A stretch of DNA of 46,664 bases from a virus. Within the stretch, counting starts at the first letter, position 1. Each line of letters starts with the position of its first letter. The notes below the pieces were generated by a model. That model was given only the letters and a program-made list of their open reading frames with translations, ran no database searches and was not told where the DNA came from. Below, one piece after another: positions 1 to 46,664 of this stretch. A program made the position numbers and the translations under genes. The stretch spans positions 1 through 46,664 of the IMG/VR virus record IMGVR_UViG_3300048597_000671. One strand, written 5' to 3'.

Positions 1-1038
1 TTATGCGGTTTTCCGCCGCTTTTCGGTGGGCCCTACCATGGGGTCCCCGGATTCTTCCCCAGGCAGGCGGCCGATCTCGATTGCGAACTCGCTCGGGTTG
101 GCATGCGTGTACCGGAAGACCATCGACGCTGTTCGCCAGCCGCCAAGCTTCTGCAGGGCCGTCAGGTTTCGCGTCGCCTGGTAAAACCGCGTTGCCCAGG
201 TATGCCGCAGATCGTGCGGCGTGAGGTCGCGGAGCCCGGCCGCGGCGACGATGGCGGCGAACCCCTTGGCGATCGGGCTGCCGCCACCCTCGGTGATCTG
301 GAAGGCCGACCCAGAGCGCGTGCGGAAGACCGGCCCGGCCCGGTGCTTGAGGTTCTTGAGCTCGGCGACCGCCCGCGGGTGGAGCGGCACCCCTCGCGCG
401 TCGCCATTCTTCGTCTTGGAGAACACGACCTGCGCGCGCTCGAGGTCGACGTCCCGCCAGTCCAGCGTCAGCGCCTCGCCTGCCCGGGCGCCGGTGTAGA
501 GCAGGAATACGACGAGGGCGCGGTAGTGCCAGTGCCGTCCGCGGCAGGCGTCAATCAGGCGCTCGCTCTCTTCCTCGGTCAGCCACCGGATCTTGCCGGG
601 CGGGAGTTTTGGCTTCCGAAACCGGATAGGGTCGCATAGGCCGGAGGCAGCCGCGTGACGCATGATGGCGGTCAGCGGGGTGTAGAGCTGCCGGGAGAGC
701 GTTGCCGGCTTCGCGGTGGGGTAGAGCGCCTTGGCGGCGCGATCGGCCGCCGACTGGTCGATGCTGGCGAGGGCAATCGTCTGGAAATGGTCGAGCAGCG
801 GCCCGACGAAGCGGGCGTTCCTGGCGTGCTCTAGGTAGAGGGCACAAGCTTCGGCGAAGGAAGTTTGACCACGCTGGCCGTATACCGAGGCGTGGGAGAG
901 CTCCCATTCGCGCTTCGCGCGGTACGCTTCGGCAAGCGCGCGGTCAGTAAGCCCCGTGCTTTCGTCAAGGCGGCGGCCGGCGACAGTGCCCCGGACATAC
1001 CAGTGCGCGGACCCGTGCCGGCGGGTGAGCTTGAGCAT
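1..1038 (-). CDS. int: Tyrosine-type site-specific integrase
   Basis: 345-aa tyrosine recombinase that would integrate and excise the phage genome at an att site. The N-terminal ~60 residues resemble an arm-binding region, followed by a SAM-like core-binding domain (about 60-140) and the catalytic domain (about 150-325). Visible catalytic residues are Arg185 in GARAGE, Lys210 in the beta-hairpin, His275 and Arg278 in HDLRH, Trp301 in GGW and the nucleophile Tyr310. It is the last gene of the leftward early operon, downstream of an excisionase-like gene whose reading frame overlaps its first 208 bases. The stop codon sits at base 1, so it is complete only by a narrow margin. Function is very secure; the target site is unknown. 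Confidence 0.97.
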   Translation of the reverse strand: MLKLTRRHGSAHWYVRGTVAGRRLDESTGLTDRALAEAYRAKREWELSHASVYGQRGQTSFAEACALYLEHARNARFVGPLLDHFQTIALASIDQSAADRAAKALYPTAKPATLSRQLYTPLTAIMRHAAASGLCDPIRFRKPKLPPGKIRWLTEEESERLIDACRGRHWHYRALVVFLLYTGARAGEALTLDWRDVDLERAQVVFSKTKNGDARGVPLHPRAVAELKNLKHRAGPVFRTRSGSAFQITEGGGSPIAKGFAAIVAAAGLRDLTPHDLRHTWATRFYQATRNLTALQKLGGWRTASMVFRYTHANPSEFAIEIGRLPGEESGDPMVGPTEKRRKTA

Positions 1039-1196
1039 TCCAAAGCCTCTCTGAGGCGGCCGACGTCGGAAGCGTCGAACCGCCAGCGGTTGCCGACCTT
1101 GAAGCCGACGGGGTGTTTCTGCAACAGGCCCTCCATCGTCCGGCGGGAGACGCGGAACTCGGCGGCGAACTCGTCGATCGTCAGGAAGGCGGTCAT
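831..1196 (-). CDS. Excisionase-like winged-helix DNA-binding protein
   Basis: 121-aa protein beginning with an excisionase/MerR-like helix-turn-helix: a LTIDEFAAEFRVSRRTM segment, then a KVGNRWRF wing, within residues 1-50. Such proteins bind att arms or operators and steer the integrase towards excision. The ATG overlaps the stop of a 30-residue membrane peptide gene (ATGA, 1193-1196), which fixes the start. The reading frame runs 208 bases into the integrase. The last ~70 residues are rich in Ser, Pro, Arg and Ala and look like read-through of high-GC sequence rather than a domain, so only the first ~52 residues are clearly protein-like. Function is inferred from the fold and its position next to int. 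Confidence 0.75.
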   Translation of the reverse strand: MTAFLTIDEFAAEFRVSRRTMEGLLQKHPVGFKVGNRWRFDASDVGRLREALECSSSPAGTGPRTGMSGALSPAAALTKARGLLTARLPKRTARSANGSSPTPRYTASVVKLPSPKLVPST

Positions 1197-1285
1197 GCCA
1201 CGCACCCCCGGACCATCAGCGCCAGGCTGACCGCCAGCACGATCCAGAACACGGCGAGGAGAGCGCGCTCGGTCCACTTGCTCAT
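1193..1285 (-). CDS. 30-residue single-pass membrane peptide
   Basis: A tiny gene encoding a short charged N-terminus (MSKWTER) followed by one hydrophobic helix (about residues 8-26) and a short tail. It is supported by coupling at both ends: its ATG overlaps the stop of the ASCH gene (ATGA, 1282-1285), and its TGA overlaps the excisionase start (1193-1196). It has no recognisable family. It is one of three tiny membrane-peptide genes in this operon. It could modulate the membrane or only serve translational coupling. Confidence 0.65.
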   Translation of the reverse strand: MSKWTERALLAVFWIVLAVSLALMVRGCVA

Positions 1286-1980
1286 GGGATGGCAAGGTCC
1301 TGTATGTGATCGCCTGCGGCAATGGTGTCGATATTCCCACGGTGGACCGCGAAAGTCAGCGCGACGACCCAGGGGTTCGCGTCCCACGCGCCGTCGCCGT
1401 TGATCTGGTCCCAAAGCTCCGCATACCCGGCGAGGTAACTGCCGAATTCGATAGGGCTGCTGTTCTCCGTGACCTGCCCGGTTTCGACGCCGACCTGCTG
1501 CACACCCTCTGCCTTGGCGTCGTCTTCGCTACAGTTCTGCAACCGCTGCACCCGCACGTCCGTCACGGCAAGCGTCAGGCGAGAAGCCCATCGCGGCATA
1601 TGGATCGAGGGCTTCCACTTCGGAATAGAGCGGTCCCACCCGGCAGCGTAGATCGCCGCCTGGCTTCCGTCCGATGGGTTGACGGCCTGCGTCACGCCAT
1701 CGGACATACGATAGGCGGACGATGGGACGAGCGCGAAGTTCTCCCTCACCCAAAGCCGGTCGCCAACCTGCCAGCGCGCATAGTCGGGGCCGATTCCTTC
1801 CACCTCGGCTTCGCTGCCAGCAAATACGCCGCCGCCGGCATTGCGCACATGCCACATCTCGGTCGGCGTCAATTCCGGCTGCGGCTTCATGATCCGCCGC
1901 GTCTGCGTCTTGGTGCCCGCCAGCAGTGCGCGCACCATCGGGGCAGAGAAGATGATCGGAAGCACCCGGCCTTCGGTCAT
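1282..1980 (-). CDS. ASCH-domain phage protein
   Basis: 232-aa protein with an ASCH-type N-terminus (residues ~8-30, including a GTKTQTRR motif) and the downstream KPSIHMPRWASR element typical of phage ASCH proteins. ASCH domains have a PUA-like barrel and are thought to bind RNA or modified nucleotides; some members are nucleoside amidohydrolases. The exact substrate here is unknown. The ATG at 1980 overlaps the stop of the DUF5131 gene (ATGA), so the two are probably translated together, and the DUF5131-ASCH neighbourhood suggests a shared job in nucleic acid modification or surveillance. An upstream extension to 2190 is open but is only the antisense frame of the neighbour. Confidence 0.8.
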   Translation of the reverse strand: MTEGRVLPIIFSAPMVRALLAGTKTQTRRIMKPQPELTPTEMWHVRNAGGGVFAGSEAEVEGIGPDYARWQVGDRLWVRENFALVPSSAYRMSDGVTQAVNPSDGSQAAIYAAGWDRSIPKWKPSIHMPRWASRLTLAVTDVRVQRLQNCSEDDAKAEGVQQVGVETGQVTENSSPIEFGSYLAGYAELWDQINGDGAWDANPWVVALTFAVHRGNIDTIAAGDHIQDLAIP

Positions 1981-2816
1981 GGCGTCGGCCTCGCGTCGTG
2001 GGTCACGCCGTCGAGCGTGCGGCCGGTCATTCCTTTTCCCCAGCGACCCACTCTTTCGCCGTCCTCGAAAGTGTGGACATGGCGCAAGACCCCGAGAGTC
2101 TCTGGCGTGCCGGGCGCCCACTCGCCCCATTGCTTGAAGAGGAACGGTACGTCTGCGGCCGCACACTGGTCGCGGAGCGCCCGCGCCCAATCCTGATGCA
2201 TCGGCCGAGCCTTCCCGCCGCTCTCGCCGCCGCAGATCACCCAGCCGATTCCGCCGTCGCGCAGCCAGGGCGTCAGGTCGATCGGCCCGAGCATCGGCTC
2301 GATCGACAGGAAGGTGAAGGGCGGGAAATACTTCGCGGCGCCCGCCAGCAGGTGCGGTATATCGCGGTCCGCCTCCGCCTGGTTGACGACGGTGCAGCCC
2401 ATGGCGGCATTGCGCGGCCAGTCGCTCCCGTAGGTGGGCCCGCGGCGCAGGATGTTTTGCGGGCGCTTCGTGAGCGGCAGCCAGATCAGGTTCGGGGTCT
2501 CGCGCATCACCTGCAGCGCATCGGCACGCATTGCGCCGACCTCGGGCCGGTTATCCCAGAAGTCCGAGAGGCTGTTCGTGAAGACGAAATCGAGCCGTCC
2601 GGCAGCCTTGGCCGCGGCGTCCAGCTTGTAGGGCAGCCGCCACGTCGCCGGGGCCGTCCGCCGGCGCGTCTCGCCTATGCCCCACGCCACATGCCCGCTG
2701 CGCTTCGCCCAGCCCTCGGCGTAGCAGTGGTCGCACCCGGGCCCGACCTTCGCGCAGCCAGTCCAGAAATTGACCGTGTGATCGGCCCATTCGATCTTCG
2801 TGTCGGCGCCCATCAT
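1977..2816 (-). CDS. DUF5131 (phage Gp37/Gp68 family) protein
   Basis: 279-aa member of the phage Gp37/Gp68 family, which is related to radical SAM enzymes. An N-terminal cysteine cluster Cys21-x6-Cys28-x2-Cys31 (ending CDHCYAE) could hold an iron-sulphur cluster. Conserved-looking segments follow: FTNSLSDFW, WLPLTKRP, LSIEPMLGPI and the GGESGGKARP stretch near residue 195. The reaction is not known for the family. It lies between a 40-residue membrane peptide gene (TGA/ATG overlap at 2813-2816) and an ASCH gene. Two consecutive ATG codons start the frame; the second is equally possible. Family assignment is strong, function open. Confidence 0.88.
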   Translation of the reverse strand: MMGADTKIEWADHTVNFWTGCAKVGPGCDHCYAEGWAKRSGHVAWGIGETRRRTAPATWRLPYKLDAAAKAAGRLDFVFTNSLSDFWDNRPEVGAMRADALQVMRETPNLIWLPLTKRPQNILRRGPTYGSDWPRNAAMGCTVVNQAEADRDIPHLLAGAAKYFPPFTFLSIEPMLGPIDLTPWLRDGGIGWVICGGESGGKARPMHQDWARALRDQCAAADVPFLFKQWGEWAPGTPETLGVLRHVHTFEDGERVGRWGKGMTGRTLDGVTHDARPTP

Positions 2817-2935
2817 GCCCTCCAGATCAGCCGGAACGGCGCGACGATCACCACCACGATGATCGTCAGGACGATGGCGAGGCCGTAGCCCTTGGAGCCG
2901 CGGCGGACGCGGCGGAGCGAGCGACGGCGGGTCAT
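2813..2935 (-). CDS. 40-residue basic single-pass membrane peptide
   Basis: A short gene whose product has a strongly basic N-terminus (eight Arg and one Lys within the first 15 residues), then one hydrophobic helix (about residues 18-33) and a short C-terminus. By the positive-inside rule the basic end would stay cytoplasmic. The ATG overlaps the preceding stop (ATGA at 2932-2935), and its TGA overlaps the DUF5131 start, which supports real translation. No family recognised. Confidence 0.65.
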   Translation of the reverse strand: MTRRRSLRRVRRGSKGYGLAIVLTIIVVVIVAPFRLIWRA

Positions 2936-3183
2936 GCTGACCCCTGCGATGGACCGCCCAAGCGCTGTTCGGCCAGGCGGGCCTTTACGCCGGAAACCAG
3001 CGCGTCGAGCACGATCTCGTCGCCACCGAGCCTCACATTGAGCAAGACGAAGCCCAGCAGGATCGATTCCAGCAGGACCAGGACGTCAGTCATCGTGCCG
3101 CCGGCGGCGAGCGTAGGGCCCATGATCTCGTGAACGAGGCGCAACACCTCGGCGTTGTGGCTGTCTGCGCCAATCTCGCTCAT
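2932..3183 (-). CDS. Hypothetical 83-aa phage protein
   Basis: Small protein, mostly helical by composition, with a hydrophobic central stretch (about residues 33-52) that could be a buried helix or a membrane segment. The ATG shares a base with the TAA of the upstream annealing-protein gene (TAATG at 3181-3185), and the stop overlaps the next ATG. No recognisable family. Position between recombination genes and the DUF5131-ASCH pair suggests an accessory early function, which is inference. Confidence 0.65.
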   Translation of the reverse strand: MSEIGADSHNAEVLRLVHEIMGPTLAAGGTMTDVLVLLESILLGFVLLNVRLGGDEIVLDALVSGVKARLAEQRLGGPSQGSA

Positions 3184-4304
3184 TATCCGCCCTGCCCGTT
3201 GAGCTCCTTGCTGACGCCGGCCACCACCGCGCGCCAGTACCGCTGGACGTCGCTGTCGGCGCCGCGCGTGGTCAGCGCCTTCGAGGTGGCGTCGTCGATG
3301 TCGGCCAGGTCGGAGAGCGAGGTTGCGGCCTTCGCCTCGGCCTCGCGCTCGGCGATGTAGGCGTCGAAGTCGGAGCTCTCGGGGGTGGAGTCTTCGGGCT
3401 TTGCTTCCTCTGCGGGCTTCTCGTCGGTCGCCGCCGGCGCGTCCGCCTTCTTCCTGGTCTGGCGGGGCTTGGCCTCGGTGGTCTTCGCCTCCTCGCGGAC
3501 CGGCTCCTTCTCGGACACCGCGACCTCGAGGACCGGGTAGGTCTCGTCGGCTGAGGACATGCCGTCGCCGATCGCCTGCAGCTCGGCGATGATCCGGGCG
3601 ATGTCGGGGGCGAGCCAGTCCTTCGAGGCCTTCCCGATGACGTTTTCGACCCGCCTGATGTCGATGCCGAGTTCGCCAAACCGGGTAACCGCGCGCTTGC
3701 GGTAGTCCTCGATCTTCAGGCCGATGCGCTCGACGAAGCTGCCCTTGGCGGCCTCGAACGCGAAATCGGCGAAGTCGGCCAGGGCGTTCACGATCACGTT
3801 GCGGATCGCCTTCGACTGGCCGATCTGGAAGACGATATCGAGCTGGCGCTCGGCGTCCATCTTGCCGGTCGTCTGAGACTTGCGCTGCTGGAAGGCCCGG
3901 GTCGTCGTGAACCCGCTCTCGAAGTCGCGGAAGCGGGCGTAAAAGACCCAGTGCGTCACGGTTTCGCTGACGCGCAGATCGACGTCGCAGTTGCCGTAGA
4001 GGCGGGCGACCGCCATCGCGCAGTCGATCGAGGGGCCTTCGACGACTCCCTTGCTGCCGTCGCGGTTCTTCGTCGGCCAGCGGTAGTACCAGCGTTGGCC
4101 GGCGGCGTTCGCCATCACCTTCAGCTTGGCGAGGATCCGGGCCTCGTCGCGGTGGACGGCAACCTGGACGGCGCCCTGCGGGGCGGCCATCGCGCCGCCA
4201 CTCGGCAAGGCAAGCGCGCCGCCGCTAAAGCCCTCGTCCTCATTGGACGCGATCTGCCCGCGGGCGGCGATCATCTGGTCGGCATAGCTGTCGGAAATGC
4301 TCAT
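3183..4304 (-). CDS. Putative phage single-strand annealing/recombination protein
   Basis: 373-aa protein. The N-terminal half (residues ~40-230) contains a GPSIDCAMAVARLYGN-type motif and a following KAIRNVIVNAL segment like those I recall from phage annealing proteins of the RecT/Redbeta kind; such proteins coat and anneal single-stranded DNA during phage recombination. The C-terminal third is low-complexity, acidic and Glu/Ala/Pro rich, as often seen in DNA-binding phage proteins, with a short helical end. The start at 4304 is fixed by an ATGA overlap with the coiled-coil gene, which would be its partner. The annealing role is a similarity-based inference; the family could simply be uncharacterised. 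Confidence 0.6.
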   Translation of the reverse strand: MSISDSYADQMIAARGQIASNEDEGFSGGALALPSGGAMAAPQGAVQVAVHRDEARILAKLKVMANAAGQRWYYRWPTKNRDGSKGVVEGPSIDCAMAVARLYGNCDVDLRVSETVTHWVFYARFRDFESGFTTTRAFQQRKSQTTGKMDAERQLDIVFQIGQSKAIRNVIVNALADFADFAFEAAKGSFVERIGLKIEDYRKRAVTRFGELGIDIRRVENVIGKASKDWLAPDIARIIAELQAIGDGMSSADETYPVLEVAVSEKEPVREEAKTTEAKPRQTRKKADAPAATDEKPAEEAKPEDSTPESSDFDAYIAEREAEAKAATSLSDLADIDDATSKALTTRGADSDVQRYWRAVVAGVSKELNGQGG

Positions 4305-5425
4305 CGTGTGGCTGCCTCGTTGATCTGGAAAATCTTGATGCCGGCGAGCGGCTGGTTGCCCTCGCTGTCGGGGCGGACGCCGTTGCGGATCGCGGCGTTG
4401 ACGGCCTTGTCGAAGGCCTCGGCGCTGAAATACGCTTTCAGCTGGTTGAGATTGATCGCGTCCCGGTCTTCGACCTTGAAGACCCACTTCGCCCGCAGGG
4501 ACGAGAGCGCGCCGAGTTCGCTGCGGGTGCGAGAGAGTTCGGCCGGCTTGGCCATGGCCAGCTTTTCGGCGGCGATGCGGCGTGCTTCGGCCTCCTCGGC
4601 GCGCTGGGCCTCAAGGGCCTCCTGGTCGGCACGGCGCTGGGCGTCCTCGCGGGCCTCCTGCGCCCGGCGCTCTGCGTCTTCGGCGTCGCGCTTCGCCCGG
4701 GCCTCGGCCTCCACCCGCTCGCGCTCGGCGCGCTCGGCGGCCTCCCGGCGCATACGATCCGCCTCGGCCTGCGCCTTCTCGCGGTTTGCATCACTCTGGC
4801 GCCGCTTCGACTCCTCCGCCTCGGCGCGCGCGTTGGCCTCGGCCAGCTCGCGGCGGTGGCGTTCCTCGCGTTCGCGGGCTTCGCGTTCGGCCTGTTCCTT
4901 CTGCCGGCGGGCGGCCTCTTCGGCCTGACGGGCGCGCTCCTCGGCCTCCCGGCGGGCCTGCTCGGCCTTGCGGCGCTCCTCTTCGGCGCGGCGGGCTTCT
5001 TCGGCCTGACGCCGCTCTTCGGCCTGGCGGGCCTCGCGCTCGGCCTGGGCCTTCGCCTCGAGGAATGCGGTGACCTTCTTGTTCACGAAGGTCTTGGCCT
5101 TCTCGAGCTTCTCCTTCACCCCGTTGAACACGCCGTCGACGTCGCGGCCGGCGCTCAGGAAGGGCTCCTTCTCGGCGACGCGCGAGACGTCCAGCACCTT
5201 GATGCTGGCCGATATCTGCTTGATGAGCTCGCTCACCTTGCCGAGCGTGTCGTCGTTCTCGATCGAGGGAACCCGGTCGACCGCGGCGAGCAGTTCCTCG
5301 GCGCGGCGCAGGATGGCGGCGTACTGCTCGAGCAGCATTTCGCGGAGGTTCTTGGCACTGTTGTGCCCGAGTCCGATCGGCCTGAAGCCGTCGCCGTCGA
5401 GGCTCATGTCTATGGCTGCACTCAT
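4301..5425 (-). CDS. Long coiled-coil early phage protein
   Basis: 374-aa protein with three parts: an N-terminal helical region (1-115) including a FLSAGRDVDGVFNGVKEKLE segment, a very long Glu/Arg/Ala coiled coil (about 118-290), and a compact C-terminal domain (about 295-374) ending in GIKIFQINEAATR. Phage proteins of this build usually sit beside annealing proteins, as here (ATGA overlap at 4301-4304), and are thought to help recombination or replication. A good Shine-Dalgarno, AAGGAGGAC, lies about 9 bases before the ATG at 5425, and the upstream gene stops inside it. The coiled coil is unambiguous; the role is inferred. Confidence 0.75.
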   Translation of the reverse strand: MSAAIDMSLDGDGFRPIGLGHNSAKNLREMLLEQYAAILRRAEELLAAVDRVPSIENDDTLGKVSELIKQISASIKVLDVSRVAEKEPFLSAGRDVDGVFNGVKEKLEKAKTFVNKKVTAFLEAKAQAEREARQAEERRQAEEARRAEEERRKAEQARREAEERARQAEEAARRQKEQAEREAREREERHRRELAEANARAEAEESKRRQSDANREKAQAEADRMRREAAERAERERVEAEARAKRDAEDAERRAQEAREDAQRRADQEALEAQRAEEAEARRIAAEKLAMAKPAELSRTRSELGALSSLRAKWVFKVEDRDAINLNQLKAYFSAEAFDKAVNAAIRNGVRPDSEGNQPLAGIKIFQINEAATR

Positions 5426-5441
5426 TGGGCGTCGTCCTCCT

Positions 5442-5840
5442 TCAGAACGGGATCCGCGAGGCCGTCCAATCGACGGCTCGGGTGGGATTGGCGATCGGGT
5501 GGTCGTCGGCGTGCTGTGCTGCCCAGCGGGCGCGCGCCGTCATGTGGTTGAAGTCGGCCTCGGTAATCGGGTTGGCCGCGAGGTACGACCACTGCTCGGC
5601 CGCGCTGCGGGGTTTGCCGCCGACCTCGCAGGCGAAGACCTCGTCGGCCATCAGTTCGCCGGTCTCCTCGTCGACCACCTGGACGAGCCAGATGCGCGCC
5701 GGGACCATCGGGCCGTGCCGGACGATGCAGCGCTTGTAGAAGCCCGGCTGCGGCGTGCTGTCGTGGATCGGCGGGCGCTTCCCGGCGAGCGCGGCGCGCC
5801 ACCAGGCCATCTGCTCGTGCAGGGGGGTGGGCTGCCTCAC
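5442..5840 (-). CDS. Hypothetical 132-aa phage protein
   Basis: Soluble protein with Trp-rich N-terminal segments (MAWWRAAL) and motifs such as PARIWLVQVVDEETGEL and SYLAANPITEADFNHM. It starts with GTG, which overlaps the stop of the upstream 44-residue gene (GTGA at 5837-5840). The other leftward frame across this interval (5422-5802) is Arg-rich and unlike a natural protein, so this frame was chosen. The family resembles small phage proteins of unknown function that sit near recombination genes. Confidence 0.75.
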   Translation of the reverse strand: MRQPTPLHEQMAWWRAALAGKRPPIHDSTPQPGFYKRCIVRHGPMVPARIWLVQVVDEETGELMADEVFACEVGGKPRSAAEQWSYLAANPITEADFNHMTARARWAAQHADDHPIANPTRAVDWTASRIPF

Positions 5841-5971
5841 GGCGTCAGCCCGAAAGCAACGGCGAGGATCGGCAGGCCCCAGAGCAGGAAGGCCATCGTG
5901 GCGGTCCCGCCGATCGCCTGGAGGATGAAGGCGGGCAGGCCGCCGGCGTCGCGGATGAAGTCCCGGAACAT
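5837..5971 (-). CDS. 44-residue membrane peptide
   Basis: Product starts MFRDFIRDAGG and continues with a hydrophobic stretch (about residues 13-41) that could form one long helix or a hairpin of two short ones. ATG overlaps the previous TGA (TGATG at 5969-5973) and its TGA overlaps the GTG start of the next gene. The double coupling argues for a real gene. No family recognised. Confidence 0.65.
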   Translation of the reverse strand: MFRDFIRDAGGLPAFILQAIGGTATMAFLLWGLPILAVAFGLTP

Positions 5972-6234
5972 CAGCGCGCCTCTCCGAGCAGGCGGAGAAT
6001 TCGCTGCACGCTCCAGCGCGCGCCGACCTTCAGCTTCTCGCCGGCCTCGGGCGCCAGCGCGTCCGCGGCAATCGTCAGCGCGGCGAGGATCGCCTGCTGG
6101 TTGCGGATCATGGCCGCGGCGACGGCGGCGCTGGGCATCCGCGGCTTCGTCTCCAGGTCGGAGAGGCGGGCGAGGGGGATGGTGGCCGGCGGCGCGCGGC
6201 GGACGGTGCCGAGGTAGATCAGGCCGTCAGTCAT
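5971..6234 (-). CDS. Hypothetical 87-aa early protein
   Basis: Small soluble, mainly helical protein (residues ~35-85 look like two amphipathic helices ending in SVQRILRLLGEAR). ATG at 6234 overlaps the end of the preceding gene by 8 bases, and the stop is shared with the following start. It is the second gene behind the left promoter. Function unknown; early phage proteins in this place are often small inhibitors of host or phage functions, but nothing in the sequence shows this. Confidence 0.65.
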   Translation of the reverse strand: MTDGLIYLGTVRRAPPATIPLARLSDLETKPRMPSAAVAAAMIRNQQAILAALTIAADALAPEAGEKLKVGARWSVQRILRLLGEAR

Positions 6235-6391
6235 GGGCGTGGCCCTCCTCGAAGGCCATCGCCAGAGCGTCCGAGACGATCGCGTCGAGTTCGTTCTCGA
6301 GGGCGCGGAGTTCAGCCTGGGGGAGGGGAGCGGGCTCCGGCGAGGCGTATGGCTCGAGGGCCTGCTGGAAGATCGGGTGCATCGCGTCCAT
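6227..6391 (-). CDS. First gene of the leftward operon, 54 aa
   Basis: Short acidic, helical protein, with Pro-rich residues 15-22 followed by a Glu/Leu helix. It is the first reading frame downstream of the left promoter, whose predicted transcription start is only about 10 bases before the ATG at 6391, so the messenger has a very short leader and no clear Shine-Dalgarno. A second in-frame ATG lies at 6382. The position corresponds to early left genes of lambdoid phages, but there is no similarity to N that I can see. Confidence 0.55.
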   Translation of the reverse strand: MDAMHPIFQQALEPYASPEPAPLPQAELRALENELDAIVSDALAMAFEEGHAHD

Positions 6392-6408
6392 CGCTGTTGA
6401 TGGAGGCG

Positions 6409-6436
6409 AGAATACAAAACTTTTGTAATTAGTCAA
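6409..6436 (-). promoter_or_regulatory. Leftward early promoter PL
   Basis: Reading leftward, -35 TTGACT (6431-6436), a 16-base spacer and -10 TATTCT (6409-6414) form a good sigma-70 promoter for the 13-gene left operon. One operator fills the spacer and a second lies just upstream of the -35 box, so bound repressor should block polymerase. The block closely matches the cro promoter in sequence and architecture. Confidence 0.75.
6413..6427. promoter_or_regulatory. Left operator OL1
   Basis: Perfect odd palindrome TACAAAACTTTTGTA with 7-base arms around a central base. It sits between the -35 and -10 of PL. Four similar copies in the window (one more here, three near cro) make it a repressor/Cro operator. 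Confidence 0.8.
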
Positions 6437-6449
6437 CAAGAGTTTTGTA
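6435..6449. promoter_or_regulatory. Left operator OL2
   Basis: AACAAGAGTTTTGTA, matching the operator consensus with two changes, centred 22 bp from OL1, about two helical turns, which would suit cooperative repressor binding. The reverse complement of exactly this 15-mer recurs at 8329-8343. Confidence 0.75.
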
Positions 6450-6525
6450 AGCCACCGCGACGCGCGGTCGCACAGTGACCCTAGGCTTTGAAGCGCAATC
6501 TGCAACTAACTCGTGGGGCGGGCGA

Positions 6526-7182
6526 ATGGGTTGGTTGAGGAGCGTTTTTTCATTCTCTAGTAAACGGCCTGTCGTTCCGCTGTTGGAAACGCCTATCGCG
6601 CAGCCAGTTTTCGGGATCCCGAGACCGTCTAATCTGAAGCCGCACCAAGGCGAGGTTTGGGACATGCTCGCAAGGCGTGACTTGGAAGGCGCGGTCAAAG
6701 CGGCTTGCCAAATTCAACAAACGCGTAAGACCGGGACTACAGGGATCGATTTTCACAGCCCGTCGGCGCCGGCCCTCTTGATGCGCTATGCTGAGCCTTG
6801 CTTCCGCGCTCGACCGAAAATTCTGGGGCCTGTGGCGGAAGACATTTGGCAGCGGCTTCAGCTCGTCGCAGCGCATGGCCGACTATGGGGTGTAAGCACA
6901 GATCACCTGAAATTCCCCGAGCGCCCGAATGTCGGGCGGTTCCCATGGGCGGTCGCCGCTCGCATGGTTGCGTTTCGAGCATCCGATATTGATCGCCGCG
7001 ACGAGTGGGATCGAAACGACCTGCGGTTTCGTGTTCGCGCCATCGCGTGTCCGGACTCTTGCGACGCATGCAAAGCCATGGCGAGACGCCAGTTCCGGAT
7101 GAGCGACGCACCAGAGCTTCCTCACGTCGAGTGCAGTCACCCCAAGGGGTGCCGATGCACTTACGTTGCCGTCGTCCTATAA
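6526..7182 (+). CDS. Cargo protein with C-terminal cysteine cluster
   Basis: 218-aa protein of unknown function. The middle (about residues 55-150) looks like a soluble alpha/beta domain. The last ~45 residues hold six cysteines plus histidines (CPDSCDACK, then PHVECSHPKGCRC), which looks like a metal-binding ribbon. A GTG at 6475 would add 17 residues; I chose the ATG at 6526 because a purine-rich GGGGCGGGCGA precedes it. The gene runs rightward between the left operators and the leftward repressor operon, where lysogenic-conversion genes are often found, and its base composition is visibly richer in A/T than the phage core. Likely a cargo gene expressed in the lysogen; possible roles include exclusion of other phages (inference). 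Confidence 0.65.
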   Translation: MGWLRSVFSFSSKRPVVPLLETPIAQPVFGIPRPSNLKPHQGEVWDMLARRDLEGAVKAACQIQQTRKTGTTGIDFHSPSAPALLMRYAEPCFRARPKILGPVAEDIWQRLQLVAAHGRLWGVSTDHLKFPERPNVGRFPWAVAARMVAFRASDIDRRDEWDRNDLRFRVRAIACPDSCDACKAMARRQFRMSDAPELPHVECSHPKGCRCTYVAVVL

Positions 7183-7186
7183 ATAG

Positions 7187-7561
7187 TCAGCCGAGATGCC
7201 CACCGCACGTCGCCATCGCGTTCCAAGCCTGGTCCTTGAAGATGTCTCCGCCAAAAGGCGTCGACTGCGCCCAGGATGTGCCTCGGGCAGATGTGTCTCC
7301 GGTACCCTCGATTTTCACAGTGAGAAGCCCCTCGCCGCCGCCGGTCGTCACTCCGATCAGGGCTTGCTGCTGCGTCTCGACCTTCGTGTACGAGACCTGG
7401 GACGGCGGGTGCTTGTAGGCATTGATGAACTGGCCGTAGACGCAATCAGCGACGGCAACCCAAGGCTTATCAAAGATTACCGTGGCGTCGGGCTTGTCCG
7501 TAAGCTTCGGGGCGCACGCCGTGAGCGCGAGCATCGAGGCGGTGAGCAAGAAACGAACCAT
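7187..7561 (-). CDS. Lipoprotein coupled to the repressor gene
   Basis: 124-aa protein with a short signal peptide and a lipobox LTAC (cysteine at residue 16), so probably an outer- or inner-membrane lipoprotein. The rest is a small beta-rich domain without a recognised family, containing two more cysteines (Cys42 and Cys119). The ATG shares its first base with the TAA of the repressor (TAATG at 7559-7563), so it should be made from the repressor transcript and hence in the lysogen. Such prophage lipoproteins are often conversion or superinfection-exclusion factors; that is inference here. Confidence 0.78.
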   Translation of the reverse strand: MVRFLLTASMLALTACAPKLTDKPDATVIFDKPWVAVADCVYGQFINAYKHPPSQVSYTKVETQQQALIGVTTGGGEGLLTVKIEGTGDTSARGTSWAQSTPFGGDIFKDQAWNAMATCGGHLG

Positions 7562-8292
7562 TAAACCCCCAGCAATTCGTCAGTCTCGAGCACCCGATAA
7601 GTCGCCGCAACCTTGCTGCGTGGGACGCGGATATCATCCTTCGCAGGATTGTACTGCGCCAGGACGAGATGCGTCGGCGTGACTTTTACGAGCCGCTTCA
7701 CGACGGCCGCGTGCTCGGGATCACCGTCCGGTCCGGTGGCTTTCATTTGCACCAGGACATGCGATCCGATTTGGGGCTGACGTAGTCGATCGACATAGAC
7801 CGCTTCGCCTGGCTGGCGCCAAGGCACCATTGAATGCCCCACCACGAATATCGCGAAGATACCGGTGCGGCCGGCGAGAGCGTAGGGACGGGGGGCGTAT
7901 TGGATCACCTCGCCGATGATGAACTCGTCGTCCCGGCCGCCGTTGGCCGTGCCCATGACCGGTATGTCGCGTGGCATCGAACCCATGATCGGCGCCGGCG
8001 GGGCATCCAGCGCTGGGATTACATTGGAGGGGGGCAGGGGTTCGTCAGAGGGCGCTGTGGTTTCTGACGGCACCAGCGCCTCGGTCAGTGCTTTCTCGAC
8101 GTAGATGAACCACGCGGGCAAGCGCTTTTTCCGCGTGTCGTTTTCGAATCCCGAAATGGATTGCTGGCTGATGGCCGGCGCTCCAGCGGCCTTCGCGATC
8201 GCGGTGGCTCGCGCGGCGAGCTCCGGACCCGACATTTTTCGCCTGATCCGCTCAGCCTTTAGCCAACGCTGCTTTTCCGCGACATTCTCCAT
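7561..8292 (-). CDS. CI-like phage repressor with S24 peptidase domain
   Basis: 243-aa repressor. Residues ~8-70 form a Cro/CI-type helix-turn-helix (ISQQSISGFEN recognition region) and residues ~110-235 a LexA/S24 domain with Ser154 in GHSMVPW and Lys199 in AAVVKRL as the catalytic pair. It would hold the lysogenic state by binding the TACAAAAGTTTTGTA operators and be inactivated in the SOS response. The hinge has GTANGG rather than a plain Ala-Gly cleavage pair, so the self-cleavage site is uncertain. No Shine-Dalgarno precedes the ATG and an operator begins 11 bases upstream, which hints at autoregulation and a short or absent leader, as in lambda cI. Confidence 0.92.
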   Translation of the reverse strand: MENVAEKQRWLKAERIRRKMSGPELAARATAIAKAAGAPAISQQSISGFENDTRKKRLPAWFIYVEKALTEALVPSETTAPSDEPLPPSNVIPALDAPPAPIMGSMPRDIPVMGTANGGRDDEFIIGEVIQYAPRPYALAGRTGIFAIFVVGHSMVPWRQPGEAVYVDRLRQPQIGSHVLVQMKATGPDGDPEHAAVVKRLVKVTPTHLVLAQYNPAKDDIRVPRSKVAATYRVLETDELLGV

Positions 8293-8302
8293 GCCGCGAA
8301 AC

Positions 8303-8317
8303 TACAAAAGTCTCTGA
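8303..8317. promoter_or_regulatory. Right operator nearest cI (half-conserved)
   Basis: TACAAAAGT matches the operator consensus but the second arm (CTCTGA) is degenerate. It lies 11 bases from the repressor ATG and would overlap the repressor promoter, like lambda OR3. Probably the weakest site. Confidence 0.55.
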
Positions 8318-8328
8318 GTCGCGCCGCT

Positions 8329-8343
8329 TACAAAACTCTTGTT
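8329..8343. promoter_or_regulatory. Right operator, middle
   Basis: TACAAAACTCTTGTT, the exact reverse complement of OL2 at 6435-6449. It lies directly upstream of and overlaps the -35 region of the cro promoter. Centres are 26 and 23 bp from the flanking operators. Confidence 0.75.
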
Positions 8344-8370
8344 GCCAAATCGACAAAAGTTTTGTAGTCG
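8342..8370 (+). promoter_or_regulatory. Rightward early promoter PR
   Basis: By alignment with PL, -35 TTGCCA (8342-8347), a 17-base spacer containing an operator, and a weak -10 TAGTCG (8365-8370). The transcription start would fall at about 8377, the A of the cro ATG, so cro would be leaderless. Confidence 0.6.
8352..8366. promoter_or_regulatory. Right operator nearest cro
   Basis: GACAAAAGTTTTGTA, a palindrome with one outer mismatch, inside the PR spacer in the same position as OL1 in PL. Confidence 0.78.
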
Positions 8371-8376
8371 TCGGCT

Positions 8377-8622
8377 ATGACCGCCCAAATCCTCCGCGAA
8401 GTCGTCGAGACGAAGGCCGGCAGCCAGTCTGCCTTCGCCCGTGCCGTTGGCACCTCCCCGCAAATGGTCTCGTATTGGCTCACGAACAGCAGGCCGTTGC
8501 CTGCTGAGTTCGTTCTGAAGGCCGAAGAGGCTTTCGGCGTCTCCCGTCACGACCTCCGCCCCGACATCTTTGGCCCGGCGCCAGCGCCCGCACCCGAGGC
8601 AGCCTCCTCGGAGGCCGCGTGA
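8377..8622 (+). CDS. Cro/YdaS-type antirepressor
   Basis: 81-aa protein: a compact helix-turn-helix (residues ~3-65, including SQSAFARAVGTSPQMVSYWLT and LKAEEAFGVSRHDLRP) and a Pro/Ala-rich tail. YdaS/Cro proteins bind the same operators as the repressor and favour lytic growth. It is divergent from the repressor across an 84-base region that holds three operator copies. No Shine-Dalgarno is seen, fitting leaderless translation from PR. Confidence 0.88.
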   Translation: MTAQILREVVETKAGSQSAFARAVGTSPQMVSYWLTNSRPLPAEFVLKAEEAFGVSRHDLRPDIFGPAPAPAPEAASSEAA

Positions 8623-8652
8623 TGGCGGCGGCTTCAAACCCCGTGAGAGAAG

Positions 8653-8838
8653 ATGGACATCGAGACGCACCTGCTGATGCTGTCGATCTGGCTGCTGGTT
8701 CAGTCGCTCTTGCTGATGTTCTTCAGCGTCATGCTTCTGCTCATCGTGATCGCGAACGGGCTGATAGTGGGGTCCATCCGCAAGAAGCTGACCTTCAGGC
8801 GGACCTCGCCTTCGACGGCCGATATCGAAAACAAATAG
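8653..8838 (+). CDS. Possible small membrane protein (alternative to the opposite strand)
   Basis: 61-residue frame with a very hydrophobic stretch (about residues 7-40) and a basic C-terminus. A purine-rich GAGAGAAG precedes its ATG and it lies in the expected PR transcript behind cro. However, most of it is antisense to the C-terminal coding part of the 8700-9170 leftward gene, and hydrophobicity may be a by-product of that. At most one of the two is likely to matter; I rank the leftward gene higher. Confidence 0.25.
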   Translation: MDIETHLLMLSIWLLVQSLLLMFFSVMLLLIVIANGLIVGSIRKKLTFRRTSPSTADIENK

Positions 8839-9170
8839 TGCTTCTCGGTCCCCGGATCGATCGCCCATCCGGCTTTGATCAGTCGCGCATCGGCCGGCAG
8901 CGGCACGCTGTTCCCGTGGCCATCGCCCTTGAACTTGTCGCCGATCAAAAGGCCCCTCGGGCGCATGGCGTGGATCGCGGTCAGTTCGATCGCTACGTCC
9001 TCGCCGTTCCGAACCTTGAGACGCGCGAGCCCGTCCTGTGTGACGGGCAACGTCAGCTCGACATAGACCTTCCGGGCTTGGCTCACGCGGTAGAGCAGCA
9101 CGGCGATGTAGGCCGTGAGGCCGCTGGCGAGAACACCTGCAAGGCCGATCAGCAGGTTGGCGATTTCCAT
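8700..9170 (-). CDS. Membrane-anchored beta-rich protein of unknown function
   Basis: 156-aa protein: an N-terminal transmembrane helix (about residues 5-28), a basic RVSQARK border, then a ~120-residue domain with alternating beta-strand pattern ending in SRSMTLKNISKSD. It runs leftward inside an otherwise rightward early arm, so it is likely an independently expressed cargo gene. A GGAG lies directly before the ATG, which is tight. Residue composition and domain layout look natural, unlike the long rightward frame on the opposite strand. No family recognised; a role in exclusion or in modifying the envelope is speculative. Confidence 0.6.
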   Translation of the reverse strand: MEIANLLIGLAGVLASGLTAYIAVLLYRVSQARKVYVELTLPVTQDGLARLKVRNGEDVAIELTAIHAMRPRGLLIGDKFKGDGHGNSVPLPADARLIKAGWAIDPGTEKHYLFSISAVEGEVRLKVSFLRMDPTISPFAITMSRSMTLKNISKSD

Positions 9171-9220
9171 CTCCGCAGCCTGCCACGGCGTCAGCCCCCC
9201 GTCGAATCTCGGAGGGCCGC

Positions 9221-9394
9221 ATGATCGTCGCCGCGCTCCTCGCTGTTGGGATCCTGACCGGTGCGATCATTGGCGGGCTCTGGCTTTCCAACACCTGCGC
9301 GCGGCGCCGGGATGCGGCGGCCGCGGGGACCGAACATGGCCCGGACGCGCCGGTCGATCTCGTCGGCAATCTCCGCCGCGGGGGCGCGCTTTGA
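9221..9394 (+). CDS. 57-residue single-pass membrane protein
   Basis: Starts MIVAALLAVGILTGAIIGG, one transmembrane helix (about residues 2-22), followed by a basic turn (CARRR) and a short hydrophilic tail. A strong GGAGG lies 5 bases before the ATG. The next sequence contains a hairpin at 9495-9522. No family recognised. Confidence 0.6.
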   Translation: MIVAALLAVGILTGAIIGGLWLSNTCARRRDAAAAGTEHGPDAPVDLVGNLRRGGAL

Positions 9395-9494
9395 GCCCCT
9401 CATTGAAATTCGGGCGCCAATGCGCGCTCGTCCCGAGGCAAGAGGCGCTCCGGCGCGCTTGCATGCCCTTCCTGGGCGTTTCCCTCCCTAAACT

Positions 9495-9522
9495 CGGCGG
9501 CGGGGCTCGCGTCTCGCCGCCG
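9495..9522 (+). terminator. Hairpin between convergent small genes
   Basis: CGGCGGCG and CGCCGCCG arms around a 12-base loop, followed by CCTTTCCC. The 146 bases between two convergent small genes (9395-9540) contain nothing else I can name. Without a solid T-run its strength as a terminator is doubtful. Confidence 0.4.
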
Positions 9523-9540
9523 CCTTTCCCGTTTCCGCAT

Positions 9541-9708
9541 CTACTGCACCCGATAGAGGCCGGGGTTGGCCGCCCGCTCGCCCGGCTTGATCTCGCCCAG
9601 CAGCGCGAGCGCCGCGATCATCAGCCCGCGCTCGAAGGTGCCCGGCGTTGTGCCGTCCATCAGCATCAGCAGCAGGCGTTCAAGGCGGAGAAGGGCGTCG
9701 GTGTCCAT
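9541..9708 (-). CDS. Hypothetical 55-aa leftward protein
   Basis: Short protein (MDTDALLRLERLLLMLMDG start) with two amphipathic helices; no membrane segment and no recognised family. It begins 62 bases from the divergent CII-like gene. No strong Shine-Dalgarno is visible. The composition looks protein-like, but the length makes the call moderate. Confidence 0.5.
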   Translation of the reverse strand: MDTDALLRLERLLLMLMDGTTPGTFERGLMIAALALLGEIKPGERAANPGLYRVQ

Positions 9709-9770
9709 GCCGCCACCCTGATCCCGCCGATCGGCCGCGTCGCCCGGAACGCCGGGGGGCCCGTCCGGTA

Positions 9771-10259
9771 ATGGCCGTGCGCTTCATGAAGCCCCGCACC
9801 TACGGCACCGCGAAGGAAATCGTCGCCCGTGCCTACGGCCAGGTAACCGGCGGCATCGAGGCCGTGATGACCATCTTGAACATCGGCCGCACGCGCGCCC
9901 ATGCGCTCGCCGACCCGCAGGAGCCGCGCGAGCAGATCGCCTATGCCGAAGCCCGGCAGCTCACCAAGGGCGGCGCCGTCGCCTTCGCTGAGGATCTGGC
10001 GCTGCTCGCCGGCGGCGTCTTCGTGCCGCAGGCCTGCGCCCCTGGTGTCTCGATCGAGGAGCTGACCGCGGAATCGGCGCGGCAGTTCGGCGAGAAGCTC
10101 GCCTGCGCCGTGAGGGCCCTCGCGAACGGCCGGCTCACGGCCCGCGAAATCGAGAAATGGCTGCGCGAGACCGACGACGTCGTCCGCGTCGTGACGCAGC
10201 TGCGCGCCGAATTGAACGAGCGCCTTCATCCCACCGCGACCCCCGCGGCGGCCGAGTAG
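9771..10259 (+). CDS. Possible CII-like phage regulatory protein
   Basis: 162-aa protein. The N-terminal ~85 residues (KPRTYGTAKEIVARAYGQVTGG; LNIGRTRAHALADP) look like the helix-turn-helix of phage regulatory proteins grouped with CII, and the rest is helical. It stands at the position where CII-type activators lie in lambdoid maps, between cro and replication genes. Start choice: ATG at 9771; an alternative in-frame ATG at 9786 begins MKPRTYG, the more usual start of this family. Regulatory role is inferred. Confidence 0.6.
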   Translation: MAVRFMKPRTYGTAKEIVARAYGQVTGGIEAVMTILNIGRTRAHALADPQEPREQIAYAEARQLTKGGAVAFAEDLALLAGGVFVPQACAPGVSIEELTAESARQFGEKLACAVRALANGRLTAREIEKWLRETDDVVRVVTQLRAELNERLHPTATPAAAE

Positions 10260-10272
10260 CGAAAGGAACGAC

Positions 10273-10986
10273 ATGGCACCTAGGAAGATACGAGCTGACC
10301 GCGACGCCGCCGAGACCGGCAAGAAGGCAGCGCGCGCGAAGGCCGAGAAGGCGTTCAAGGCCCCCAAGGCTGCAGCCGCGGAAGGCGACGACAGCAAGAC
10401 CCTGAAATCCACTGTGATGGAGCTCGGCCTCGCCGAGAAGCGGGACTATGCGCACTATTTGAAGGGCCTGAAGGGCCTGAACGAGCGGAAGGACCAGATC
10501 GTCGGCCTGATCCGCACGCACAAGAAGCGGGCGAAAGAGGCGAACATCGACCCGGCCAGCCTCGACGCCGCGATCCGGTGGGAGAAGGCCGACCCGATGG
10601 AGTTCCGCCGCTGGCTCGCCGGCACCCTGCGCGCCTGCGAGGTCAACGGCATGGACGTGCCCGAGCTGGCCTTTGCCGACGAGAGCGGCCTGACCTCCGA
10701 GGAGAAGGCGTTTCAGGACGGCCACCGCGCCGGCGTCGGCGGCAAGAGCTTCACCGACAACCCGCATGATCCCGGCAGCGCCGGCAACGCGCAATGGGAA
10801 GAGGGCCGGATGCGCGGCCAGGCCGAACTGCTGGGGCAGGGCACCCTCCCGCAGGCGCCGCTCCCGGGCACCGAGACGCTGGAAGGCGACGACGAGCCTG
10901 ATTTCGACGAGGTCGATGGCCTTGACGAATCCCCGGCTGCGACGGCGGCGCGGGCGTCCGGCATCGGCGCGGCCGCGGCGCACTGA
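10273..10986 (+). CDS. RMF/CrpP-like protein with GapR-like helical segment
   Basis: 237-aa protein with a basic Ala/Lys-rich N-terminus, a helical segment (about 58-105, LKGLNERKDQIVGLIRTHKKRAKEANID) reminiscent of the GapR/DUF2312 DNA-binding helices, and a C-terminal element (about 143-180) with FQDGHRAGVGG, NPHDPGS and WEEGRMRG. That spacing is like ribosome modulation factor/CrpP proteins. The tail is acidic. RMF-like elements bind ribosomes in E. coli; the phage role is unknown. A good Shine-Dalgarno (AAAGGAA) precedes the ATG. Confidence 0.65.
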   Translation: MAPRKIRADRDAAETGKKAARAKAEKAFKAPKAAAAEGDDSKTLKSTVMELGLAEKRDYAHYLKGLKGLNERKDQIVGLIRTHKKRAKEANIDPASLDAAIRWEKADPMEFRRWLAGTLRACEVNGMDVPELAFADESGLTSEEKAFQDGHRAGVGGKSFTDNPHDPGSAGNAQWEEGRMRGQAELLGQGTLPQAPLPGTETLEGDDEPDFDEVDGLDESPAATAARASGIGAAAAH

Positions 10987-11324
10987 TGGCGTCGACATCG
11001 CTCCCCGTCGGCCAGCCTAATCCGAACGCCGTACGGCGTTGGCGGGCGGGGTCGCATGTCGCGAAACTGGAATGCGCGCGCTGCGGCAAGGCCTTCCTCA
11101 AGTACGCCTGCCGCCTGAGGTCTGTGCGCCACTACTGCACGGCGGCGTGCCAGCGCGCCGATCGGAAGCTTGACCGCAACCCGAAATGGCGCGGCGGCAG
11201 CGTCACTAAGCCCTGCGATCATTGCGGGGCGACGATGACGCGGGGCGCGTCCGAGGTCCGGCGGGGTCGGGGGCGCTTCTGTTCGACGGCCTGCAAGGCT
11301 CTGGCGCAGCGGGTGCGCGCATGA
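10986..11324 (+). CDS. Tandem zinc-finger protein
   Basis: 112-aa basic protein with two similar zinc-binding units: Cys-x2-Cys (CARCG) with Cys-x3-Cys (CTAAC), and Cys-x2-Cys (CDHCG) with Cys-x3-Cys (CSTAC). It probably binds nucleic acid. Similar ribbons occur at the ends of phage HNH proteins, but no HNH motif is present. TGATG overlap with the preceding gene and ATGA overlap with the RuvC-like gene tie it to the replication block. Confidence 0.75.
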   Translation: MASTSLPVGQPNPNAVRRWRAGSHVAKLECARCGKAFLKYACRLRSVRHYCTAACQRADRKLDRNPKWRGGSVTKPCDHCGATMTRGASEVRRGRGRFCSTACKALAQRVRA

Positions 11325-11884
11325 ACGCGGGCCCCGGAATTCTCTGCCTCGACACTGCGACAACGACCGGCTGGGCATTCGCGCGAGGCCATGAGACGCC
11401 GCTCTTCGGCACGTTCACGCTGCCCTCCTGCGGTGAGAATTACGGCGTCTTCGCTGCCGAGTTCTGGCGGTGGCTGGCGGGCCGCATCGTCCGCCACGAG
11501 CCCCGCCTCGTCGTCTACGAGAAGCCGATCCATCTGCCGACCGACAAGCTGCACACGGTCCGGCGCCTCTACAGCCTCGCGACCGTGATCGAGATGGTCT
11601 GCTTCACCAAGGGCATCAGGGTCGAATCCTACGGGCTCGACGAGATCAGGACGAACTTCGTCGGCCCGCTCCACCGCAAGCGGTTCCCCGGCCGCGACAA
11701 CATCAAGCGCGCGGTCATCGCCGAGTGCAGAGCGCGCGGTTGGAACCCGAACGGCGACGACGACGCCGACGCGCTCGCGCTGCTGGACCTCGCGCGGGTT
11801 AAGCACATGCCCGGTTACAGAAGCCGGACGCACCTGGGGCTGGGCTGCGCTGCCACGGCTGCCATCGCGGGGGCGGCGGCATGA
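11321..11884 (+). CDS. RuvC-like Holliday junction resolvase
   Basis: 187-aa RNase H-fold nuclease of the RuvC kind. Expected acidic residues are visible: Asp10 in LCLDTATTTGWA, Glu68 in VYEKP, and the GDDDADALALLD motif near residue 150. It would resolve branched DNA before packaging or during recombination. Start at 11321 is fixed by the ATGA overlap with the zinc-finger gene. The C-terminal ~25 residues are variable. Confidence 0.85.
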   Translation: MNAGPGILCLDTATTTGWAFARGHETPLFGTFTLPSCGENYGVFAAEFWRWLAGRIVRHEPRLVVYEKPIHLPTDKLHTVRRLYSLATVIEMVCFTKGIRVESYGLDEIRTNFVGPLHRKRFPGRDNIKRAVIAECRARGWNPNGDDDADALALLDLARVKHMPGYRSRTHLGLGCAATAAIAGAAA

Positions 11885-12417
11885 ACGCGATCCTCACCTA
11901 TGGCGGCGTGCCGGTGCCATGGACGGCCTCATGGACAGCCGAGGAGGCGTTTCACGTGGCGCGCTGCCCGACCGCCGGCGGGCGCGTCGCAATATGCCAG
12001 TCGGTCGCCCAGGGTGAAGGGAAGCCGCGCTTCGGCAAGCCGCACAGCCAGCGCCAGCGCAAAGCGATCGCCGATGGCTTGTGCGACCTCTGCGGACGCA
12101 CTCTGAAGGGCCGCACGAAGGTTTCGCTCTCGCACGCGCGGCCGCGCTACGCCGCTGAAGGCTGGGCGATCCTCCAGGTCGAGCCGTTGCTCCACAAGGA
12201 ATGTGCCGCCGAATCCATCGAGCACTGCCCGTCGCTCAAACGCGACCTTCGCGACGGTTCGCTCATGGTGCGGCAGGTGGCCCGCCACCGAGTCCAGTTC
12301 GCCGTGATGCACGCGACCTACACGCAGGAGATCGCGGGCGCGCCGGTGACAGCCATCGGTCACGCAAAGGTCGAGCTGCTGTCCTGGACCGATCGAACGG
12401 AGGCTTGGCTACAATGA
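11881..12417 (+). CDS. Treble-clef/HNH-like zinc-binding phage protein
   Basis: 178-aa protein with CDLCG (Cys68, Cys71), SHARP and LLHKECA (His and Cys near 106-109) spaced as in treble-clef fingers of HNH-like proteins. The usual catalytic HNH residues are not clear, so it may be binding only. The N-terminus and the C-terminal ~45 residues have no recognised domain. Coupled by ATGA on both sides. Confidence 0.65.
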   Translation: MNAILTYGGVPVPWTASWTAEEAFHVARCPTAGGRVAICQSVAQGEGKPRFGKPHSQRQRKAIADGLCDLCGRTLKGRTKVSLSHARPRYAAEGWAILQVEPLLHKECAAESIEHCPSLKRDLRDGSLMVRQVARHRVQFAVMHATYTQEIAGAPVTAIGHAKVELLSWTDRTEAWLQ

Positions 12418-12632
12418 CCGGCCGCATCCCCGGCGTCCCCGAAGACTGGGCGACCGCCTGCACCAAGGCCCAGGACGAGGTCGCCCGCCTCGGGACGATC
12501 ATCGTCAACGCCCACAAGGCCATGGTCGAAGGCCGCCGCGGCGACGCGCTCAAGATGCTGAAACACGCGTTCCCACAGCACCCGGTGCCCGGTGGGCCGA
12601 TGGGGCCAACAGGCGGGGGCAGAGTGGCATGA
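12414..12632 (+). CDS. Hypothetical 72-aa phage protein
   Basis: Helical small protein (MTGRIPGVPEDWATACTKAQDEV start) with a Gly/Pro-rich tail. ATGA overlaps with both neighbours support the start and the gene. No family recognised. Confidence 0.6.
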   Translation: MTGRIPGVPEDWATACTKAQDEVARLGTIIVNAHKAMVEGRRGDALKMLKHAFPQHPVPGGPMGPTGGGRVA

Positions 12633-13195
12633 GCGACCCGCTCGCCTTTTTCATTGAACCCGAATGGGCTACGGACGCGCTCCTGCGTCTCCCGTTTTTC
12701 AGCCCGATCAAGGTGGCATGGGATCCCTGCTGCGGCTCGGGCAACATCGTCCGCGCCGGCCGCCGCGCCGGGCTCGACATGATCGGCTCCGACATCGCCG
12801 ACCGCGGCCTCGATGGCCAGCTGCTGCTCGACTTCCGCAAGCAGAAGCGGATGCTCGGGGACGCCGACGCCATCATCTTCAACCCGCCCTATGGATCGGC
12901 TCGCTTGGCGAAGGAGTTCATCGCCCACGCGCGGTCGCTCAAGCCCAAGCTCGTCGCGGCATTTGTCGAGAACCGATTCCTCGCCAGCGCTGGGCGCTAC
13001 GACTTCTTTATGCGGGATCACCGGCCGACCTGCATTGCGTTCCTGTCCGACCGTCCCTCTTGCCCGCCCGGTGACGCCTTCCTCGCCGGCGAGATCAAGG
13101 CCACCGGCGGCAAACAGGATTATTGCTGGCTGATCTGGTGCGACTGGCTTGCTGGAGCGCCGCGGGAGCCTGTCTGGCTGCGGAGGGCCGCATGA
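12629..13195 (+). CDS. DNA adenine methyltransferase-like protein
   Basis: 188-aa class I methyltransferase fold. SAM-binding motif I is DPCCGSGNI (about residues 32-40) and the N6-adenine catalytic motif is NPPYG (about 85-89). It is short for a complete modification enzyme and has no obvious target-recognition domain, as is usual for small phage methyltransferases. It could protect phage DNA from restriction. It sits inside the replication operon, coupled to both neighbours. Confidence 0.8.
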   Translation: MSDPLAFFIEPEWATDALLRLPFFSPIKVAWDPCCGSGNIVRAGRRAGLDMIGSDIADRGLDGQLLLDFRKQKRMLGDADAIIFNPPYGSARLAKEFIAHARSLKPKLVAAFVENRFLASAGRYDFFMRDHRPTCIAFLSDRPSCPPGDAFLAGEIKATGGKQDYCWLIWCDWLAGAPREPVWLRRAA

Positions 13196-13617
13196 GCCGC
13201 GAGTCCGTCGATAGCGCGATCAGCCGCCACGCCGCCCGCGGCATGTACCGCGCCCAGCTCGTGATGACCTACGGCCGCGACGCCGTGCTTCGCGTCCTGG
13301 GCAGTGAGGAGCCCCCACCGAAGGTCGCCGAGCCGGTAGCCCGCGCGCCGTTCCACGACCGGCTCGTCGCCGCCCGAATGGCCAAGAAGCATGGCCGCCC
13401 CAAGGCGTGCGTCATCATCGACATCAATGAGATGACGATGGTCGACTACGAGGCCGCGCTGAAGATCCCCAAGCGGCCGGAGATCATCGCCGCGATCGCC
13501 GCCTATATGGACGAGCCCGTCGCGTCCCTGACCGCCGAAATCGCCGTCCTCCGCGCCGCTAACGACAAGCGCGTCGCGGACAAGAGACTGCAGAGATTCA
13601 CGAAGGTGTCGGGATGA
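13192..13617 (+). CDS. Hypothetical 141-aa replication-region protein
   Basis: Soluble protein with a basic middle (FHDRLVAARMAKKHGRPKACVIID) and a helical C-terminal part that looks coiled-coil-like (SLTAEIAVLRAANDKRVADKRL). ATG overlaps the methyltransferase stop and its end overlaps the DnaA-like gene. Family not recognised; it may be a DNA-binding accessory of replication. Confidence 0.65.
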   Translation: MSRESVDSAISRHAARGMYRAQLVMTYGRDAVLRVLGSEEPPPKVAEPVARAPFHDRLVAARMAKKHGRPKACVIIDINEMTMVDYEAALKIPKRPEIIAAIAAYMDEPVASLTAEIAVLRAANDKRVADKRLQRFTKVSG

Positions 13618-13934
13618 ACGCGCAGCCCATCACCTATCGCGACGTGATCCGCGGCTGCGCCGAATACGCCGGCGTGCCCGTCGAGGCGATCACAAAGCCG
13701 GGAAGGGCGCACAAGCGCATCAATGAAGCTCGCCAGGCCGGCTACAGCATCCTGCGCGCCTCCGGCCTGAGCTACCCCCGCATCGGGCATCGGTTCAACC
13801 GCGACCACACGACGATCATGTACGGCGTGCAGCGGGCGGACCCGCTCATCGTCCAGGCGGTCGCACGCATCGCCGACCGGCTCGCCCAGGAGCGCGCGAT
13901 TTCCGAAACCCCACTTTTCTCGAGGGCTGCGTGA
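13614..13934 (+). CDS. DnaA domain IV-like DNA-binding protein
   Basis: 106-aa protein that aligns with the DNA-binding domain of DnaA: an RQAGYSILRASGLSYPRIGHRF segment followed by the signature RDHTTIMYGV (about residues 62-72). It lacks the AAA+ ATPase domain. Small phage and plasmid proteins of this kind are thought to bind DnaA-box-like sequences and act as initiators or as competitors of host DnaA. Placed directly before the DUF1376 replication gene, so an origin-binding role is likely (inference). Confidence 0.82.
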   Translation: MNAQPITYRDVIRGCAEYAGVPVEAITKPGRAHKRINEARQAGYSILRASGLSYPRIGHRFNRDHTTIMYGVQRADPLIVQAVARIADRLAQERAISETPLFSRAA

Positions 13935-14797
13935 TGGCTAGGCCAAGCAATAGCGTCGAGACCTATATGCCGCTCGTGGTCGAGAAGTATCACGGCGACA
14001 CGACGCACCTGACCACCATCCAGCACGGCGCCTACCTGCTTCTCTTGATGGCGTACTGGCGGCGAGGTGGCCCGCTCCCCTGCGACGATTCCCGCCTGGC
14101 GGCGATCGCCCGCATGACGCCACAGGAATGGAAACGGCAACGTCCGATCATCGCCGAGTTCTTCGACGAGCGGGACGGCCTCTGGTTTCAGAAGCGGGCC
14201 GAGCTGGAACTGGACCGCGCCCGGAAGAAGAGCGAAGCGGCTGCGGAAAGCGCTCGGGCAAGATGGGAGCGCAATGCGGGCGCAGATGCGAACGCATCAA
14301 AAGCGCATACGGAACCCGATGCGGATCGCATGCGAACGCATAGCGGGCGCAATGCTCCACCATCCTCCATCCCAGTAGATGCTGACGCATCTCCTGGAGA
14401 GCGCACGGCCGAGAAGCCGAAATCTCGGCGCTCTGCCGCGAACCATCCGCTCCCGAGCGACTGGGAGCCCAACACCGAGCACATCCGAAAAGCCGCCGAA
14501 CTCGGCCTCGATTGCGCCCGAGAGGCCGAGCGGATGCGGAACTGGGCGCTTGCCGGAGGGGCGAGATGCGCCAGCTGGGACGCGCGATTCCACAATTGGT
14601 TGTTCAGGGCGGTGGAGATCAACAATGGGCACGGTAACAATCGCGGACAGCATGGGCGACCTGCTCGCTCCGGCGCCACACAGCGGGACATCCAGCTTGC
14701 CGCGGCACTTGGCAGCTGCCGCGACGAAGGCAGCGGAGCAGCCCTACGGGACGCGGATTATCGCGAGCGAAGCGACGATCAGCGAGGCGAGGTCTAG
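13934..14797 (+). CDS. DUF1376/YdaU-type replication protein with DnaT-like C-terminus
   Basis: 287-aa protein. Residues 1-95 are a DUF1376 domain (YMPLVVEKYHGDTTHL, QHGAYLLLLMAYW), a linker rich in Ala/Arg follows, and residues ~170-225 resemble the DnaT C-terminal single-strand-binding domain (LPSDWEPN to SWDARFHNWLF). Such proteins load the replicative helicase. ATG at 13934 overlaps the previous TGA (TGATG); a GTG at 13931 is possible. The last ~60 residues are low complexity and overlap the next gene in another frame, so the functional protein may end near residue 230. Confidence 0.85.
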   Translation: MARPSNSVETYMPLVVEKYHGDTTHLTTIQHGAYLLLLMAYWRRGGPLPCDDSRLAAIARMTPQEWKRQRPIIAEFFDERDGLWFQKRAELELDRARKKSEAAAESARARWERNAGADANASKAHTEPDADRMRTHSGRNAPPSSIPVDADASPGERTAEKPKSRRSAANHPLPSDWEPNTEHIRKAAELGLDCAREAERMRNWALAGGARCASWDARFHNWLFRAVEINNGHGNNRGQHGRPARSGATQRDIQLAAALGSCRDEGSGAALRDADYRERSDDQRGEV

Positions 14798-15317
14798 CCT
14801 GCCCGCCTTGCGTGAAAAGCTGCGGCCCTCGGGCGACAAGAACCGCATCGCGATCCTCTTCGCCCTGGCCGACGTCGTCGGGAAGCCGGACGTCCTGCGC
14901 AACGGCGACGCGAAGGCCCAGGCGATCTTCTGGATGGCGTACCACGCCGACCTCGGGCACCTGCCGGCCGCCGTCCTCAGCCGGGCGTGCGCCGCGTGGC
15001 GCCGATCGGGCGAGGCGTGGTTTCCCACGACCGGCCAGCTGCTCAACCTCGCCAAGCGCGACGATGACTGGCGGCACGAGATGACGCTCCTCGCCGGCCT
15101 CGAGCGGCTTTCGAAGGCGCGCTCCGAAGAGCCCTTCCGCGACATGACCGACGAGGAGCGGGCGGAGATTTCACGCCGCATCGCCGCCCTCCGCCAGCGT
15201 CCCGGCGCCCCGATTCCCGACGGCCCAGGGGACGACGAGCGCAACACAGCGGCGCTGGAGCGCATCAAACAGGCCGCCGCGCGCAACCGGCGGCAATTGG
15301 AACAGGGGGCGCAATGA
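14625..15317 (+). CDS. Helicase-loader-like replication protein
   Basis: 230-aa helical protein. The core (about 65-150) contains FALADVVGKPDVLRN, AYHADLGHLPAAVL and the EAWFPTTGQLLNLA motif, seen in phage proteins that follow DUF1376 genes and are thought to work like lambda P in helicase loading. The C-terminal ~50 residues are charged and helical. GGTGGAGATC gives a Shine-Dalgarno for the ATG at 14625; this start overlaps the upstream gene by 173 bases. A later ATG at 14652 would shorten the overlap slightly. Function is inferred from position. Confidence 0.65.
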   Translation: MGTVTIADSMGDLLAPAPHSGTSSLPRHLAAAATKAAEQPYGTRIIASEATISEARSSLPALREKLRPSGDKNRIAILFALADVVGKPDVLRNGDAKAQAIFWMAYHADLGHLPAAVLSRACAAWRRSGEAWFPTTGQLLNLAKRDDDWRHEMTLLAGLERLSKARSEEPFRDMTDEERAEISRRIAALRQRPGAPIPDGPGDDERNTAALERIKQAAARNRRQLEQGAQ

Positions 15318-15505
15318 CCGATTTTACGCCTTCCGAACGCAAGCGCCTGAACGCGACCTTACCGGCGGTAGGGGCCAAATGGCTGTGCTGCGGCGCGACG
15401 GTCATCGTCGGAATGCGGGGGAGATCGATTGCCGAGCGCGGCCGGTTTTTTGTCTACCCGCACACCTGCGAGCGCCTGGGCTACTTCAAATCGTCTGCGG
15501 CATAG
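15314..15505 (+). CDS. Hypothetical 63-aa phage protein
   Basis: Small protein, start MTDFTPSERKRLNATLPAVG, with a Cys-Cys pair (WLCCG) and a FFVYPHTCERLGYF segment. ATGA overlap with the previous gene supports the start. No family recognised. Confidence 0.6.
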   Translation: MTDFTPSERKRLNATLPAVGAKWLCCGATVIVGMRGRSIAERGRFFVYPHTCERLGYFKSSAA

Positions 15506-15514
15506 GGGGACGAC

Positions 15515-16234
15515 ATGCCTCAGCGTCCTCGCCCGCCCAGCCGTATGACGAAAGCCCAGCTCGCCAGAAAGGCGCTGTTGGAAAAAAAGAAGGATCAACT
15601 GCGCAAGGCGCGCGCGGCTCGGGAGGCAGAGAAGGCCGAGAAAGCGGCAGCCGCCGCCAAGCTGATCGAGCGGCCGAAGCTGAGCGTGAACCCGAAGGCG
15701 CGAGACGCCTGGGTGACGTTCATTGCCGAACGGGACCGGGAGGACGCGGCCAAGATCGCCGCTGCGACGCTACAGCGCAAACCGGGCCGCGAGGGCAACC
15801 GGCTCAGCCTGGTAGCCGAGCAGGCCTCCGACGCGAACATCGCGACGAAGACCGTCCGGAACCTCGCGAACGACCCCGTCGAGTGGCTGTTCAACCGCGG
15901 CAGCCTCACCCAGCGCCAGTACGAGGGGGCCTCAAGGATCCGCGCGGACGCCGAGGGTATGACGATCGGCAGCATGAAGGCGGTCGACATTGGCGGAGCC
16001 GGGGGTGGCGGCGGCTCGCCCGGGTCGCTCTCCGATCACCAGCTCGACTGCATCCGGCGCTTCAAGCTGTGCATGTCGGCGCTCGGCCGCGTCGGAGGTG
16101 AACTGGTGCGCTGCGTCGTCGTCGAGTGCCGGCCGCTCAAAGACGTAGGAGAAAAACTGGGGATGGACAAGAACTACCGAGCGCCCAGACTCGCCGAAGC
16201 GTTGGACGTCGTGGCAGACTTCTACCGATTGTAG
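15515..16234 (+). CDS. DUF6456-type regulator, candidate late activator/antiterminator
   Basis: 239-aa protein: a basic coiled N-terminus (1-55), a middle segment, and a C-terminal half (about 120-239) with DPVEWLFNRGSLTQRQYEGASRIR, a Gly-rich insert and LSDHQLDCIRRF to VVADFYRL. This resembles the DUF6456 domain of alphaproteobacterial phage and host proteins, which ends in a sigma-like helix-turn-helix (LKDVGEKLGM). It is the last early gene before the late region, where lambda has Q, so it is the best candidate for late control. The regulatory mechanism is inference. Confidence 0.7.
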   Translation: MPQRPRPPSRMTKAQLARKALLEKKKDQLRKARAAREAEKAEKAAAAAKLIERPKLSVNPKARDAWVTFIAERDREDAAKIAAATLQRKPGREGNRLSLVAEQASDANIATKTVRNLANDPVEWLFNRGSLTQRQYEGASRIRADAEGMTIGSMKAVDIGGAGGGGGSPGSLSDHQLDCIRRFKLCMSALGRVGGELVRCVVVECRPLKDVGEKLGMDKNYRAPRLAEALDVVADFYRL

Positions 16235-16243
16235 GGGGCGGCC

Positions 16244-16591
16244 ATGATGTTGCTTGCGGTAGCGATGACGTATTTCTCTTTCACAAATGCGGAACTCGCC
16301 AAGACCTGCGATTTTGGCCCAAGAGCGGAAGATCTGCCTATCGAGAGGCAATTCGACGGCGGACGCTGCCTTGGATTCATTCAAAGCACGGTGAACCTGT
16401 ACACGTCTCTGAGCATGAACAGGGAGGATCTTGCAGATCTCTGCGTGCCTGAAAGTGCAAGCATCGACCAGTTGCGCCTCGTGTTCGTCAAGTACTCGAA
16501 CGATCACCCGGAGATGCTCAACGAGGAAGCGATCGTCGGTTTAGTGTATGGGCTGATGGCCGCTTGGCCATGCGAAAACACCACCCCTTGA
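16244..16591 (+). CDS. Rap1a/Tai-like exported protein
   Basis: 115-aa protein with a weak signal peptide (residues 1-16) and the pattern of Rap1a/Tai family immunity proteins: CLGFIQ, then CVPESASIDQLRLVFVKYSNDHPE, then YGLMAAWPC near the C-terminus, with four cysteines in positions able to form two disulphides. Family members neutralise type VI amidase effectors in the periplasm; many relatives have no known partner. Here it sits at the end of the early operon and is richer in A/T than its neighbours, so it is probably cargo. No effector gene is adjacent. Confidence 0.75.
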   Translation: MMLLAVAMTYFSFTNAELAKTCDFGPRAEDLPIERQFDGGRCLGFIQSTVNLYTSLSMNREDLADLCVPESASIDQLRLVFVKYSNDHPEMLNEEAIVGLVYGLMAAWPCENTTP

Positions 16592-16639
16592 CATCGAGTC
16601 TGACGCGTAGCACTAAATCTGCCCACGAACAGAGATGCG

Positions 16640-16669
16640 CCCGCCCGGAGATTTCCGCGGCGGGTTTTT
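16640..16669 (+). terminator. Terminator of the rightward early operon
   Basis: Arms CCCGCC (16640-16645) and GGCGGG (16659-16664), extended by inner CGGA/TCCG pairs with one bulged base, followed by TTTTT (16665-16669). It ends the rightward genes just before a convergent membrane-protein gene. Confidence 0.75.
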
Positions 16670-16675
16670 CGTTGG

Positions 16676-17083
16676 TCAAAGATAGGCATTTGCGAAAGCG
16701 TAAATCAGCACAATTGATCCCAAGCCCAGCTGGATTGCCGCGGCGGCGTGAAAATAGGAGCTTGAAAGCGCCTTACTATATCGATCGCTAAGTGTCCGGA
16801 ACGGGCTGTCCGCCTTCACCCGCTCCTGCCAAGCAAACCCGACTAGGCAAATGCCGATGAAGAAGCACGCCGCCGCTAGGAGTGGAGCTCGACCAAGCAG
16901 CGGATTTGTCTGAAGGAACGCGAGAGAGCCTGCAAGGCCCGTCGTGTTCATCGTAACTACAGCCGATCGTTCGGCATCTAGACCGCCGATTACCCAAGCC
17001 AGCGCTTTCTCCTGCATATCTTGCGGGTGCGCTTCGAAGTCTCGAGTAGCCTTCGCGATCTGTGCGTCTGGTTCCTCCGCCAT
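16676..17083 (-). CDS. Two-pass membrane protein of unknown function
   Basis: 135-aa protein. An N-terminal soluble region (1-60, rich in Asp/Glu/Ala) is followed by two transmembrane helices at about 67-85 and 112-132, with a basic loop between. No family recognised. It is leftward, isolated between early and late blocks, and A/T-richer than the phage core, so a cargo gene expressed in the lysogen is likely. Membrane proteins at such sites often block superinfection, but nothing here proves it. Confidence 0.65.
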   Translation of the reverse strand: MAEEPDAQIAKATRDFEAHPQDMQEKALAWVIGGLDAERSAVVTMNTTGLAGSLAFLQTNPLLGRAPLLAAACFFIGICLVGFAWQERVKADSPFRTLSDRYSKALSSSYFHAAAAIQLGLGSIVLIYAFANAYL

Positions 17084-17114
17084 GATTTTCCAGTCCTAAA
17101 AAGGCTTCCGGCCA

Positions 17115-17130
17115 CGCCTCGATAGAGGCG
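17115..17130. repeat. Short hairpin CGCCTC-GATA-GAGGCG
   Basis: Perfect 6-bp arms with a GATA loop in the 162-base gap between divergent genes. There is no T-run directly after it in either direction, so its role is unclear; it may be a binding site or RNA element. Confidence 0.4.
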
Positions 17131-17202
17131 GGGGCCTACGGCGTTGACGCGCCGCAAGCCGCGAGCCGTAACTCGCATGACCCCATTGGCCTTCTGAGGC
17201 CA

Positions 17203-17227
17203 CCCCGCCACCGCGCACGCGGCGGGG
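17203..17227 (+). promoter_or_regulatory. GC hairpin in front of the ParB-methyltransferase gene
   Basis: CCCCGCC (17203-17209) and GGCGGGG (17221-17227) form a strong 7-bp stem whose last Gs run into the region just upstream of the ATG at 17246. In the messenger it could limit translation of the methyltransferase, or be the end of a leader terminator without T-run. Confidence 0.4.
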
Positions 17228-17245
17228 GAACGGTGATGCGATTCC

Positions 17246-18451
17246 ATGCTCAAGAGCGAGTCTTTGTCCGTCGAGTGGCGGGCGATCGAAACTGTGCGCC
17301 CGTACCCGGGCAACCCTCGGATCATCCCCGAGACGGCGATCGACAAGGTGGCGGCGTCCATCCGGGAATTCGGATGGCGTCAGCCAATCGTTGTCGACGA
17401 GGGCGGGGAAATCCTCGTCGGCCATACCCGGCGCCTGGCAGCAATGCGGCTTGGCATCGCAGAGGTGCCGGTGCACGTCGCCGTCGGCCTCAGCGATGAG
17501 CAGCGTCGTGCATACCGCCTCGCCGACAATCGGACGGGCGAGGAGAGTCGCTGGGACCTGAAAGCCCTTGGCCTTGAGTTGCAGGGCCTAGGCGACGCCG
17601 GTTTCGAACTGGCGCTGCTCGGGTTCGATAGACCGGAGCTGATCAGCCTGGAGCCTCGACCCGAGCCGGCTGCCGACCCGGACGACGTGCCGCCGGCGCC
17701 GATCGAGCCTCTGACGCAGCTGGGCGACGTATGGATCCTCGGCGAGCACCGCATCATCTGTGGCGACAGCACGTCACGCGAAACCGTTGACCGCCTGCTC
17801 GCCGGCGACAAGCCGCGGCTGATGGTGACCGACCCGCCCTATGGGGTGGAATACGATGCTGACTGGCGCAATCGAGTCGTCCGCGCCAATGGCTCGAAGG
17901 TGCAGGCCCGCGCCGTCGGCAAGGTTCTGAACGATGACCGCGATGACTGGCGCGAGGCTTGGGCGCTGTTCCCCGGCAGCGTCGCCTATGTCTGGCACGC
18001 CGGGTCCCACGCGCTCGAGGTGGCTGTCAGCCTGCAGGCGGCCGGCTTCCTGATCCGCACCCAGATCATTTGGGGCAAGAACCAGCTGGTGATCAGCCGC
18101 GGGCACTATCACCCGCAGCACGAGCCGTGCTGGTACGCGGTGCGCGAGGGCGATACGGCCGGCTGGACCGGTGGGCGCAAGCAATCGACGCTCTGGTCGA
18201 TCGCCAAACCGCAGAAGTCGGAAACGGGCCACTCGACCCAGAAGCCCGTCGAGTGCATGGCCCGGCCGATCAGGAACAATTCGCGCGCCGGCGATCTAGT
18301 CTACGAGCCGTTCAGCGGGTCGGGGACCACCATCATCGCATGCGAGCAGGAGCGCAGGCGGTGCCAAGCCATCGAGCTCAGCCCCGCTTACGTCGACGTT
18401 GCGGTCCGCCGGTGGGAGAGTTTCACCGGTCGAACTGCATCTAGGGCTTAG
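17246..18451 (+). CDS. ParB-like nuclease domain fused to DNA methyltransferase
   Basis: 401-aa fusion. Residues ~8-100 are a ParB/Srx-like domain (PYPGNPRII, GWRQPIVVDEGGEILVGHTR). Residues ~165-395 are a beta-class amino-methyltransferase with GEHRIICGDS, catalytic DPPYG at 196-200, and the SAM-binding FSGSGTT at 356-362. ParB-methyltransferase fusions are common in prophages, where they modify phage DNA and may protect it from restriction. It begins the rightward late block. The target sequence cannot be told from the protein alone. Confidence 0.92.
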   Translation: MLKSESLSVEWRAIETVRPYPGNPRIIPETAIDKVAASIREFGWRQPIVVDEGGEILVGHTRRLAAMRLGIAEVPVHVAVGLSDEQRRAYRLADNRTGEESRWDLKALGLELQGLGDAGFELALLGFDRPELISLEPRPEPAADPDDVPPAPIEPLTQLGDVWILGEHRIICGDSTSRETVDRLLAGDKPRLMVTDPPYGVEYDADWRNRVVRANGSKVQARAVGKVLNDDRDDWREAWALFPGSVAYVWHAGSHALEVAVSLQAAGFLIRTQIIWGKNQLVISRGHYHPQHEPCWYAVREGDTAGWTGGRKQSTLWSIAKPQKSETGHSTQKPVECMARPIRNNSRAGDLVYEPFSGSGTTIIACEQERRRCQAIELSPAYVDVAVRRWESFTGRTASRA

Positions 18452-18659
18452 AGCGAATCCGCGCCGCGCGCAGGGTCTGCGCCAGCCTCTCAAGGACCTT
18501 GAAATCGGCGTCGCTCATCGGGTCGAAGGTCAGATTGAGCGGATCGTCCGGGGGGAGAACCACGCGGATCTCGGCTCCATCGCTGGCAGTACGGGCAACG
18601 GTGGTCGGGAAGATGCTGGACTTGGTCGGGGTCGCCCCCTGGGACTTCGAACTGGCCAT
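18441..18659 (-). CDS. Hypothetical 72-aa leftward protein
   Basis: Small protein with a disordered Ser/Thr-rich N-terminus and a compact C-terminal part (PLNLTFDPMSDADFKVLERLAQTLRAARI). An excellent Shine-Dalgarno, AAAGGAGGG, lies upstream of the ATG at 18659. It converges on the methyltransferase with an 11-base overlap and is divergent from terminase. No family recognised; a regulatory role at the early/late boundary is possible. Confidence 0.65.
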   Translation of the reverse strand: MASSKSQGATPTKSSIFPTTVARTASDGAEIRVVLPPDDPLNLTFDPMSDADFKVLERLAQTLRAARIRSKP

Positions 18660-18737
18660 TTGGCCCTCCTTTGGACGCAGGATGCGCCTCTACAGAGAAA
18701 ACTAGTCCGGCAGGGGTCGATCGCTAACCGACGCGCC

Positions 18738-18760
18738 AAAAGTGTATTTTAAATTTTTGT
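18738..18760 (+). promoter_or_regulatory. A/T-rich tract before terminase, possible late promoter
   Basis: The 115 bases between the divergent 72-aa gene and terminase contain a striking A/T-rich run (AAAAGTGTATTTTAAATTTTTGT) in very GC-rich surroundings, ending 14 bases before the terminase ATG. It includes TATTTT as a -10-like hexamer without a convincing -35. It may be an activator-dependent late promoter or part of the packaging recognition region; I cannot separate these by eye. Confidence 0.35.
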
Positions 18761-18774
18761 GACAGTGGTGACCC

Positions 18775-19287
18775 ATGGCCCGCAAGGCCTTCACGCCTAC
18801 CGATGAACAGCGGCGGCAGGTCGAGGCCTGGGCAGCCTATGGCATCCCGCAAGCCGAGATGTGCCTGCTGCTGTCGAACCCGGAAACGGGGAAGCCGATC
18901 TCGCTGAAGACCCTGCTCAAGGTCTTCCGCCTCGAGTTGGACACCGGGATGGTGAAGGCCAACGCGAAGGTCGGCGAGAGCCTGTTTCTCCAGGCTGTCG
19001 GGGCGCCTGCCCAATACGACGCCGCCGGGAACCAGCTTCGCGCCGAGCAACCCCGCGTCGTCTCGGCCGGGATCTTCTGGGCGAAGGTGCGGCTCGGCTG
19101 GAAGGAAACCAGCGTCCATCAGCACGAGGGCAAGAACGGCGGCGCAATCCAGATGTTCGACGCCGCGGCCCTCGCCAACATGACGGACGAACAAATTGCG
19201 GAGCTCGAAAACACCCTCGATCGACTTGCGCAGCTTACCGTCGGCGCTGTCTCAGGTCAGGGCCGAGCGGGCGCGACGGAAGGCTGA
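18775..19287 (+). CDS. Terminase small subunit
   Basis: 170-aa protein with an N-terminal helix-turn-helix (FTPTDEQRRQVEAWAAYGIPQAEMCLLL to TLLKVFRLELDTG), a middle helical oligomerisation region containing AVGAPAQYDAAGNQ and a FWAKVRLGWKET motif, and a C-terminal helix that would contact the large subunit. It recognises phage DNA for packaging. The large-subunit gene overlaps its end by 92 bases. Confidence 0.88.
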   Translation: MARKAFTPTDEQRRQVEAWAAYGIPQAEMCLLLSNPETGKPISLKTLLKVFRLELDTGMVKANAKVGESLFLQAVGAPAQYDAAGNQLRAEQPRVVSAGIFWAKVRLGWKETSVHQHEGKNGGAIQMFDAAALANMTDEQIAELENTLDRLAQLTVGAVSGQGRAGATEG

Positions 19288-20722
19288 AGCCGATCGGCGA
19301 GATGTCGAGCAGAATGCCGTCGCGATCCGGGCTCGCTGCGCAACGCTCGCCGGATTTGTGCGCGAGGCCTGGCATGTCCTCGAACCCCAGGCGGCATACG
19401 TCCATAACTGGCACATCGACGCAATCTGCCAGCACCTCGAGGCGGTGACCTGGAAGCGGATCAATCGCCTCCTGATCAACGTGCCCCCGGGCTCGATGAA
19501 GTCGCTGCTGGTGTCGGTGCTATGGCCCGCCTGGGAGTGGGGGCCATGCGGAATGCGGTCGCTGCGCACGATCACGACGGCCTTCAACGACGGCCCGGTG
19601 AAGCGCGATACTCGCAAGACCCGCGATCTGATCCTGTCGGATTGGTATCGGGCGCTCTGGCCGGAAGTCGAGCTGGTCAGAACAGGTGAAATGTCATTCG
19701 CCAACTCGGCCACAGGGTACCGCGAAGGCGTGGCCTTTGGGTCGTTGACCTCGCAACGCGGCGATCGACTGATCATCGACGACCCGCACAGCACGAAGAC
19801 CGCTGAGAGCGAGGCCGAGCGAAACGAGACGACACGGCTCTTTCGTGAAGGCGCCCTGAACCGCCTGAACAACCAGCGGGAGTCCGCGATCGTGGTAGTG
19901 ATGCAGCGGCTGCACGCCGCGGATATCTCCGGCGTCATCAAAGCGCTGGGGATGCCGTACTGCCACCTCATGCTGCCCATGGAGTTCGATCCCGAGCGGG
20001 CGTGCGAGACGGAGATCGGATTTCGGGACCCTCGAAAGGTCGATGGCGAGCTGCTCGACCCGGAGCGCTTCCCCCGCGATGTCGTCGAGGGCTTCAAGGT
20101 CCAGCAGGGCTCCTACGCCTATGCCGGCCAATACCAGCAGCGGCCGACCGCCCGCGAGGGTGGCCTCTTCAAGCGGGCTTGGTTCTCCGAGGCCGTCGCC
20201 ATCGCCCCGGTGGGCGGCCAAACGTGCCGGGCATGGGACCTCGCCGGCACCGTGAAGAAGACCGGCAATCGGCCGGACTGGACGACTGGCGTAAAGCTTC
20301 GCCGCGTCGACGGCGTATTCTTCGTCGAGCACGTCGTAAGGATCCAGGCATCGCCCGGCGACGTGCAGAAGACGATCAAGGCGACGGCGATCGCTGATGG
20401 GGTCTCCTGCGCGATCCGACTGCCGCAGGACCCGGGCCAGGCGGGCAAGGCACAGGCGGAGACGCTGATCCAGATGCTCGCCGGGTTCGACGTGAAGGCG
20501 AGGCCCGTGACTGGCGACAAGGAAACGAGGGCGCGCCCCGCCGCAGCCCAGGCCGAAGCGAAGAACGTGAAGCTGGTTCAAGGCGACTGGAACCAGACCT
20601 TCCTCGATGAAATCTGCAATTTTCCGGCGGGGACGCATGACGATCAGGTCGACGCCTTCGCCGACGCGCTCAACGAGCTCGCGCTCGGGAGCCAGTTCGA
20701 CGTCACCTATGGCGCGGTCTGA
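19196..20722 (+). CDS. terL: Terminase large subunit
   Basis: 508-aa packaging motor. The ATPase domain has Walker A VPPGSMKS (residues 96-103) and Walker B LIIDDP (192-197), with the coupling region RESAIVVVMQRLH near 230. The RNase H-like nuclease domain starts at AWDLAGT (about 348) and ends with GTHDDQVDAFADAL. There is no ATG in a sensible place; the frame opens at TTG 19196, with another TTG at 19226, both inside the small-subunit gene. Whether packaging is by cos or headful cannot be decided here. Confidence 0.95.
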   Translation: MRSSKTPSIDLRSLPSALSQVRAERARRKAEADRRDVEQNAVAIRARCATLAGFVREAWHVLEPQAAYVHNWHIDAICQHLEAVTWKRINRLLINVPPGSMKSLLVSVLWPAWEWGPCGMRSLRTITTAFNDGPVKRDTRKTRDLILSDWYRALWPEVELVRTGEMSFANSATGYREGVAFGSLTSQRGDRLIIDDPHSTKTAESEAERNETTRLFREGALNRLNNQRESAIVVVMQRLHAADISGVIKALGMPYCHLMLPMEFDPERACETEIGFRDPRKVDGELLDPERFPRDVVEGFKVQQGSYAYAGQYQQRPTAREGGLFKRAWFSEAVAIAPVGGQTCRAWDLAGTVKKTGNRPDWTTGVKLRRVDGVFFVEHVVRIQASPGDVQKTIKATAIADGVSCAIRLPQDPGQAGKAQAETLIQMLAGFDVKARPVTGDKETRARPAAAQAEAKNVKLVQGDWNQTFLDEICNFPAGTHDDQVDAFADALNELALGSQFDVTYGAV

Positions 20723-20728
20723 CGCCTG

Positions 20729-22696
20729 ATGTTGTCGTGGATCAACGATAAGCTGCAGAGCCTCGTCGAAGGGTTCAGCTGGGGCACCGGTAAGACGTCG
20801 TCGATCGGGCATGTGTTCGTGCCGTTGACGCAGCCGGAACTCATTGCCGCATACCGCGGCGACTGGCTGAGCCGCAAAGTGGTCGACGTGCCGGCCTTCG
20901 ACATGGTGCGCGAGGGGCGCGCCTGGCAGGCCGCTGACGATCAGATCGAGAAGCTCGAGGCCGGCGAGGAGCGTGTCGGCCTCCAGCAGAAGATCGGTGC
21001 CGCCCTCAAACGCGCGCGGCTCTATGGCGGCGCAGTTATCGTTATCGGCGTCGATGACGGGCAGGATCCCAGCCAGCCGCTGGCGCTTGATCGGGTGCAG
21101 GGCGGCGGTCTCAAATATCTCGCGGTGCTGAACCGGTACGAGGTCACGCCCGGCCAGATCATCCGCGATGTTGCCTCACCATATTTCGGGGAGCCCGAAG
21201 TCTACACGCTGCACGGCGGCCAGGTCGGGGCCTCATTTGTGAGGATCCACCCCTCGCGGGTGGTCCGCTTCATCGGCGCCGAGGTGCCCGACCAGTTGCT
21301 GACTGGCGAGGTATGGGGGGATTCGGTCCTCCAGGCGGTTGGCGATGCGCTGACGAACGCGACGCTCTCCGCAGACGGTATCGCGAACCTGATCACCGAG
21401 GCCAAGCTCGACGTCTATAAAATCAAGGGCTTCATGAACAACGTGTCGAATGCCGAGTATCGCTCGCGCATGCTGACCAGGTTCCGCCTGGCGAACACGT
21501 CGAAGTCGATGAATAACGCGCTCCTTCTCGATGCCGAGGAGGAATACGAGCAGAAGCAGATCAACTTCGCCAACCTAGACGATGTCGCACGCCTCATGCT
21601 GCAGATCGCATCGGGTGCTGCTGATATCCCTGCGACGCGGCTTCTGGGGCAGGCGCCTGCGGGACTGAACGCGACCGGCGATTCCGATGTGCGGAACTAC
21701 TACGACCGCATCGCCAGCGACCAGGAAATCAGCCTGCGCCCCGCCTACAAGCGCATCGACGAAGTGTTGATCCGGTCCGAGCTGGGCAATCGTCCGCCGG
21801 AAATCCATTTCACGTTCAACCCGCTCTGGCAGCTCAGCGAGACCGAACGCAGCGAAAACCGGAAGCGGGACGCCGAGAGCGACAAAATCTACGCGGAGAC
21901 GTCGTTGGTTCCGGCAGACGCGCTGGCGACTGCGGTGCAGAACAAGCTGGTCGAGGCCGGAACCTACCCGGGCCTCGAAGCCGCGCTTGCCAAGGACGAG
22001 GCTGTCACGCGCGGGCTTTCGAACGAAACCGTGAAGACCATGCTCGCGGCGAAGCAGGGCGGCGTTATGCGGCTCGAAGACATCTTCGCGCAGCTCAGTG
22101 CGGGGGGCTGGGTCGCCCCGGGCGTCACCTTCGAAAAGTGGCGCGACGACCTCGAAATCGAGGGCAGCGTTGACGACCCGAACGAAGACGGCGATATCGA
22201 CCCCATCACCGGCGAGCCGCTTCCGCCGAAGCCCGACGCCAAGGCGATCGCCGACGCGGCGCCCCGAACGCTCTATGTGAGCCGCCCGGTGCTGAACGTC
22301 GCCGAGATCGCCGCATGGGCCATAGGGCAGGGCATCGAAGACCTCGCCGACGATCTGCACGTCACGATCGCGTACTCGCGGGTCTCGCTCGACTGGATCA
22401 AGGCGGGGAACGCGACCGAATGGGGCGAGGCCGACGGCAAGCTGACCATTCCGGCCGGCGGGCCGCGCTTGGTCGAGCCCCTGGGCAATATGGGTGCGGT
22501 GCTGCTGTTCGCCTCCTCGACGCTCTGCTGGCGCCACGAAGAAATCATGCGGGCAGGGGCTTCTCACGACTGGTCGGAGTACCAGCCGCACATTTCGCTG
22601 ACGAAGACGGCGATCGAAGTTTCGAAGGTAGAGCCGTACCGCGGCAAGATTGTCCTCGGGCCGGAGCGGTTTGAGGAAGTCGATCCCGCCCGCTGA
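20729..22696 (+). CDS. Portal protein fused to an Acb1-like (anti-CBASS) 2H phosphoesterase domain
   Basis: 655-aa protein. Residues ~1-450 are a DUF1073-type portal (WGTGKTSSIGHVFVPLTQPELIAAYR-like start, RLYGGAVIVIGVDDG, AGLNATGDSDVRNYYDRI). Residues ~515-655 form a separate domain starting LYVSRPV with the two HxT/S motifs of 2H phosphoesterases: His544-Val-Thr546 (LHVTIAYS) and His621-Ile-Ser623 (QPHISLT). This arrangement and length match T4 Acb1, which cleaves the cyclic nucleotides of CBASS defence. A linker rich in Asp/Pro lies between. The first ATG follows terminase by 6 bases. The portal role is certain; the enzymatic role is by motif. Confidence 0.9.
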   Translation: MLSWINDKLQSLVEGFSWGTGKTSSIGHVFVPLTQPELIAAYRGDWLSRKVVDVPAFDMVREGRAWQAADDQIEKLEAGEERVGLQQKIGAALKRARLYGGAVIVIGVDDGQDPSQPLALDRVQGGGLKYLAVLNRYEVTPGQIIRDVASPYFGEPEVYTLHGGQVGASFVRIHPSRVVRFIGAEVPDQLLTGEVWGDSVLQAVGDALTNATLSADGIANLITEAKLDVYKIKGFMNNVSNAEYRSRMLTRFRLANTSKSMNNALLLDAEEEYEQKQINFANLDDVARLMLQIASGAADIPATRLLGQAPAGLNATGDSDVRNYYDRIASDQEISLRPAYKRIDEVLIRSELGNRPPEIHFTFNPLWQLSETERSENRKRDAESDKIYAETSLVPADALATAVQNKLVEAGTYPGLEAALAKDEAVTRGLSNETVKTMLAAKQGGVMRLEDIFAQLSAGGWVAPGVTFEKWRDDLEIEGSVDDPNEDGDIDPITGEPLPPKPDAKAIADAAPRTLYVSRPVLNVAEIAAWAIGQGIEDLADDLHVTIAYSRVSLDWIKAGNATEWGEADGKLTIPAGGPRLVEPLGNMGAVLLFASSTLCWRHEEIMRAGASHDWSEYQPHISLTKTAIEVSKVEPYRGKIVLGPERFEEVDPAR

Positions 22697-23688
22697 TGGC
22701 CACGATAAGCGAGCGCCTGCTGAACGCCGCGATCCGCCACAGGATCGGGCTGGAGCGGGTCAGCGCGGCCACCGTCCGCAAGGTGCTGGCGCTCATCAAG
22801 CGGGTAGAGCAGGACGTCTTGCGCCGGATCGCTGTGCGCGCATCTTTGGGGAGGGGAGACAACCAGCTTCAGGTTCTACTGGCTGAGCTGCGCAGCCTTT
22901 ACGATGCCGGATATCAGCATGTGCACGGTGCCGCGCGCGCCGATATCGACGCCTTGGCGCAGTACGAGGCAGCGTTTCAGGCCCACTCCCTGGGCGCCAT
23001 CTTGGGCTACCAGCTGGCGGTCCCGACTTACCCGGTGCTGATTGCGGCGGTGAATGCGCGACCCTTTCAGGGCAAGCTTTTACAGGGCTGGCTCGACGGC
23101 CTCGTCGACGGCGCTGCCGGCCGCGTGATGGATGCGATCCGCATGGGTTTTGTCGAAGGTCAGTCGACCGACGCGATGATCCGCGTGATCCGGGGTACGC
23201 GGGCCGCGGCGTATAAAGATGGCCTTATGGCGATCTCGCGCCGGGGCGCCGAGGCGATGATACGCACGGCGATCACGCATACGGCGAGCGTGGCGCAGGA
23301 ATCGGTCTACGAGGCAAATGCGGGCGTGATCGTCGGGATCGAGTGGATTTCGACGCTCGACAATAGGACAACGCCGATCTGCCAGGAGCGGGACGGCAAG
23401 GTATACGCGGTCGGAAAGGGGCCTCGGCCGCCTGCGCATATCAACTGCCGCTCGACGACCATGGCACGTTTGAAGGGTTCGGAGCCACCGCCGCGACTGA
23501 CCTATGCCGAGTGGCTGGCGAAACAGACGCCGGCGCGCCAGGACGACATCCTCGGGAAAACGCGGGGGAGGCTGTACCGGGAGGGCAAGTTGCCGATCGA
23601 CCGGTTTGTTGATCCGGCCGGCCGGATGTGGACTTTGGAGGAGCTTCGGCGGCGCGAAGGCGGTGCGTTCGAGGAGGCGGGGCTGTAA
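22696..23688 (+). CDS. Minor head/head morphogenesis protein (Mu F/SPP1 gp7-like)
   Basis: 330-aa protein with a helical N-terminal half and the conserved C-terminal part of the phage head morphogenesis family: EAMIRTAITHTASVAQESVY, GIEWISTLDNRTTPICQERDGKVY, and PPAHINCRSTT (about residues 190-255). It follows the portal directly (TGATG overlap at 22694-22698), the usual place for this protein, which is packed in few copies inside the head. The Cys and His residues at TPIC and HINC are typical. Confidence 0.9.
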   Translation: MATISERLLNAAIRHRIGLERVSAATVRKVLALIKRVEQDVLRRIAVRASLGRGDNQLQVLLAELRSLYDAGYQHVHGAARADIDALAQYEAAFQAHSLGAILGYQLAVPTYPVLIAAVNARPFQGKLLQGWLDGLVDGAAGRVMDAIRMGFVEGQSTDAMIRVIRGTRAAAYKDGLMAISRRGAEAMIRTAITHTASVAQESVYEANAGVIVGIEWISTLDNRTTPICQERDGKVYAVGKGPRPPAHINCRSTTMARLKGSEPPPRLTYAEWLAKQTPARQDDILGKTRGRLYREGKLPIDRFVDPAGRMWTLEELRRREGGAFEEAGL

Positions 23689-23741
23689 CGGACCCTTCCT
23701 GTTCCGGTTGCCCGGCGCGACGCGGCGCATATAGTTCGCGG

Positions 23742-23993
23742 ATGGGATCCAGTCCGTTCAAGGTCATCGAGGGAGGCGCGGCCGCAAAGCCTAAGCGCCC
23801 ACGTAAGACGAAGGAATCGGTCTTGTGGGAGTGCCGGTTCTGCGAGGTCGATATCGGTGTGCGCACCCGGCAGCTGATCAAGGTCCGTACGCATGCCCGC
23901 CAGGACGGCAAGCTGAAGATCACGGGCGGCGATGACATTTGGGTCTGCGCATTCTGTATGACGCGCGGGAAGATGACGCCGGTGACGGCATGA
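23742..23993 (+). CDS. Small zinc-ribbon protein
   Basis: 83-aa protein with two CxxC pairs (CRFC and CAFC), spaced ~45 residues apart, forming one zinc ribbon, and a basic Lys/Arg-rich N-terminus (KPKRPRKTK). Found in phages next to head genes, function unknown. The ATG at 23742 follows a 53-base gap. Its end overlaps the next start (ATGA). Confidence 0.6.
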   Translation: MGSSPFKVIEGGAAAKPKRPRKTKESVLWECRFCEVDIGVRTRQLIKVRTHARQDGKLKITGGDDIWVCAFCMTRGKMTPVTA

Positions 23994-24193
23994 AAGACCA
24001 GAACGGAATGCCGATTCTTCCCGAGGCGGGGATCGTGAAGGCGAAGGGCATCAAAGGGTCGCGCGTTGCCAACCTGGGCAAGCTCGACGTGGCGGGCAAA
24101 AGCAAGGTAACCGTCGAGACCTTCGAACAGGCGAATTTTGTGCTCGACCTCGGGTTTCCATCAGGCAGGGATTTCCAGCGAAAGCCGAAATAG
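23990..24193 (+). CDS. Hypothetical 67-aa protein before the head protease
   Basis: Short basic protein (MKDQNGMPILPEAGIVKAKG start; FVLDLGFPSGRDF). ATGA coupling to the zinc-ribbon gene. A terminator-like hairpin follows 26 bases after its stop. No family recognised. Confidence 0.6.
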   Translation: MKDQNGMPILPEAGIVKAKGIKGSRVANLGKLDVAGKSKVTVETFEQANFVLDLGFPSGRDFQRKPK

Positions 24194-24219
24194 CGGCTTC
24201 GCCACGTGAAACGACACAA

Positions 24220-24241
24220 CCCCGCTCCGGCGGGGTTTTTC
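24220..24241 (+). terminator. Intrinsic terminator-like hairpin inside the head operon
   Basis: CCCCGC-TCCG-GCGGGG followed by TTTTTC. Stem is 6 bp and perfect. It lies between head genes that must be co-expressed, so either read-through is allowed or late transcription is antiterminated. Confidence 0.8.
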
Positions 24242-24255
24242 TTTGGGACATCGAC

Positions 24256-25386
24256 ATGGACTTCAACGACGCCGTGACGCTCTGCGACACGCGGACGACG
24301 GCCGACGGTTATCTCGTCGCGGACGTTCGCATCGCACGCGCCGGCATCCAGATCTACGGCGGTAAGGAAGTTGGGCGCCCGGACATGGAAACGGTGCGCG
24401 TGTACCGCCCGGAGGCCGAGGTCTTCAACAAGGATGCCATGGCGAGCTTCGCCTATCGGCCGGTGACCAACGACCACCCCGCCGAGGCGGTGAAAGCCGA
24501 AAATTGGAAGAAGCACGCCGTCGGCAATCTGAGTGGCGACGTCGCGCGCGACGGCGAGTTTCTCCGCGTTCCTATGATCGTGATGGACGCCGCCGCGATA
24601 GCCGACTGGAAGACCGGAAAGCGCGAGGTGAGCTGCGGCTACACCTGCGATCTCAAATTCGAGCCCGGCACCACGCCGAGCGGCGAAGCATACGACGCCG
24701 TCCAGACGGCGATCAGAGGCAACCACCTAGCCATCGTTCGCGCGGGCCGGGCTGGTTCGGAGTGTCGCATTGGCGACGAAACGCGCGATTTCAAAGGAGG
24801 GCCCATGGCCACGAAGACTGTAATGGTCGATGGATTCTCCATCGAAACCACCGATCAGGGCGCGCAGGCGATCGAAAAGCTGCAGAAGCTGCTTTCCGAT
24901 GCCAATACCGCGTTCACCGCGCGCGACGCCGCGCACAAGACGGCGCTGACGACCATCGAGGCAACGGTCGCCAAGCACGTCACCGATCTCGCGGCCAAGG
25001 ACGCCGAGATCGCCACGCTGAAGACCCAGCTGGCCGACGCGAAGATCACGCCCGCCAAGCTGCGCGATGCAGCGAAGGCCTATGCCGGCGTCGTCGCTGT
25101 GGCGAAGGCGCTCGCCCCGACCCTGGCCGTCACCGACGCCATGGACGAGCCCGCGATCCGCAAGGCCGTTGTCGCGGCGAAGCTCGGCGATGCAGCCAAG
25201 GACTGGACCGACGCTCAGATCGAAACCTCGTTCGCCACGCTGGCGGCGGGTGTCTCGGTCACCAAGGGCTCCGACCCGATCCGTGACGCGATCTCGGGCG
25301 GCCTCAGCGCCAATGACGCCGACAAGGCCGTCACCGACGCCCGCGCCAAATACCTGGCGGACCTCCGCGGCGAGAAGGCCGCCTAA
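24256..25386 (+). CDS. DUF2213 head maturation protease-scaffold protein
   Basis: 376-aa protein. Residues 1-175 are a DUF2213 domain (EVFNKDAMASFAYRPVTNDHP, EVSCGYTCDLKFEPG, NHLAIVRAGRAG), believed to be the prohead protease of this head type. From about 184 the sequence becomes helical and Ala/Lys/Asp rich with a coiled coil, as a scaffold would be. An internal Shine-Dalgarno and ATG begin exactly there (see 24805). Follows a hairpin and precedes decoration and capsid genes. Catalytic residues were not assigned with certainty. Confidence 0.85.
   Translation: MDFNDAVTLCDTRTTADGYLVADVRIARAGIQIYGGKEVGRPDMETVRVYRPEAEVFNKDAMASFAYRPVTNDHPAEAVKAENWKKHAVGNLSGDVARDGEFLRVPMIVMDAAAIADWKTGKREVSCGYTCDLKFEPGTTPSGEAYDAVQTAIRGNHLAIVRAGRAGSECRIGDETRDFKGGPMATKTVMVDGFSIETTDQGAQAIEKLQKLLSDANTAFTARDAAHKTALTTIEATVAKHVTDLAAKDAEIATLKTQLADAKITPAKLRDAAKAYAGVVAVAKALAPTLAVTDAMDEPAIRKAVVAAKLGDAAKDWTDAQIETSFATLAAGVSVTKGSDPIRDAISGGLSANDADKAVTDARAKYLADLRGEKAA
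24805..25386 (+). CDS. Internally initiated scaffold protein (in frame within DUF2213 gene)
   Basis: A very strong Shine-Dalgarno, AAAGGAGGG, ends 4 bases before an in-frame ATG at residue 184 of the protease gene, giving a separate 193-aa product starting MATKTVMVDG. Its content is helical: coiled coil around residues 20-90 and a C-terminal helix rich in Ala/Asp/Lys. This repeats the lambda C/Nu3 arrangement, where the scaffold is the C-terminal part of the protease gene made from its own start. Confidence 0.7.
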   Translation: MATKTVMVDGFSIETTDQGAQAIEKLQKLLSDANTAFTARDAAHKTALTTIEATVAKHVTDLAAKDAEIATLKTQLADAKITPAKLRDAAKAYAGVVAVAKALAPTLAVTDAMDEPAIRKAVVAAKLGDAAKDWTDAQIETSFATLAAGVSVTKGSDPIRDAISGGLSANDADKAVTDARAKYLADLRGEKAA

Positions 25387-25446
25387 CCCCTCACCGAAAC
25401 GCAAGGCCCGTCCGCAAGACGCGCCACATCGAAAGGAGACGCCATC

Positions 25447-26193
25447 ATGGCGGCCTACCAGACTTCCTACACGAGCGCTCCCGCGAAGGGCCTTCCTGGC
25501 CAGATCGCGAACGAGGAGAAGTGCAACAAGATTTCGCGCACCGTGGAATCGGCGGCCGGCATTGCGTTCGGCCAGCCGGCGTTCCGCGGTTCGGGCGATC
25601 ACGGCGTTATCCTCGGCGGCACGTTCGCGGCCACGGCCGCAGGCGCCGCTGATGCCGGCAACACCGGCGCGGGCGCGATCACCGCTTCCCCCGCTGTAGC
25701 AGCCGGCGCCAAGCAGGGCGCCTACAAGGTCGTCCAGGCGGCGGGCGGCGCGACCGGCGCCTTCAATGTCTATGACCCTGACGGCAACTTCGTCGGCAAT
25801 GGCGCGGTCGGCACCGAGTTCGTCGGCGGCGGCCTGACTTTCACGGTCACCGACCCGGGCACCGATCCGGCGATCGGAGACAGCTACACGGTCACGGTGA
25901 CCTTCACCGCGAACGCCAAATTCGTCGGCCTCGCCGTGCTCACCCCCGCCGTTCCCCCGGTGACCTCTGGTGCCGCGGACCGCTTCCCGCAGTACTTCAC
26001 CGGCGCCTTCATGACGATGGGCCAGATGTACGTCACGGCCGGCGACACGGTCGTGGACGGCGGTGATGTCTACTGGGACCCGTCGGACGGCCGGTACACC
26101 TCGACGGTGACGCATATCCGCATCCCCGGTGCGACGTTCGATACCTCGGGCGTCGACGGCGACATCGTCGAAATCTCCCTCAAGTTCCGCTGA
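25447..26193 (+). CDS. Head decoration/cement protein with inserted beta domain
   Basis: 248-aa protein. The N-terminal part (YQTSYTSAPAKGLPGQIANEE, up to about 58) and C-terminal part (from about 155, KFVGLAVLTP and RFPQYFTGAFMTMGQMYVTAGDTVVDGGDVYWDP) match small phage cement proteins. Between them lies a repeat-like Gly-rich insert (about 72-155, GNTGAGAIT to GDSYTVTVTF) seen in many phage head proteins. It is preceded by AAAGGAGACG. It would stabilise the capsid surface. Confidence 0.8.
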   Translation: MAAYQTSYTSAPAKGLPGQIANEEKCNKISRTVESAAGIAFGQPAFRGSGDHGVILGGTFAATAAGAADAGNTGAGAITASPAVAAGAKQGAYKVVQAAGGATGAFNVYDPDGNFVGNGAVGTEFVGGGLTFTVTDPGTDPAIGDSYTVTVTFTANAKFVGLAVLTPAVPPVTSGAADRFPQYFTGAFMTMGQMYVTAGDTVVDGGDVYWDPSDGRYTSTVTHIRIPGATFDTSGVDGDIVEISLKFR

Positions 26194-26246
26194 TCCCCGC
26201 AATCATCGCCGCCTCGCGCCGCGAATCCTGAAAAGGACGAGTTCCC

Positions 26247-27197
26247 ATGATCCAGCCTTTCACCGACGCGCAGGCCGCGCTGCCCTTTGTGCTCGCACAG
26301 GGCCGCAACGTCGAAGCGAAGATCTACGCCCGCCGTTACCCGACCTTCAATTACGCTCAGGTCATCCCCGTGGTGACCGAAGGCAACCCATGGTCGATCG
26401 GCACGACCTTCTTCTCGGTCGATTCCGCGGGTGAGGCGAAATTCCTCTCCGGCGCCGGCACCGATATGCCGTTCAACAAGACCACCCGGGACCAGGCATC
26501 GCACGATTTCGCGATGATCGGTTCCGGCTGGGAGTGGACGCTGGAGGAGGTCAACCAGGCCGCCCTCTATGGCATCAACCTGAGCACGCTCGATGCCATG
26601 AGCGCCGTCGACAAGGTCGAGCGCCTGCTGAACAGCATCGCGTTTGTCGGCGCGACGGAGAAGAACTGGACCGGATTCGCCAACGACGCCGCCGTGCCCC
26701 GTGCCGACGTCGGCACCCCCGGCACCTTCTGGCCGGCGAAGTCCGCTGATCAGAAGCTCACCGACGTGAATGAGGTGCTCAGCCGCGTCCGCACGCAGAC
26801 TGGTGAAGTGGAATGGGCGGACAGCCTGGCGCTTCCCCCGGATGCGTTCCGTGCCGCGGCCACCCAGCGCCTCGGCTCCGGCGACGGCCTTCTGACCGTC
26901 CTCGAGTACATCAAGAAGAACAACATCTACACGGCGGAAACGGGTCAGCCGCTCAGCATCTACCCGGTGCGCGAGCTCGCCACGGCTTCGCAGGACGGCG
27001 GCGGCCGCATGGTCGCCTACCGTCGTGACGAGGAGGTGGTTCGGTTCCACCTCCCCATGCCCCGCACGCCGCTTCAGCCGCGCCAGAAGAGCCTTATGGG
27101 CTTCGAGACGGGCATCATCGCCCGCACCGGCGGCACCGAATGGCGCCTGCCCAAGTCGGCAGCCTACGCCGACGAGGTCACCGCGCCGCCCGCCTAG
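26247..27197 (+). CDS. Major capsid protein (DUF2184 type)
   Basis: 316-aa HK97-fold capsid subunit of the DUF2184 type. Telling segments are FVLAQGRNVEAKIYARRYPTF-like start (split here), PFNKTTRDQASHDFAMIGSGWEWTLEEV, KVERLLNSIAFVG and QPLSIYPVRELA. It lies directly after the decoration gene with a good Shine-Dalgarno (AAAAGGACGA). It should be among the most abundant proteins of the virion. No sign of truncation. Confidence 0.92.
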   Translation: MIQPFTDAQAALPFVLAQGRNVEAKIYARRYPTFNYAQVIPVVTEGNPWSIGTTFFSVDSAGEAKFLSGAGTDMPFNKTTRDQASHDFAMIGSGWEWTLEEVNQAALYGINLSTLDAMSAVDKVERLLNSIAFVGATEKNWTGFANDAAVPRADVGTPGTFWPAKSADQKLTDVNEVLSRVRTQTGEVEWADSLALPPDAFRAAATQRLGSGDGLLTVLEYIKKNNIYTAETGQPLSIYPVRELATASQDGGGRMVAYRRDEEVVRFHLPMPRTPLQPRQKSLMGFETGIIARTGGTEWRLPKSAAYADEVTAPPA

Positions 27198-27215
27198 TAG
27201 CGGAGGGCATAACCC

Positions 27216-27239
27216 GGCTCCGCCCTAACCGGCGGGGCC
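27216..27239 (+). terminator. Hairpin after the capsid gene
   Basis: GGCTCCGCC and GGCGGGGCC (one G-T pair) around CTAACC, followed by GTTTCC. Weaker than the other hairpins because of the poor T-run, but in the usual place after a major capsid gene. Confidence 0.5.
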
Positions 27240-27264
27240 GTTTCCTATTCAGCGGAGGGGACCC

Positions 27265-27687
<423 letters not shown>

Positions 27688-27691
27688 GCGG

Positions 27692-28054
27692 ATGGCATAC
27701 GTCGTCCCCAATGCCGCGGCCTTTAAGCTGCGGTTTCCGACCTTTGCCGCCGTTGCCGATGCGACGATCACAGCCGCATTGGCGGAAGGTGCGGGGCGGG
27801 TCGATTCGACATGGCGCGAGGCGGACTATGCGCCGGCAATCATGCTCTACGCCGCCCACGTACTGGTGATGGACGGGCACGGCGCCTCGAACGAGGTCAT
27901 GCTGGCCGGCTTCAAGCGGGTCAAAGTCGGCTCGCTGGAACTTGAGCGCAGCGACGGCCGATCCGCGTCTGCCGGTACCCTGGGATCGACCAGCTATGGC
28001 ACCCGCTTCACCGAGCTGGTTCGCCTGAACTTCTCCGGCCCCCTGGTCGTCTGA
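27692..28054 (+). CDS. DUF4054 head-tail connector protein
   Basis: 120-aa protein of the DUF4054 kind (FKLRFPTFAAVADATITAAL start region; READYAPAIMLYAAHVL), the gp6-like connector that docks onto the portal. Position after the head genes and before the other joining genes agrees. The ATG follows the preceding stop by only 4 bases. Confidence 0.85.
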   Translation: MAYVVPNAAAFKLRFPTFAAVADATITAALAEGAGRVDSTWREADYAPAIMLYAAHVLVMDGHGASNEVMLAGFKRVKVGSLELERSDGRSASAGTLGSTSYGTRFTELVRLNFSGPLVV

Positions 28055-28413
28055 TGGTGCAGAGCGCTTTCCTCGCCTCGCTCCCCGGTGTTTTTGCCGG
28101 GGCGCTCGGGTTCATGTTCAGCGACGCGACTCTGACGCAGATCGCACCGACGGCGAGCGACGGCCGGGGCGGGTTCAGTGAAGCGCCGACCGACCATGCC
28201 TGCAAGGCGATCGTCGAGACCTACAAGGATTTCGCGCGGGTTGCGGCCGGAATTCCGGCGACAGACCGCAAGGTGATTGTCCTCGGCGCCAGCCTGCCAT
28301 CAGGGATCATTCCCGCGGCGGGCAACAGGATCACCGTCGAAGGCGTCGTCCGGCAGGTGATTGCGGTCGGTCGCGACCCTGCTGCCGCCACCTATGAACT
28401 GCAGGCGCGGTGA
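28054..28413 (+). CDS. Head-closure/head-tail joining protein
   Basis: 119-aa protein with a beta-barrel look (KVIVLGASLPSGIIPAAGNRITVEGVVRQVIAV), placed between DUF4054 and the gp10-like gene where head-closure proteins lie. Shares the ATG/stop junction TGATG with both sides. Assigned by position and general fold; no sharp signature motif. Confidence 0.7.
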   Translation: MVQSAFLASLPGVFAGALGFMFSDATLTQIAPTASDGRGGFSEAPTDHACKAIVETYKDFARVAAGIPATDRKVIVLGASLPSGIIPAAGNRITVEGVVRQVIAVGRDPAAATYELQAR

Positions 28414-28805
28414 TGGCATCGACGTCGAGGACCAGTTTCCGGTTTGACGAGTTGGCGCGTCGTGTGCGCGGAGACACCGAACGCCGGATGGCCGCCGCCA
28501 CGCTGCAGGCCGAGACCGAAGCGGTTGCGATGTACAGCCACCCGGGCACCGGCCGGATCTACGGCAACCACCAGGCGTCCTCTCCCGGCGAGCCGCCGGC
28601 GCCTGACACCGGCCAGCTGCGCGCGTCGCATATCTCGGTGGTCGAAACGCAGGGCCACGACGTCGTAGGCCGTGTTGTCTTCAACAAGGATTACGCCGAG
28701 CCGTTGGAGCGCGGCACCGACAAGATCGCCCCGCGCCCTGCGCTGCTGCGCGCCCTGACCGAAGGACTCGGCCGCATCACCAGCGCTTTCCGGCGGAATG
28801 GCTAA
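28413..28805 (+). CDS. HK97 gp10-like tail completion protein
   Basis: 130-aa protein. The motif YSHPGTGRIYGNHQASSPGEPPAPDTGQL (residues ~41-69) and KDYAEPLERGT to RPALLRAL at the end are typical of gp10-like proteins, which finish the tail end that binds the head. ATG 28413 (TGATG overlap) preferred to the GTG one codon earlier. Confidence 0.85.
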   Translation: MASTSRTSFRFDELARRVRGDTERRMAAATLQAETEAVAMYSHPGTGRIYGNHQASSPGEPPAPDTGQLRASHISVVETQGHDVVGRVVFNKDYAEPLERGTDKIAPRPALLRALTEGLGRITSAFRRNG

Positions 28806-29236
28806 TGGATATCGCGGGCGCTGTCTGCGCGTATCTGTCAGGCATTCGCGAGATCACGAACGAGCTGCAGATTTGGGAACCCTTCATCGGTGTCCCAGCG
28901 ATCTTTCAGGGCGATACCGTGCCTGCCCTTATTTCGGCGAAAGACGGGTCGTTCATCGCTGTCGATTTCCTATCCAGCGTAAACGACGACACGTTCACTG
29001 AGAACGGCGTCGAGGCGCGGGTCAATGTCCGACTTTATGGCCCAGCATCGGCATCAGCCGCTGCCATCCAAGACCTCGCATGGGCGATACGCACCGCCCT
29101 GCATCGCAAAGCGTTTCCCGTGCCCGGCGCCCGCATGCTCGTCGCCCGGGCGCAAGCCCCCATTCCTGCCCCAACCTCGGGCCCTGAGGTTTTCGGCCGC
29201 TCGATCGCGGCTCTCGTATCTGTCGAGGAGATTTAA
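28805..29236 (+). CDS. Tail terminator protein
   Basis: 143-aa protein with a mixed alpha/beta layout (GIREITNELQIWEPF; RVNVRLYGPASASAAAIQDLAWAIRTAL). Stands between gp10-like and tail tube genes, the fixed place of the tail terminator (DUF3168 type) that caps the tube. Assigned mostly by position and size. Confidence 0.75.
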   Translation: MDIAGAVCAYLSGIREITNELQIWEPFIGVPAIFQGDTVPALISAKDGSFIAVDFLSSVNDDTFTENGVEARVNVRLYGPASASAAAIQDLAWAIRTALHRKAFPVPGARMLVARAQAPIPAPTSGPEVFGRSIAALVSVEEI

Positions 29237-29239
29237 GCC

Positions 29240-29704
29240 ATGACGACGGTAGCCGTTCAGGCGCTCAACAATGTTGCCATCCAGTTCGGCGGAACCGGCG
29301 GCTCTGCCGCCTGGGTCGATTTCCCGGGTACCCAGAGCTTCGGCGAGCCCTCCATCCAATCGGACAAGTTGGATGCCACCGACTTCGATTCGACTGATGG
29401 CTTCGAAGAGCTGCTGGCGGGCATCCTGCGCACGGGCGAGGTGGCGGTCAGCTTTCACTACGCGCCCGCCAATAGCGCCCATGAGGCGATCCGCGCGGCG
29501 GCGAACGGCCGGGCCAAGGCCTGGTTCCGCGTCCTGCTGGGCAACACGGTGGATTCGACCACGAAGGTGACGTCCGGCACGGCGGTCAAGATCGTGACCT
29601 GGCGCGGCTATGTGACGTGGACGCCGACATATGAGCATGCCGGCAAGATCATGGGCTCGATCTCGATCAAGCCCACCGGCGCAATCACGGTGACGACGCC
29701 GTAA
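29240..29704 (+). CDS. Major tail tube protein
   Basis: 154-aa beta-rich protein (DKLDATDFDSTDGFEELLAG, EVAVSFHY, KIVTWRGYVTWTPTYEHAGKI), like lambda-type tail tube subunits (gpV/TTP_1). Together with the tape measure it defines a long non-contractile tail, so the phage is a siphovirus. No sheath gene exists nearby. Confidence 0.88.
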   Translation: MTTVAVQALNNVAIQFGGTGGSAAWVDFPGTQSFGEPSIQSDKLDATDFDSTDGFEELLAGILRTGEVAVSFHYAPANSAHEAIRAAANGRAKAWFRVLLGNTVDSTTKVTSGTAVKIVTWRGYVTWTPTYEHAGKIMGSISIKPTGAITVTTP

Positions 29705-30063
29705 TGCGGATCGGGGCACAGGATATCGCCTTCAAGTTCGACTATGCGGCGCTGAAGGTGGCGAAAGCGGTCTGGGGCGACGCGGAGAACGTGACCGGCT
29801 TCGTGCACAGCGCCGCCGACCGGCTCGATGTCGATGCGTTGGCCAAGCTGGCGGAGATCGCCTCGACGCCCAAGCTGAGTGCGGAATCCATCTTCGCAAT
29901 CAGCCCGCCCGTCATGCCTCTCGCGCTGGCGCTCGCAACGGCGCTCCGCGTAGCCTTCATGGGACCTGGTCTCATAGTCGACGAAGAGGAGGGGACCGAG
30001 AAGACCTCGGGCCCTACGCCAGACCCCGAGACTGGATCGGGGCCGCCTTCGGCGCAGCCTTAG
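29704..30063 (+). CDS. Tail assembly chaperone, G part
   Basis: 119-aa helical protein (LKVAKAVWGDAENVTGFV, DVDALAKLAEIAS), the G-type chaperone that coats the tape measure during tail assembly. Its C-terminal ~25 residues are Pro/Gly/Ser rich because the frame there is really that of the upstream part of the frameshift window. A GGGCCCT slippery heptamer at 30009-30015 lets part of the ribosomes move to the -1 frame and make the longer GT fusion. Confidence 0.85.
   Translation: MRIGAQDIAFKFDYAALKVAKAVWGDAENVTGFVHSAADRLDVDALAKLAEIASTPKLSAESIFAISPPVMPLALALATALRVAFMGPGLIVDEEEGTEKTSGPTPDPETGSGPPSAQP
30009..30015 (+). promoter_or_regulatory. Programmed -1 frameshift site GGGCCCT
   Basis: Read as G GGC CCT in the G frame it fits X-XXY-YYZ. 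After a -1 slip the frame runs without a stop through RDWIGAAFGAAL and DFWRMTPWEVRQE to the stop at 30362, which is the usual T extension. The GT product would be 219 aa (104 + 115). Confidence 0.8.
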
Positions 30064-30095
30064 AGGCAGGCGTCCGCCAGGCTGACTTTTGGCGG

Positions 30096-30362
30096 ATGAC
30101 GCCATGGGAGGTCCGGCAGGAAGTCCGGGCTTACGGCCGGCGTCTAGCAAGCCAGCACAGGCTGCACCTCTCCGCCGCCTGGCACACTGAGGCCTTCGCC
30201 AGGACCAAGCAGTTGCCCGATCTGAACCGGGTCCTCGGCACGCCGCCGAAGCCTCAGACCAACCATGAAATGGCGTCGAACGTCATGGCCTGGGTCTCCG
30301 CAATGGAGGCCAAGGGCCAGGTCATTCACGTCAGCAGCGCGAACGAGGGAGGGCCCACCTGA
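30096..30362 (+). CDS. Tail assembly chaperone, T part (made as GT fusion)
   Basis: The frame at 30015-30362 encodes the T domain; 30096 is its first ATG but is unlikely to be the real start, since the preceding codons (GAAFGAALEAGVRQADFWR) are part of the conserved domain. It recruits the tape measure and tail tube subunits. No Shine-Dalgarno is seen before the ATG, as expected for a frameshift product. The stop overlaps the tape measure ATG. Confidence 0.8.
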   Translation: MTPWEVRQEVRAYGRRLASQHRLHLSAAWHTEAFARTKQLPDLNRVLGTPPKPQTNHEMASNVMAWVSAMEAKGQVIHVSSANEGGPT

Positions 30363-32437
30363 TGTCTCAGACCTTCGTCGCCGGCGCGGCCGAGATCCAG
30401 ATCCGGGCGAGCCTCGACAAACTCGAGGCTGACTTCGACAAGGCGAAAGCGAAATCGAGAAAGGCCGCAAACGACACAGCGAATGCCTGGGATGCCGGTC
30501 TCAGCAAGATCAACGGATCGATTTTGCGGGTCCGCAACCAGCTTCTTTCGTTCTTCGCGATCAAGTGGTTCGTCGGGGCGGTCAAGGATTCCCTCGATGC
30601 CGCCGCCGCCATCAAGGATGTGGCCAACCGCGCGGGCGTAACGACGAAATACCTGCAGGAGATGCGCTTCGTCGCGCTGAAGACCGGGTCCGACTTCGAC
30701 ACGATGGATTCCGCGCTGACGCGGCTGAACGTAAATCTCGGGAAATTCCGCAATGACGGATCCGGGTCTGCCGGGAAGGCGCTGCGGCAGCTGGGCCTCG
30801 AGGCTCAGTTCCTCCAGGGCGAATTCCACAATACAGACGCCGCGGCAGAGGCCATCTTCAAGGCTCTCCGGGGGGTGAAGTCCGACACGGACCGCGCTGC
30901 CTTGGCGGTTTCGCTTTTCGGGCGAGAGGCCGGCCCCAAGCTTGCCGAGCTGATGAAGACCGGAGAGGAATCGGTTGCAGGTCTTGTTGCCGAAGCCAAC
31001 AAGTTGGGCCTCGTTCTCACCGACGAGGTCATCGGCAAGTCAGACGAGGCCGCCGAAGCGCTCGACGTCCTATGGGAAACCCTGAAGACCGCAGGCATCA
31101 ACGCGCTCGCCTCCAATGCCGAGGCCATCCGCGACCTCGCAACCGCATTCGCCGAGGCTATGCCTGGCATCATCGCCTGGCTGAAAGAGGCTGCGCAGTG
31201 GTGGGGCATCATCGACCGGTCGCCCAGCGAAATGGTCACGCGGAACCTCGCCGCCACTGAGGAAAAGCTGAAGCAGCAGCAGGGCTACCGCGATGTGGCC
31301 GCCAAGCGTGGCTTGCCTTGGGGCGAGAACAGCCCCGGGCAGGTACAGCTGAGGCAGCTGGAGCAGGATGTCATCTTTCTGCGAAGCCAGCTCGCCTCTG
31401 AGCAAGGCAAGAACGCCACCGACAACGTTACCCGGCACGGCAAGAGTGTGGCTGACCAGTTCCGCTGGGCGGCGGACGTCCAGGGCAAGGGCGGGATTGT
31501 CAGCTATCAACGGCCGCCGGCGGCATCGCTGCCCGGCCAAGGCGCCGCGAACTTCGATCCCGAAGCAAAGGGTGCCGAAAAGCTTGCGGAGAAACTGGCG
31601 AAGGCAGCGGACGCCTTTCGTGACCTCGCCACCGCTCGCAAGGATTGGCGTGCGGATCCTGAGCTCAGGGGAGAGGCCAAGGCGTCGCTGGAAGGCGCGT
31701 CTGAGCGAAACACCGAACGCACCGTGGGCGCTGACCTCGCCAAGCTCGACGAGAACTTCCAGGCCGCCGCCGATCGCCGCGCTGCGATCAAGGACGACAT
31801 CAAGTACGCGCTGATGGAGGGATTCCGTTCCGGCGACTGGGGCTCCGCGTTCCAGACCATTCTGCAAGACCGCATCGCCGCGGCATGGGAGAAGGCGATA
31901 GATAAGATCGCTGACCTCCTCGCGGAACTGTTCGACAAGCTTTTCGAGAGCATCGATTTCGGGGACATCCTCGGCGGCGGCTCTGGCGGCGGATGGTTCT
32001 CTGACCTCATCGGCAGCGGGTCGAGCGGCTCCAGCAGCTGGCTCTCCAAGGCCGTCGGCATCGTCACCGGCAAGGGCAAGGCGGGCGGCGGCGGGGCGCG
32101 CAAGGGCGGATGGGATTGGGTCGGCGAGTACGGCAAGGAACTCGTCAACTGGGATCAGGACGCCAGCGTCTTCTCGCACGATAAGTCGATGGACATGATC
32201 GGCGACTACTCGCGCGGCCTGGCGCAGGACCTCTCCGGCGGAATCAGCGCCTCCGGCGTGCCCGGTGGAGGCCAATCCGGCTCAAGCCGCACCTTCGCGC
32301 CCACGATCAACGCGCCTGGCGCTGACGCCGCGGCACTGCAGCGCGTGGAAAACGAGCTGCGGCGGCTGGATGCCAGCATTGAGGGCCGCGCCGTGCGTGC
32401 GACCAAGCAGGCGCAGATGAATGGTCATTTCGACTGA
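30362..32437 (+). CDS. Tape measure protein
   Basis: 691-aa helical protein. N-terminal coiled region (RASLDKLEADFDKAKAKSRKA), a predicted hydrophobic/amphipathic part near 60-120, a long coiled central part, and a Gly/Ser-rich C-terminus (GGGSGGGWFSDL region, about 535-560). The rule of about 0.15 nm per residue suggests a tail near 100 nm. It follows the chaperone genes as always in siphophages. Confidence 0.92.
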   Translation: MSQTFVAGAAEIQIRASLDKLEADFDKAKAKSRKAANDTANAWDAGLSKINGSILRVRNQLLSFFAIKWFVGAVKDSLDAAAAIKDVANRAGVTTKYLQEMRFVALKTGSDFDTMDSALTRLNVNLGKFRNDGSGSAGKALRQLGLEAQFLQGEFHNTDAAAEAIFKALRGVKSDTDRAALAVSLFGREAGPKLAELMKTGEESVAGLVAEANKLGLVLTDEVIGKSDEAAEALDVLWETLKTAGINALASNAEAIRDLATAFAEAMPGIIAWLKEAAQWWGIIDRSPSEMVTRNLAATEEKLKQQQGYRDVAAKRGLPWGENSPGQVQLRQLEQDVIFLRSQLASEQGKNATDNVTRHGKSVADQFRWAADVQGKGGIVSYQRPPAASLPGQGAANFDPEAKGAEKLAEKLAKAADAFRDLATARKDWRADPELRGEAKASLEGASERNTERTVGADLAKLDENFQAAADRRAAIKDDIKYALMEGFRSGDWGSAFQTILQDRIAAAWEKAIDKIADLLAELFDKLFESIDFGDILGGGSGGGWFSDLIGSGSSGSSSWLSKAVGIVTGKGKAGGGGARKGGWDWVGEYGKELVNWDQDASVFSHDKSMDMIGDYSRGLAQDLSGGISASGVPGGGQSGSSRTFAPTINAPGADAAALQRVENELRRLDASIEGRAVRATKQAQMNGHFD

Positions 32438-33120
32438 TGGCATTCCCTCTCAGCATTCCTGCCGCTCACAAAATCGCGCAGATCAGCTTCGACATCGTCG
32501 GCGAATACTCACTCGATGTCGCGCGCTCCGGCCATTCGACGGCGGGGCGGCTTGCCCCCGCGTATTGGTATGCACGGGTCCAGACGACGAACATGGACGC
32601 GGCGCAGATCGGCGAGTGGCGAGGGTTTCTCGATAGTCTCGACGGCTCGATTTACCCGTTCTACCTGCACGACGTTTTTCGCAAGTACCCACTCGCTTAC
32701 GCAGATGCGGGGTTTGCTGGCTTGACGCGATACGGTGGGGGCGCATTCGACGGTACGACCGACTTTGGGACCGTGCTCGCCGGACGTGACGGGTTCACCG
32801 TTGGCGCCGTCACACACCTGCCGGTCGGCTTCGTCGTCTCTGTCGGCGACTATGTCGCGCTCAGCTGGATGGTCTCGGGCGCACCCCGCCGGTCTCTGCA
32901 CCGGGTGACGGAAGCGGCGGTGGGCGGCGTCGGTGGCACCGCTGCGCTGAAAGTGAAGCCGCGCCTCATCGCCCAAGTTCCAGGCAGCGGCGATGCTACC
33001 TTTCTCAAGCCGCCGGGCATCTTCCGCGTGACGCCTGGTACGCAGCCCGACTTCTCGGTCAATTTCGACCGCACCGGCCGCCTCAGCTTCGAGGCCATTC
33101 AGGTCCTGTACCGCACATGA
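32437..33120 (+). CDS. Distal tail/baseplate protein
   Basis: 227-aa beta-rich protein (start MAFPLSIPAAHKIAQISFDIVG) with repeated aromatic-rich strands (SIYPFYLHDVFRKYPLAY). It lies directly after the tape measure, the usual place for the distal tail protein. Family not pinned down by motif; the placement and composition support the call. Confidence 0.75.
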   Translation: MAFPLSIPAAHKIAQISFDIVGEYSLDVARSGHSTAGRLAPAYWYARVQTTNMDAAQIGEWRGFLDSLDGSIYPFYLHDVFRKYPLAYADAGFAGLTRYGGGAFDGTTDFGTVLAGRDGFTVGAVTHLPVGFVVSVGDYVALSWMVSGAPRRSLHRVTEAAVGGVGGTAALKVKPRLIAQVPGSGDATFLKPPGIFRVTPGTQPDFSVNFDRTGRLSFEAIQVLYRT

Positions 33121-33776
33121 AAACGCTCCTCACCGGCGAAGAGGCCCGCCTGCAAAGCGGCGCCTTCCAGGCATGCGACCTCGTCCTGGCCGAGCTTCCG
33201 AGCGGCAATTACGGCTTCTGGTTCGGCGGGCAAGGCAAGATCACCTATGGCGGGGTCGACTATCTGGGCTGTGGGCCGCTACTGAAGGAGATCGCGATCG
33301 AGACGACGGCCGATGGCACAGTCTCGCAATACAATCTCGAGCTGTCGGGCCTCGACCCCGAAATTCTCGCGACGGTCGAAGCCGAGGATTATCATCAGAA
33401 GCCGATATTGCGTCAGTCCGCCTATATCGACGAGGACGGTGTAACGATGCTGAACGTCCGCACGGTCGGCGTCGGGCGCATCGACTTCATCACGCGCAAC
33501 GATTACCCGAAGGCAAAGCTGGTGGTCACGGTCACCGGCGGTTCGCAGCTCGTGAAGGGCAGGGGCGGCCGGCGGCGCACGGATGCCGATCAGCGCCGCC
33601 TTGCTCATCCCGTCGTCGATCGCTTCTTCGAGCGGGTAAGCGGCGCCGGCCAGCAGACCCGCTACTGGGGAATGAAGAACCCGATCCGGCCGTCCGGTAC
33701 ACAGGGCATCGGCGGCGGCGGCGGCTCGTCTGGTAACACCGCCGGCCCGGGCGCCGTCCTCGGCACGGTGCGGTAG
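33117..33776 (+). CDS. Baseplate hub-like tail protein
   Basis: 219-aa protein: GNYGFWFGGQGKITYGGVDYLG and ETTADGTVSQYNLELSGLDP match the N-terminal part of hub/baseplate proteins of lambda-like and GTA-like tails (DUF2163 type). The C-terminus is a glycine-rich tail (GGGGGSSGN). It overlaps the distal tail gene by 4 bases (ATGA). Confidence 0.75.
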   Translation: MKTLLTGEEARLQSGAFQACDLVLAELPSGNYGFWFGGQGKITYGGVDYLGCGPLLKEIAIETTADGTVSQYNLELSGLDPEILATVEAEDYHQKPILRQSAYIDEDGVTMLNVRTVGVGRIDFITRNDYPKAKLVVTVTGGSQLVKGRGGRRRTDADQRRLAHPVVDRFFERVSGAGQQTRYWGMKNPIRPSGTQGIGGGGGSSGNTAGPGAVLGTVR

Positions 33777-33778
33777 CT

Positions 33779-34195
33779 ATGCGCAGAAGCAACTGGCCTG
33801 AAGCCCTGGCGGCGATCGTCAAGGAGCGGAGACGCATGCCCATGGTCTGGGGCGGTCGGGCTAATGACTGCCTGTCCTTCGCGGCCGATGTCGGCGTCGC
33901 CATGGGCTGCAAGGATCTGCTGGAGGGGCATCGCGAATACACCTCAGCTCCGGATGCGTTGCGGCGGCTGCGGGACAACGGATTTGAGGACCTCGCAGCA
34001 TTCTGCGCCTCCCGGCTGCCGGAGATCGATGTCGTTCACGCTCAGCGAGGCGACATCGTGCTGCTCGCCGTCGACACACCGTTCCGGTACGCCGCGTCGA
34101 TCGTCATTGCCGGCGGTCTTGTCATAGGCCCCGATACAAACGGTCTCATGGCCCTGCCGCAGAGCATGGGCATGAAAGCGTTCTGGGTCGGATGA
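33779..34195 (+). CDS. NlpC/P60-like tail peptidase (DUF6950 type)
   Basis: 138-aa papain-like protein. Cys30 in RANDCLSFAADVG is the likely nucleophile, with His69-equivalents after the HAQRGDIVLL segment. Proteins of this kind sit at siphophage tail tips and cut peptidoglycan during DNA entry, like lambda K. It lies between hub and tail tip genes, where K sits. Catalytic His was not assigned with certainty. Confidence 0.8.
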   Translation: MRRSNWPEALAAIVKERRRMPMVWGGRANDCLSFAADVGVAMGCKDLLEGHREYTSAPDALRRLRDNGFEDLAAFCASRLPEIDVVHAQRGDIVLLAVDTPFRYAASIVIAGGLVIGPDTNGLMALPQSMGMKAFWVG

Positions 34196-36540
34196 TGCCC
34201 GCCCTGGTGTTCTGCCTCCGCCTCGTCATTTTCGGCGCGGCGATAAGCGGCTGCGCGCATTCTGAGATCATCAGCCTCACCCTGGCGACGCTCACCTGGG
34301 CAGCTGTGGGCGAGTTCGTATTGAACACGCTGATCGCCACGGCATTGAATATGGCCGTATCGGCGTTGACGAAGCCGAAGAAGACCGAAGCTCGCGGCTC
34401 GCAGATAGATTTCTCCATTGATCCTGCCGCCCCGCGCGTCGCCGTGTTCGGTACGACCCGGGTGAAGGGCTCGCTCGCCGACGCCTGGTGCGCGGGCGAT
34501 TCGAATAAATGGGACGTCGAGGTGATCGCCCTCGCCGAGGGTCGGTGCAGCGCGCTCCTCGGTTTCTGGGAGGGCAACCTCTACTTCCCCTTCGAGGGCA
34601 ACGGGCCGCAGTCCTACTACACGCGCGGTGGCGTTCCGCACATGTGGGTCTATTTCAACGACGGCGCCGACGATCAGGCGGCAATCACCGGCCATGATGC
34701 GCTTACGGGGATTTGGACCACCGATCATCGCGGCATTGGCGTCGCCCATGTCGTGGTGATCAAGCTCTACAACGAGAAGGTTTGGACGGCCGGGCCGCCG
34801 TCCTGGGCCTGGCACCTGCAGGGACTGCTCAACTACGTCCTGAGCGGCGACAGCACCGAGGGCGGCTCGGGTGCCGTGCGGTGGAACGACAAGAGCACTT
34901 ATTTCTACACCGACAGTGCGCTCGACCACGCCTACCACTATGCCCGCGGCGTCTGGGTCAACGGCCAGCGACTGATCGGACCCGGACTCATACCACGCGA
35001 CCTGCCTTCGGCCCGCTGGCTCCCCGAAATGGCGGCCTGCGTCGAGGTCGTCGACCTCAAGGCCGGCGGCGGAGTCGAGGGCGTCGGCTGGGAATACCGC
35101 TACCGCACCTGCGCGGTGATCGCGTCAGATGACGACTGGGCGGAGATCCTCGACGAATTTGCCCGCTCCGTCGCCGGCAAGCGCATTGATCTCGGCGGCC
35201 AGCAGGTGATCCTAGCCGGCGTCGCGCGGACACCGGTGTTCGACCTGACCGAAGACGATCTGGACGCCCGGGCGGACTTCTCCGTCCAAGCGAAAAAGTC
35301 GGCGCGCGAGCTCTACAATGCGGTGTCCGGCACCTTCACCGACAAGATCCTCGGTTACATCACCGGCGACTATCCCGCGTTGTCGAGTTCTGAGGCGGAA
35401 GAGGAGGACGGCGACCCCAAGGAATTGACGCTGAACCTGCCGTTCGTGTTCAGCCACACCCAGGCGCAGCGCATCCGGAAGATCGCCTTGTTCAGCGCTC
35501 GTCGTCAGGCCCGTGCCAGTTTCACCGGCATGAACTGGACCTGCCACTACGAGAGCGGGGACGTCGGCTATTTCAGCAGCGATCGCGAGGGTTGGACCGA
35601 TTACATCCTTTCGGTAGAGCGCTCGGCCGTCGGCCCGACGCGCAAAAACCTGATGCAGCTGGAGCTGACGAGCCCTGACGACTTTGCATGGGACGAGACC
35701 GTCGACGAGACCGATCCGATGGCGGTGGCGCCGGATGCAACGCTTCCGCCCGGCGACGCCGAGCTCGTGGGCTTCACCCTAACTTCCGTCCAGGTCGTTG
35801 GCGATGATGGGGTCGAGATCCCTGGGCTGCTGTTTGAGTGGGCGCCGCCCACGGATCCTTCGATCGATAATGTCCGGTGCGAATTCCGCAAACCGCTCGA
35901 CGCCGTGATCCTCGAGGCTATCTGCCCCGACCCTGCAACGGGAAAGCTATTGGTCACCGCGGGCGTGGTGATTGTCACGGAATACGAAGGGCGGATCACC
36001 CCGATCCCGAACCCACGGCGGGCTGCCAGCTCCTCCTCGTGGGAGACAGCAACCTCGGGGACATCGACCGTAGATGATGAGATCGGTGATCTCTACGACA
36101 CGACGGATGACCTGCAGGACCAGATCGACGGCGTCGTGGGCTCGACTTCGAACAAGGTCGGTAACGCGACGCTCGGCGCTTCGACGTCGATCAATACGGG
36201 AAGCTTCACGACGGTTCGCACGATCGATTCGACCAGCAGCCTTCCTGCCGGCGCTATCTCGTTCGGTTCGATCGTTGGAGACCTCGGCACCTCGCGCTCA
36301 GGCAGTTGGCAGATAACGGAAGACCTGCAGGCCGGCGGGAGCGAGGCGACACTGAGCGAGGGGGCGTGGTCTTCCTTCGAGGAAGTATCTGGCTCCGGCG
36401 TCTATCTCGTCGGCGACATCGCGACCTCGTACTTGGCACTTAGCCTCACCGGCAACACTCGCTACCGCCTGAAAATGAAGTCCGATATCGGGACCTTCAG
36501 CGTGCAGGCCGCACTGTTCGGCGACTTCGTTTCCGCCTGA
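34192..36540 (+). CDS. Tail tip/host specificity protein (J-like)
   Basis: 782-aa central tail tip protein. After a hydrophobic N-terminus (about 1-60, with a lipobox-like ISGC at residues 18-21) come the usual beta-rich hub domains: RVAVFGTTRVKGSLADAW near 85, FARSVAGKRIDLGGQQ near 325, then fibronectin-like strands and a Ser/Thr-rich C-terminus. The starts ATG 34192 and 34195 lie in an ATGA overlap. It determines receptor contact together with the fibre genes that follow. Confidence 0.85.
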   Translation: MMPALVFCLRLVIFGAAISGCAHSEIISLTLATLTWAAVGEFVLNTLIATALNMAVSALTKPKKTEARGSQIDFSIDPAAPRVAVFGTTRVKGSLADAWCAGDSNKWDVEVIALAEGRCSALLGFWEGNLYFPFEGNGPQSYYTRGGVPHMWVYFNDGADDQAAITGHDALTGIWTTDHRGIGVAHVVVIKLYNEKVWTAGPPSWAWHLQGLLNYVLSGDSTEGGSGAVRWNDKSTYFYTDSALDHAYHYARGVWVNGQRLIGPGLIPRDLPSARWLPEMAACVEVVDLKAGGGVEGVGWEYRYRTCAVIASDDDWAEILDEFARSVAGKRIDLGGQQVILAGVARTPVFDLTEDDLDARADFSVQAKKSARELYNAVSGTFTDKILGYITGDYPALSSSEAEEEDGDPKELTLNLPFVFSHTQAQRIRKIALFSARRQARASFTGMNWTCHYESGDVGYFSSDREGWTDYILSVERSAVGPTRKNLMQLELTSPDDFAWDETVDETDPMAVAPDATLPPGDAELVGFTLTSVQVVGDDGVEIPGLLFEWAPPTDPSIDNVRCEFRKPLDAVILEAICPDPATGKLLVTAGVVIVTEYEGRITPIPNPRRAASSSSWETATSGTSTVDDEIGDLYDTTDDLQDQIDGVVGSTSNKVGNATLGASTSINTGSFTTVRTIDSTSSLPAGAISFGSIVGDLGTSRSGSWQITEDLQAGGSEATLSEGAWSSFEEVSGSGVYLVGDIATSYLALSLTGNTRYRLKMKSDIGTFSVQAALFGDFVSA

Positions 36541-36559
36541 TCCTTAAGAGGACATCGAC

Positions 36560-37861
36560 ATGGATATTCCAAACCTGCGCATCAGCAATGCGCTCGGGTG
36601 GACCGATCTTGGCGCCTTGCTCGTCAATTTCGCCTACCCCGAGCGATCGTTCCGCAAGCTGCCGGGGAATAGCGATGCGGAGTCAGTCAGCGCGGCGAGC
36701 CTGTTGAGCATCTCGACAGCGCCCAAATATGTCCGCGGGCGTGACGGTCTGCTCACCCTCTCGGCAATCAATACCCTTCCCGTCTTGCACGACCGAACGG
36801 GCAACCCGTTGGGCGCTGTGATCGAGGGTGCCCGCACCAATCTTGCCACTAACAGCGACACGCTGTCGGACGCGACGATCTCGAACCTCACCCGCGTTGC
36901 CAGCGACCACATCGACCCCAAAGGCGAGCGGGTGATGTCGCGCTTCGTTCTGACGACGACGAATGGTTTTCACTGGATCCGCAAATCGGTTACCGCTTCC
37001 GCCTCCACGCCTTACGCGCTCTCAGTCTTCGTGCGCCGGGGCGAGGTTCGCTATTTTTCATTCACCATCGTCAGCGGTGAGTCGGCGATCGTGGATATGG
37101 AGACGGGCGCAATCGTCTCCACCGTGGGCTCAACGGCCTGGGCGGTCGAAGATGCCGGCGACGGCATGTACCGAGTGCACTGCTCTTTCACTACTGACGG
37201 TGCCGCCACTTCCGTGAACCTTGATATTTTTGCTCTGAACGACGCACTTGAAGGTAGCTATGCCGGCGCCGTGACGAAGGGCTTCTTCGCCGGTAATGTG
37301 CAGATCGAGGCGGGCTACCAGCCCTCATCCTACATCAAGACGGTCGGAAGTGCGGTCGCACGCGCCAGTGACAACGTAAAGATCCCGGCGGACATACTAT
37401 CACTCATCGGCATGGTGGGATTTGAGGGAACAATTGCGGCCGAGTGTTACCCAGTTCTCGGTGGTCCGGCAGCGGCGGCGCTGCGCCGGACAGCAGATGG
37501 GTTCACCTCGCACGTCGCCTTAATGACAGTGGGCGCGGCGAACCTGACGGCAACCGGTCGATCGTCCAGCTCTGACTATGGAGCGACGTACGACACCAGC
37601 ACGACTCCGGCGGCCTTTACCAAGGGGGCGCGGGCGGTGGTGGCTTATCGCTTCACGAATGGGAAGCGCGCGGTCACGGGCGTCAACGGAATCACCGCCG
37701 GCGCCGATCTCACCCCGAAAAGCTATCCGCCCGCTGCCGACATGAATTTCTTGCAGATCGGGGGCGCTGCGGACTTCCCCGACAGTCTCTGCATCGCTCG
37801 CGTTGCGGTCTTCAATCGTGGACTCTCGGACGCCAACCTTCAGGCGCTGTTCGGCGCGTAG
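36560..37861 (+). CDS. Carbohydrate-binding tail fibre protein
   Basis: 433-aa protein. The middle has the EGARTNLATNSDTLSD segment typical of phage carbohydrate-binding modules, then beta-sandwich strands (SASTPYALSVFVRRGEVRYFSF; FFAGNVQIEAGYQPSSYI), and a lectin-like C-terminal half ending in RGLSDANLQALF. AAGAGGACATCG gives a Shine-Dalgarno. Likely host recognition. Confidence 0.82.
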   Translation: MDIPNLRISNALGWTDLGALLVNFAYPERSFRKLPGNSDAESVSAASLLSISTAPKYVRGRDGLLTLSAINTLPVLHDRTGNPLGAVIEGARTNLATNSDTLSDATISNLTRVASDHIDPKGERVMSRFVLTTTNGFHWIRKSVTASASTPYALSVFVRRGEVRYFSFTIVSGESAIVDMETGAIVSTVGSTAWAVEDAGDGMYRVHCSFTTDGAATSVNLDIFALNDALEGSYAGAVTKGFFAGNVQIEAGYQPSSYIKTVGSAVARASDNVKIPADILSLIGMVGFEGTIAAECYPVLGGPAAAALRRTADGFTSHVALMTVGAANLTATGRSSSSDYGATYDTSTTPAAFTKGARAVVAYRFTNGKRAVTGVNGITAGADLTPKSYPPAADMNFLQIGGAADFPDSLCIARVAVFNRGLSDANLQALFGA

Positions 37862-37880
37862 CACAGGAGACTTATCAATT

Positions 37881-38228
37881 ATGGGATTTCTATACGCACT
37901 AACTGCGGCTGATGAGGGCGCCCTTGCCGCAGCGCTGGCAGCCTTCCCCGTCGAGCCGCAGATCGCGCCGATCACCTTCTACGATGGCGATGTGTCGCGT
38001 TCGGCTTCAGGTGTTGTCGCGTCTTCACCCATTGCCGGCGTCGCCGTTCTAGCTGGCTCGGCAGACGAACTCAGCCCTGCCGAGCTGTGGGCCGTACTGG
38101 ATGCCGGCGCGTCGCTCTACACCGGCATGAGTATCCCGCTGCAGGGATACGAAACGCGCGTGGTCGATTTGCCTGACCGCCCCATCGAGGAAGACGATGG
38201 CCCGCCTGATGAAGACCCGGCCCCCTGA
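37881..38228 (+). CDS. Small tail accessory protein
   Basis: 115-aa acidic protein (start MGFLYALTAADEGALAAALAAF), with an Asp/Glu/Pro-rich C-terminus. AGGAGA precedes the ATG by 9 bases. A terminator-like hairpin follows 12 bases after its stop. No family recognised; likely accessory to fibre assembly. Confidence 0.65.
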   Translation: MGFLYALTAADEGALAAALAAFPVEPQIAPITFYDGDVSRSASGVVASSPIAGVAVLAGSADELSPAELWAVLDAGASLYTGMSIPLQGYETRVVDLPDRPIEEDDGPPDEDPAP

Positions 38229-38240
38229 AGCCCAACACAG

Positions 38241-38263
38241 CCCGCCCCTCCGGCGGGTTTTTT
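38241..38263 (+). terminator. Terminator-like hairpin after the first fibre module
   Basis: CCCGCC-CCTCC-GGCGGG followed by TTTTTT. It lies between tail fibre modules in the late transcription direction. Confidence 0.82.
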
Positions 38264-38283
38264 ATTGAGAAATCGAGGCGCCG

Positions 38284-38661
38284 ATGTCGCTTAGTTCGCA
38301 GACCTTTGAGATCATCAAAGGCAATACCGAGGTGCTGTCTATCATCGCGCTCGAGTCCTTGGACCCGCGTGTTCTGAAAGACCTGACGGATGCAACCGTC
38401 GTCTTCCGGGCGACGTACGGCGCCTGGGCACTCCGGCTCAGCTCTGAAGACGCGATCACAATTGAGGCTGTCGAGGATGGTGACGACACCGTCCTCGCAC
38501 GCATTTCGATACCCCTCACGCCCGCCCAGACGCGCAGCGTGCCGGACGGCAAGTGCGCGAAATACGAAGTGGAAGTCCGTCAGGACGGCCAAGAGACGAC
38601 CGTCCTCATGGGCTACCTGCTCGCCCTGGGCGGTGTGAACGACGATGAGGGGGAAGCCTAA
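38284..38661 (+). CDS. Baseplate/fibre adaptor-like beta-sandwich protein
   Basis: 125-aa protein whose layout (LDPRVLKDLTDATVVFRATYG; ISIPLTPAQTRSVPDGKCAKYEVEVRQDG) is like small immunoglobulin-like BppU N-terminal domains that join fibres to the baseplate. It directly precedes the tailspike (TAAATG junction). Function inferred from fold and context. Confidence 0.7.
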   Translation: MSLSSQTFEIIKGNTEVLSIIALESLDPRVLKDLTDATVVFRATYGAWALRLSSEDAITIEAVEDGDDTVLARISIPLTPAQTRSVPDGKCAKYEVEVRQDGQETTVLMGYLLALGGVNDDEGEA

Positions 38662-39981
38662 ATGTCCATCAATGTCGTCGAAGTCGAAGTTCTGGGCGCT
38701 GTCGCACCGCTTTCAAGTGCCACGCCGCAGCGCACCGGTGTGGCCGCGGCAGGCACGTCTCGCTACGCCTCGCGGGCCGATCATGTTCACGATACAATCC
38801 ACGTCGAATATGCTCTTCCGGCAGTCGCCACTGACGTCACTGCCGACCTGCAAGCGCTGATCAATCTTTATTCCGCTTCGAACAGAGGCGCGCGTATTCA
38901 TCTCAGCGGCGGTCGCGGTCTGCTCAGCGGTGGCGGGTTGACGCACAAGCAGAACGTCCATCTGGAAGGAGGCGGGCAGGGGATAACCACCCTTCAAAGC
39001 CAGGGCGCCTATCCTTGCATCAACATGCTCGGTGATTTCGGCGCCGGAGCGCCGCTCAACAATGCCGGCGTGTCGCAGATGACCTTGCGCGGATCGGGCA
39101 AGGCGACCTCCGGAACAGGCGGAATTGTCGCCAATTTCACCAACCGCTGCTCAATCAAAGACGTCAGGGTTTTCGGCGCGGACAAGGCGGTCTCGTCAGC
39201 AAACGCATGGCAGACCGAAGTGACCGGCCTGCTGGTAGACGGCGGCGGTAGCGACCAGAGCAATTATGGGCTTTTTCTCGCCGAAGATTATCACGACTCG
39301 CTCCCCTATGATAACAACGCTCATATCGTCAGCAGATTGGTCGCACAGAACCTCGTGGAGACGGCTGTTCGCATCGAGAACGGCACGGGGTCGCACTTCG
39401 ATAACTGTCAGGCGATGGCTTCACGGCTTGGGTGGTGGGTCGGCGATCAGCCTGGTGGGCACAGTCCGATACAGTTCATGGCTTTTGAAGGCTGTGACGG
39501 AGATACTTGCACGGATGGCAACTGGGTCTTCAACAAAGGCCTATCGTCTTACTTGGGCGATATCTGGCTTAGCCATATCTGGAGCGGCCTGACTGGCCCT
39601 AGCGACTCGCCAGGATCCTTTCATATTCGCGGCGCCCGCGACTTCCAGCTGAGCGGTTTGAAAGCGGCCAGTAACGCGTGCTGCCTTCACATCCAGGACA
39701 GCGATCTCGTCCAAGTGCTTGGCTTCCAGTCCAGGAACTATGATCGAGCGGGAACGGGCACCCCGGCAATTCTGGTCGCGAATTCTACGAACTGTCAGAT
39801 CATCGGCGCCACTGGCCGCAGGACGACGTCCAATGCCTCGACGCGCTTCATTGTCGAAACGGGAACGTCCGACTCGAACCTCTATTCCGACATCAATGCC
39901 GACACGGCCGACACGATAATCGGTGCCAATTCCAGGCGGCACAACCGCCGGGATTCCGTCGCCGCGTCCTGGCTCGCCTAA
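38662..39981 (+). CDS. Tailspike-like parallel beta-helix protein
   Basis: 439-aa protein. The N-terminus carries a virion-attachment type motif (PQRTGVAAAGTSRYASRADHVH, residues ~23-45), and residues ~85-420 are right-handed beta-helix repeats with Asn/Asp ladders (NNAGVSQMTLRGSG; DFQLSGLKAASNACCLHIQD). Such proteins bind and often cleave capsular or O-antigen polysaccharide. Catalytic residues cannot be named by eye. Confidence 0.82.
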   Translation: MSINVVEVEVLGAVAPLSSATPQRTGVAAAGTSRYASRADHVHDTIHVEYALPAVATDVTADLQALINLYSASNRGARIHLSGGRGLLSGGGLTHKQNVHLEGGGQGITTLQSQGAYPCINMLGDFGAGAPLNNAGVSQMTLRGSGKATSGTGGIVANFTNRCSIKDVRVFGADKAVSSANAWQTEVTGLLVDGGGSDQSNYGLFLAEDYHDSLPYDNNAHIVSRLVAQNLVETAVRIENGTGSHFDNCQAMASRLGWWVGDQPGGHSPIQFMAFEGCDGDTCTDGNWVFNKGLSSYLGDIWLSHIWSGLTGPSDSPGSFHIRGARDFQLSGLKAASNACCLHIQDSDLVQVLGFQSRNYDRAGTGTPAILVANSTNCQIIGATGRRTTSNASTRFIVETGTSDSNLYSDINADTADTIIGANSRRHNRRDSVAASWLA

Positions 39982-40005
39982 GCCCTTCACAACAACGATC
40001 TTCGC

Positions 40006-40027
40006 GGCCCGCTTCGGCGGGCCTTTT
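40006..40027 (+). terminator. Terminator-like hairpin after the tailspike
   Basis: GGCCCGC-TTCG-GCGGGCC followed by TTTT. Perfect 7-bp stem with a stable TTCG tetraloop. Confidence 0.82.
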
Positions 40028-40043
40028 GTTTGGAGAAGAAAGT

Positions 40044-40613
40044 ATGGCCGACATCATCAGCCCCATCAGCGCGGGCGGACTACCAAAGCGCTACAAGGAT
40101 ATGGGCCTAGGCCCGGATGCGCAGCAATCCTACGCCGAGGAATTTGCTCTCGCGGGCGGCGGCGCCTTCGATGTCGCTGTCGTCCCAACGGTGACGAACG
40201 GGGCCTACTCGGCGAACGATATCGTCGGTGGCCTGCTGACCTTCGCCAATGTCGCCCGCGTCGCTGACGAAGCCTTCGTCATCACCGGCCTTCAGATCGT
40301 CTGCAAGGCTGCGGTGCTGCCATCCTACACCTTGATGCTTTTCAACGCCGATCCGAGCAGCACCACGAAGACGGATAATGCCGCGTATTCGCTGGCGGTT
40401 GCCGACGCCTTCAAGCTGATCGCCGCGATCCCTCTCGGTATCGGCTGGACCGATCACGGCACGCCCAATTCGATCCGCGCCGATAATCTCGGCATCGTGG
40501 CAAAGCCAGTCAGCGGCGGCCGTGACATCTATGGGCTCCTGGTAGACGCCACGGGGGTCACGCTGACCTCGACTGGCGACCTGCAAATCAGGCTGCGCGG
40601 CACGGGCGTCTGA
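40044..40613 (+). CDS. Putative fibre/structural protein
   Basis: 189-aa protein, start MADIISPISAGGLPKRYKDMG, beta-rich in the middle (FVITGLQIVCKAAVLPSYTLMLF; RDIYGLLVDATGVTL). TGGAGAAG lies before the ATG at 40044. It follows a terminator and precedes a lectin-like fibre gene (TGATG). Similar proteins occur among tail fibre cassettes; function unknown. Confidence 0.7.
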   Translation: MADIISPISAGGLPKRYKDMGLGPDAQQSYAEEFALAGGGAFDVAVVPTVTNGAYSANDIVGGLLTFANVARVADEAFVITGLQIVCKAAVLPSYTLMLFNADPSSTTKTDNAAYSLAVADAFKLIAAIPLGIGWTDHGTPNSIRADNLGIVAKPVSGGRDIYGLLVDATGVTLTSTGDLQIRLRGTGV

Positions 40614-41380
40614 TGCGTGGCTCGATCGTAAGGGTCACGCGACCGGGCTACGAGGCCGAAGCCCTCACCCTGCAGCGTGCGATGTCGGCACCCCTCCAGG
40701 AGCCGCGTCTCAAAGCCTACAGCGACTTCTATGGACGGATGAAGCGAGAGCAGATTCTACCGTTTATCGAGATCGCTTACTGCTTGGCTGCGCATGATGC
40801 TCAGGCTGCTCGGCTCAACCTGAAATCGCCGGGGTCATTCAACGCTTCGGTCGTCAGCACTCCGACCTTCACAACGGATCGCGGCTATACTCCCGATGGC
40901 GCGGGCAAATACCTAACGACAGGCTGGAACCCCGCTACGCAAGCGACGCTCTTCGCTCAAAATGACGCACATATCGCGGCGTGGAACCGCGTCAGCGGGG
41001 CTGGCAATAGCAAGTTCCTGGCTGGCAATAGTGGTTCGTCTGGGGTCGTCGTCGCATCGCGCTTCACCACCGATCAAGCGCTGACTCGCGTAAACGACAC
41101 CGGCGGCCAAGTCGCGAACAACGGCAACCCAGCTGGTCTCTGCATGGGTAACCGCGTCTCGTCCGGCCTGCGCGAAACTTGGGTCAACGGCGTCTCAAAA
41201 GGCACGGTGTCAGTCGCCTCCGCTGCGCCGGTCAGCGCAGTTGTTCTGGTCTGCGCGACGCAAACTTCGGTCGGTGTAGACGAGCTTGCCTACTTCTCGA
41301 TCGGCAGAAGCCTGGCTGGCAAGGAAGCCATCTATTTCGCGATCGTGAGAGATCTGATGCAGGCGATCGGCGCCGCCTAA
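40613..41380 (+). CDS. Lectin-like tail fibre protein
   Basis: 255-aa protein whose C-terminal half is concanavalin-like: TTDRGYTPDGAGKYLTTGW, IAAWNRVSGAGNSKFLAGN and the YFSIGRSLAGKEAIYFAIVRDL end, as in phage LamG-like modules. Likely receptor binding. Overlaps the previous stop (TGATG at 40611-40615). Confidence 0.75.
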   Translation: MRGSIVRVTRPGYEAEALTLQRAMSAPLQEPRLKAYSDFYGRMKREQILPFIEIAYCLAAHDAQAARLNLKSPGSFNASVVSTPTFTTDRGYTPDGAGKYLTTGWNPATQATLFAQNDAHIAAWNRVSGAGNSKFLAGNSGSSGVVVASRFTTDQALTRVNDTGGQVANNGNPAGLCMGNRVSSGLRETWVNGVSKGTVSVASAAPVSAVVLVCATQTSVGVDELAYFSIGRSLAGKEAIYFAIVRDLMQAIGAA

Positions 41381-41384
41381 CCAC

Positions 41385-41405
41385 CCGCCCGCGTGGCGGT
41401 TTTTT
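41385..41405 (+). terminator. Terminator-like hairpin before the lysis cassette
   Basis: CCGCC-CGCGT-GGCGG followed by TTTTTT, between fibre and lysis genes. Confidence 0.75.
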
Positions 41406-41421
41406 CAATGGAGCTCACGCC

Positions 41422-41514
41422 ATGGACCCGATGGAACTGGCGGGGCTCTGCCTTGCCGTCGCCGTGGCCGCGATCATCGGCCTCCTTCCTCTCATCATCT
41501 GGAGAAGCAAATGA
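41422..41514 (+). CDS. 30-residue membrane peptide at the start of the lysis cassette
   Basis: MDPMELAG followed by a hydrophobic helix (about 8-27) and RSK at the end. GGAG precedes the ATG by 8 bases, and its TGA overlaps the endolysin ATG (41511-41514). Small single-helix peptides before endolysin can act as holins or antiholins; the role is inference. Confidence 0.65.
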   Translation: MDPMELAGLCLAVAVAAIIGLLPLIIWRSK

Positions 41515-42107
41515 ACCGACAGGCATTTTATGATGCCGTGCGGCCGCTGTTCGGCGGGGCGCTGAAGCAAAGCCAGGTCGACGGGCTGCGCGTCATCCTG
41601 GACGAATGGGAATCGCGGCCGGCGAACGACGCGCGGTGGCTGGCCTACATGCTGGCGACGACGCAGCATGAGACCGCCAGTACGATGCAGCCGATCAAGG
41701 AATACGGCGGCGACGCCTACTTCCATGACCGGTACGATCCCAAGGGCAAGCGGCCCGACATCGCCAAGGCGCTGGGCAACACCCAGCCCGGCGACGGTGT
41801 GCTCTTTTGCGGGAGGGGATTTATTCAGATCACGGGGCGCCGCAACTACGCCCTGCTGGCGGCCAAGACGGGCGAGGACCTGATCGGCAATCCCTCGATC
41901 GCGCTGCGCCCTACAATCGCTGTGCGCGCCCTCTTCGATGGGATGTCGGAGGGGTGGTTCACGGGCCGCAAGCTGGCCGATTACTTCGACAGCGACACCG
42001 AGGACTGGCGCAACGCCCGGCGGATCATCAACGGGCTCGACAAGGCCGACGATATTGCCCGGCTGGCACAGTCCTATCGCGCCGCGCTGCGCAAGGCGGG
42101 GGTGTGA
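41511..42107 (+). CDS. GH19 endolysin
   Basis: 198-aa glycoside hydrolase family 19 muramidase/chitinase-like enzyme. Catalytic glutamates are Glu54 in TQHETAS and Glu64 in IKEYGG, followed by FCGRGFIQITGRRNY and a helical C-terminal half. It has no signal peptide, so it depends on a holin for release. Coupled by ATGA to the 30-residue peptide. Confidence 0.93.
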   Translation: MNRQAFYDAVRPLFGGALKQSQVDGLRVILDEWESRPANDARWLAYMLATTQHETASTMQPIKEYGGDAYFHDRYDPKGKRPDIAKALGNTQPGDGVLFCGRGFIQITGRRNYALLAAKTGEDLIGNPSIALRPTIAVRALFDGMSEGWFTGRKLADYFDSDTEDWRNARRIINGLDKADDIARLAQSYRAALRKAGV

Positions 42108-42108
42108 G

Positions 42109-42468
42109 ATGGCGGGGCATTTCGACGGGTCGGGTGTCACCGACAACCACGCGATGTGGGCTGGGTTCGGCCTCATCGCCGGGTTCATCTTTCGCGCGAA
42201 CGGCTGGGCCGAAAAGGACCCTGCGACGGGCAAGATCACCCTCTACTGGACCAAGTTCACCGCCGACCTGACGAGCGCGGCGATGATCTATCTGCTCGCG
42301 CTGGCGATCGCTGCGTCGTGGCCGGTGCTGGGCTACGGCGACCAGCCGCCGGCGGTGACAGCGGGCGTGGTGGTGCTGCTGTTCCTGATCGGGCTGCGGC
42401 CGCTCGCGGAAAACCTGCAGGCGCTGTTCCTCGCGCTGGTCGCCCGCGTCAAAGGGGGTGCGTCATGA
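42109..42468 (+). CDS. Holin-like membrane protein
   Basis: 119-aa protein with two clear hydrophobic helices (about residues 55-75 and 83-101) and a possible first one at 14-28, with a hydrophilic loop between. It directly follows the endolysin. The most likely holin of this cassette, although smaller candidates follow. Family not identified by motif. Confidence 0.7.
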   Translation: MAGHFDGSGVTDNHAMWAGFGLIAGFIFRANGWAEKDPATGKITLYWTKFTADLTSAAMIYLLALAIAASWPVLGYGDQPPAVTAGVVVLLFLIGLRPLAENLQALFLALVARVKGGAS

Positions 42469-42605
42469 ATCGTTGGTTTGTGCGTCACTGGCGCGATCTC
42501 GCGCTGATCGCCCTGCTGATGGCGCTAGGCCTGGCCTGGCGCGACCAGATGACCATGGCGTGGATGGGCGGCGCGACGGCGCGCTGCGCGCTGCTGCCAT
42601 GGTGA
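42465..42605 (+). CDS. 46-residue single-pass membrane protein
   Basis: MNRWFVRHWRD then a hydrophobic helix (about 12-25) and a second weakly hydrophobic part. ATGA overlap with the holin-like gene. Possible second holin or antiholin. Confidence 0.6.
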   Translation: MNRWFVRHWRDLALIALLMALGLAWRDQMTMAWMGGATARCALLPW

Positions 42606-42715
42606 GGTGGACGGGTGCGTCGCTGCGGCGGCTGGCGGCAGCGCTGGTGAGCTTACTGGCCATCCTGACCGCGGTCGGAATCGCCACTGCGCTGATCCTG
42701 GGTGCGGTACTATGA
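42599..42715 (+). CDS. 38-residue single-pass membrane peptide
   Basis: Basic N-terminus (MVRWTGASLRRL) and one hydrophobic helix (about 13-37). It overlaps the end of the previous gene by 7 bases and its stop overlaps the spanin ATG. The GTG codon next to the ATG gives an alternative start at 42602. Membrane role in lysis likely, details open. Confidence 0.55.
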   Translation: MVRWTGASLRRLAAALVSLLAILTAVGIATALILGAVL

Positions 42716-43098
42716 CCGCGGCGCTTGCCTTCCTGACCTCGCCGATCGGCCGCTGGGTCGCCGGTGGGCTGGCTGTGGTGGTGCTGGCGCTCGGCCTGTG
42801 GCGCTGGGACGCGGCGCGGATCGCCCGGCATGAGGAAGCCGCCACGCTCGCCTGCAACGCCGCCCACGCGGCAGCGGGCGCCAAAGCCGAGGCGGGGGCC
42901 CGCGCCCGCATTCGGGCCAGCGAGGAGGACGCCTATCGCAAGGGCGTGGCCGATGCGCAGGGCAGGGCGGCCGACACCGCCGCACGCGAGACTGAAACCG
43001 AAACCGTCATCAAGGAGGTGATGCGCAATGTCCCTGCGACGTGCGTCTATGACGCTGCTGCTGCTGAGCGCCTTAACAGCCTGCGCCGCGACCCCTGA
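42712..43098 (+). CDS. Inner-membrane spanin (Rz-like)
   Basis: 128-aa protein with one N-terminal transmembrane helix (about 12-30) and a long helical, Ala/Glu/Arg-rich periplasmic part (about 33-110). The outer-membrane partner gene starts inside its 3' end in another frame, the classical Rz/Rz1 arrangement. It would disrupt the outer membrane after the cell wall is cut. Confidence 0.85.
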   Translation: MTAALAFLTSPIGRWVAGGLAVVVLALGLWRWDAARIARHEEAATLACNAAHAAAGAKAEAGARARIRASEEDAYRKGVADAQGRAADTAARETETETVIKEVMRNVPATCVYDAAAAERLNSLRRDP

Positions 43099-43297
43099 GC
43101 CGGTGGCCGTGGTGCCGCCGGACCTGGTGCGCCCGCCCTGCCGGCCGCCGGCCGATCTGATGGTGAAGCCGGTGTTGCCGCGCGTGGGGGCCGGCGAGCC
43201 CATGGCCGAACGTGCCGCCCGCGACGGGACGTGGATGACCACGACGGCGCGGGATTTCGCCGCGCTGCAGTTCTGGATCAAGGATGCCTGCCAATGA
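43028..43297 (+). CDS. Outer-membrane spanin (Rz1-like lipoprotein)
   Basis: 89-aa lipoprotein: signal peptide with lipobox LTAC (cysteine at residue 19), then a Pro-rich mature part (PEPVAVVPPDLVRPPCRPP). It overlaps the Rz-like gene by 71 bases in the +1 frame. It is longer than lambda Rz1 but typical of alphaproteobacterial phages. Works as a complex with the inner-membrane spanin. Confidence 0.85.
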   Translation: MSLRRASMTLLLLSALTACAATPEPVAVVPPDLVRPPCRPPADLMVKPVLPRVGAGEPMAERAARDGTWMTTTARDFAALQFWIKDACQ

Positions 43298-43623
43298 CCT
43301 TCACCGAAATGCTCGAGGCGGCGATCGTCTTTGCGCCTCACATCCTGGTGGCGCTCGCCTTCGCGTTGAACGTTGCCGACGCGCTGCTGACGGATGCGAT
43401 CATCGCCCGCGGTGGGCGGGAATCGAACCCGGTCATGGCGTTCCTGATGGCCTGGCCGCTCACCCGCCCAGTGCGCTGGGCGATCAAGCTGGCGGTGGTC
43501 GTCGGCTACTGTTGGCTGGCCTGGCCGCACGCCTGGGCGCTGGCGCTGTTCTGCGCGCCGTTCGTGTGGGTCGTCTGGCACAATGCCGCCGTTCTGGCGC
43601 GGCAGATCCAACATTCTCGCTAG
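43294..43623 (+). CDS. Membrane protein behind the spanins
   Basis: 109-aa protein with three or four transmembrane helices (about 8-32, 63-78, 83-100), including the LNVADALLTDAIIARGGRESNPVM element that resembles the DUF5658 type. ATGA coupling to the Rz1 gene. Function unknown; could be part of lysis timing or host modification. Confidence 0.75.
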   Translation: MTFTEMLEAAIVFAPHILVALAFALNVADALLTDAIIARGGRESNPVMAFLMAWPLTRPVRWAIKLAVVVGYCWLAWPHAWALALFCAPFVWVVWHNAAVLARQIQHSR

Positions 43624-43651
43624 AAACTTGTGGAGCTGCGACTTGGTGCCA

Positions 43652-44539
43652 TCAGGGAAATGACGCAACGAACCCGTCGAAATACTGTTTGCGAACGCAG
43701 GTCTTAAGCGGCCCCCGGAGCTCCTTCACCTTGAGGGCACCTTCAGGTTCAGGATCGATGATTATCAGTTTTGCGCTCGTTTTGATCAGCGGGTCCCAGA
43801 TATGCTTGTCATGAGGGATATAGGCCGTGCCGACCACAAAAACTTCGTCGGCCGCTAACGCGGCGTTTGCGAAGTTCCGCTGCGCCATAGCGATGACTTC
43901 AGGTGTAGTGCGCGTATTCTTGCCTTTCGAGTAGATCGACATGCAAGGAGAGAAGCTGGTAGCTCGGCTCCATATTCCGCGAGCGACGCCGGGAGTTTTC
44001 ACGACGATAGGGGCGTTAATCTCGGCTTGGTTTCGTCGCCCTCCGGCGTGCTCAAAATTCTCGATGGGGATATCGGGCACAAAATGCGCCGCACCATGGG
44101 GACGATATATGAGCGGTGATTCACCGGTGTTTTCGTCGTCGTAGCGCAAGCTGCCGAAGCGGCGCATGACCGCCACGTCGAGCATCACGTCGTAGTTCAA
44201 CGTTGCATAGGTAACACGGCGGTCCGATGAGGCCACCTGATCGATGAGGATGTGATATAGATTGTTCTCGCGCGGCTGAAACGTCAGAAAATACACTGCC
44301 ATCGCCCGCATCAACTCGCTTGTTCGCTCCTCAAGGTTTTTTTGGACCCATTCAAAGCCGGGCTCGAATAGCCCGTCTCTTTTGAAAGCGACTTTGGCGA
44401 TTTCAGGTAAGTCCCGCCATACTGAGAAATGCATCTCGAGTTCCGTAAAGAGGTGGCGGCCTAAAGGCGGGGGGTAGGGGACGCATGCGCCGCTGCCAAA
44501 ACTGGCACCTGCACCGAATAAAAAAAGTGTTCTGGCCAT
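43652..44539 (-). CDS. SIR2-like domain protein, probable anti-phage cargo
   Basis: 295-aa protein of the SIR2/sirtuin-like NAD-binding kind. Visible are the N-terminal nucleotide loop GAGASFGSG (residues 9-17), the TLNYD motif (near 112-116), PHG (near 148-150, likely catalytic His) and a C-terminal Rossmann part (FVVGTAYIP and LIIIDPEPEG). SIR2 domains of bacterial defence proteins hydrolyse NAD on infection and stop the cell. It stands alone, leftward, behind the lysis cassette, and is clearly richer in A/T than its neighbours, so it is probably a horizontally gained moron. No partner (HerA, Argonaute) is next to it. Confidence 0.85.
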   Translation of the reverse strand: MARTLFLFGAGASFGSGACVPYPPPLGRHLFTELEMHFSVWRDLPEIAKVAFKRDGLFEPGFEWVQKNLEERTSELMRAMAVYFLTFQPRENNLYHILIDQVASSDRRVTYATLNYDVMLDVAVMRRFGSLRYDDENTGESPLIYRPHGAAHFVPDIPIENFEHAGGRRNQAEINAPIVVKTPGVARGIWSRATSFSPCMSIYSKGKNTRTTPEVIAMAQRNFANAALAADEVFVVGTAYIPHDKHIWDPLIKTSAKLIIIDPEPEGALKVKELRGPLKTCVRKQYFDGFVASFP

Positions 44540-44570
44540 CGGAGCGTCCTCTAATATTCCTCTAGTGTCG

Positions 44571-44608
44571 CCCCACCCGTCCGGTCCGCCGGACGGGTGG
44601 GGCTTTTT
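44571..44608 (+). terminator. Strong intrinsic terminator hairpin
   Basis: 14-bp perfect stem CCCCACCCGTCCGG/CCGGACGGGTGGGG with a TCCG loop, followed by CTTTTT. In + orientation it would stop late transcription after the SIR2-like gene; it also marks the end of the cargo block and lies 32 bases from the SIR2-like start codon. Confidence 0.88.
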
Positions 44609-44614
44609 CGCGTT

Positions 44615-44851
44615 TTAGGGGTCCTGGTCCAGTTCGTCCGCCAGCTGAGCCACGATCCGGCGCAGGGCAGGGGAAAGAGCCGGCTCCGCCATCTGGCGCA
44701 GGCCGTCCGCAATGCGCCGTAGACGGGCCGAAATCGCCTGTCCGGCGGGGTCGTCCTCCGCGCTGCAGGCCCCGACGATCTCCATCGTCAGATTGCGCAG
44801 CAACCACGTCAGGTCCTCATGGGTGAGCGTGACGGGCGTCGGGTTGGGCAT
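44615..44851 (-). CDS. Hypothetical 78-aa helical protein
   Basis: Start MPNPTPVTLTHEDLTWLLRN, then long amphipathic helices rich in Ala, Arg and Leu up to the end. Starts at 44851; an upstream extension to 44923 is open but less natural. No recognised family. It could belong to host or prophage. Confidence 0.6.
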   Translation of the reverse strand: MPNPTPVTLTHEDLTWLLRNLTMEIVGACSAEDDPAGQAISARLRRIADGLRQMAEPALSPALRRIVAQLADELDQDP

Positions 44852-44940
44852 GGGGCAGGCTAGGCCGAGCGCCGCCGGGCGCGCTAGGCCGGTCTTGGGT
44901 CTCCTCTTCCAAACTGCCGACAATTTGCTACTAGCGACGG

Positions 44941-45477
44941 ATGACCCTCATCTCCGAAGGATACCGGGACCTTAATCGGCAGCTCCACGCCGAAAACCCA
45001 AAATACGGTACCTCAGGCGCCAAGTTTGCCGAGCGGGTTCGCCTTATGGCCCTCGCGATGGGCAACCCCACCATCCTGGACTATGGCGCCGGCAAGGGGC
45101 TGCTGGCGCAGGCCCTGCCGCAGCTACGCGTCGCCGAGTACGACCCTGCCGTCCCGGGAAAGGATGCACCGCCGGTGCCTGCCGATTTGGTCGTGTGCAC
45201 CGACGTCCTGGAGCACATCGAGCCCGAGTGTCTTGGCGCAATTCTTGAAGATTTGCGGCGCCTGATGCGAGGTCGGGGGTTCTTCAACATAGCGACCCGT
45301 CCCGCTGTCAAGCATCTCGCGGATGGTCGAAACGCCCACCTGATCGTTCAACCGGCCGCCTGGTGGCGCGCGCAACTAGAGCCCCTATTCAAAATCCAGA
45401 CATGGGAGCCCGTGGGGGAGGGTGCGGTCAACTGCGAGGTGACGCCGCTCCCGATAGGGCAGCATTCAGAAGGTTGA
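44941..45477 (+). CDS. SAM-dependent methyltransferase
   Basis: 178-aa class I methyltransferase: SAM-binding LDYGAGKG (about residues 45-52), and CTDVLEHIEPE (about 82-92) as motif II/post-I region. The small substrate is unknown; the motif pattern is like those of sugar or small-molecule methyltransferases. It converges on a glycosyltransferase-like gene and overlaps its end by 50 bases, so the pair may act on surface sugars (inference). Confidence 0.85.
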   Translation: MTLISEGYRDLNRQLHAENPKYGTSGAKFAERVRLMALAMGNPTILDYGAGKGLLAQALPQLRVAEYDPAVPGKDAPPVPADLVVCTDVLEHIEPECLGAILEDLRRLMRGRGFFNIATRPAVKHLADGRNAHLIVQPAAWWRAQLEPLFKIQTWEPVGEGAVNCEVTPLPIGQHSEG

Positions 45478-46483
45478 TGGCTGTCAGTAGTGCGATGGGC
45501 TGTTCGGGCGAGGGGCGCACGAGGGTCGTCCGCGGATACCAGGCCACATCGTCTCCGAACGCCGGCCAAATGAGGTGTTCTTTCGCGTCAAGGACAACAT
45601 AGGTTAGCGCCCCCAACGCGCCTGCGAGATGCGCCGTCGTGTTGCTTATTGTGAGAATGGCATCCATGGCGGCAATCTGCGCGGCCAAACCATCGATATC
45701 GTTGAGGGCGTCGATGGCGGGATCATGGACGATGTGGGGTCCGCCCGCCGCTGCAATTGCGGCTATGTGCTCGTCAACGTCGCCATACTGCAGCGAAAAA
45801 TAGGTCGCGCCGTTTCGTTCCTTGAGCGCCGCGCCCCACACCCCCAAATCCGGTAGATCCTTGCGCTTGTTGGTGCTTGCCCAACTGATCCCGATCCAGG
45901 GCCGCGGATATTGCGCGTAACGCGTCGTGCAGCGGTCAATCGCAGCGGGGTCCGGGGCGAGCGGCCGGAAGCCATCGCGGATTTGTGGGCCGAATGCGCC
46001 GCAGTGCTGCATCAGGGTTTCCCAGCTCGCCATGCGGTCGAAAGCGCCGCGCGGGTCAGCGGGTGACTGGTCGGTCCATGTCACGCCGGGAAAGCTACGC
46101 TGCACCAGTTCGAGCAAGCGACGCTCAACAACGGCCGTTACCGCGCGGACCCGTCTCGCTGCGACAGTGGCCAAATGTGCAAGGCGGAGGACAGACCCGA
46201 TATGCCTGATCCGCTGGACGATGAGCAGGCGGTGATCGCCCCAAGTGCCGTCCCACTCGGGCAGCGTGCCAGGGACACTAAGCAGGCCACCGCGCGCCAG
46301 AAGTCGACCGGCGCGCCCGTAGGCTCGGAGGCGTTCAAGTTGCATGCCCGTTCGCAATAGCAACTGCTTATCACCAGCCAGTAGGGCATCCTCGGCCAAC
46401 TTGTCGGCAAGCGTTTCCGCTTCGGCAAAGTCCTTCCGCGTCAGAGCATTTTCCAGCTCCGTGAACTGCTCTTGGTGTTGCAT
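45428..46483 (-). CDS. GT9-like glycosyltransferase-type protein
   Basis: 351-aa protein. The N-terminal ~70 residues are helical (FTELENALTRKDFAEAETLADKLAED) with TPR-like look; the C-terminal half (about 190-340) has WIGISWASTNKRKDLPD, YFSLQYGDVDEHIA, DAILTISNTTAHLAGALG and DVAWYPRTTLVR, as in the GT9/heptosyltransferase-like domains of tetratricopeptide glycosyltransferases. Likely acts on lipopolysaccharide or another surface glycan. It could be a host gene or serotype-changing cargo; that is not decidable from this window. Confidence 0.78.
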   Translation of the reverse strand: MQHQEQFTELENALTRKDFAEAETLADKLAEDALLAGDKQLLLRTGMQLERLRAYGRAGRLLARGGLLSVPGTLPEWDGTWGDHRLLIVQRIRHIGSVLRLAHLATVAARRVRAVTAVVERRLLELVQRSFPGVTWTDQSPADPRGAFDRMASWETLMQHCGAFGPQIRDGFRPLAPDPAAIDRCTTRYAQYPRPWIGISWASTNKRKDLPDLGVWGAALKERNGATYFSLQYGDVDEHIAAIAAAGGPHIVHDPAIDALNDIDGLAAQIAAMDAILTISNTTAHLAGALGALTYVVLDAKEHLIWPAFGDDVAWYPRTTLVRPSPEQPIALLTAINLLNAALSGAASPRS

Positions 46484-46552
46484 ACGCTGGATCGCTCAGG
46501 CGTGACCCGCCGGGGCTCCCTGCGCGATGAGTTTTCTTTCGACATTATATAC

Positions 46553-46581
46553 TTGACGCACCCAAGGCGATGAATCATAAC
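46553..46581 (+). promoter_or_regulatory. Promoter of the right-edge transposase gene
   Basis: TTGACG (46553-46558), a 17-base spacer and CATAAC (46576-46581). Followed at 46583-46600 by a hairpin with the ribosome-binding site in its loop. Confidence 0.6.
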
Positions 46582-46582
46582 A

Positions 46583-46600
46583 GGGGCAAGGAGTTGCCCC
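46583..46600 (+). repeat. Hairpin with Shine-Dalgarno in its tetraloop
   Basis: GGGGCAA-GGAG-TTGCCCC, a perfect 7-bp stem with the GGAG ribosome-binding site in the loop, ending 1 base before the transposase ATG. In RNA this may reduce translation of the transposase. Confidence 0.6.
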
Positions 46601-46601
46601 G

Positions 46602-46664
46602 ATGTCCGTTCTTTCCAAGCCCTATTTCCACGACGAAGCCGCCGCCTTCACGTTTGTCGAAGGC
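46602..46664 (+). CDS. IS1595-type transposase, 5' end only
   Basis: First 21 codons, MSVLSKPYFHDEAAAFTFVE, match the N-terminus typical of IS1595-family transposases, which continue into a zinc ribbon. The gene is cut by the window edge. The inverted repeat of the element was not identified with certainty; it should lie between the glycosyltransferase start (46484) and the promoter. Confidence 0.75.
   Translation, partial: MSVLSKPYFHDEAAAFTFVEG

Follow-up and report, generated by a model that had tools for sequence, protein, structure and literature searches.

An early phage gene for a DUF5131 (Gp37/Gp68) protein and a gene for an ASCH-fold protein stand next to each other in the IMG/VR virus record IMGVR_UViG_3300048597_000671, and their arrangement raises the question of whether the two proteins work together or only share a location. 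DUF5131 proteins are common in both phages and bacteria, and to our knowledge no function has been assigned to them. The window, by which we mean the whole stretch of DNA analyzed here, is the complete record of 46,664 bases. A repressor of the S24-peptidase type, an excisionase-like gene, and an integrase identify it as a temperate provirus. The pair belongs to an operon with the following features:

1..1038, minus strand: tyrosine integrase, last gene of the operon (PF00589, E = 1e-28)
1035..1196, minus strand: HTH/excisionase-like gene, downstream of the pair (PF12728, E = 1e-7; TIGR01764 excise, below cutoff)
1282..1980, minus strand: ASCH-fold gene, 232 aa (phrog_874; AF2/Foldseek; hhalign to YqfB)
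1977..1980, minus strand: ATGA stop/start overlap of the DUF5131 and ASCH genes (from the sequence)
1977..2813, minus strand: DUF5131 (Gp37/Gp68) gene, 278 aa (PF07505, phrog_2045)
3183..4304, minus strand: upstream operon gene (match to phrog_3657)
4301..5425, minus strand: upstream operon gene with a weak match to an exonuclease family (phrog_10477)

The first-pass annotation had described two ORFs joined by ATGA, and we found both on the minus strand, with the ATGA at 1980-1977. The ASCH gene runs from an ATG at 1980-1978 to a stop at 1282. The DUF5131 gene stops at 1977, and its start codons are ATGATG at 2816-2811; homologues conserve the second ATG (2813), and use of the first, at 2816, would give a protein of 279 aa. 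Upstream of the pair, operon genes start at 5425, 4304, 3183, and 2935, and downstream of the ASCH gene there are a possible small ORF, the HTH/excisionase-like gene, and then the tyrosine integrase. The presence of the last two genes makes the label "integrase operon" correct. The same annotation had argued from the ATGA overlap that the two proteins act together, and we rejected this argument because almost all junctions in the operon overlap, with ATGA at 4301, 2932, 2813, 1977, 1282, and 1193 and TAATG at 3183; the overlap between the DUF5131 and ASCH genes is not special.

Evidence that the two genes belong together comes from other loci. We assembled a set of 112 viral and 80 genome loci, chosen for DUF5131 alone, in which phrog_874 ASCH genes were co-located in 33 loci before de-duplication. 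After de-duplication, 24 of 32 such genes lay less than 1 kb from DUF5131, compared with 5.6 expected (P = 1e-12), and in loci selected for ASCH, 15 of 21 pairs lay within 1 kb, compared with 4.6 expected (P = 1e-6); the expected counts assume uniform placement in the same loci. Co-occurrence of the two families, which had been proposed as a check on the pairing, is thus beyond chance. Among the 43 plus-strand pairs less than 1 kb apart, DUF5131 is the first gene in 37, and the two genes share 1 or 4 nt in 20. DUF5131 is the gene found most often directly upstream of ASCH, and the phrog_874 ASCH gene is found most often directly downstream of phage DUF5131. We did not count the same-strand result (32/32) as further evidence, since a common strand is usual among early phage genes. 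At the level of whole viral records, ASCH was present in 13 of 50 records with DUF5131 (a fourteenth, weak match was excluded) and DUF5131 in 11 of 50 records with ASCH, compared with 2 of 32 for each family in control phages related by terminase or portal; with this small control, the differences are weakly significant (Fisher p = 0.04 and 0.07). About a quarter of phage DUF5131 genes take part in the pairing; the other three-quarters or so have no recognizable ASCH neighbor. The pairing is therefore facultative, not obligatory, and none of the loci examined encodes a DUF5131-ASCH fusion protein.

The phrog_874 family is not the only ASCH-type neighbor of DUF5131. When all subfamilies are counted, an ASCH-type gene is adjacent in 29 of 106 nonredundant viral loci and 14 of 77 genome loci (43/183). 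A PF04266-type ASCH family with the motif K-x2-E-x-R, which has Glu where the Thr nucleophile stands, adjoins DUF5131 in 12 loci, and short K-x2-T-x-R ASCH-type proteins also adjoin it. Rhizobium phage RHph_N28_2 has a gene annotated "ASCH domain-containing" that shares 1 nt with the DUF5131 gene EVB88_051, with an integrase four genes further on; the short K-x2-T-x-R member from this phage had no Pfam match. TcmP has a different distribution, and is adjacent to DUF5131 in 1 of 106 viral loci and 27 of 77 genome loci. No locus among the 183 has both an ASCH-type and a TcmP neighbor, and besides these two types there is no other dominant family at the downstream position. The TcmP profile (the PDC-M30A/M41A component) had no match anywhere in the window. 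In loci L008, L022, L028, L122, L182, and L212, the gene directly behind DUF5131 encodes a member of a short ASCH-like family with the K-x2-T-x-R pattern, and this pattern recurs in two further proteins at that position (L174:4323-4688 and L254:1134-1586).

To describe the history of the pair, we mapped partner states onto a FastTree phylogeny of 183 DUF5131 proteins. For the 24 loci with a phrog_874 partner, 21 changes of state were required (random mean 22.9), and for the 28 loci with a TcmP partner, 7 (random mean 26.5). ASCH and DUF5131 distances were uncorrelated (Mantel r = 0.10, p = 0.18), and co-inheritance of the pair is therefore unsupported. Because the ASCH state is scattered on the DUF5131 tree and the distances are uncorrelated, the pair appears to have been reassembled repeatedly, not inherited as a unit. 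Such repeated assembly fits selection for the combination, and it also fits repeated exchange of cargo at an integrase-proximal site.

The reading that we favor, with a probability of about 0.4, is that the DUF5131 and ASCH genes, both early phage genes, make up a facultative module whose two proteins act on a modified base or nucleotide. We rate it no higher because reassembly can be explained by selection or by cargo exchange, and because integrase is the commonest neighbor of DUF5131 and of ASCH. We consider it only slightly less likely that both genes are separate accessories that collect in the early, integrase-proximal variable region and have a site in common but not a function. The shared integrase neighbor, the reassembly of the pairs, the overlaps at nearly every junction of the window operon, and the methyltransferase genes that are also common neighbors are all consistent with independent cargo, whereas cargo alone does not readily account for an excess that is concentrated below 1 kb and at overlaps of 1 and 4 nt with a preferred gene order, for the occupation of the same position by several different ASCH subfamilies, or for a downstream position without any other dominant family.

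Searches of Pfam, PF04266 included, and of NCBIfam gave no match for the window ASCH protein itself, but it matches phrog_874 (E = 5e-65), and 7 of 54 relatives match PF04266 weakly (best E = 0.001). In Foldseek searches with its AF2 model (pLDDT 87.5), the top eight PDB matches were all ASCH or ASCH-like proteins, with probabilities up to 0.99 and a modest best E of 0.013, and they included structures of E. coli YqfB, both alone and together with N4-acetylcytidine (ac4C). The identification of the protein as ASCH is based mainly on this predicted fold, which is of the ASCH/PUA type. Searching the PDB by sequence, with individual proteins and also with profiles, gave no match. When the phrog_874-family profile was compared with YqfB (sequence from the MG1655 record) by hhalign (E = 0.0012), K21, T24, R26, and E74 of YqfB were paired with K24, T27, R29, and E158 of the window protein. 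These four residues are invariant in 54 aligned relatives, and 168 of 169 relatives retain the full Lys-Thr-Arg-Glu tetrad, with K, T, and E each present in 174 of 174. In YqfB, mutation of Lys21, Thr24, Arg26, or Glu74 abolishes or strongly lowers activity, and the enzyme acts on free ac4C (PMC6972931). The ASCH fold and the K/T/R/E residues are thus common to the window protein and YqfB (b2900, N4-acetylcytidine amidohydrolase), but the relationship is remote, with lengths of 232 and 103 aa, about 10% structural identity, and Asp in the window protein at the position of YqfB His70. The ASCH fold is also shared with the ZmASCH ribonuclease, whose nuclease residues are Tyr47, Lys53, and Ser128 (PMC5615036).

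The first-pass annotation had taken the ASCH protein to be a recognizer of RNA or modified nucleosides. Its grouping with proteins that handle modified nucleosides holds, and the fold suits a recognizer, but because the full set of YqfB catalytic residues is present, the partner may be an enzyme and not a recognizer alone. We consider it unlikely that the ASCH protein is a noncatalytic reader or adaptor that brings DUF5131 to RNA or DNA with a modified base, in the manner of PUA/EVE-type domains. That role would suit the PUA/ASCH fold, the Glu that replaces the Thr nucleophile in the second ASCH subfamily beside DUF5131 (K-x2-E-x-R), and the prediction that EVE/ASCH domains are base readers (PMC7641849); it is difficult to reconcile with the complete YqfB site that phrog_874 retains and with the observation that YqfB-type proteins did not bind nucleic acid when assayed (PMC9599836).

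The window DUF5131 protein is a member of PF07505 (E = 7.6e-70; 235.6 bits against a gathering score of 28.9). It also matches TIGR04471 (rSAM_mob_pairA) with E = 1.8e-9, and as the score of 37.4 bits is far below the family cutoff of 355, the protein is homologous to this family but not a member of it. TIGR04471, "radical SAM mobile pair protein A," was matched by all 38 aligned DUF5131 homologues (best 2.7e-19) over most of its length, and Pfam Radical_SAM (PF04055) was matched by none of the 38 at E ≤ 1. Proteins of the TIGR04471 family are likewise encoded on mobile elements and are named for having a partner. The partner in that case does not belong to ASCH but to a second radical SAM family. 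The PADLOC candidate models PDC-M30B and PDC-M41B also match the window protein (E = 2e-43 and 8e-43).

The annotation had called DUF5131 radical SAM-related and had named three cysteines, which are residues 21, 28, and 31 counted from the first Met and 20, 27, and 30 counted from the second. Their CX6CX2C spacing is found in 200 of about 205 homologues that cover the site and differs from the canonical CX3CX2C; noncanonical cysteine spacings do occur in the radical SAM superfamily. G195-G196-E197, S170/E172-P173, K116-R117, and K227 are invariant across the same homologues (about 205). The AF2 model (pLDDT 93.5) is an alpha/beta protein in which cysteines 20–30 lie between a strand and the first helix. 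Its top Foldseek match in the PDB is a viperin-like enzyme (probability 1.00, yet with a TM score of 0.44, which is a match at the level of the fold only); UVDE endonucleases rank second to fourth, and several radical SAM enzymes are also among the top matches. Viperin and the prokaryotic viperins have a radical SAM fold, but they differ from DUF5131 in cysteine spacing, the likeness is limited to a TM score of about 0.4 and 14% identity, and ddhNTP synthesis has no support in DUF5131. The fold and the weak TIGR04471 match thus speak for the earlier assignment, and the Pfam Radical_SAM result and the cysteine spacing do not. With TIGR04471 below cutoff, no Pfam Radical_SAM match, and a fold-level match, a radical-SAM-like DUF5131 is well motivated but not proved.

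DUF5131 might instead be some other metal-dependent TIM-barrel protein, for example a nuclease-like one, and this could explain the missing Radical_SAM match, the high rank of the UVDE structures, and the noncanonical cysteine spacing. We regard it as improbable, given that every one of the 38 homologues matches TIGR04471, that three near-invariant cysteines lie in the loop that precedes the barrel's first helix, and that the top fold match is a viperin-like enzyme.

If DUF5131 and the ASCH protein do form a module, DUF5131 would most likely be a noncanonical radical-SAM-type enzyme, a TIM barrel with an Fe-S cluster bound by CX6CX2C, that uses SAM chemistry to alter a nucleotide or a base within nucleic acid. 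The ASCH protein would most likely hydrolyze, in the manner of YqfB, or else bind a pyrimidine that is N-acylated or modified in another way, with its Lys-Thr-Arg-Glu site acting on the same base as DUF5131; because of YqfB, cytosine is the best guess for this base. The pair might write the modification or erase it. A phage module could plausibly modify or unmodify bases in defense, counter-defense, or superinfection exclusion, and a role in nucleotide metabolism can also be envisaged. The idea that the ASCH protein serves in the salvage of free nucleosides, converting ac4C to cytidine for phage nucleotide recycling, and has a substrate unrelated to DUF5131, draws on the use of free ac4C by YqfB and on homologues without nucleic acid binding (PMC6972931, PMC9599836), but it leaves the recurrent DUF5131 adjacency unexplained, the window protein is much larger (232 versus 103 aa), and we think it the least likely of these possibilities.

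The proposed two-protein module has a bacterial counterpart in the TcmP-DUF5131 pair (TIGR04474 with PF07505), which has the same DUF5131 family, the same CX6CX2C motif, and a directly adjacent partner gene. It differs from the window pair in that its partner is TcmP and it occurs mostly on bacterial genome contigs, whereas the window pair has an ASCH partner and lies in a provirus. TcmP and DUF5131 match PADLOC PDC-M41A/B and PDC-M30A/B, which are candidate systems that have not been validated; PDC-M30 is listed as an unvalidated candidate defense system (PMC10855318). On a bolder and rather doubtful reading, phages have repeatedly assembled radical-SAM-type DUF5131 proteins and ASCH hydrolases into a base write/erase module that mirrors the bacterial TcmP-DUF5131 candidate and perhaps counters or imitates it. 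In the open-access papers searched, we found no account of a DUF5131-ASCH pairing, nor any mention of DUF5131 by name. The ASCH proteins are a second recurrent type of partner for DUF5131, besides TcmP. Because they are related to a family of ASCH enzymes whose substrate is known, the pairing provides a concrete chemical hypothesis (acylated cytosine) together with a named phage pair. If this is true, a radical-SAM-type enzyme would take part in the modification of nucleic acid by phages and be tied to a candidate antiphage system.

DNA methylase genes, including those for cytosine-5 methyltransferases, are frequent neighbors of both families (within 3.5 kb). We considered a link to DNA hypermodification through a neighboring cytosine-5 methyltransferase and dropped it, because the "C5MT" neighbor cluster mixes methylase types and in the window itself there is only a ParB-N6_N4 methyltransferase fusion, distant from the pair. 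This fusion, at 17246-18451 on the plus strand, joins a ParB N-terminal domain to an N6/N4 DNA methylase (PF02195 and PF01555) and immediately precedes the terminase region. Toward the right end of the provirus, a gene at 43652-44539 stands alone on the opposite (minus) strand and may be defense cargo; its protein, which starts MARTLFLFGAGASFGSG, has a SIR2/Rossmann-like glycine-rich start and no Pfam match. At the right end of the window, a 351-aa protein without a match (45428-46483, minus strand) and a SAM-dependent methyltransferase (PF13489; 44941-45477, plus strand) may each be cargo or host sequence.

Follow-up and report, generated by a model that had tools for sequence, protein, structure and literature searches.

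The portal gene of the virus analyzed here encodes a portal protein fused at its C terminus to an Acb1-family 2H phosphoesterase domain, as confirmed by profile, sequence, and fold comparisons. The reading that we favor, with a probability of about two in three, is that this domain forms an optional cassette whose enzyme, a phosphodiesterase made late and attached to the portal through a flexible linker, would cut the cyclic nucleotides of host CBASS. The DNA analyzed, 46,664 bases in all, is a virus record from IMG/VR; the whole stretch is called the window below.

The portal gene ends in an Acb1-family 2H domain

The fusion is encoded by a single open reading frame within a run of head genes (Table 1). 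Its portal part was assigned from the profile match, the portal fold, and the place of the gene between those for the large terminase subunit (TerL) and MuF. The PHROG profile phrog_146, labeled "portal protein," aligns with residues 6 to 650 (E value of 5.3e-145), so that this family profile already includes both the portal and the Acb1 parts. The Pfam Acb1 model (PF23474) matches residues 513 to 652 with an E value of 4.1e-28 and 98.4 bits, the curated cut-off being 27. A preliminary description of this DNA had placed an Acb1-like domain of approximately 140 residues at the end of the portal reading frame; the Pfam span, which follows a disordered linker at residues ~478 to 508, bears this out, and the starting segment LYVSRPV (from residue 515) and the HVT and HIS motifs lie exactly where they had been located.

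Table 1. Features of the head-gene region of the window and parts of the portal-Acb1 gene
Feature	Position	Strand	Evidence and remarks
Terminase small subunit	18775..19287	+	phrog_309, 1.1e-8
Terminase large subunit	19196..20722	+	phrog_38, 1.3e-76; real start probably 3' of 19196
Portal-Acb1 fusion gene, 655 aa	20729..22696	+	Single ORF, ATG at 20729, stop ends at 22696
Phage_portal_3 (PF06381) part, residues 37-386	20837..21886	+	E 1.2e-111; top fold match Pam3 portal 8hds_A
Variable linker, residues 421-508	21989..22252	+	Residues 478-508 predicted disordered, pLDDT <50; unalignable across relatives
D-A-A-P-R motif, residues 509-513, cassette start	22253..22267	+	DAxP[RK] motif comparison
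Acb1 (PF23474) 2H phosphoesterase domain, residues 513-652	22265..22684	+	Pfam, sequence and fold matches
Catalytic motif 1, HVT 544-546 (T4 H44/T46)	22358..22366	+	Alignment with T4 Acb1
Catalytic motif 2, HIS 621-623 (T4 H113/T115, S for T)	22589..22597	+	Alignment with T4 Acb1
MuF-like head morphogenesis protein	22696..23688	+	PF04233, phrog_241; ATG overlaps portal stop (TGATG)
DUF2213 head maturation protease/scaffold	24256..25386	+	PF09979 5e-57, phrog_530
Major head protein	26247..27197	+	phrog_264, 5.9e-76

The AlphaFold model of the isolated Acb1 domain (pLDDT of 93.7) adopts a 2H fold. In a Foldseek search, its best PDB match was the apo structure of FBB1 Acb1 (7t26; E value of 3.2e-7, TM scores of 0.66/0.72), which ranked first together with the postreaction FBB1 Acb1 structure 7t27 (TM scores of 0.63 to 0.72), with Escherichia coli LigT structures below them (TM scores of ~0.45 to 0.55). 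By sequence, the isolated domain matches FBB1 Acb1 7t26 with an E value of 7.5e-9, and at E values up to 1 the fusion protein gave no match to any Pfam model of LigT or 2'-5' RNA ligases. T4 and FBB1 Acb1 are distant sequence relatives of the window domain, which counts against the favored reading.

In T4 Acb1, catalysis is carried out by H44, T46, H113, and T115; Y12, W74, F107, and W147 stack on the bases, and E141 reads adenine (PMC9117128). In the alignment, where residue numbers of the T4 record run one below those of that paper, this tetrad corresponds to H544, T546, H621, and S623 of the window protein, in agreement with the motif pair proposed in the preliminary description, and the base-contacting residues Y12, F107, and E141 correspond to Y516, the aromatic W615, and E649. 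The column of the stacking residue W74 is occupied by E583; a conserved tryptophan, W565, lies nearby as a possible counterpart of W74, and FBB1 Acb1 itself has a phenylalanine at this position. The lid residue W147 is missing from the window copy, the protein ending with R655 at that column. Many fused relatives, the L009 type among them, keep a tryptophan there, and in T4 this residue is a ligand contact rather than a family-defining one. The missing W147 and the glutamate at the W74 column are points against the favored reading.

The portal fusion also occurs in Rhizobium phage RHEph04, and Acb1 was found in other contexts as well. Annotations in phages DSS3P8 and ZHS suggested a "prohead protease"-Acb1 fusion, which was rejected: these are free Acb1 genes that were misannotated, one in Edwardsiella phage vB_EpM_ZHS (L003:2116-2715), lying between the terminase and portal genes, and one in Roseobacter phage DSS3P8 (L004:4989-5441). 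A very similar Acb1 fold (TM score of 0.85 on the query) is present in BFVD entry A0A6J5LTH6, a protein of 1,134 residues from an uncultured Caudovirales phage that represents another fusion context.

Catalytic residues are kept among related portals

Related portals were gathered from viral and genome contigs by means of patterns taken solely from the portal part, so the Acb1 motif had no influence on which portals were chosen. The Acb1 domain is present in 63 of approximately 160 such portals (28 viral and 35 genome, some being the same prophage in both collections) and missing from approximately 97, two of which (L032 and L128) have a PBECR3 nuclease domain at this C-terminal position instead. 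All 63 homologues keep H544, T546, H621, and a threonine or serine at position 623, and the equivalent of T4 Y12 is kept in 62. A second set, seeded with the motif, contains one lineage of portal-Acb1 proteins (L228 and L229; 627 residues) in which the second histidine is replaced by tyrosine (QPYIS), possibly a natural inactive variant. The median dN/dS was 0.106 for the Acb1 domain and 0.17 for the portal over 52 pairs, including a few duplicates; the fused domain is under clear purifying selection.

PBECR3, found in the Acb1 slot of the genes at L032:2965-4887 and L128:3980-5776, is a Barnase-EndoU-ColicinE5/D-RelE-like nuclease domain.

The Acb1 domain comes and goes among close relatives

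L007 and L016 are approximately 90% identical on either side of a segment that comprises 441 nt of Acb1 coding sequence in the former and 18 nt in the latter, both in frame. The domain is likewise present or absent in frame between L008 and L015 (95% identity upstream) and between L014 and L017, and akin cases are provided by L018/L013, L125/L057, and L071/L137. Judged from these presence/absence pairs, Acb1 is a removable cassette that enters and leaves phages which otherwise stay nearly identical. The high-identity pairs L119/L176, L066/L250, and L242/L258 were considered as stand-alone Acb1 swaps and rejected: their similarity runs on downstream, so they document a breakpoint at the junction only and not cassette transfer.

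Parsimony on a 113-portal tree requires at least 31 changes in the presence of Acb1, and 25 of these changes are forced by well-supported branches. The Acb1 tree disagrees with the portal tree, with breakpoints at the junction, and in the identity profiles either edge of the domain shows a breakpoint, though not in the same pair. The fused Acb1 domains cluster together, separately from five free ones (support of 93), with few free proteins sampled and some of them on long branches. In its portal, the window falls together with L030, L033, L040, and Brevundimonas L112, but in its Acb1 domain with Mesorhizobium L155 and the Xanthomonas/Stenotrophomonas type; by these trees, the window gene is itself a mosaic of portal and Acb1 lineages. 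The simplest reading would be that the fusion arose once, long ago, and that the domain was then lost and reacquired many times by recombination. Such ready gain and loss is what is expected of a counterdefense function and not of a structural part.

Predicted expression within the head operon, linker, and junction

The gene for the DUF2213 maturation protease is located two genes 3' of the portal-Acb1 gene. Inside the latter, no internal promoter was seen in the window, and near the junction of its two parts there is no in-frame start preceded by a Shine-Dalgarno sequence. The production of free Acb1 from an internal translation start was rejected as a general mechanism, such a start being found near the junction in only 13 of 141 fused genes. 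Taken together, the head-operon position, the lack of an internal promoter, and the lack of a general internal start suggest that Acb1 is made late and within the portal protein. Upstream (5') of the terminase genes, the window also encodes a ParB-like domain fused to a DNA methyltransferase (positions 17246 to 18451; phrog_498, 3e-133).

In the full-length model, residues 478 to 508 are disordered, with pLDDT values below 50, indicating a loose linker between the portal and Acb1 parts. The cassette then opens with the motif DAxP[RK] in 142 of 146 fused portals; the motif occurs in none of 106 portals without Acb1 and is missing from free Acb1 proteins. It may represent a folding edge or a processing site. 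A cleavage motif common to the portal and the neighboring DUF2213 protease was considered but is not supported, since just 4 of 127 proteases contain DAxP[RK].

The portal of cyanophage Pam3 (PDB 8hds, 621 residues) has a second domain that aligns with window residues 496 to 652 at 1.8e-30. Of the 621 residues in the 8hds chain, the deposited model covers 442 and leaves out the Acb1 domain. In line with this, 8hds is not among the 50 matches listed for the Acb1 domain fold; being 45% identical, the Pam3 domain should rank first if it had been modeled. Either the tethered domain is flexible in the mature Pam3 particle, or it is not there at all, through cleavage or otherwise.

Proposed role and alternative readings

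We propose that the portal gene ends in a functional phosphodiesterase, its activity being predicted, that is carried on a flexible linker and whose likely job would be to cleave the cyclic di- and trinucleotide signals of host CBASS or of a closely related nucleotide-signaling defense. Produced with the late head genes, the enzyme would act in the infected cell during head assembly, on free portals and proheads; because the signal is small and diffusible, a tethered Acb1 would need no release. CBASS can be triggered at head assembly: a review describes an interaction between a CBASS sensor and the prohead protease of Bas13 (PMC12409349). The fused enzyme, being linked to a head protein, belongs to the stage at which some CBASS systems detect infection. 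Against this proposal, the number of portal copies may be small for an enzyme that degrades a signal. Another point against it is that SMODS cyclases exceeded the cut-off in 4 of 34 hosts of Acb1-portal prophages versus 3 of 42 in the comparison set, no clear difference, with one genome in both sets and with this one cyclase family covering part of CBASS only. Pairs of near-isogenic phages that differ in the cassette provide ready-made controls for protection by portal-linked Acb1.

In portals generally, the C terminus faces the capsid lumen, and release or injection of the Acb1 domain is possible. A lumen-side domain that is cut off or unfolded could travel with the DNA into the next host and counter CBASS there at once, and virion delivery has been suggested for 2H-portal and 2H-MuF fusions in the sections consulted of two earlier surveys (PMC5512222, PMC9503650). 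The unmodeled Pam3 domain (442 of 621 residues built in the mature portal), the lack of 8hds among the matches listed for the domain fold, the maturation protease encoded two genes 3', and the near-invariant DAxP[RK] at the junction are all consistent with such an effector. However, the portal remains outside the cell after ejection, so that release would be required; the missing Pam3 domain is equally well explained by flexibility of the low-pLDDT linker, and the scarcity of DAxP[RK] in the neighboring proteases leaves no obvious shared cleavage site. We consider this route unlikely. A shade less probable is a wider form of it, in which the portal C terminus would be an exchangeable slot for counterdefense, filled by Acb1, by a PBECR3 nuclease, or by nothing, and the Acb1 cargo would come free inside the capsid and reach the host together with the genome; if this were true, the phage would have a CBASS antidote before any phage gene expression.

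The domain might instead work on 2',3'-cyclic-phosphate RNA ends or on another defense nucleotide. Enzymes of the 2H class are catalytically diverse, an RNase reading is also offered in the section of the 2017 survey that was consulted (PMC5512222), in L032 and L128 the slot is taken by RNase-type PBECR3 domains, and neither the lid tryptophan nor the W74 column is conserved in the window; however, Acb1 is nearest by both sequence and fold, LigT and 2'-5' RNA ligase models do not match the fusion at E values up to 1, and the equivalents of T4 Y12, E141, and the tetrad, together with an F107-type aromatic residue, are retained, which makes a different substrate rather improbable. Least credible is a catalytically irrelevant extension that aids the portal or packaging: fusion to an essential head protein and the change of the second histidine to tyrosine in the lineage of L228 and L229 would fit it, but the domain is wholly missing in close relatives, and both histidines are present in 63 of 63 homologues found without selection for the motif. 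Cleavage of CBASS signals by the portal-tethered enzyme is the reading that we retain.

Comparison with known systems

With an enzyme domain fused to a portal, the window protein has the architecture of the polyvalent-protein class of putative virion-carried effectors, in which enzyme domains are fused to portal or MuF proteins. In the section consulted, a 2017 survey already reported 2H domains fused to MuF or portal proteins and suggested that they could degrade counterinvader nucleotides (PMC5512222), and the corresponding section of a 2022 survey repeats the idea of 2H fusions for oligonucleotide signaling (PMC9503650). These fusions resemble that of the window in architecture and in their proposed antisignaling role; Acb1 membership, a presence/absence cassette, a census of catalytic residues, and the missing Pam3 domain do not figure in the same sections, and the latter three are new with respect to them. 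Thus, of the interpretation in the preliminary description, the Acb1-family 2H portal fusion stands, with an intact tetrad and purifying selection, whereas its novelty does not. As both the fusion class and the hypothesis have been published, the value of the present analysis lies in making an existing prediction testable and not in a new kind of system. A full-text search of the open-access literature found no experiment on a portal-linked Acb1; the text of the 2022 Acb1 paper, in which nine extra proteins were also tested, does not mention portals (PMC9117128).

The best-studied anti-CBASS enzymes are free proteins, whereas the window enzyme forms one chain with an essential head protein. 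The Acb1 proteins of T4 and FBB1 (PMC9117128; 7t26, 7t27) share with the window domain the Pfam family, the fold, the tetrad, and the equivalents of Y12, the F107-type aromatic residue, and E141; however, they are free proteins of ~152 residues, and the window copy is fused to a portal, has serine for T115 and glutamate at the W74 column, and lacks W147. In the portal-PBECR3 fusions (L032 and L128), the portal family and the C-terminal slot are those of the window, but a predicted RNase of another fold replaces Acb1. The Pam3 portal (8hds) is the same portal-Acb1 fusion, with identities of ~42% in the portal part and 45% in the domain; unlike the window protein, it keeps the lid tryptophan, and its phage infects a cyanobacterium.

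Follow-up and report, generated by a model that had tools for sequence, protein, structure and literature searches.

A stand-alone SIR2-like gene behind the lysis genes of a temperate phage, probably a one-gene defence cargo of the NADase type

To our knowledge, the well-characterised SIR2 anti-phage effectors are tied either to a sensor domain or to a partner protein. In the case of DSR2, the NADase activity is killed by the double mutation N133A/H171A, and the SIR2 domain alone (303 aa) is monomeric, does not bind the phage trigger and does not cleave NAD even in the presence of the trigger (PMC10973363). KomC, the SIR2 NADase effector of the Kongming system, is turned on by KomB with dITP (PMC12948488). 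AbiH (PF14253) of lactic acid bacteria is a single-gene abortive-infection system with an enzyme of the SIR2 superfamily, and its mechanism is listed as unknown (PMC3506569, PMC12322248). In terms of the genomic sites of such genes, the interval between gpQ and gpA of P2, which contains old and tin in P2 itself, is an experimentally shown reservoir of anti-phage systems (PMC9122126). Tha, a defence gene in prophages of Staphylococcus, is antisense to lytic transcription, and this layout in phage 80alpha helps turn off the Tha defence during induction, thereby preventing autoimmunity (PMC11087260). Phage sirtuins linked to HerA, to macro domains and to RNA repair have been described in a survey of viral NAD systems; in the portion of this survey drawn on here, no stand-alone cargo clade like the family described below appears (PMC9503650).

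The DNA that we analysed, 46,664 nucleotides in length and called the window hereafter, is an entire virus record of IMG/VR (IMGVR_UViG_3300048597_000671) and begins at an integrase. Given its terminase, integrase, S24 repressor and Phage_portal_3 portal, the window is a temperate phage. The best-matched tail protein resembles tail proteins of Paracoccus, Rhizobium and Sinorhizobium phages, and the host is thus likely to be alphaproteobacterial. An Acb1-like domain in the portal had been pointed out in a preliminary description made from the letters of this DNA, and Pfam Acb1 does match the C-terminal residues 513-652 (4e-28); the portal hence combines a structural protein with an anti-defence (anti-CBASS) enzyme. 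The integrase-side region also encodes a DUF5131 protein (1977-2816, minus strand; Pfam 8e-70). Near the right end is a gene pair, in which the first member (44941-45477) encodes a methyltransferase (phrog_24759, 7e-24) and the second (45428-46483) a 351-aa protein that matches phrog_36377 (2e-13). Homology to a sister phage (L038) stops just before this pair, and the right end may be further variable cargo.

According to the preliminary description, a gene for a 295-aa SIR2-like protein with an A/T-richer composition lies leftward behind the late genes. The minus-strand reading frame was confirmed, with GAGASFGSG at residues 9-17, TLNYD at 113-117 and PHG at 147-149, while each of the remaining five frames in this stretch is interrupted by 10-16 stops. 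The composition was also as described: the GC content is 54.7% and GC3 is 63%, compared with ~64-68% and 80-86%, respectively, in the terminase, portal, integrase and endolysin genes. A promoter scan recognised no promoter of the gene. As to its position, the gene is convergent to the late and lysis genes (Table 1), but its nearest neighbour is the gene for a DUF5658 membrane protein and not the spanin genes. This membrane protein is conserved in the sister phages and possibly has a holin-like or accessory role in lysis.

Table 1. Positions of the SIR2-like gene, its flanking features and the portal gene in the window
Feature	Positions	Strand	Details
Portal with C-terminal Acb1 anti-CBASS domain	20729-22696		Phage_portal_3, 1e-111
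Endolysin (GH19-like)	41511-42107	+	PHROG match 1e-44
Rz/Rz1-like overlapping spanin genes	42607-43297	+	
DUF5658 membrane protein, ending the lysis region and flanking the insertion on the left	43297-43623	+	85-92% identical in L038 and L124
Inserted cargo segment	43624-44569	.	DUF5658 stop to terminator: 946 bases in the window vs ~42 bases in L038
Stand-alone SIR2-like gene, 295 aa	43652-44539	-	ATG start; GAGAS 9-13, PPLG 24-27, NYD 115-117, HG 148-149, DxHIW 244-248
AGAGGA-type ribosome-binding-like leader of the SIR2-like gene	44545-44560	-	~8 bases upstream of the ATG
Strong rightward intrinsic terminator, ending the late/lysis transcript	44570-44603	+	15-bp stem, then TTTTT
Small core phage gene, 77 aa	44615-44848	-	96-97% identical in L038

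The comparison with the sister phages revealed how the gene is placed. Positions 43353-43571 and 44569-44865 of the window align to 8806-9024 and 9119-9404 of L038, respectively, and the gap between these matching flanks is 997 bases in the window and only 94 in L038; the difference between the two phages at this site is, therefore, essentially the SIR2-like gene alone. In another sister phage (L124), genes for a DNA methyltransferase and an N6-methylase of 637 aa come after the DUF5658 gene (92% identical) in place of the SIR2-like gene. Within that segment (L124:4530-7245), the first 300 residues of the N6-methylase have no Pfam match, and it is possibly a restriction-type gene. The site behind the lysis genes can thus be regarded as a cargo site, of which three states are known: empty (L038), with the SIR2-like gene (the window), and with DNA methylation genes (L124). 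Presence or absence at one site between sister phages and a deviating composition, both of which mark morons and other cargo, were found for the SIR2-like gene, and we are almost certain that it is stand-alone cargo. This agrees with the preliminary proposal of prophage cargo, which is further supported by relatives in a defence hotspot (see below). The terminator region folds with -42 kcal/mol (z -5), and the same terminator is located directly 3' of the DUF5658 gene in L038, placing the SIR2-like gene antisense inside the late transcription unit. That the 77-aa gene beyond the terminator might be an antitoxin or partner was dismissed, since L038 retains it with no SIR2-like gene at the site.

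When searched alone, the window protein gave no match in Pfam, PADLOC, PHROGs, NCBIfam, PDB or viral contigs, and its only matches in phages were insignificant ones in Synechococcus phages (E 0.5). Entry to the family was provided by a 30%-identical protein on a plasmid of Halorubrum, after which alignment-based searches yielded further members in viral contigs as well as in genomes of Proteobacteria, Acidobacteriota, Bacteroidota, Cyanobacteria and Archaea. In total, ~30 relatives were located in prophages, phages, bacteria and archaea. The alignment comprises 30 sequences, with 27 full-length relatives of 290-339 aa that contain no sensor domain; four relatives (L016, L019, L020 and L023) are frameshifted or fragmentary and were kept unrepaired but excluded from interpretation. 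GAGxS, PPLG, F52, E59, Y95, N115-Y116 and H148-G149 are invariant in all of the 30 aligned sequences, residue 117 is either D or E, and D244-x-H246-x-W248 is found in every member extending to that point. With ~30 homologues of similar length having 18 invariant columns in common, the reading frame is beyond chance. The branch of the window member is long (2.12 changes per column), but every catalytic residue is retained.

Pfam SIR2_2 was matched by 25 of the 30 members (E<=1; best 1e-8), and a PADLOC SIR2 model by 17 (9e-9 at best among the SIR2 models). There is hence hardly any doubt that the product is a genuine, divergent SIR2-like enzyme, and the initial assignment is upheld by the NAD-site motifs (GAGxS, N-x-D and HG) as well as by the Rossmann SIR2 fold of the predicted structure. 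Beyond the starting genomes, only two additional matches were obtained in ~1,050 genomes, one of which was the Halorubrum plasmid already found, and relatives were present in 4 of 5,426 E. coli genomes. The E. coli relative has the accession WP_140442209.1. Such a rare and patchy distribution is as would be the case for mobile cargo.

An AlphaFold (AF2) model of the window protein (pLDDT 92.2, pTM 0.91) consists of a Rossmann core and a helical insertion at residues 27-104, and the chain ends with the SIR2 fold. Judging from the order of the elements in this model, the insertion appears equivalent to the helical lid of DSR2 (residues 56-111); by motif, the conserved N and H of the family would correspond to N133 and H171 of DSR2. 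The comparison of structures that the preliminary description had called for was performed with Foldseek, and SIR2-HerA of E. coli was the top match (4e-8). Also, the family profile matched the SIR2 protein of a SIR2/HerA system best in PDB (1.6e-5); further SIR2 defence proteins came next, among them ThsA (0.02) and KomC (0.067). A structural match to a housekeeping deacetylase, which had been named as evidence against a defence role, was in part obtained: CobB, SIRT2 and Hst2 were found below SIR2-HerA (E ~1e-6 to 1e-5), and the TM-scores are moderate (~0.4-0.6), with housekeeping sirtuins scoring well too. The gene could accordingly be read as a housekeeping-type NAD-dependent deacetylase acquired by the phage. 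The Cys4 zinc ribbon of sirtuin deacetylases, composed of two CxxC pairs, is nonetheless absent from all 30 sequences, and the canonical deacetylase family is missing from the Pfam families listed for the members; this origin is therefore very improbable.

We then consider the neighbourhoods of the relatives. In 33 loci compared within ~6 kb, no neighbour other than the family itself was common to more than four, when the mechanical antisense reading frame inside the SIR2-like gene was set aside, and where loci had other neighbours in common, they were of a single phage type. The claim of a stand-alone gene is hence supported, and no partner of the HerA, Argonaute or TIR kind was seen at the loci examined. 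In L003, the gene immediately downstream of the relative (602 aa) was a HerA suspect but turned out to be DUF1254/DUF1214. In Synechococcus HJ21-Hayes (L022:7212-8867), genes for a HigB toxin and an HTH protein with the look of a toxin-antitoxin pair are directly upstream of the SIR2-like gene; these were rejected as partners because they are missing from the other loci. In the metagenome-assembled genome BP5.bin76 (L015:605-1743), furthermore, a small gene overlaps the start of the SIR2-like gene and has a weak match to Lar (restriction alleviation; 0.001, below the cut-off).

These neighbourhoods bear on two alternatives. The protein might be the effector half only and need an unlinked host partner or sensor, as would be consistent with the inactivity of the lone SIR2 domain of DSR2 (PMC10973363) and with the sensor partner or domain required by each of KomC, ThsA, SIR2-HerA and SIR2-pAgo. 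One fixed host partner is, however, hard to reconcile with a lone gene spread across archaea and several bacterial phyla, and we consider this possibility quite improbable. Alternatively, the same catalytic pocket might serve an anti-phage or toxin effector that transfers ADP-ribose onto protein, DNA or RNA instead of destroying NAD in bulk. The SIR2 fold also supports such a transfer, and the survey of viral NAD systems, in the portion drawn on here, argues that some phage sirtuins perform it (PMC9503650). Nonetheless, neither a macro-domain antitoxin nor an ADP-ribose-removing neighbour was found at the loci examined, and defence NADases rank high in both the sequence and structure matches; ADP-ribosyl transfer is thus unlikely.

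In the two E. coli genomes inspected, the relative is the sole non-core gene between the portal gene gpQ and the replication gene gpA of P2-like prophages, an interval in which sister phages have either a gene with a Ymh domain or one for a reverse transcriptase. Further relatives are near integrase, tail-fibre and polymerase genes, upstream of a terminase, or near an endolysin. Given that one of the latter (L031) comes after a GH19 endolysin and that the window gene also adjoins the lysis cassette, a role in the phage's own cycle such as lysis timing or NAD or RNA metabolism might be assumed; indeed, for many other phage sirtuins a link to RNA repair is given in the same portion of the survey (PMC9503650). 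The window gene nevertheless opposes the direction of the late genes and is absent from L038, and the sites of the relatives are many and unrelated (P2 gpQ-gpA, near an integrase, beside tail-fibre genes, upstream of a terminase), all of which make an own-cycle role improbable.

We thus favour the reading in which the SIR2-like gene is a one-gene, NADase-type superinfection-defence cargo (moron) of the temperate phage, which is probable when its presumed NADase activity, trigger and protection are taken together. An anti-phage function is likely, and NAD hydrolysis is probably the mechanism. In the lysogen, the SIR2-like protein would be produced with its lid (~27-104) closed over the NAD site, which is predicted to be formed by GAGAS, N115, D117 and H148 beneath the lid. 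Infection by a competing phage would open the lid, most likely by contact with a phage product, and the opened enzyme would then hydrolyse NAD+, resulting in abortion of the infection. The family may either have evolved direct sensing in the lid and loops or use a widely available partner. Because the isolated SIR2 domain of DSR2 is inactive (PMC10973363), self-sufficiency of the 295-aa protein is not to be assumed, and a partner may be needed; a sensor within the protein itself is possible but rather doubtful, and the role of trigger or partner could fall to a protein of the host or of a phage. Upon prophage induction, late transcription would cross the SIR2-like gene backwards, and dampening of its expression in the late phase is expected from its antisense position in the late operon before the terminator. 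By analogy with Tha, we propose that the gene is silenced in this way during the phage's own late phase. As a tentative extension, less likely to hold than the defence role as such, the family might represent minimal immune proteins of ~295 residues in bacteria and archaea, which use the lid or variable loops to sense the phage, need no partner for destroying NAD, and are self-silenced by an antisense position in the late operon of their own phage.

The preliminary description hence stands as regards a SIR2-like, stand-alone prophage cargo gene, while the analogue AbiH and the inactivity of the lone SIR2 domain of DSR2 had been overlooked. A bare-enzyme family, moved as a single gene between unrelated phages and present in a proven defence slot, offers a direct way of studying what keeps a lone NADase off and what turns it on, and the layout in the window is a testable case of a prophage avoiding self-killing by its own cargo. 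The family is rare and had no dedicated model until now. It has probably been overlooked in genome surveys, since the defence profile library searched here misses the window protein and the relatives match general SIR2 models only.

Among the known systems, DSR1 and DSR2 are similar to the window protein in being single proteins with a SIR2 NADase site containing N and H and with a helical lid, as predicted for the window protein from its sequence and model; DSR2, however, has 1005 residues, including a large sensor at the C-terminus, whereas the window protein corresponds to the SIR2 part only. SIR2-HerA (Nezha/GAO_19) gives the best profile match to a solved structure and the best Foldseek match, but the window family is without a HerA gene nearby at the loci examined, and its protein is shorter. 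KomC is also a small SIR2 NADase effector (264 aa in PDB) with a weak profile match; the three neighbours of the window gene have no PADLOC match and no partner is conserved, where the KomA and KomB profiles were applied to a part of the loci. The APAZ region and short pAgo partner of SIR2-pAgo (SPARSA) are absent, with no extra domain or conserved partner in their place, as are the C-terminal SLOG domain and the ThsB TIR gene of Thoeris ThsA and the adjacent macro-domain gene of sirtuin-macro toxin-antitoxin systems. Regarding the genomic position, the E. coli relatives are in exactly the place of the P2 gpQ-gpA cargo (old/tin, retrons and others), while the window gene has its own site behind the lysis cassette; Tha is likewise a prophage defence gene antisense to lytic transcription (PMC11087260), but Tha is an RNase of the HEPN type accompanied by a gene for a dedicated inhibitor, and no inhibitor was found for the window gene. 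PF14253 of AbiH was weakly matched by 3 of the 30 members (best 0.0012) and not by the window protein. Since it has none of the features that define DSR, SIR2-HerA, SIR2-pAgo, Thoeris and sirtuin-macro systems, the window gene would represent a new form of SIR2 defence effector, to which AbiH is the nearest kind.
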